Source: a virus
DNA: 24,261 nt
IMG/VR virus record: IMGVR_UViG_3300009172_000057
Location: 1 to 24,261 of that record
Strand: one strand, 5' to 3'
Of this stretch, positions 1 through 24,261 are shown piece after piece (within the stretch, counting starts at the first letter, position 1; each line of letters opens with the position of its first letter). Position numbers and translations under genes: made by a program. The notes under the pieces are model-generated. The model did not search any database. It was not told where the DNA came from and saw nothing but the letters and a program-made list of their open reading frames with translations.

Positions 1-1320
1 CAAACACAACTTAATACCGCTACATTGAATGTAGAGGATATAAACATATTAATAGCTAGTGGTGCATTAGATGCATCCGCAGCAAATGGAGCAGGAATCA
101 CAATCGATGGCGCAGATGCAACAATTTTGTATTCATCGGCTAATAATTCGTTCCAATTAAATAAACAATTACAAGTTGAAGGTAATATTAGTGGTTCATC
201 ATTTGGTGGAACAACTTTACTTTCTTCTTCAAACGAAAACTTCGCTGATTACTCACAATCAGTAGATTCAAGATTAGATTCAATAGAAGGACCAGTAAGT
301 ACTTCACTTGATTTACGATTAATTGAAATATTCTCAACAGGTTCAGACCATGAGACACGGGTAGATTTAATTGAAGGAACTATGAGTAGTTCATTTGATG
401 TAAGAATCTTAGAATCATACGCATCAGCATCCGATCATGAAACAAGATTAGATGCACAAGAACTACATAGTTCATCATTCACATCAAATGATTTGGATAT
501 GAATGGTAACAAAGTTCTATTTGGTAACGTTTATTCAGCAGAAGGAGATTTACCAACAGCTGCAAGTTACCATGGTATGTTTGCTCACGTTCATGGGACA
601 GGTAAAGGATATTATGCTCATGGTGGCAATTGGATAAAACTTATAGATGAAAGTTCATCAAATACTGGTGATTTATCAGAAGGTTCGAATTTATATTGGA
701 CGGAAGCTAGACTTAGTTCTTCATTAGATAATAGAGGAGTGATTAGTGGTTCATCACAAGTGAATGCTGATTCAATTACTAATTTTGACTCTAATGTACT
801 TACTTACCAACAATCATTAAACGTATTTAGTGGTTCAGCACAAGTAATAGATTCACTTCCAACTGGTACTATTAGTGGTTCATCTCAATTAGAAAGTATT
901 TTACCATCTGGTACCGTAAGTGGTTCTTCTCAAGTTGATGTTGAATATAGTATGTTAGATTCTTCATTCAAAGCAAGAGCATCTAATGTTACTCTATCAT
1001 CAGGTACAACCTCAGCAATTATAGATTTTACATCAAGTGCTGTTTTTGAAATAACAACACCAACCGATTCTACTGCTACAACATTGAACTTTGATAATGC
1101 AGAAATCGGTATGAGTAAAATGGTATTGATTGTTAATCAAGGAACTGAAGGAAGTGGTACAATTACTCTTGGACAAACAACAGGTACAGGAACATTTATA
1201 AGAACTTCATCTGTTGATATTGTAAGAACGATATCAACTACAAACTATTTACAAATAACATGTATAGCAGGATCTTCTAATGATAGAACATTCGTTTACA
1301 CAGTAGGAACTGCACAATAG
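1..1320 (+). CDS. Tail fibre / appendage structural protein (5' end outside window)
   Basis: The reading frame is open from base 1, so the gene begins upstream; the TTG at 25 is not a convincing start. The visible part begins with a TLNVEDINI segment typical of marine phage fibre proteins, which recurs as TNFNVEDNI in the fibre gene at 5772. A heptad-like stretch at about 250-470 (repeats of RLDSIEG, SDHETR) suggests a trimeric coiled coil. Then come a segment around GDLPTAASYHGMFAHVHG (about 545-600), a DLSEGSNLYWTEARL segment (about 670-715), and a run of SGSSQ motifs with LPxGTxSGSSQ spacing. The C-terminal 110 residues look like a compact beta domain. There is no S74 chaperone domain. It is a virion protein by family resemblance; which appendage it builds cannot be read from sequence. 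Confidence 0.75.
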   Translation, partial: QTQLNTATLNVEDINILIASGALDASAANGAGITIDGADATILYSSANNSFQLNKQLQVEGNISGSSFGGTTLLSSSNENFADYSQSVDSRLDSIEGPVSTSLDLRLIEIFSTGSDHETRVDLIEGTMSSSFDVRILESYASASDHETRLDAQELHSSSFTSNDLDMNGNKVLFGNVYSAEGDLPTAASYHGMFAHVHGTGKGYYAHGGNWIKLIDESSSNTGDLSEGSNLYWTEARLSSSLDNRGVISGSSQVNADSITNFDSNVLTYQQSLNVFSGSAQVIDSLPTGTISGSSQLESILPSGTVSGSSQVDVEYSMLDSSFKARASNVTLSSGTTSAIIDFTSSAVFEITTPTDSTATTLNFDNAEIGMSKMVLIVNQGTEGSGTITLGQTTGTGTFIRTSSVDIVRTISTTNYLQITCIAGSSNDRTFVYTVGTAQ

Positions 1321-1385
1321 AATGTTTTTATTAAGAAACATACACAATGAATAGAATAACAAATATAATAGAAGTAGGATAATTC

Positions 1386-2897
1386 ATGGCAGCAATACTA
1401 CAATTAAGACAAGGTTCAACAAGTACCTATATATCACAAGGTTCTAATATAGCAGAACCATTTTTTGACACAGATTCAAATGTTCTTGTGGTGGGTAAAT
1501 CTGCATCTTCTGTAATAACACTTGCAAAGTTGGATGAATCCAATGCAGGTTCACTATCTATTACAGGTGAGGTAACCGCTAGTATTTTTAGTGGTTCATT
1601 AGATTATGATTATTTAACTAATATACCCGCAGGATTAGATAGTATTGTGGGTTCAAGTGGAATACTATCAAGTTCACAACAGATTAGTAATCTTGGATTT
1701 AATTCATATTCAGGGTGGACAGTATGGAATGAATTTAATAATCAAGGTGTTGCTTCTAATTCAGCAGTACAATTTATTGGTAATTCATTACAATATCCAA
1801 CTAAAGGAGATGCAATTGATATAGATTTAGATAGTGTATATGATGCAGGCTACGGTTATGCTATTCCTATATTAAATTTTTCATTAGATACAGGCTCAGC
1901 ACACTTTACTGGTGGTGTAGCAGCAGCTGGAGCTCCAGCTGGAACAGTTAGTGGTTCATCTCAAGTTCAATCGTTATTACCAAGTGGTATAACAAGTGGT
2001 TCAGCAATATTCACGGATGGAGCAGATTTAGTTTCCATTGGTATTACAACTACAACCGTAGGAGATTTGGGAAGTGGTAATCAATTATCGTTATATGGAG
2101 CATCTACTACATCTGGATTATTATCCTTTGATGTTGGTGGTACTGCAAAATCATTTGATTATGTTTCTTCCAATGTACGATACCTAGATTCTAATTCAGG
2201 CGTATCTATTGCAATTAAACCAGATGCAACTGCTACAAAAGCATGGGTATTTGATACCGATGGTGATTTAGTTTCTAATGCTGGTAGTTGGAATAGTGGA
2301 GCAGTTTATGCGGATAGATTAATTGCAAAAACTGAAATAACTGGCTCTAACCTAACATTGACTGGAGCAATTCAAGGTGGTGCTTGGAATGGTTCAATTA
2401 TTGGAACTGCATATTTAGATTCAGATACAGCACACCTTAGTGGAGTACAATCATTTATAGGAGCCAAAACCTTTGGAGCAATCACTCATGTAGGTAATTC
2501 AACCGCATCAACAAATAAAACTAATGGAGCACTTACTGTTGCAGGTGGTGTTGGTATTAGTGGAGCATTGAACGTAGGTGGAGATATTGTAGCCTTCTCA
2601 ACTTCAGATAAACGGTTAAAAGATAAAATTATTCCAATCGAAAATCCATTAGAAAAAATAAATTCAATTGGAGGGTATAGTTTTTTATGGAATAGCTCAA
2701 AACAAGATATTTATAGTGGTAAAGATTATGGAGTTATTGCTCAAGAAATTGAAGAGATATTACCAGAATTAGTAGATACTCGTGAAAATGGGTACAAAGC
2801 AGTAAAATATGATAAGTTAGTATCACTACTTATCGAAGGTATAAAAGAACTTTCACAAGAAGTGAATGTATTAAAAGAAAAAATTAATAGGGAATAA
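1386..2897 (+). CDS. Tail fibre protein with C-terminal S74 intramolecular chaperone domain
   Basis: This 503-residue protein is probably a trimeric receptor-binding or appendage fibre. The N-terminal 50 residues (MAAILQLRQGST, then FFDTDSNVLVVG) match the short attachment module common at the start of phage fibres. The middle is modular beta repeat with SGSSQ and SDTAHLSG segments. Residues about 405-503 are an S74 (endosialidase-type) chaperone: TSDKRLKDKI, then GVIAQEIEEILPELV, then a helical tail ending in LIEGIKELSQEVNVLKEKI. In that family the domain assists trimerisation and then cuts itself off just before the conserved Ser, using a Ser-Lys pair; S407 and K412 fit that role. The start at 1386 follows a GTAGGA sequence. 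The S74 domain is closely similar at DNA level to that of the fibre ending at 5670. Confidence 0.85.
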   Translation: MAAILQLRQGSTSTYISQGSNIAEPFFDTDSNVLVVGKSASSVITLAKLDESNAGSLSITGEVTASIFSGSLDYDYLTNIPAGLDSIVGSSGILSSSQQISNLGFNSYSGWTVWNEFNNQGVASNSAVQFIGNSLQYPTKGDAIDIDLDSVYDAGYGYAIPILNFSLDTGSAHFTGGVAAAGAPAGTVSGSSQVQSLLPSGITSGSAIFTDGADLVSIGITTTTVGDLGSGNQLSLYGASTTSGLLSFDVGGTAKSFDYVSSNVRYLDSNSGVSIAIKPDATATKAWVFDTDGDLVSNAGSWNSGAVYADRLIAKTEITGSNLTLTGAIQGGAWNGSIIGTAYLDSDTAHLSGVQSFIGAKTFGAITHVGNSTASTNKTNGALTVAGGVGISGALNVGGDIVAFSTSDKRLKDKIIPIENPLEKINSIGGYSFLWNSSKQDIYSGKDYGVIAQEIEEILPELVDTRENGYKAVKYDKLVSLLIEGIKELSQEVNVLKEKINRE

Positions 2898-5533
2898 AAA
2901 AACATGGCTCAAATTATTAAATTAAAAAGAAGTACCACCGCAGGTAGTGCACCAACCACCTCAGACTTAGCAGTTGGTGAATTGGCAATTAATGTTCATG
3001 ATGGTAAAGTATTTTTACGAAGAAGTGGTTCAGTAGCCGGTGATACAATTGAAACTTTACTTTCAAATGAATATACTGGATCTGTAGATGTTCAAGGTGA
3101 TGTAACTGCAACCAACTTTATTGGTAATGGTTCGCAACTTTCAAACTTAACAATCGCGCAAACTGCAACTGTAAGACAAGCTTATGTAGGAACTACATGG
3201 AGTGTTGTTCACAACTTAGATACATTAAATCCAATTGTACAAGCATATGATGGAAATAGTTTTCAAATTATCCCACAAACATCTCGTATTACTGATGAAA
3301 ATACCGTAACACTTACATTCCCTACTTCTGTTAGTGGTTCTGCTGTAGTTGCTAAAGGTGGTCATATAGTTAGTGGTTCAATTGGAGCTAGTAACATTAA
3401 TGGATTCCCTGAACGAGTAGTAACATCATTAAACGCAGAAGGTGTAATTAGTGGTTCACTCCAAGTAACATTGGCAGGTGATGTAACTGGTACAGCTGCA
3501 GCAACAGTAATCGCTGAAGTTGATGGTGGTGATATATAATAATAAAATAATTGATATAATAATAAAAAAACAAGGATAAAACAAAATGATTATACACAGT
3601 CCCATACTTTCAGGTTCGCTAGCATTCGCAGAAGGAGCAACCCTTAACTCAAGTTTAATACCAAACGCATCAGCTTCCATAGATTTAGGTTCAGCTGCAT
3701 TCCCATTTAAAGATATTTATGTTTCTTCTGATACATTGAAACTTGGTGGATTGAAACTTGGTGGAGCAGGTGAAAGCCTTACTATCAAAAAAGCAGATAA
3801 TTCTCCAGCCGATATAGGTGCTAAATCTATTACTATTGGTGGTATTGGTGTTTCTAACTCTAAGAAATTCTCACTAAACACAAACAACAAAGTAACTTTA
3901 TTAGATGAAAACGATGATGTTGATACACTTGAGGTTAATGAAATTATCCTTAAAGATACATCAGGTGCTGGTAAAAATACTAAACTTACCAACGATGGTG
4001 GTAAATTTACTACTCAAGAAACAGCAGATAATGGTACTGTAACAAGTCAAGATGCAGAAGGTTCACTTTCTGGTTCATTTACTGGTTCTATCCAAGATGG
4101 TGAATTTAATGGTGAAGCTACTTTCAATAATGGTATGGCTGTAACTGGTACAACAGCACTTGCAGTAACAAATGTTTCTGGTCTTGCTTCCTTAGATGGA
4201 GGTGTAGATGTAGATGGAGCATTTACAGTTGCTAATACAAGTGGTAATGTTGTAACGAGTGGTACACTATCTGCCGGAGCAACAACAGTATCGGGACTTA
4301 CAATTGGCTCAACTGCAGTATCTTCTACGGCAGCTGAACTTAACTTATTAGATACTTCAGCAGCTGGAACAATAGTAAACTCCAAAGCTTTAATATATGG
4401 TTCAGGAGGAGAAGTAAACGCTACTAAACTACAAGTTGGTGGAGTTGATATTACTTCAACACCCGCTGAACTTAACTTATTAGATGGTGTGACTGGATTA
4501 GTTCAAGGAGATTTCACTAAATTGGCAGCAGTAACATCTACCGCAGCTCAAATTAATTATACTTCTGATGTAACATCAGGAATCCAAGGACAGATAAATG
4601 CTAAAGCATCACTCGCATCTCCTACCTTTACTGGAGCACCATTAACAACAACTCCAGCTTCAAATGATAGTTCAACTAAGATAGCATCTACTGCTTATGT
4701 ACAAGGAGAACTTACAGACTTAATTGGTGGTGCATCAGCAGCATTCGATACGTTATTAGAAATCTCTGCAAGTATTGCAAATGGAGATTCTGATGTAGTT
4801 GCCCTAACATCAACAGTTGGTGGAAAAATGACAAAAGCAAGTAACTTATCTGATTTAACAGATGCAGCAGCAGCAAGAGGAAACTTAGGATTGGCAATTG
4901 GTTCAAATGTACAAGCATATAACGCTACATTAGCAGCCGTTGCCGGTAGTACTTATAGTGGTGATGATGCTATTGTAACAGTTGGTACAATTGGAACAGG
5001 TGTTTGGCAAGGTACTGCAATTAACGCTACGTACTTAGATGGACAAAGTGGAACTAACACAGGCGATGAAACACTATCAAGTATAAATGGTTTAGGTATT
5101 ACAACTGTAGGTACAATTGATTCTGGAACATGGAATGGTACGGTAATTGCATCAGCATATTTAGATTCAGATACAGCACACCTAAGTGGAACACAAACAT
5201 TTAGTGGAGCAAAAACATTTACTCAGAATATTACGGCAAATGGGCTACTTAATGTTACAGGAACAGGTACATCAACCTTTACTTCTCACGTTAAAGCACA
5301 TTGTTTAGGTATTGGTATGGATCCATCTTATACAACAGGTGAAATCGTAGCTGCAGCAGATATCATAGCATACGCATCATCAGATAAGAGATTAAAAGAA
5401 AACATCAAACCAATTGAAAATCCATTAGGTAAAATTGCTCAAATAAGTGGTAATACTTTTGATTGGATTGAAAATTCTGAAGTACATTCTCATAAAGGTA
5501 GTGATATTGGAGTTATTGCTCAAGAAATTGAAG
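2409..5533 (+). repeat. Long-range DNA repeats shared by the two S74 fibre genes
   Basis: The two fibre genes share exact stretches: 29 bases at 2409-2437 and 5155-5183 (coding AYLDSDTAHL), and 26 bases at 2729-2754 and 5508-5533 (coding GVIAQEIE within the S74 domain). Conservation at DNA rather than only protein level points to recent duplication or recombination between the fibre ends. Confidence 0.85.
2904..3539 (+). CDS. Short fibre protein with anchor module, no chaperone domain
   Basis: This 211-residue protein starts 6 bases after the preceding gene, with GGGA upstream. Residues 1-36 (MAQIIKLKRST, then GELAINVHDGKVFLRR) are the fibre anchor module, nearly the same as that of the 586-residue fibre at 5772. 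Residues about 87-158 are a beta module ending AVVAKGGHIVSGS, which also occurs in the 586-residue fibre. The rest is low-complexity fibre sequence ending VDGGDI. Unlike its two neighbours it has no S74 domain. The next gene has the S74 domain but no anchor, so the two may act as proximal and distal parts of one fibre, or be a split gene; that pairing is inference. Role as a virion appendage protein is by family resemblance. Confidence 0.7.
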   Translation: MAQIIKLKRSTTAGSAPTTSDLAVGELAINVHDGKVFLRRSGSVAGDTIETLLSNEYTGSVDVQGDVTATNFIGNGSQLSNLTIAQTATVRQAYVGTTWSVVHNLDTLNPIVQAYDGNSFQIIPQTSRITDENTVTLTFPTSVSGSAVVAKGGHIVSGSIGASNINGFPERVVTSLNAEGVISGSLQVTLAGDVTGTAAATVIAEVDGGDI

Positions 5534-5670
5534 CAGTTTTACCAGAATTGGTAACAACTCGTGAAAATGGATACAAGGCCGTACAATATGATAAAGTTGT
5601 TGCTTTACTTATCGAGGCTGTTAAAGAACAACAAACTCAAATTGATGAGTTAAAAAGTAAATTAAACTAA
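3586..5670 (+). CDS. Large tail fibre protein with S74 chaperone domain, lacking the anchor module
   Basis: The start at 3586 follows AAGGATAAAAC. The N-terminus does not carry the MAQxIKLKR anchor of the neighbouring fibres. It goes straight into an LGSAAFPFKDIYVSS segment, a module that in other fibres follows the anchor. The body contains repeated AELNLLD motifs (about residues 248 and 296) and other beta modules such as SDTAHLSGTQTFSGA. Residues about 596-694 are an S74 intramolecular chaperone: SSDKRLKENI, GVIAQEIEAVLPELV, and a C-terminal helix rich in Gln, Glu and Lys. S599 and K604 fit the Ser-Lys pair. The protein most likely forms a trimeric distal fibre released from its chaperone after folding. 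The gene is followed by a strong hairpin terminator. Functional call is by family; the receptor is unknown. Confidence 0.85.
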   Translation: MIIHSPILSGSLAFAEGATLNSSLIPNASASIDLGSAAFPFKDIYVSSDTLKLGGLKLGGAGESLTIKKADNSPADIGAKSITIGGIGVSNSKKFSLNTNNKVTLLDENDDVDTLEVNEIILKDTSGAGKNTKLTNDGGKFTTQETADNGTVTSQDAEGSLSGSFTGSIQDGEFNGEATFNNGMAVTGTTALAVTNVSGLASLDGGVDVDGAFTVANTSGNVVTSGTLSAGATTVSGLTIGSTAVSSTAAELNLLDTSAAGTIVNSKALIYGSGGEVNATKLQVGGVDITSTPAELNLLDGVTGLVQGDFTKLAAVTSTAAQINYTSDVTSGIQGQINAKASLASPTFTGAPLTTTPASNDSSTKIASTAYVQGELTDLIGGASAAFDTLLEISASIANGDSDVVALTSTVGGKMTKASNLSDLTDAAAARGNLGLAIGSNVQAYNATLAAVAGSTYSGDDAIVTVGTIGTGVWQGTAINATYLDGQSGTNTGDETLSSINGLGITTVGTIDSGTWNGTVIASAYLDSDTAHLSGTQTFSGAKTFTQNITANGLLNVTGTGTSTFTSHVKAHCLGIGMDPSYTTGEIVAAADIIAYASSDKRLKENIKPIENPLGKIAQISGNTFDWIENSEVHSHKGSDIGVIAQEIEAVLPELVTTRENGYKAVQYDKVVALLIEAVKEQQTQIDELKSKLN

Positions 5671-5685
5671 AATAAAGGTAAATTC

Positions 5686-5730
5686 AACCCTCCTTACTAG
5701 GGGGGTTTAATCCTTATATAAGGATTTTCT
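5686..5730 (+). terminator. Double hairpin terminator after the S74 fibre gene
   Basis: AACCCTCC (5686-5693) pairs with GGGGGGTT (5700-5707) over 8 base pairs with one G-T wobble and a TTACTA loop. It is followed directly by the 18-base perfect palindrome AATCCTTATATAAGGATT (5709-5726) and a short T-rich tail. It lies 16 bases after the stop codon and before a new gene start at 5772. The T tract is weak, so it may be partial or bidirectional. Confidence 0.65.
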
Positions 5731-5771
5731 ATTTATCACTAATTATATAATGAAACCGATAAGTCATAAAT

Positions 5772-7532
5772 ATGGCACAGACAATCAAGTTAAAAAGAAC
5801 CGCAGTACAAGGTAATCTTCCAACCACCTCAAATTTAGATTTAGGTGAATTGGCAATAAATACCTATGATGGTAGAATATTTTTTGAAAAAGATGTAGAT
5901 GGAACTCTATCTATAGAAGAAATCCTTACCACAAATTCACAAACATCAGGTTCATTTAATTTAACTGGTAGTATATCAGCTTCTTCATTAAATATTTCTG
6001 GTGATACTACAATAGATGGAAATCTAACATTGGGTGGCAACATCACAATTGGTGATGCTAATACCGATTCAATATCAGTAACAGCCGATTTTTTATCTTC
6101 ACTAATACCCGATAGTGGTTCAACTTATAATTTAGGTTCTTCTGCAAAAGCATGGAATGAAGTTCATGCTAAGACAATATATGGTGATGGTTCTAACATA
6201 ACGAACATCACAGTAGATGCTGCAGCAACTGTATCATCTACATTCACAAATTCATCCTCTGTAACCGTTTCTCATAACTTTAACACGAGAAATATTCTTG
6301 TTGCAGTATATGATAACCAAAACAATCAGATACTTCCTCAGAACGTAAATACTTCTAACTTAGACCAAGTAGTAATTACACTTTCATCTGCACAATCAGG
6401 TACAGTAGTAGTTGCAAAAGGTGGTCATGTAGTTAGTGGTTCAGCTAGTGATTCAAATAAACTAAATGGGGAGAATGCTTCTTACTATTTAGATTATGAT
6501 AACTTTACAGATATTCCAAGTGGAATAGTAAGTGGTTCTTCACAAACAATAGCAAACTTACCAACTGGTGTAGTTTCAGGTTCACAATCAGATGCAAGAG
6601 GGCAATTAGGATTAGATACTTCCAATTCACCCACATTTGCTGATTTAACATTATCTGGTAATTTAATAGTACAAGGTACAACTACTACTATTAGTACTAC
6701 AAACTTTAATGTAGAAGATAATATCATAGAACTTAATTATGGTGGAACTGCAACTGAAGGTGGTTTATTTGTAAAAGATTCAACAGGTGCTTCAACTACA
6801 AGTGGTTCTCTTTTATGGGATGCTACAAATGATTATTGGAAAGCCGGTAAAGCTGGTTCAGAAGCTAAAGTTCTTTTAGCTAACGGAGATAGTATAGTAT
6901 CATCATCTGCACAAACTATATCACATTTACGTGGAACTAGTATCATTTCAGGCTCATCCCAATTAAATAGTAGTACTTTAAGTACTATGGAAATAAGTGG
7001 TTCATTTACTGGCTCTTTCAATGGAGATGGTAGTGGATTGACTGGATTATCTGTAGAACAAGTTGCAACCGTAACCGCATCTTTTGATAATCAATCAACA
7101 ATAAATGTATCACATAACTTTTCTACAAGAAATGTTTTAGTATCTGCATATGATTCATCTTTTAATCAACTTATACCACAAACTGTATCTTTAACAGATG
7201 CAAACACAGTTCAAGTTGTATTATCATCAGCTGATTCAGGTCATATTGTTGTAGCAAAGGGTGGTCATGTAGTTAGTGGTTCAACTGCAGCAAGTAGTAT
7301 TACTGGTTTAGATTCTCAAATTCAAACTCTTACTTCGTATAGAGAAGATGTTACTGGCGCAAGTTCTTACGTAATAACACATTCACTAAATGAAGCACAC
7401 CCATTCGTTCAAGCATGGAATACTTCTACAAATAGAATAGAACAACCAACTATTATTCAAACAACCTCTGTAAATGCAGTAACAGTAACTTTTTCGGGTA
7501 ATTTTGCAGGAAAAATAATTGTAAAAAAATAA
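5772..7532 (+). CDS. Tail fibre protein with three repeated beta modules
   Basis: This 586-residue virion appendage protein opens with the anchor module MAQTIKLKRT, then GELAINTYDGRIFFEK. It continues with an LGSSAKAWNEVHAKTIYG segment (about 121-137), SGSSQ motifs, and a TNFNVEDNIIELNYGG segment (about 310-325) like the one at the start of the window. A 65-75 residue beta module occurs three times: about 151-224, 431-504 and 523-586. Each copy carries a histidine-containing HN/HS-L or F segment, a Q or N-rich proline segment and a closing GxxVVxKG or KIIVKK strand; the first two copies end VAKGGHVVSGS. The last copy forms the C-terminus, so there is no S74 domain. The glycosyltransferase-like gene follows only 3 bases after the stop, implying co-translation. 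The exact appendage is not determinable. Confidence 0.8.
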   Translation: MAQTIKLKRTAVQGNLPTTSNLDLGELAINTYDGRIFFEKDVDGTLSIEEILTTNSQTSGSFNLTGSISASSLNISGDTTIDGNLTLGGNITIGDANTDSISVTADFLSSLIPDSGSTYNLGSSAKAWNEVHAKTIYGDGSNITNITVDAAATVSSTFTNSSSVTVSHNFNTRNILVAVYDNQNNQILPQNVNTSNLDQVVITLSSAQSGTVVVAKGGHVVSGSASDSNKLNGENASYYLDYDNFTDIPSGIVSGSSQTIANLPTGVVSGSQSDARGQLGLDTSNSPTFADLTLSGNLIVQGTTTTISTTNFNVEDNIIELNYGGTATEGGLFVKDSTGASTTSGSLLWDATNDYWKAGKAGSEAKVLLANGDSIVSSSAQTISHLRGTSIISGSSQLNSSTLSTMEISGSFTGSFNGDGSGLTGLSVEQVATVTASFDNQSTINVSHNFSTRNVLVSAYDSSFNQLIPQTVSLTDANTVQVVLSSADSGHIVVAKGGHVVSGSTAASSITGLDSQIQTLTSYREDVTGASSYVITHSLNEAHPFVQAWNTSTNRIEQPTIIQTTSVNAVTVTFSGNFAGKIIVKK

Positions 7533-7535
7533 GTT

Positions 7536-8537
7536 ATGTATGATGTTTATTATACGACCGGTGGTGGACCTTGGGTAAACGCTGGTACTGATACATGGGT
7601 TAACATTTGGTTAGAAGAAATCGCACCAAAGTTAAAAGTTAAACCTGTTCTTCTTATTCATAGAAACAAACCAACAAACTTTAAAGATTATGATTATCAA
7701 TTTCCAATAGAAACCCATTGGCATGGTGATGATTTACGTAAGTTTGAAAAAATTATAAAAGATTGTAGAAAAATACATATATTACATGGACACTATACTC
7801 CAATGAGAGTTTTGGTAGATAATAAAAAGAAAATCCATTCAAATGTACTACATAATTCAGTAAGACACATTCTAATGCCTGGTGTAATGAGTGATACACC
7901 TATATCAGACCACCCATACCATGACTCTCAATGGGAAACCGATATGATAAAGTATTCTAAAAAAAATATATGGATAGGTTTGTTTGATATTATTCATGAA
8001 AATATAAATATTCCAAATTTTTACGAATTTAAACACAATTTACCATTAAGTAAATCAAATAAAATAGGATTTGCTGCCAGATGCGAGGGAAGGAAGAATC
8101 CTCATTTTTTAGAAAAACATGATGGTTATGCATTTACCGATTCTGAGTTATTCAATCGAATTTGGAAGAAAAATCAAAAACTAAATGTATCTAAAATAAA
8201 AATATATCATTATAGTTCTAAATTTAAAGATTCATTTTATAATATGGATTGGGGTATATCCCATTCCGCATTTACATTTGAACCATTTGGTTATTCTATA
8301 TTCGAAGCAGTTGATAGAGGTAAATTACCAATTTTACATGAAACTTGGTTACCTAATTTAGAATATCCTTATAGAGTATCATCTAAAAAAGATTTTGATG
8401 ATATTTATAGTAAGTTAAGTAAAACTTCTTATGATGAAAAAAATAAGTGGTTTTTATACTTAAAAAACTATATGAATGATAATTTTACAAATAAAGATAA
8501 ATGGGTAAATAAGTTACTAAACATATATAATATATAA
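7536..8537 (+). CDS. GT4-like glycosyltransferase (GT-B fold)
   Basis: This 333-residue protein has a plausible complete GT-B layout. A glycine-rich N-terminal loop (GGGPWVNAGTDTW, residues 9-21) is followed by a first Rossmann-like half with HILHGHYTP (81-89). The second half opens at IGFAARCEGRKNPH (177-190), like the IGFVGRL...KG strand of GT4 enzymes. The EPFGYSIFE sequence (249-257) is the EX7E motif that in GT4 enzymes contacts the nucleotide-sugar. The family transfers a sugar from an activated donor, usually a nucleotide sugar, to an acceptor. Donor and acceptor here are unknown. It starts 3 bases after a fibre gene and lies before a Hint-domain structural gene, so glycosylation of a virion protein is a reasonable inference. 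Host surface modification is the alternative. It has no membrane segment or signal peptide. Confidence 0.7.
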   Translation: MYDVYYTTGGGPWVNAGTDTWVNIWLEEIAPKLKVKPVLLIHRNKPTNFKDYDYQFPIETHWHGDDLRKFEKIIKDCRKIHILHGHYTPMRVLVDNKKKIHSNVLHNSVRHILMPGVMSDTPISDHPYHDSQWETDMIKYSKKNIWIGLFDIIHENINIPNFYEFKHNLPLSKSNKIGFAARCEGRKNPHFLEKHDGYAFTDSELFNRIWKKNQKLNVSKIKIYHYSSKFKDSFYNMDWGISHSAFTFEPFGYSIFEAVDRGKLPILHETWLPNLEYPYRVSSKKDFDDIYSKLSKTSYDEKNKWFLYLKNYMNDNFTNKDKWVNKLLNIYNI

Positions 8538-8552
8538 CAATAGGAATATACT

Positions 8553-9818
8553 ATGGCTACACTTACAGGTGGAGATACTTTATCACTAAACAATTTAAAA
8601 ACAGCAACAGGAGCCGGAGCAGCATCCATTTCTTCTGCAATGGGTTCAACCCCTTCAGCTGGAGCAAACATTAGTTTTTCATCGTTCGCAATCGATACGG
8701 TTGGTTCAATTTCAGGATACACATATCTTCCAGAAAACAATTCGGATACCTATACGTTGGGGTTTACTGGTGAAGGAGCTAATTTTACTACTAGGATAAA
8801 AACAGTATCAACTAACTTCACATGGTCAGTAGCAAGTGGAACTACCATAACTAAACAAGATGGTGATTACAATATAACAGTATCATCAGGAGAACAAACC
8901 GCTGATGGTTCTCAGACAGTAAGACAAGCTGATGCAACTAACACATTGAGAGTTGTATTTTCTGATAGTTACAATGATCATATTACTTCTGGTGCTGGAT
9001 ACGGTGCAAACAAAGATAAAACTATTTACGTTGTTGATACCTATGATGGTAATTCAACTCCATTATGTTTATCATTAGATACTCCGATTACTAAAGCTGA
9101 TGGTACAACAATTCAAGCTGGTGATATTCAAGAAGGCGATGTATTAAAAGGATTCCAAATTAATGGTTTAGATGAAGATTCTGATTCAAATTATTTACAA
9201 TGGAATAGTGATGCATTATCAAAAACAGCAGAAAATGTAACTGTAACTAACGTAGTATTCTCTTTCGCAATTAGAACTTATAATATTAATAATGGTGAGT
9301 TGGTAGTAACGGGAGAACACCCTATGTTAATTAAAGATGTAGATGATACTTTCAAATTCAAACCTGCACTTAGTATAGAAGTAGGTGATTCACTTATAAA
9401 AGAAGATAGTTCAGAAGTTAAAGTAACTTCAATTACACCGGCAGATGGTGATGTTGAGGTTGTATCAATTGATGTTGAAACTCAAGATACTTATTTAATT
9501 AATGGATATATAACTCACAATAAAGGAGCTAATTCACATACGGCATATGTACCTGCACAAGTAACAGGATTATCATATTCGGATCCTAATTTAACTTGGA
9601 CAAATGTAACTGATTTCGAAGATTATAAAGTTCAAATATCTACTGTTTCCAATTTCTCAAGTACAACGCATGATTATTCTAATTGGAGTAGTGCTGGTAT
9701 TGAAATAGGTGATAGTTTCTTTGGGTTAACTCAAGGTAATACTTACTATGCTAGAGTAGCTGGTAGAGATGCTGGTATATTAGGAACTTATTCATCTACA
9801 CTAACATTTGTTTTATAA
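8553..9818 (+). CDS. Virion structural protein with embedded intein-like Hint domain and C-terminal FN3-like domain
   Basis: The start follows ATAGGAATATACT. Residues 1-48 (GDTLSLNNLKTATG, NISFSSFAID) resemble the N-terminus of phage tail or fibre proteins, and 50-165 is a beta-rich domain. Residues 172-323 form a complete Hint module without a homing endonuclease: Cys172 in CLSLDTPITKADG with GDIQEGDVL, the TGEH motif at 253-256, and the closing block TYLINGYITHN ending His322-Asn323. Hint domains rearrange or cleave the chain at their ends. The residue after Asn323 is Lys, not Cys, Ser or Thr, which argues for a bacterial intein-like (BIL) type that cleaves, or splices poorly, rather than a classical intein. 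Residues about 333-421 look like a fibronectin type III domain (VTGLSYSDPNLTW, GNTYYARVAGRD). Start to finish it reads as a tail-surface protein; its appendage is unknown. Confidence 0.75.
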   Translation: MATLTGGDTLSLNNLKTATGAGAASISSAMGSTPSAGANISFSSFAIDTVGSISGYTYLPENNSDTYTLGFTGEGANFTTRIKTVSTNFTWSVASGTTITKQDGDYNITVSSGEQTADGSQTVRQADATNTLRVVFSDSYNDHITSGAGYGANKDKTIYVVDTYDGNSTPLCLSLDTPITKADGTTIQAGDIQEGDVLKGFQINGLDEDSDSNYLQWNSDALSKTAENVTVTNVVFSFAIRTYNINNGELVVTGEHPMLIKDVDDTFKFKPALSIEVGDSLIKEDSSEVKVTSITPADGDVEVVSIDVETQDTYLINGYITHNKGANSHTAYVPAQVTGLSYSDPNLTWTNVTDFEDYKVQISTVSNFSSTTHDYSNWSSAGIEIGDSFFGLTQGNTYYARVAGRDAGILGTYSSTLTFVL

Positions 9819-9841
9819 TTTTTTAACGTTTGGTGAATTTC

Positions 9842-9855
9842 TATATATTTATATA
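9842..9855 (+). promoter_or_regulatory. TATATATTTATATA element before the coiled-coil gene (possible late promoter)
   Basis: The same 14-base sequence occurs at 14060-14073, and shorter versions lie before the tube gene (13453) and the 79-residue gene (15098). It sits 47 bases before the ATG at 9889. Recurrence at a similar distance upstream of several structural genes suggests a late promoter element, but AT-rich DNA makes chance matches easier. Confidence 0.35.
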
Positions 9856-9888
9856 TATTAACAATACAAATTACAAAATATTAAAAAA

Positions 9889-10200
9889 ATGGCAGAAGCA
9901 ATTAAGTTTACAGATGAAGAGATTCAGTTAATCAATGAATTACGTCAAGAAGTGGGAGCAACTTTTCAAAAGTTAGGACAACTTGCTATTCAAAAAGCAA
10001 AAACTCTTCAAGATATTGAGATTACAGAAGCTCAATTAATTAATCAACATCAAGAGCTTGTTAAAAAAGAGCAAGATATCTTTGCAGGATTAAATTTAAA
10101 ATATGGTGATGGTAACTTTGATCCACAGACTGGTGAATTTACTCCAACAGTTAAAGATACAACTGATGTAGATACACCACCGATAGTTAAAAGTAAGTAA
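9889..10200 (+). CDS. Small coiled-coil protein of unknown function
   Basis: This 103-residue acidic protein starts at ATG 9889 after an A-rich stretch without a Shine-Dalgarno sequence. Residues about 7-72 are strongly helical with heptad spacing (EEIQLINELRQEV, then KLGQLAIQKAKTL, then QELVKKEQDIF), consistent with a coiled coil. The C-terminal third is extended and rich in Asp, Thr and Pro. There is no signal peptide or membrane segment. It sits between the Hint-domain protein and the oxygenase-like protein with its own TATATATTTATATA element upstream. It could be a scaffold or chaperone for tail assembly, or a virion component; I do not recognise the family. Confidence 0.65.
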   Translation: MAEAIKFTDEEIQLINELRQEVGATFQKLGQLAIQKAKTLQDIEITEAQLINQHQELVKKEQDIFAGLNLKYGDGNFDPQTGEFTPTVKDTTDVDTPPIVKSK

Positions 10201-10237
10201 ATAATTTATATTTAATTAAATCTATGTTTTTATTATA

Positions 10238-10990
10238 ATGAACCATACACTTAATACAGAATTTTTTCCATATATTGAGGTATCTGATATTATTACATCG
10301 GAAGAACATTCAACATTATTAGAAATATGTAATTATTGGGTAGAGGTAAATCAGAAAAAAATAGATAGTGGTGAAGTATTATTGAAAGATCCTAATATGG
10401 ATATTAAAAAATATTCATTAAGAGATTTAGGAAGATTAGATTTCATAAATAATAATTGTGGTATTAATCCCATGAGTGAATCGCATTCTCGAAAATGGGC
10501 GAACAATGATGGAATTAGAGAAACAATACAGAATAGATTAGAATCAATTTTTAATGAATATCCAACTATATTTCCATTAAAACTGTATAATCATAAGGTT
10601 GGCAAGAATCCATTTTGTATAAACTTAAATTATACAGCTGATAATGAAGCATACAACCCACTATGGCCTCATACTGATTATCGTTTTCATATTTTAAAAG
10701 ATATGGGATATGGTGAGTTAACAGAAGATACTGAGGAAACTAAAAATATAGAAACTGGTGGAATTTATAAGGGAGTTTTGTATCTCGGAGATTCAAATAA
10801 TAACTATGAAGGGTATGGTACTCGATTTTATACGAGTAATCATAGAAGAGATGAAATAAAAGAAATACCATTTGTACCTAAAAATGGAGTTGTGTTTAAA
10901 ACAACTAAAAATAGCTTCCACGGTACAGATTTTAGTAAAAGTGGTTATCGTAATCATAGATTTACAATAATATTTGAATATATTATTTAA
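10238..10990 (+). CDS. 2-oxoglutarate/Fe(II)-dependent oxygenase-like protein
   Basis: This 250-residue protein has no Shine-Dalgarno sequence upstream of its ATG. It shows the metal-binding pattern of the superfamily: HTD at 145-147 (His145, Asp147) in a strand rich in aromatic residues, and a distal His228 in NSFHGTD. An Arg thirteen residues later (Arg241 in NHRFTIIFEY) is placed to bind 2-oxoglutarate. YKGVLYLGD and GYGTRFYTS (residues about 177-200) match the core strands of prolyl-4-hydroxylase-like members. Such enzymes hydroxylate proteins, small molecules or bases, using oxygen and 2-oxoglutarate and releasing succinate. The substrate here is unknown. Its position between virion genes suggests a virion protein or a sugar, which is inference. 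Cyanophages are known to carry members of this family near structural genes. Confidence 0.65.
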   Translation: MNHTLNTEFFPYIEVSDIITSEEHSTLLEICNYWVEVNQKKIDSGEVLLKDPNMDIKKYSLRDLGRLDFINNNCGINPMSESHSRKWANNDGIRETIQNRLESIFNEYPTIFPLKLYNHKVGKNPFCINLNYTADNEAYNPLWPHTDYRFHILKDMGYGELTEDTEETKNIETGGIYKGVLYLGDSNNNYEGYGTRFYTSNHRRDEIKEIPFVPKNGVVFKTTKNSFHGTDFSKSGYRNHRFTIIFEYII

Positions 10991-11007
10991 TCTTTAAGAG
11001 ACTATCA

Positions 11008-11020
11008 TTATACTTATATA
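11008..11020 (+). promoter_or_regulatory. Diverged TATA-type element before the sheath gene
   Basis: TTATACTTATATA lies 55 bases before the sheath start codon. It matches the other late-gene elements only partly (shared CTTATATACA with the copy at 14060). It is reported because the sheath gene is likely to need strong late expression. Confidence 0.25.
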
Positions 11021-11062
11021 CAGAGTATTATTAGATAAAAACATAATAAGGAGTAATAAAAC

Positions 11063-13432
11063 ATGGCAGAAAAGATTGTATCACCTGGTGTATTTACGAG
11101 AGAAAACGACCTTTCTTTCTTATCACAAGGAATTGGAGAAATTGGAGCAGCAATAATAGGACCTTTCCATAAAGGACCTGCATTCGTTCCAACCGTAGTA
11201 AATACCCAATCAGAATTTGAGGAAATTTTCGGAACACCTGATGGTTCATACTATACAGGCTATACCGTACAAAACTATTTAAGAGAAGCTGGGGTAGCTA
11301 CTATTGTCCGTGTTGGGCATATTGGTGGTTATTCTCACGAAACTCCACTTGGAATCAGAGTACATGGTTCAGGAAGTAAAGATAACAAAATTGTTGGTGT
11401 ATTTCACGCTACAACTACTGGAAATCTAACTTATGATTATCATGAGGGAGCAACCATAGATGTACAAGCTGATGCAACATCATTTGAGTTATCAATTCCA
11501 TCAGCATCTATTGCTGGTGTATCTGCTTCAATTGATCCAACTGATGGAAATGATTTATCAGATGTATTTGGTGAATCTGTAAACGGAGCTAAAAAAGTAT
11601 TTTCTCAAAAGTACTTTGAAAACTCTGCAGCTGATTATGTAGCACACATTGCAGCTACTGCAGCTCAACCAGGTACCGGAGCAACTATTCAACTTGTTCA
11701 ACTACCTGCACAAGATTTCACACAAGATGTGAAACACGCAACAACACCTTACATTAAATCTCAATTGATTTCTGGTGAACGATATGATTTATTTAGATTA
11801 CACACTTTAGGTGATGGTAATTATACTAACCAAGAAGTAAAAGCTGGAATATCTAATATTAAAGCAGCTGGTTCTTCAAACGCTAGTGATTACGCAACGT
11901 TCACTCTAACAATAAGAGGATTCTCTGATACTGATAAATCTAAGATAGTATTAGAAACATATAACAACTTAACAATGGACCCTGCTTCTCCTAACTATAT
12001 GCCAAAGAGAATTGGTGATATAAACGTTAGTATTGATGCAGTTGGTAAAATGAACATGGCTGGTGATTACGCTAACCGCTCTAAGTACGTTAGAGTAGAA
12101 GTAGTAGCAGAAGGTTCATTCCCAGTAGTTGCCGCACCATTTGGACATGGGGCTTATACCAATCCACTATATACAACAGTAGCAGCTGATGTACCAGCAG
12201 TAATTTTCTCTACTGGTTCTATTTCAGATGGTAAAAAGTTTAGTGGTATTGATTTAGAAACTGCAGCAATTAAAATTGATAATAAAGCATACTTATCACC
12301 AATACCAGCATCAGCCGGTACAGGTGGAAATACAGTATTCTCATTTGATGGTAGTATTAACGTATTAGCCGGAACATCAACAACACAAGCATTTCCTGAT
12401 GATAAACACGGAACAATCAATCTTGGATTAACAGTAGGTTCTACCTCTGCACAATTCATCGTTGGATTCCAAGGTGGATTCGATGGTATATCTCCAACTA
12501 TAAAATCACTTAAAGCAGGTGAAAGTGGATGGGGAGCTGGAAACTCACAAGGATTTAACTTGGCAAGTTCAACAGCAAGTGGTTCAGTTGGTTATGTGAA
12601 AGCAATCAACGCAGTATCTAACCCAGATGATTTTGATATTAACTTAGTATCTGTACCTGGTATTGTAAGACAATCACATTCTTATGTATTTGATAAAGTA
12701 ACTGATATGGTAGAATCACGTGAAGATGCATTCTTTATCGGTGATGTAGTTGACCATGAAGCAACTATCGTAGATGCAGTATCACAAGGTAATAACGTAG
12801 ATTCTAACTATGTTGGAACTTACTACCCATGGGTTAAAACAATCGATCCAAGAACAAATAAACTAACTTCAGTTCCACCATCAGTATTGATGCCTGGTAT
12901 TTTCGCTGAAAACGATGCAGTTGCAGCTGAATGGTTCGCACCAGCAGGTTTAAACAGAGGTGGTATCACCGGAGCAGTTAGTGTTCTAAACAGATTAACT
13001 CACGCTGAACGAGATACATTGTATGAAGGAAAAATTAATCCAATCGCTTCTTTCCCTGGAGAAGGTATCGTGGCATTTGGACAAAAGACACTCCAAGATC
13101 GCTCATCAGCACTTGATAGAATCAACGTAAGAAGATTACTTATCAAAGTGAAGAAATACATCGCATCTACATCAAGATACCTTGTATTCGAACAAAACAC
13201 ATCTCAAACGAGAGGTAAATTCTTGAATACTGTTAATCCTTATTTAGAAGGAATACAACAAAGACAAGGACTTTACGCTTTTAGAGTTGTGATGGATGAA
13301 TCTAACAACACACCAGATGTTATCGATAGAAATATCTTGGCAGGGGCTATTTACTTACAACCTACCAAAACAGCTGAATTCATTGTAATTGATTTCAACA
13401 TATTACCAACAGGCGCTAGTTTCGCATCATAA
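11063..13432 (+). CDS. Contractile tail sheath protein (T4 gp18-like)
   Basis: This 789-residue protein forms the outer contractile sheath; its subunits slide on contraction and drive the tube through the envelope. The N-terminus SPGVFTREND with GIGEIGAAIIGPFHKGPAF is characteristic of the sheath family. The C-terminal conserved core begins around residue 622 (WFAPAGLNRGGITGA) and continues through NRLTHAERDTLYEGKINPI, LIKVKKYIASTSRYLVFE and a final strand TAEFIVIDFNILPTGASF. The middle (about 110-600) is variable and probably forms surface domains; at 789 residues the protein is longer than T4 gp18 (659). The start follows AAGGAGTAATAAAAC, one of the best ribosome binding sites in the window, fitting high expression. 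It is followed 56 bases later by the tube gene, the usual partner order. Confidence 0.95.
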   Translation: MAEKIVSPGVFTRENDLSFLSQGIGEIGAAIIGPFHKGPAFVPTVVNTQSEFEEIFGTPDGSYYTGYTVQNYLREAGVATIVRVGHIGGYSHETPLGIRVHGSGSKDNKIVGVFHATTTGNLTYDYHEGATIDVQADATSFELSIPSASIAGVSASIDPTDGNDLSDVFGESVNGAKKVFSQKYFENSAADYVAHIAATAAQPGTGATIQLVQLPAQDFTQDVKHATTPYIKSQLISGERYDLFRLHTLGDGNYTNQEVKAGISNIKAAGSSNASDYATFTLTIRGFSDTDKSKIVLETYNNLTMDPASPNYMPKRIGDINVSIDAVGKMNMAGDYANRSKYVRVEVVAEGSFPVVAAPFGHGAYTNPLYTTVAADVPAVIFSTGSISDGKKFSGIDLETAAIKIDNKAYLSPIPASAGTGGNTVFSFDGSINVLAGTSTTQAFPDDKHGTINLGLTVGSTSAQFIVGFQGGFDGISPTIKSLKAGESGWGAGNSQGFNLASSTASGSVGYVKAINAVSNPDDFDINLVSVPGIVRQSHSYVFDKVTDMVESREDAFFIGDVVDHEATIVDAVSQGNNVDSNYVGTYYPWVKTIDPRTNKLTSVPPSVLMPGIFAENDAVAAEWFAPAGLNRGGITGAVSVLNRLTHAERDTLYEGKINPIASFPGEGIVAFGQKTLQDRSSALDRINVRRLLIKVKKYIASTSRYLVFEQNTSQTRGKFLNTVNPYLEGIQQRQGLYAFRVVMDESNNTPDVIDRNILAGAIYLQPTKTAEFIVIDFNILPTGASFAS

Positions 13433-13452
13433 TAATAAAAATAAAAGAAAAC

Positions 13453-13470
13453 TATATTTATAGTAGTATA
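13453..13470 (+). promoter_or_regulatory. TATATTTATAGTAGTATA element before the tail tube gene
   Basis: This 18-base sequence is identical to 15098-15115 before the 79-residue gene. It lies 36 bases before the tube ATG, and an AGGAG ribosome binding site lies between them. Exact recurrence at nearly the same distance from a start codon supports a regulatory role, most likely a late promoter. Confidence 0.45.
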
Positions 13471-13488
13471 TAATAGGAGAATAAAAAA

Positions 13489-13977
13489 ATGGCAGAAGTA
13501 TTAGAATTCAACGACATGTTCTACACGAACTTCGAACCGAAGATGAAGAACAGATACATCATGGAAATTGATGGTATCGCTTCATATTTGATTAAAACGG
13601 CAAATAGACCTTCTATTTCGTTTGAAGTTGTAACACTAGATCATATTAACGTTAAGAGAAAACTAAAGGGTAAAGGTGAATGGCAAGATATTGAAATCAC
13701 TTTATTTGACCCAATCGTTCCAAGTGGAGCACAACAAGTAATGGAATGGGTACGTTTATCTCATGAATCTTTAACAGGACGTGATGGGTATGCTGATTTC
13801 TATAAAAAAGATATTGATATCTATATGTTGGGACCAGTTGGTGATAAAATTGAAAATTGGAAAATAAAAGGAGCATTTATAAACAATGCAGTATTTAATG
13901 ATTTAGATTGGGCATCAAATGACCCATCTGATATTACATTAACTCTTTCTTACGATTACGCAATATTAGAATACTAA
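13489..13977 (+). CDS. Tail tube protein (T4 gp19-like)
   Basis: At 162 residues it is almost the same length as T4 gp19 (163). Hexameric rings of the family stack into the inner tube that carries DNA. The sequence fits the family along its length: FNDMFYTNFEPKMKNRYIMEI, the ANRPSISFEVVTLDHINVKRK region (about 40-60), WQDIEITLFDP, and a closing SDITLTLSYDYAILEY strand. The start follows ATAGGAGAATAAAAAA, a good ribosome binding site. A strong hairpin terminator lies 30 bases after the stop. The gene follows the sheath, the usual late-tail order, and precedes the assembly chaperone and tape measure. Confidence 0.93.
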   Translation: MAEVLEFNDMFYTNFEPKMKNRYIMEIDGIASYLIKTANRPSISFEVVTLDHINVKRKLKGKGEWQDIEITLFDPIVPSGAQQVMEWVRLSHESLTGRDGYADFYKKDIDIYMLGPVGDKIENWKIKGAFINNAVFNDLDWASNDPSDITLTLSYDYAILEY

Positions 13978-14007
13978 TACTATAATATACGTTTAATACT
14001 TCAATAT

Positions 14008-14040
14008 AAAGGGGTTCTCTTAGTGAGAATCCCTTTTTTT
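14008..14040 (+). terminator. Rho-independent terminator after the tail tube gene
   Basis: AAAGGGGTTCTC (14008-14019) pairs with GAGAATCCCTTT (14025-14036) over 12 base pairs with one G-T wobble. The loop is TTAGT, and the T run continues to 14040. This is the textbook form, 30 bases after the tube stop codon. Confidence 0.9.
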
Positions 14041-14059
14041 GTGTCAATTTTTTAAAACT

Positions 14060-14073
14060 TATATATTTATATA
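14060..14073 (+). promoter_or_regulatory. TATATATTTATATA element before the tail assembly chaperone gene
   Basis: It is identical over 14 bases to the copy at 9842-9855. It lies 20 bases after the tube terminator and 40 bases before the ATG at 14100, where a new transcript would be expected to start. Confidence 0.4.
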
Positions 14074-14099
14074 CATAAACAAATTAAATAAAAAGTTAT

Positions 14100-14858
14100 A
14101 TGGCAAATTATGATTTCCCAACAGAAATTATCTCGTTACCATCTCAAGGTAAATGTTATTCAGAAGATAATCCCCTATCAAAAGGAACATTAGAGATTAA
14201 ATACATGACAGCTAGAGAAGAAGAAATCTTAGCTTCACAGAATCTTGTACGGAAGGGGGTGGTGATAGATAAGTTATTCGAATCAATTATAGTTGAAAAG
14301 GATGTAAACATTGATGATATTGTATTAGGGGATAAAAATGCAATTCTACTCGCAACTCGTGTATTAGGTTATGGACCTGAATATAAGATAGAGATGACTG
14401 ATTCATTGGGTGAACCACAATCGGTTACTATTGATTTAGGAGCAGTTCAAACCAAAGAAGTTGATGTTGAATTATTATCATCAGAAAACCGATATGAATT
14501 CACTACACCATTTGGAAAGAACAAATTAGAATTTAAAATTCTAACTCACGGTGATGAGAAAAAAATTGATGCAGATATTAAAGCATTGAGTAGATTAAAT
14601 AAAGGTGGTGTATCCGCAGAACTAACTACAAGATATCGTTTTATGATTCTTTCAGTAGATGGTAATTCCGATACTCAATCAATTACAAGTTTTATTAATA
14701 ACAAGTTCATTACTCGTGATACCAAAGCATTTAGAGAATATATTGCTAAGATAACACCCGATATCAATATGGAGTTTGATTTTGAGGATGAGCAAACGGG
14801 AGAAACGGAGGTGCGTTCTATCCCAATGGGCGTAGGGTTTTTTTGGCCTACCGAGTAA
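14100..14858 (+). CDS. Tail assembly chaperone, T4 gp26-like (upstream frame of a frameshift pair)
   Basis: This 252-residue protein matches the T4/cyanophage gp26 baseplate-hub annotated family: FPTEIISLPSQGKCYSEDNP (4-23), LEIKYMTAREEEILASQN (about 31-48), and a C-terminal FFWPTE. By position (between tube and tape measure) and by the overlapping second frame it behaves like a G/GT-type tail assembly chaperone, which binds the tape measure until the tube polymerises. It ends TAA at 14856. Just before the stop the mRNA reads GGG TTT TTT TGG, a seven-T run (14838-14844) where ribosomes could slip into the frame that continues to 15072. An internal GGAGGTG at 14807-14813 lies 24 bases upstream of the run. 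The start has no clear Shine-Dalgarno sequence. Hub subunit versus chaperone is not settled by sequence alone. Confidence 0.8.
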   Translation: MANYDFPTEIISLPSQGKCYSEDNPLSKGTLEIKYMTAREEEILASQNLVRKGVVIDKLFESIIVEKDVNIDDIVLGDKNAILLATRVLGYGPEYKIEMTDSLGEPQSVTIDLGAVQTKEVDVELLSSENRYEFTTPFGKNKLEFKILTHGDEKKIDADIKALSRLNKGGVSAELTTRYRFMILSVDGNSDTQSITSFINNKFITRDTKAFREYIAKITPDINMEFDFEDEQTGETEVRSIPMGVGFFWPTE

Positions 14859-15072
14859 CTACTCTGTTTTACTTCATACACAAATTTTTGAACTCTGTTA
14901 TTATGGTAATGGATTCACTCAAGAAGGAATATACAGATTACCAGTCCATCTAAGAATGTTCTATTATAGACAATTATCAGATGCAAAGAAAAAGGAATCT
15001 GATGAAAACAAAAAAGCACAAAAAAAACAAGGTCCTTCACCAAAAGGTCCAAGTGTAAGAGTGAGGAAGTAA
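14836..15072 (+). CDS. C-terminal extension of the tail assembly chaperone, reached by frameshift
   Basis: This 78-codon open frame overlaps the end of the gp26-like gene. It has no ATG, GTG or TTG before an ATG at 14956, yet the region upstream of that ATG looks like real protein: FELCYYGNGFTQEG then IYRLPVHLRMFYYRQL. That Y-G-x-G-F-T...P-V-H-L-R...YY pattern is the conserved core of the second chaperone segment in similar phages. The frame is +1 (equal to -2) relative to the upstream gene, and the two meet at the T7 run 14838-14844. A shift there gives a fusion of about 323-324 residues. The last 30 residues are very Lys-rich (KKKESDENKKAQKKQ). The stop codon lies inside the terminator hairpin at 15060. 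The alternative, a 39-residue protein from ATG 14956, would lose the conserved part. Confidence 0.75.
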   Translation, partial: GFFGLPSNYSVLLHTQIFELCYYGNGFTQEGIYRLPVHLRMFYYRQLSDAKKKESDENKKAQKKQGPSPKGPSVRVRK

Positions 15073-15091
15073 AAACTTCCTCACTTTTTTT
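15060..15091 (+). terminator. Rho-independent terminator overlapping the chaperone stop codon
   Basis: GTGAGGAAGT (15061-15070) pairs perfectly with ACTTCCTCAC (15075-15084) around an AAAA loop, with one more A-T pair at the base and a seven-T run to 15091. The TAA stop of the chaperone extension (15070-15072) is at the top of the stem. A ribosome finishing the frameshift product would therefore cover the hairpin, while one stopping at 14858 would not. Confidence 0.9.
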
Positions 15092-15097
15092 ATACCT

Positions 15098-15115
15098 TAT
15101 ATTTATAGTAGTATA
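15098..15115 (+). promoter_or_regulatory. TATATTTATAGTAGTATA element before the 79-residue gene and tape measure
   Basis: It is an exact 18-base copy of 13453-13470. It begins 7 bases after the preceding terminator and 33 bases before ATG 15131, with a TTGGAGAA ribosome binding site between. It probably starts the transcript for the 79-residue protein and the tape measure. Confidence 0.45.
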
Positions 15116-15130
15116 ATTGGAGAACAAATT

Positions 15131-15370
15131 ATGAAAATAACAACAGAACAGTTTGAATATATGAAATCTAAACCAGCCTTTCAAAATGAAGGTATAGTTG
15201 GTGCTATATTCAATAGATTACTTAAAAAAAAACTAAAGAACAATACTGATTTTAAAAAAGCAGTAGATTCTTTTGATTCTGCACAGGATAAAATGAGAAA
15301 ATCAATTATTGATGCAGAAAAATCAGGAGTTAAAATTCCAAAAGAACTAAAGAAATACGCTGGATTATAA
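15131..15370 (+). CDS. Small basic protein before the tape measure, unknown function
   Basis: This 79-residue protein starts after a TTGGAGAA ribosome binding site. It is helical and Lys-rich (LLKKKLKNNTDFKKA, KIPKELKKYAGL) with no membrane segment, signal peptide or recognisable motif. The tape measure ATG follows 3 bases after its stop, so the two are translationally linked. It follows a terminator and a promoter-like element, so this pair probably forms its own transcript. A role in tape measure handling or baseplate-tube assembly would fit the position but is only inference. Confidence 0.65.
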   Translation: MKITTEQFEYMKSKPAFQNEGIVGAIFNRLLKKKLKNNTDFKKAVDSFDSAQDKMRKSIIDAEKSGVKIPKELKKYAGL

Positions 15371-15373
15371 TAG

Positions 15374-18022
15374 ATGGCAAAATCTAAGGCAGAAATTCAA
15401 AAAGAATATAATGAGGCTTTAAAAGTATCTCAATCATTAACAGGTGCGTTAAATAAAATGATTGATAATACTGAGAAATCTCAAAAAAAAGTGTCTGATG
15501 CTCAAAAGGAATTTAATAATAGATTAAAAAGTATAAATGGTAGTGCAACTGATTATGAATCTACTCAAGATGCAATCTTAGCATTAGAAAAACAAAAAGC
15601 TGGATTATCTAAACGATATTTTGGTGCAAATAAAAAACTTCTTCCACAAAAACAAAAAGAAGTTCAAGCAAATATTGATATCTTATCTTCAGAAGCAGAA
15701 AGGGTAAAGTTAGTTAACGAATTAGATTCCAATGCACATAGCTTGGCAAACTCCTTAAATGGTTCATTGGATGGATTACTTAGTGGATTGGATGAAATAC
15801 CTGGAATAGGTAAAGGATTATCAAAATTAGCATCAGGCCCTATAAATAACTTAAAAGGGGCATTTTCAGATTCAGCCAAAGTATTCACAACAAAATTTTC
15901 AAGCGCTCTTGCTAACGGTAAAGGTGGTATGGCGGCATTCGCCAAAGCTGGTGGAGCTTCTATGAAAGTATTGAGTGGGTTTCTTTTATCTCCCGTGGGA
16001 GCAATAGCTGCTCTTACTGCAGTTCTAGCTATAGGACTCAAAGCATTCGTAGAAATGGAAAAAGGAGCTAAAGCTTTCAGAGATGAGACTGGGTTATTAA
16101 ACTCTCAAATGGATGGTATGGATACTACCATAAATTCTGTTTATATGGAAACTGTGGGATTGGGAGCATCTATGGAAGATGTTGGTAAAAACGCAGCAGC
16201 TTTTGTAAAGGAATTTGGGGGAATAGAAAAACCATCAGAAAATGTTATAAAATCTTTAACAGTAATGAACAAAAACTTCGGCGTTGCCGTTGGTGATGCT
16301 GCTAAAGTAAACAAAGCCTTTCAAAACATGGGAGGATTATCGGCAGATGTGGCTCAAGCTAATGCTGAATCGGTAGTTTCACTTGCACAACAAAACGGAG
16401 TTGCTCCATCTAAAGTAATGGCTGATATAGCTGATTCAGCCGAAGAAGCTCAAGGATTCTTTAGAGGAAATATACAAGCTTTAGGAGCTGCAGCAATTAA
16501 CGCAGCAAAAATGGGTTCTTCTTTAAAAGAAGCAGCTAAAGTATCACGTGGATTACTTAATTATCAAGATAGTGTTACCAGCGAAATGGAAGCTAGTGCT
16601 ATTCTTGGTACAAATCTAAACTTCTCTCAATCTCGTTATCTTGCAGCTACTGGTGATGTAGTTGGTGCACAAGCATCAATGGTTAAGCAACTTAGAAATA
16701 GAGTTGATTTAGATAAAGCTAGTGTATTTGAAATAGAAGCTATGGAAAAGGCTACTGGAATGCAATTTTCTCAAATACAAAACATGGCCAGATTACAAAA
16801 ATTAAATCTTGGTTTAGATAAAGATAGAAATAAGGTATTACAAGAAGCTATAAAAGGTGGATTGGATATATCCAAAATGTCAGGTGATGAAATAAAAGCT
16901 AAAACCGAAGTACTTGCATTGCAAAAAGAGACACAAACTAGAATAGGTGCTATGAGTGATACTCTTAAAGGATTCGGTGCTAAATTAACACAAATGTTTT
17001 TACCAATTGGTGAATTTTTAGTAGGTGGTTTAGAATCTGCAATGCCTGTAATATCAACTGTTTTTAATGCTATTAGTAAAGGTATATCGGCTATTGGTAG
17101 CTTTGCAAAAAGTATATTTAAGGTATTTAGTAAAATTTTTAAAGAAGCAATTTCTCCACTTGCATCAGAATTAAAAGAGCCTTTTGAAGCTGTACAACCT
17201 ATTATTTCAAGTATGTTCGGTGGTATGATGAAAGGTTTTAAAGTTCTTGGTAGTTTCGCAAAATCAACTTTACTTCCTGTATTTTCAGTACTTGGTAAAG
17301 TTCTTAAAATAGCGTTTATGCCAATTACTGCCGCAGTAACTGTAATAAAGAGTATGTATGCATTGGTTAGTGCATTGGTAACCGATGGATTAGGTGGATT
17401 TATAAGTAAAGCACAAGAAATGGGCCCTCTTCTAAGTGGTATTTCTGCTACCGTAGGTATTATAGCAGCCGCGTGGGTAGTCTCTATTGTACCATCCATC
17501 ATAGCAGCTGGGGTAGGATTGGTAACAACTATGGTTCCTGCATTGATAGCAGGGGCGGGTTCCCTTGTAACTATGGCTGGAGCCGCAATTGGTTGGGCTA
17601 TTTCTATGGCAACTGGTGCAATTGCTGCAATATCAGCCGCATCCGCTGCTACATTAGGAATCGGTGCATTAGCAATTGCTGGAGGTATTGCTGTTGCCGC
17701 AGTTGCTATGAACTCGGCTACCGCAGATGCAGAAAAGTCAATACCAGCACCTGCTGTAGAAGATGGTATTGTTAAGGATAGACAAATTGTAAGTACACAT
17801 CCTGATGATTATTTAATTGCAACTAAGGATCCAGGTGGATTAGCATCTGCTATGAGCGGTGGTGGAATGGATATGAGTGGAGTAATAGCCGAACTTAAAG
17901 AATTAAAAGCAGCATTTGTAGCTAATAAAGATGTGTATATAGATAACGAAAAAATAACTTCTCGGATTTCAAAAACTCAAGAGAAGAGTAATATTAATCA
18001 GTTTGGAATAATGGGAGCTTAA
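15374..18022 (+). CDS. Tail tape measure protein
   Basis: At 882 residues it is the longest gene between tube and baseplate genes, as expected for a tape measure. The protein fills the tail lumen and sets tail length; at about 0.15 nm per residue it predicts a tail near 130 nm. The N-terminal 120 residues are helical coiled coil (QKKVSDAQKEFNNRLK). A hydrophobic stretch lies at about 200-226 (LSPVGAIAALTAVLAIGL). A long Ala/Gly/Ile-rich region with several potential membrane-spanning segments lies at about 684-780, typical of proteins that help DNA cross the inner membrane. The C-terminus has VEDGIVKDRQIVSTHPDDYL, commonly seen near tape measure ends. It starts at ATG 15374, 3 bases after the previous stop, and the next gene begins 1 base after its stop. 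Confidence 0.93.
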   Translation: MAKSKAEIQKEYNEALKVSQSLTGALNKMIDNTEKSQKKVSDAQKEFNNRLKSINGSATDYESTQDAILALEKQKAGLSKRYFGANKKLLPQKQKEVQANIDILSSEAERVKLVNELDSNAHSLANSLNGSLDGLLSGLDEIPGIGKGLSKLASGPINNLKGAFSDSAKVFTTKFSSALANGKGGMAAFAKAGGASMKVLSGFLLSPVGAIAALTAVLAIGLKAFVEMEKGAKAFRDETGLLNSQMDGMDTTINSVYMETVGLGASMEDVGKNAAAFVKEFGGIEKPSENVIKSLTVMNKNFGVAVGDAAKVNKAFQNMGGLSADVAQANAESVVSLAQQNGVAPSKVMADIADSAEEAQGFFRGNIQALGAAAINAAKMGSSLKEAAKVSRGLLNYQDSVTSEMEASAILGTNLNFSQSRYLAATGDVVGAQASMVKQLRNRVDLDKASVFEIEAMEKATGMQFSQIQNMARLQKLNLGLDKDRNKVLQEAIKGGLDISKMSGDEIKAKTEVLALQKETQTRIGAMSDTLKGFGAKLTQMFLPIGEFLVGGLESAMPVISTVFNAISKGISAIGSFAKSIFKVFSKIFKEAISPLASELKEPFEAVQPIISSMFGGMMKGFKVLGSFAKSTLLPVFSVLGKVLKIAFMPITAAVTVIKSMYALVSALVTDGLGGFISKAQEMGPLLSGISATVGIIAAAWVVSIVPSIIAAGVGLVTTMVPALIAGAGSLVTMAGAAIGWAISMATGAIAAISAASAATLGIGALAIAGGIAVAAVAMNSATADAEKSIPAPAVEDGIVKDRQIVSTHPDDYLIATKDPGGLASAMSGGGMDMSGVIAELKELKAAFVANKDVYIDNEKITSRISKTQEKSNINQFGIMGA

Positions 18023-18023
18023 T

Positions 18024-19994
18024 ATGCCAACAATATTAGAACTTTTAGAACAAAAGCAAGGTGTAGTACCATCAATACCATCTAAAGTAAATCCAGTAAC
18101 GATAACTGATGAAGATACATCAACTACTTTAAAAGAACGGTATGAAAGTGATACGTATAAGTTTGGAACTAACTATTCAAAAGTAAAGGCTGATACTGAA
18201 ACCCTTATAGAACAAGAAACTAGCGGTATTCGTATTAAATCTGCCGCGGACTTACCAAACCCAATCTTATATGGTAACGAAGTAATTCGTATTACCGCAA
18301 GAACAACCCCTCTATTGGATGATATGAAGGGAGCTGCTAATGGTGGTGGTTTAATAGGTAAAGGATTGGGAAAACTAACTGGAGGAGCAGTTACATCTGT
18401 ATCAGGTATAGCATCTAAGTTTAATTCACTTTTAGGTATTCCCGTTACGATGATTCCAAGTAGATTAATTGGTAAAATTCAACAACCTTCTCCAAATAAA
18501 TTTGGAATAACCATACCAGAATTACCTTCATTAAAACCAAAACCTAATTCACAAGACCCTATAACCAAATCAAAATTTGGTGGTGGTGGAACTTTACTTG
18601 GTAAAGTTTTAAAACAAAGTGGAGGAGGTAATCCAAAAACAATTGTAAAAAATGTAGCAGGAGCAGCTGTAAAGCAAGCTAAAGAAAAAATACGTGGTGC
18701 TTTATTTGGCGGAGGTGATGTAAAACCAAACCAAGTAACAGGTGGAGCACCATATAATAATGATGAATTATATTCAACTCAATTAAAAAATTCTCCAAGT
18801 TATACTTCAACTGGTGATCCCGCTGATTTTGAGCTTGAAAAAGATAAAAATTTTCAAACAACACTTGGTATTGATTTAAGTAGAGTATCACCTGTACATG
18901 GTGTATCGAGAATGCAAGCTGCGTATAATCCACTTGATGCATTTATAGCTAAACAGCTGGGAAGAGTTCGAGACGTAAAGGGTAGGTTTGGTGATTCCAA
19001 TTATGCATTTCAAACAGATAAAGGTTCAAAGGCGGTAACACCTTATTCTCCTTTAGAGAAAGAAAATTATTCTTTTATCCAAAAAAATACTAATGCATTA
19101 GGCAAAGAAAAAAAAGAAGGTGATAAAGTTAATGGTAGAATACCTACCTTAGAAGAACGTGGGATTAGATCATCCGGTGATACCATTGCAATGGGTGATC
19201 CATATACAACTACTATTAATAAAGAAACAAATGAGGTAGAGGTTGATGGTATAGGTAAGGTAATAGATTTAATTCCTTTATTCATTGGTAGATATAATTC
19301 TTCAACATATCCAATGATGGCATTTAGATGTGCTATTACAGGTCTTACAGAAACATCATCCCCATCTTGGGCATCTAACAACTTTGTTGGTAATCCATAC
19401 AAATACTATATCTTTGAATCAGTAGAAAGAAGTGTTTCTTTTAATTTACAAATATATGCTCAAAATCAATTAGAACTTGCAAATAACTGGTCTAAGTTAT
19501 CTAACTTAACCAAGTTATCATATCCTTTGATTGAAAAAAATATGGCTCATCCAAATTTTACACAATTCACGTTGGGTGATATGTATAAAGATAAGGTATG
19601 TATAGTAGAATCTCTTTCTTATACATTTCCTGATAATGGTACTTGGGAAACCAATGCAAAGGGATTGCTTCTTCCAAAATTTATAGATGTAGCAATAACT
19701 CTTAAATTTGTTGAAAATATTGCAGATGGTTCGGTTGATGGTGCAGATACTCCAAAAAATAACGGATTATATTCATATCCTAAAAATAAAAATGCTAAAG
19801 GTGCTGATAAACGAGATAAAAATGGAACTGGTAAAATAGCTTCTCAGCATCAAATTTACCAAAACGCTGACAGATTTATCAAATATCATACGATAGATGA
19901 AGCTGGTAAAGAAAAAGAAATAAGCAAACTACAATATGGAGATGAAGTAGCGGCTGGTAGTAGAGTTGGTATTAAAATAAAAGTACCAAAGTAG
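18024..19994 (+). CDS. Baseplate / tube-initiation structural protein
   Basis: This 656-residue protein is encoded directly after the tape measure, the usual place for tube-initiator and baseplate genes. Residues 1-95 are charged; about 100-240 are Gly/Lys-rich and low in complexity (FGGGGTLLGKVLKQSGGG). Residues about 410-575 form a conserved-looking globular domain (IPLFIGRYNSSTYPMMAFRC, YKYYIFESVERSVSFNLQIY, WSKLSNLTKLSYPLIEKN, FTLGDMYKDKVCIVESLSY, LPKFIDVAITLKFVENI). The strand pattern of that domain resembles tube-fold baseplate proteins such as the T4 gp48/gp54 class, but I am not certain of homology. The gene end is partly duplicated just downstream (19962-19982 and 20009-20029). It most likely joins tube to baseplate hub. 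Confidence 0.6.
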   Translation: MPTILELLEQKQGVVPSIPSKVNPVTITDEDTSTTLKERYESDTYKFGTNYSKVKADTETLIEQETSGIRIKSAADLPNPILYGNEVIRITARTTPLLDDMKGAANGGGLIGKGLGKLTGGAVTSVSGIASKFNSLLGIPVTMIPSRLIGKIQQPSPNKFGITIPELPSLKPKPNSQDPITKSKFGGGGTLLGKVLKQSGGGNPKTIVKNVAGAAVKQAKEKIRGALFGGGDVKPNQVTGGAPYNNDELYSTQLKNSPSYTSTGDPADFELEKDKNFQTTLGIDLSRVSPVHGVSRMQAAYNPLDAFIAKQLGRVRDVKGRFGDSNYAFQTDKGSKAVTPYSPLEKENYSFIQKNTNALGKEKKEGDKVNGRIPTLEERGIRSSGDTIAMGDPYTTTINKETNEVEVDGIGKVIDLIPLFIGRYNSSTYPMMAFRCAITGLTETSSPSWASNNFVGNPYKYYIFESVERSVSFNLQIYAQNQLELANNWSKLSNLTKLSYPLIEKNMAHPNFTQFTLGDMYKDKVCIVESLSYTFPDNGTWETNAKGLLLPKFIDVAITLKFVENIADGSVDGADTPKNNGLYSYPKNKNAKGADKRDKNGTGKIASQHQIYQNADRFIKYHTIDEAGKEKEISKLQYGDEVAAGSRVGIKIKVPK

Positions 19995-20029
19995 AGACAG
20001 GTAAAAAAAGAGTTGGTATTAAAATAAAA
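19962..20029 (+). repeat. 21-base direct repeat duplicating the end of the 656-residue gene
   Basis: The 21 bases at 19962-19982 recur exactly at 20009-20029, 47 bases later. The first copy codes for RVGIKIK near the gene's C-terminus. The second lies after the stop codon in another frame, where it would also read RVGIKIK followed by L and a stop. This looks like a small tandem duplication remnant. Confidence 0.85.
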
Positions 20030-20039
20030 TTATAAAAAT

Positions 20040-20333
20040 ATGGCTGGTAGATACACATTTAACGAAAGTAAAAAGTTATCGGATGGTAGAGAAGTATATA
20101 AATCCAAGATACTTCCCAAGATGCCTAAAACTGATGCTGATACTTATATAGCAGTACAAACTGGTGATAGGTTAGATTCAATTGCAGAAAAATACTTAGG
20201 CGATGCATCTTTGTGGTGGGTTATTGCAACCGCGAATCAAATACACGATGCACCTTTCTCACTTCCCGATGGTACGGTTCTTAGAATACCAGCAAATATA
20301 GATGGGTTTTTGAATAAAGTAGATAATACATAA
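20040..20333 (+). CDS. LysM-containing baseplate protein (T4 gp53 / XkdP-like)
   Basis: This 97-residue protein consists mainly of one LysM-like fold at residues about 34-84: TYIAVQTGDRLDSIAEKYLG, DASLWWVIATANQI, then LPDGTVLRIP. In contractile phages, short LysM proteins (T4 gp53, PBSX XkdP, Mu-like relatives) sit between the tape measure and the hub and hold baseplate wedges or hub together; the LysM fold need not bind peptidoglycan there. Its place between a baseplate protein and the hub-like protein fits this. The start has no Shine-Dalgarno sequence, only an A-rich upstream region. The next gene begins 12 bases after the stop. Confidence 0.8.
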   Translation: MAGRYTFNESKKLSDGREVYKSKILPKMPKTDADTYIAVQTGDRLDSIAEKYLGDASLWWVIATANQIHDAPFSLPDGTVLRIPANIDGFLNKVDNT

Positions 20334-20345
20334 AATATAGAATAT

Positions 20346-22916
20346 ATGGGTACATGGCCACAATTTTCATATCCTTATGATGGGATAGTAGATAAACTTA
20401 ATACATGGGGTGGTAATAACGCACCAATGGAACACCTAAGTGGAAAAAGCGGGGTAAGTGGATTAATGCCATGGCTCCGCGTTATATCTGCATATGGTTG
20501 CGAAGATGAAAATGGTTCTACAAATGGTTTGGTAATGCAATCTAATTATCCCGAAGATGGATTTACAATCAGATATGGTAATGGGGCTACCGGTACCTCA
20601 GCACAATCTGGTATATGTGGATTTGAGTTAAACATGGAAAATAAAGTTGAAGTAAAAGGTAGACCTACACGACCTTCTCCTATTATTAGTGGATTATCTG
20701 TAAGTGAAGTAGATGTAGGAAGAAAAACCACAAACTTTTCTATAACATGTTATACACTTGAGCATATGGAAAAAATTGCCAAGTATTTTTTAGAACCTGG
20801 ATTTTACGTTTTAGTAGAGTGGGGATGGAATACTCGTGATGCACGAAAACAATGGATAGGTGGGTATGATGCTCCTGGTGCAATTACACCATGTATGATG
20901 ACACAATACATGAATGTGGGTCATGTTCAGAAAAAACGAATCCAATCAAATTTTGAATATGATGCTACACTTGGATTAACCACATCAGGTGGTGTTAAAT
21001 TTGGGGATAATGAAACTTATATTATAGATGTAGTATTGGTATCTCAAGGAGATGTTGCATCTTATATGCAGGGACACAAGGGTAGTGGTGATGTAAATAA
21101 TGTAAAAGGTGGATCTGGTTTAACATTCAAACCAGCGCAAATTGATGCTTCCGCAGATGGAAATGCTGTAGGTGATGGGTTATTTAAACAAATGTTTAAT
21201 GATTTAATCTCAGAAAAGCAAACTAGTGAGGTTATGAACTGGAGAACTACCGCTTTAAGTAAAAAAAATAAAACATATTCATTTATAGAACATGGTGAGG
21301 CGAATGCTGATAATAAATGGGGAGATGCATCTAACTATATTAACATGGATAAAGTTATCCAAACCCAAATCTTGGATGTATTAAAAAAACAAGGAAGTAT
21401 TAAATCAAAGAATTCTGAGGATTTTGAATTTCCAGAAGATAAACCATTTTTATCAACCGAACGTTTTATACGATTTGAATTAGCAATGGCCATACTTAAT
21501 GCAGATGGAACTCAAAAAACAGAAGATGCTGCTTTACCAAAAGATGTAACATGTAGTTCAAATAAAGTAAGCCATATAATAAATACAGATACTTCTATCA
21601 TAGGTGCATTTCCTTCAATGTTCTCAACTGATAAAAACATATTATATATACCAAATACAACTGCACCTAAATTTAATTTAGATGCAGTATTTTCAGGTGA
21701 GAAAGCTGAGGGTGCACCTATTAACTATGGTAATTTATTAGGAAAAGGTAACACACAAAATTTACACCCAATACCAACTTCTGGTATAGAATATACTGGT
21801 ACACGAAAAAAAAATAATGATGGAAAGACAGGAGCTCCTCATGCATTTCCATGTACGTATGAATTAACAAAAGAAGATAATAAGTGGAAAGATGAAAAAT
21901 CCAGTATACGGAGTTATGAAATGGAAAAGGGCCATTGGGGGTGGTTAAAAAATTTATACATCAACTTTGATTTCTTTTGCCAAACAATGAAATCTCCAAA
22001 TTATACAATACGAGATGTTTTATATGATTTATTAAATGCTATGAGTTCAGCATGTAATTCTCATTGGAAATTTCAAATAGTAGAAAGAAAAAACCCAAAT
22101 ACACAAAAAGAGGAACTTCATGTAGTTGATTTAAATTTTACAGGTATAATAAATCATATTGAAAGTAAAATTCCAACCTTTCAATCAAGAGGAATGAAAT
22201 CCCCATTTTTAAATATAGATTTTAATGTATCAGCTCCAGCAGCTATGATGAATAACGTATTACAAAAAAGACATAGTAATGATCCAGAAGCAGTTCAACC
22301 CAAAGAAGGTTCATTGGTTACAGTTCTTGGTTCAGTCTGGTCTAATCCTGAAGCGAAGGATAATGATGGTATACTTCCCGTTGATATGGTTGGTACTATT
22401 ATTAGTGGTGTTAAGTATGTAAAAGCTGTAGAAGGAGAAGAAGATGATGAACCTACTGAGGAGCAAATCAAAACTACAAATTATGAAGCATTTGTAGGAA
22501 AAGCTGGTATATATCCACGAAATCAAAATAGAAATAATGAAAGTGATCTTGCTTTAAAAATTAAAGACGGTGAGATTGAAAAGGTATTTATGATTGGAAC
22601 TTACGCTGATTCGCAGGCTCTAAGAAACGTGTATATGAAAAATATGAAAGGCGCATCATTTAATGTACCGGGTAGTCCAAACGAAGGTAAAGTAAACAAT
22701 GTTGGATTTGGTGTAGCTGGAGTTGATTTTACTGTACTTGGTATGAGTGGGTTCAAACGAGGTGATACTATGAGATTTAGCGGATTACCACGAAACTTCT
22801 CAGATCCACATACATATGAGGTTACTGGATTAGAACATACAATAACCACAACTGGTTGGGAAACTAAGGTAATAACTCAAATGAGACCGTATGGTCAAAA
22901 TAAAGCAGGTACATGA
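20346..22916 (+). CDS. Large baseplate hub-like protein
   Basis: This 856-residue protein follows the LysM protein in the position of gp27/XkdQ-type hub proteins. Residues about 92-162 (FELNMENKVEVKGRPTRPSP, SVSEVDVGRKTTNFSITCYT, KYFLEPGFYVLVEWGWN) form a block that I recognise from baseplate-associated proteins of marine contractile phages. A region near residues 585-620 (VVDLNFTGIINHIESKIP) and the C-terminal FSGLPRNFSDPHTYEVTGLE with TGWETKVITQMRPYG resemble the beta-barrel ends of hub proteins. It has no lysozyme or protease motif that I can see and no signal peptide. The next gene overlaps its stop codon by 4 bases (ATGA), so the two are translationally coupled. Hub is the best call; a wedge protein is the alternative. 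Confidence 0.6.
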   Translation: MGTWPQFSYPYDGIVDKLNTWGGNNAPMEHLSGKSGVSGLMPWLRVISAYGCEDENGSTNGLVMQSNYPEDGFTIRYGNGATGTSAQSGICGFELNMENKVEVKGRPTRPSPIISGLSVSEVDVGRKTTNFSITCYTLEHMEKIAKYFLEPGFYVLVEWGWNTRDARKQWIGGYDAPGAITPCMMTQYMNVGHVQKKRIQSNFEYDATLGLTTSGGVKFGDNETYIIDVVLVSQGDVASYMQGHKGSGDVNNVKGGSGLTFKPAQIDASADGNAVGDGLFKQMFNDLISEKQTSEVMNWRTTALSKKNKTYSFIEHGEANADNKWGDASNYINMDKVIQTQILDVLKKQGSIKSKNSEDFEFPEDKPFLSTERFIRFELAMAILNADGTQKTEDAALPKDVTCSSNKVSHIINTDTSIIGAFPSMFSTDKNILYIPNTTAPKFNLDAVFSGEKAEGAPINYGNLLGKGNTQNLHPIPTSGIEYTGTRKKNNDGKTGAPHAFPCTYELTKEDNKWKDEKSSIRSYEMEKGHWGWLKNLYINFDFFCQTMKSPNYTIRDVLYDLLNAMSSACNSHWKFQIVERKNPNTQKEELHVVDLNFTGIINHIESKIPTFQSRGMKSPFLNIDFNVSAPAAMMNNVLQKRHSNDPEAVQPKEGSLVTVLGSVWSNPEAKDNDGILPVDMVGTIISGVKYVKAVEGEEDDEPTEEQIKTTNYEAFVGKAGIYPRNQNRNNESDLALKIKDGEIEKVFMIGTYADSQALRNVYMKNMKGASFNVPGSPNEGKVNNVGFGVAGVDFTVLGMSGFKRGDTMRFSGLPRNFSDPHTYEVTGLEHTITTTGWETKVITQMRPYGQNKAGT

Positions 22917-23311
22917 TAATGAACATTTTAGATTCATATAATAGTTTAAAAAAAGGTAATACTCCAGATACAGATACTACATTATCTGCGCATGTTCCTG
23001 TTATTGGTGAATTGGATATAAAACGTGGGTATATAAGAAGATTCTTTGCTCAACGTGCAAATGATAAAACTGCACCTGTAGTTGAAGTATCATCTAATGA
23101 TTACATCAGAGTTTCATCTTCTTCAAACTATCGTGCGGTTAGTATTCGGTGGAGAATAAAAGGACCACTAAAACTTCAGATAGATGATGCTAGTAATATA
23201 ACAGATAGAGGTGTTGAGCACTCTAATAGAAAAGCAATTGAATTGGTATCTACTAAACTACCTGCTCTTAGATTATATTTAGTTCATCTTTTACAATTTT
23301 ATGTAAACTAA
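22913..23311 (+). CDS. Small baseplate-region protein, unknown function
   Basis: This protein has 132 residues from ATG 22913, which overlaps the preceding stop as ATGA; ATG 22919 is an equally plausible start, giving 130 residues. It contains a basic, aromatic-rich segment LDIKRGYIRRFFAQRAND (about 34-51) followed by VVEVSSNDYIRVSSSSNYR and a short strand RAVSIRWRIKGPLK. That pattern recurs in small tail-region proteins of related marine phages, but I know of no function. The protein has no signal peptide; the C-terminus is amphipathic (LRLYLVHLLQFYV). It is the last gene of the tail block and is co-translated with the hub-like gene, so a baseplate or virion role is likely. Confidence 0.65.
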   Translation: MIMNILDSYNSLKKGNTPDTDTTLSAHVPVIGELDIKRGYIRRFFAQRANDKTAPVVEVSSNDYIRVSSSSNYRAVSIRWRIKGPLKLQIDDASNITDRGVEHSNRKAIELVSTKLPALRLYLVHLLQFYVN

Positions 23312-23342
23312 AACTTTTTTAACAAAACTTTAACATTCTACG

Positions 23343-23374
23343 TTAGGTTATTTCAATTATTTTTCGTATATTTA
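23343..23374 (+). promoter_or_regulatory. Bacteroidota-type promoter before the 94-residue gene
   Basis: TTAG (23343-23346) is followed after 20 bases by TATATTTA (23367-23374). The Bacteroidota housekeeping consensus is TTTG about 19 bases before TAnnTTTG. The nine bases TCGTATATT recur in the second promoter at 23731-23739 with the same 20-base spacing between boxes. It lies 35 bases before the ATG. Confidence 0.5.
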
Positions 23375-23394
23375 CTATGTAAATAATTAATAAT

Positions 23395-23405
23395 TAAACC
23401 TTAAA
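23395..23405 (+). promoter_or_regulatory. TAAACCTTAAA leader motif immediately before the start codon
   Basis: These 11 bases end 4 bases before ATG 23409. They recur at 23775-23785 before the next gene, where AAACCTTAAAA is also repeated at 23785-23795. It takes the place of a Shine-Dalgarno sequence, so it may act in translation initiation or as part of a shared leader. Confidence 0.35.
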
Positions 23406-23408
23406 CAA

Positions 23409-23693
23409 ATGAATTACTTAGTAAACCCTTCCGATATCTTATCAAAAGCCTTTGGTATCGATTCTTTTAAACAAATGATTAATGATGAACAAGTTCAATT
23501 CTCTGAATTGGTTGATACTTCAATTGAAATAGCTCAACAATGGACTGATGAGTATGAGGGAACTGACCATGGATTTGGTTCTTCTGATGGAACTTATCTT
23601 TTAAAAGATTTCATAGATACTATTATTGGTTCTTATACAAATGGTTATAAGACAATATTTAATCCTTCCTTAACTATATCAAAAATTTCTTAA
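23409..23693 (+). CDS. Small acidic protein of unknown function
   Basis: This 94-residue protein has a host-like promoter and the TAAACCTTAAA leader but no Shine-Dalgarno sequence. It is acidic and probably alpha-helical (ILSKAFGIDSFKQMINDE, VDTSIEIAQQWTDEYEG), with a glycine-containing loop (DHGFGSSDGTY). It has no membrane segment, signal peptide or motif that I recognise. Its own promoter and different upstream architecture set it apart from the tail genes, so it probably belongs to a non-structural module. Function unknown. Confidence 0.6.
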   Translation: MNYLVNPSDILSKAFGIDSFKQMINDEQVQFSELVDTSIEIAQQWTDEYEGTDHGFGSSDGTYLLKDFIDTIIGSYTNGYKTIFNPSLTISKIS

Positions 23694-23709
23694 AATAAAT
23701 GATAAAAAG

Positions 23710-23741
23710 TTTGGTAAATCCAAATAATTGTCGTATATTAG
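23710..23741 (+). promoter_or_regulatory. Bacteroidota-type promoter before the LPD29-like gene
   Basis: TTTG (23710-23713), 20 bases, then TATATTAG (23734-23741): a full -33 box and a -7 box close to TAnnTTTG. It shares TCGTATATT and box spacing with the promoter at 23343. It lies 57 bases before ATG 23798, leaving room for an untranslated leader. Confidence 0.5.
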
Positions 23742-23752
23742 TATAGTAATGA

Positions 23753-23768
23753 GTGGGGGTTTCCTCAC
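23753..23768 (+). promoter_or_regulatory. Small hairpin in the leader of the LPD29-like gene
   Basis: GTGGGG (23753-23758) pairs with CCTCAC (23763-23768) over 6 base pairs with one G-T wobble and a GTTT loop. No T run follows, so it is not a terminator. Its place between promoter and start codon suggests an mRNA leader structure, but it is short. Confidence 0.25.
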
Positions 23769-23797
23769 GAGTAATAAACCTTAAAAACCTTAAAACT

Positions 23798-24261: not shown

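What the first reader, a model, noticed from the sequence alone, without database searches (positions are those of the whole stretch)
14100..15072. Frameshifted tail assembly chaperone with a seven-T slip site and an extension lacking its own start codon
Seen: the gp26-like gene stops at 14858, and an open frame (14836-15072, +1/-2 relative) overlaps its end. It has no ATG, GTG or TTG before 14956, although clearly protein-like sequence (YGNGFTQEG, RLPVHLRMFYY) lies upstream of that codon. The frames meet at GGG TTT TTT TGG. An internal GGAGGTG sits 24 bases before the run. Established: many tailed phages make a G/GT chaperone pair by programmed frameshift between tube and tape measure genes; most shift -1. 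Inference: here the shift is +1 or -2, a rarer type, and the gene usually annotated as gp26 'hub' is really the chaperone in this lineage. Conventional annotation would miss the extension entirely.
Basis: partly seen in the sequence, partly recalled or inferred. Interest (0 to 1): 0.85.

Follow-up and report, generated by a model that had tools for sequence, protein, structure and literature searches.

The report
Forward-frameshifted phage tail assembly chaperone
A large group of contractile-tailed phages appears to make the long form of its tail-assembly chaperone by having ribosomes slip forward one base at a run of T's, while their cyanophage cousins slip backward at the same spot and T4 uses two separate genes instead.

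Summary
Gene 14100-14858 sits between the tube and tape-measure genes and overlaps a +1-frame ORF (14836-15072) with no start codon until 14956. They meet at GGG TTT TTT TGG. The pairing is conserved in about 130 related loci across very diverse phages, with purifying selection in the +1 frame. The upstream gene belongs to the T4 gp26/gp51 family (phrog_150, PF12322). The extension is its C-terminal T domain: profile comparison links it to the -1-frame ORF of T4-like cyanophages, which in turn matches the T4 gp51 C-terminus.

So it is a tail assembly chaperone with G and GT forms. Synonymous-codon evidence favours +1 over -2: CGN only at the following Arg codon (18/18 against 21% background), no T before the run (0/71 against 40 expected; 63/63 in the -1 sister clade), and sites where -2 re-pairing is impossible. 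The GGAGG upstream is also conserved (53/80 against 4 expected), at a spacing I cannot explain.

T4 gp26/gp51 as chaperones is already published (Vladimirov 2022, known to me only through citations). The +1 clade, the direction switch and the upstream element appear new. No peptide or reporter evidence exists.

The parts
13489..13977 (+). tail tube protein (gp19-like), gene upstream
   Evidence: PF06841 E=3.6e-10, phrog_4542
14100..14858 (+). G: short form of the tail assembly chaperone (0 frame, 252 aa), T4 gp26/gp51 family
   Evidence: phrog_150 E=1.9e-7; relatives hit PF12322; AlphaFold2 pLDDT 91.7, Foldseek to SP-15 and T4-like gp26 proteins
14807..14811 (+). GGAGG, Shine-Dalgarno-like element 26 nt upstream of the slip site; conserved, function unknown
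   Evidence: 53/80 loci against 3.8 expected by synonymous resampling, mostly at -31; distant +1 loci also enriched
14838..14844 (+). slip site GGG TTT TTT TGG; P-site UUU re-pairs +1 to UUU
14836..15072 (+). T: +1-frame extension (78 codons), no start codon before 14956
   Evidence: AlphaFold2 three-helix model pLDDT 83.9
14100..15072 (+). GT: predicted long frameshift product (323 aa if +1)
   Evidence: translated with a one-base step at the slip site; inferred, not observed
15374..18022 (+). tape measure protein, gene downstream
   Evidence: phrog_167 E=1.5e-7

Best explanation
[quoted passage not shown] Most ribosomes end at 14858 and make the short protein G. A minority slip forward one base when tRNA-Phe sits on UUU in the run GGG UUU UUU UGG, re-pairing with the overlapping UUU, and go on into the +1 frame to make GT, about 323 aa, which carries the T domain. 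By analogy with lambda, many G and few GT would coat the tape measure protein and T would recruit the tube protein. Shown here: gene order, homology of G and T, conservation of frame and slip site, and codon choices that fit +1. Inferred: that the shift happens, its rate, and the binding partners.
For: G belongs to the T4 gp26/gp51 family and lies between tube and tape measure genes. T is one domain family across modes: +1 window type vs +1 SP-15 type 97.3%; +1 vs -1 cyanophage type 95.6%, P 1e-8; -1 vs gp51 C-terminus 97.6%, P 5e-12. T extension in the +1 frame in every intact +1-clade homologue, third-position-biased substitutions. +1 re-pairing works in 80/80 window-clade and 21/25 SP-15-clade loci; the other four share CCC-A, and CCC and UUU are the codons reported as next most slippery at the prfB +1 site (PMC10885494). 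Following Arg codon is CGN 18/18 against 59/280 background, as UUU-to-UUC re-pairing needs. No T before the run in 71 window-clade loci with the option, 39.6 expected; always T in the -1 clade, 63/63. The +1 group is one side of a branch, support 99/99.
Against: No protein or reporter evidence. In the window's own clade 76 of 80 sites also allow a -2 re-pairing, and the first Phe codon is constrained too (79/80 TTT), which a single +1 slip on the second codon does not need. Direct T comparison of the +1 families with gp51 is weak (13-23% probability); the link runs through the -1 family. HK97 chaperone (2ob9) is only a weak fold match, E=2.4. Chance values ignore relatedness of loci.
Confidence: 0.83

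Rival explanations
1. Same chaperone pair, but the ribosome slips back two bases (-2) on the T run, as in phage Mu, adding one more Phe.
For: T7 run allows it in 76/80 window-clade loci; both Phe codons are TTT there. -2 is known for Mu (PMC5009743).
Against: Re-pairing impossible or poor at L049, L001, L082, L003 and in 11 of 25 SP-15-clade loci (TTC TTT CGT and others). The CGN rule at the next Arg codon has no meaning for -2. A base other than T before the run excludes tandem -2 slippage.
Confidence: 0.09
2. RNA polymerase slips on the T run, so a fraction of mRNAs has one T fewer or two more.
For: Seven T's in most window-clade loci.
Against: Runs are at most 6 T in 24 of 25 SP-15-clade loci and 3-4 in four window-clade loci that keep the same T frame; the CGN rule is a ribosomal signal.
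Confidence: 0.04
3. T is a separate protein with its own start or made by re-initiation after G stops.
For: Mel-JY01 record annotates it so, from a TTG; 48 of 105 loci have some start codon in the T frame at or before the slip.
Against: 44 of 105 loci, the window included, have no start until more than 10 codons past the slip; in T4 gp51 the same T domain is fused to G in frame; slip-site codons are selected.
Confidence: 0.03
4. Sequencing error or decayed gene end.
For: The window is a single viral contig fragment.
Against: Same arrangement in about 130 loci including isolate genomes (SP-15, immuto, Mel-JY01).
Confidence: 0.005

Closest known systems
T4 gp26 and gp51 (phrog_150, PF12322), identified as T4-like tail assembly chaperones by Vladimirov, Gautam and Davidson 2022
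   Same: Same G family; gp26 is G only, gp51 is G plus a T domain linked to this one
   Different: T4 uses two genes and no frameshift; here one gene and a shift
T4-like cyanophage, pelagiphage and Sinorhizobium phage chaperones (P-SSM2, S-PM2, phiM12)
   Same: Same G family, T domain and Phe-Phe position
   Different: -1 frame at T TTT TTC with a GGAGG 16 nt upstream; here +1, no T before the run, GGAGG 31 nt upstream
Lambda G/GT programmed frameshift
   Same: Short and long form between tube and tape measure genes, shift near the end of G
   Different: -1 at a different slip site; no sequence homology tested
HSTV-2 tail assembly chaperone (very likely +1, PMC5009743)
   Same: Tube - chaperone - tape measure order and a +1 shift
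   Different: Different families phrog_12163/14268, no phrog_150 match
prfB (RF2) +1 frameshift
   Same: P-site slip on a pyrimidine codon into an overlapping codon; UUU and CCC work there
   Different: No stop codon in the A site here and no SD 3 nt upstream

Membership tests
T4 gp26/gp51 chaperone family (phrog_150 / PF12322) | profile match of the G protein | tested here: met
   phrog_150 E=1.9e-7 for the window; window alone misses Pfam, relatives L003, L005 hit PF12322
T4 gp26/gp51 chaperone family (phrog_150 / PF12322) | long form carries the T domain | tested here: met
   hhalign chain +1 T to -1 T to gp51 C-terminus; direct comparison with gp51 weak
Tail assembly chaperone (G/GT class) | gene lies between major tail (tube) gene and tape measure gene | tested here: met
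Tail assembly chaperone (G/GT class) | two forms made in unequal amounts, absent from the virion, bind tape measure and tube | not testable with these tools
   needs mass spectrometry and binding assays
Programmed +1 ribosomal frameshift | conserved overlap with slip codon able to re-pair +1 | tested here: met
   80/80 window clade, 21/25 SP-15 clade by UUU-Y; remainder CCC-A
Programmed +1 ribosomal frameshift | measured production of the fusion at the +1 frame | not testable with these tools
   no reporter or peptide data
Canonical -1 G/GT frameshift | T in the -1 frame and X XXY YYZ heptamer | tested here: not met
   T is in the +1 frame; base before the run is never T in 71 loci with the option
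Mu-type -2 frameshift | P-site codon able to re-pair two bases back | tested here: inconclusive
   possible in the window itself, not in 4 + 11 relatives
RF2-type stimulator | SD-like sequence about 3 nt before the slip codon | tested here: not met
   conserved GGAGG lies 26 nt before the run; SD-like 4-mers within 15 nt in only 19/80

The most novel reading that the evidence does not exclude
A whole clade of myophage chaperones uses a new class of bacterial +1 recoding signal: slip on UUU (or CCC) before an ordinary sense codon, with no stop codon and no nearby SD, but with a conserved GGAGG about one ribosome length upstream, which might act through pausing or ribosome queuing. The shift direction flipped relative to the -1 sister clade at the same codon pair, with opposite selection on the base before the run.
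Probability: 0.5. Interest if true: 0.75.

Novelty: new variant of a known kind. Interest (0 to 1): 0.6.

Why it matters
One chaperone family reaches the same T domain in three ways: forward slip, backward slip, or gene duplication. That makes the evolution of frameshift direction testable within one gene. +1 sites at sense codons are poorly known in bacteria, and this clade supplies more than a hundred natural variants. It also corrects the 'baseplate hub' label and restores missing or truncated T domains in phage records.

Tried and rejected
Pfam and PHROG scans of the extension alone gave nothing; homology needed alignments and hhalign. NCBIfam and PDB sequence searches gave nothing useful. 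Downstream RNA stem-loop: window z=+0.7, mean -0.86 over 104 loci; alifold of -40..+60 found no structure. T4 link as a new discovery: rejected after finding the 2022 paper cited in PMC10885494 and PMC12846349; the paper itself is not held. HSTV-2 as a homologue: rejected. Folding the fused GT: the tool does not accept the four-letter step, so G and T were folded apart. GGAGG as an SD for a start of T: rejected for the window, a +1-frame stop (TAG, 14833) lies between. PDB fold search: no significant match.

Full report
What is in the window. The window is a 24,261-base fragment of a contractile-tailed phage with sheath (11063), tube (13489-13977), this gene, a 79-codon ORF and the tape measure gene (15374-18022) in order. 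The gene 14100-14858 and the ORF 14836-15072 overlap at GGG TTT TTT TGG CCT ACC GAG TAA; the ORF is in the +1 (= -2) frame and has no ATG, GTG or TTG before 14956. The closest cellular-collection match is a Saprospiraceae MAG contig (71%), so a Bacteroidota host is likely.

Conservation. tblastn found homologues in Flavobacterium phage immuto, Microcystis phage Mel-JY01, a 484-kb phage, Streptococcus phage GXN1, Bacillus phage SP-15 and Listeria phage LIS04; each has a +1-frame ORF running 66-89 codons past the stop of the first gene. Substitutions in the extension concentrate on third positions of the +1 frame (3964/2657/7838). A scan with the 15-mer GGGTTTTTTTGGCCT alone fetched 80 contigs, of which 76 carry G and 75 carry G and T; the 76th ends at the contig edge.

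What the proteins are. G matches phrog_150, the family of both T4 gp26 and gp51. gp26 covers profile positions 14-235 and gp51 13-280 of 282; Pfam PF12322 matches both, and SP-15 and the 484-kb phage homologues. The G model (pLDDT 91.7) matches SP-15, T4-like and Campylobacter gp26-type proteins in BFVD. In P-SSM2, S-PM2, phiM12, PhiW-14 and Vi01 the T domain lies in the -1 frame at the same place. Profile comparison ties +1 T to -1 T and -1 T to the gp51 C-terminus. So there is one chaperone family with three ways to make the long form: +1, -1, and two genes. In a tree of G the +1 loci are one side of a branch (99/99), the -1 loci another (97/82), and T4 gp26/gp51 lie beside the -1 group. Deep branches are long, so the placing of Campylobacter CP220 is unsure.

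+1 or -2. The window's T7 run alone cannot decide. Four lines favour +1. First, +1 re-pairing of UUU is possible in 80/80 and 21/25 loci of the two +1 clades, -2 in 76/80 and 14/25. Second, in the SP-15 clade the codon after UUU is often Arg, and it is CGN in 18 of 18 cases although CGN is 21% of Arg codons there; UUU followed by C is what a +1 slip to UUC needs. Third, the four loci without UUU-Y share CCC-A, and CCC and UUU are reported as the next most slippery codons in the prfB +1 context (PMC10885494). Fourth, the base before the run avoids T (0 of 71, 39.6 expected) in the window clade and is always T (63 of 63) in the -1 clade; this blocks -1 slippage and tandem -2 slippage. These counts do not correct for relatedness, but upstream flanking third positions mostly carry 0.01-0.3 bits against 1.3-1.7 at the two TTT codons. 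The strict TTT at the first codon in the window clade is not explained by a single slip on the second codon.

The upstream GGAGG. GGAGG occurs within 45 nt upstream in 53 of 80 window-clade loci, against 3.8 expected when codons are redrawn synonymously, mostly starting at exactly -31; two control stretches of the same gene have none. More distant +1 loci show weaker but significant anti-SD affinity at about -33 to -27. The -1 clade has GGAGG at -16 in 42 of 87 loci, close to the spacing I know for -1 stimulators such as dnaX. At 26 nt from the run the +1 element should be out of reach of a ribosome sitting on the slip site. Pausing of the ribosome before the slip, or of a following ribosome, are untested ideas.

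What is known. A review states that the G/GT shift is widespread except in T4, with -2 in Mu and very likely +1 in HSTV-2 (PMC5009743). The T4 exception was resolved by Vladimirov, Gautam and Davidson (Virology 2022), known to me only through PMC10885494 and PMC12846349. The 2010 T4 tail review still calls gp51 essential with unknown function (PMC3004832). I found no report of the +1 mode in this family, but subscription papers were out of reach. HSTV-2's chaperone belongs to other PHROGs.

Verdict. The kind of system is known; the forward direction in this large clade, the direction switch with opposite codon selection, and the displaced GGAGG are the new points. Everything about actual translation is inference until measured.

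Noticed in passing
window 14807-14813 and homologues: GGAGG 26 nt before the slip run is conserved beyond codon usage in the +1 clade and sits at a different fixed distance (-16) in the -1 clade.
   Followed up: partly
L240, L243, L244, L245, L249, L250: A +1 subclade lost UUU-Y at the junction and shares CCC AGT instead, a likely alternative +1 slip codon.
   Followed up: partly
L007 (LR756511, 595-kb phage): G homologue whose T-like ORF lies in the +2 (-1) frame after a longer 0-frame tail; outside the +1 clade pattern.
   Followed up: no
window 8553-9818: 421-aa ORF holds a Hint/intein-like stretch (PT-HINT, Intein_splicing, weak) ending in ITHNKG, inside a structural-looking protein.
   Followed up: no
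window 1386-2897 and 3586-5670: Both ORFs end in a Peptidase_S74 chaperone-of-endosialidase domain.
   Followed up: no
window 15131-15370: 79-codon ORF between chaperone and tape measure genes with no recognisable relative downstream of the homologues.
   Followed up: partly
L108/L137/L129 (Campylobacter phage CP220) and L101 (RB43): CP220 also has separate short and long chaperone genes, possibly an independent duplication; RB43 has gp51 and gp26 genes overlapping on the same strand.
   Followed up: partly
L001 3336-3446; L005 3321-3440; L006 3207-3446: Public records annotate only the last 36-39 codons of T as a hypothetical gene, or nothing at all.
   Followed up: yes
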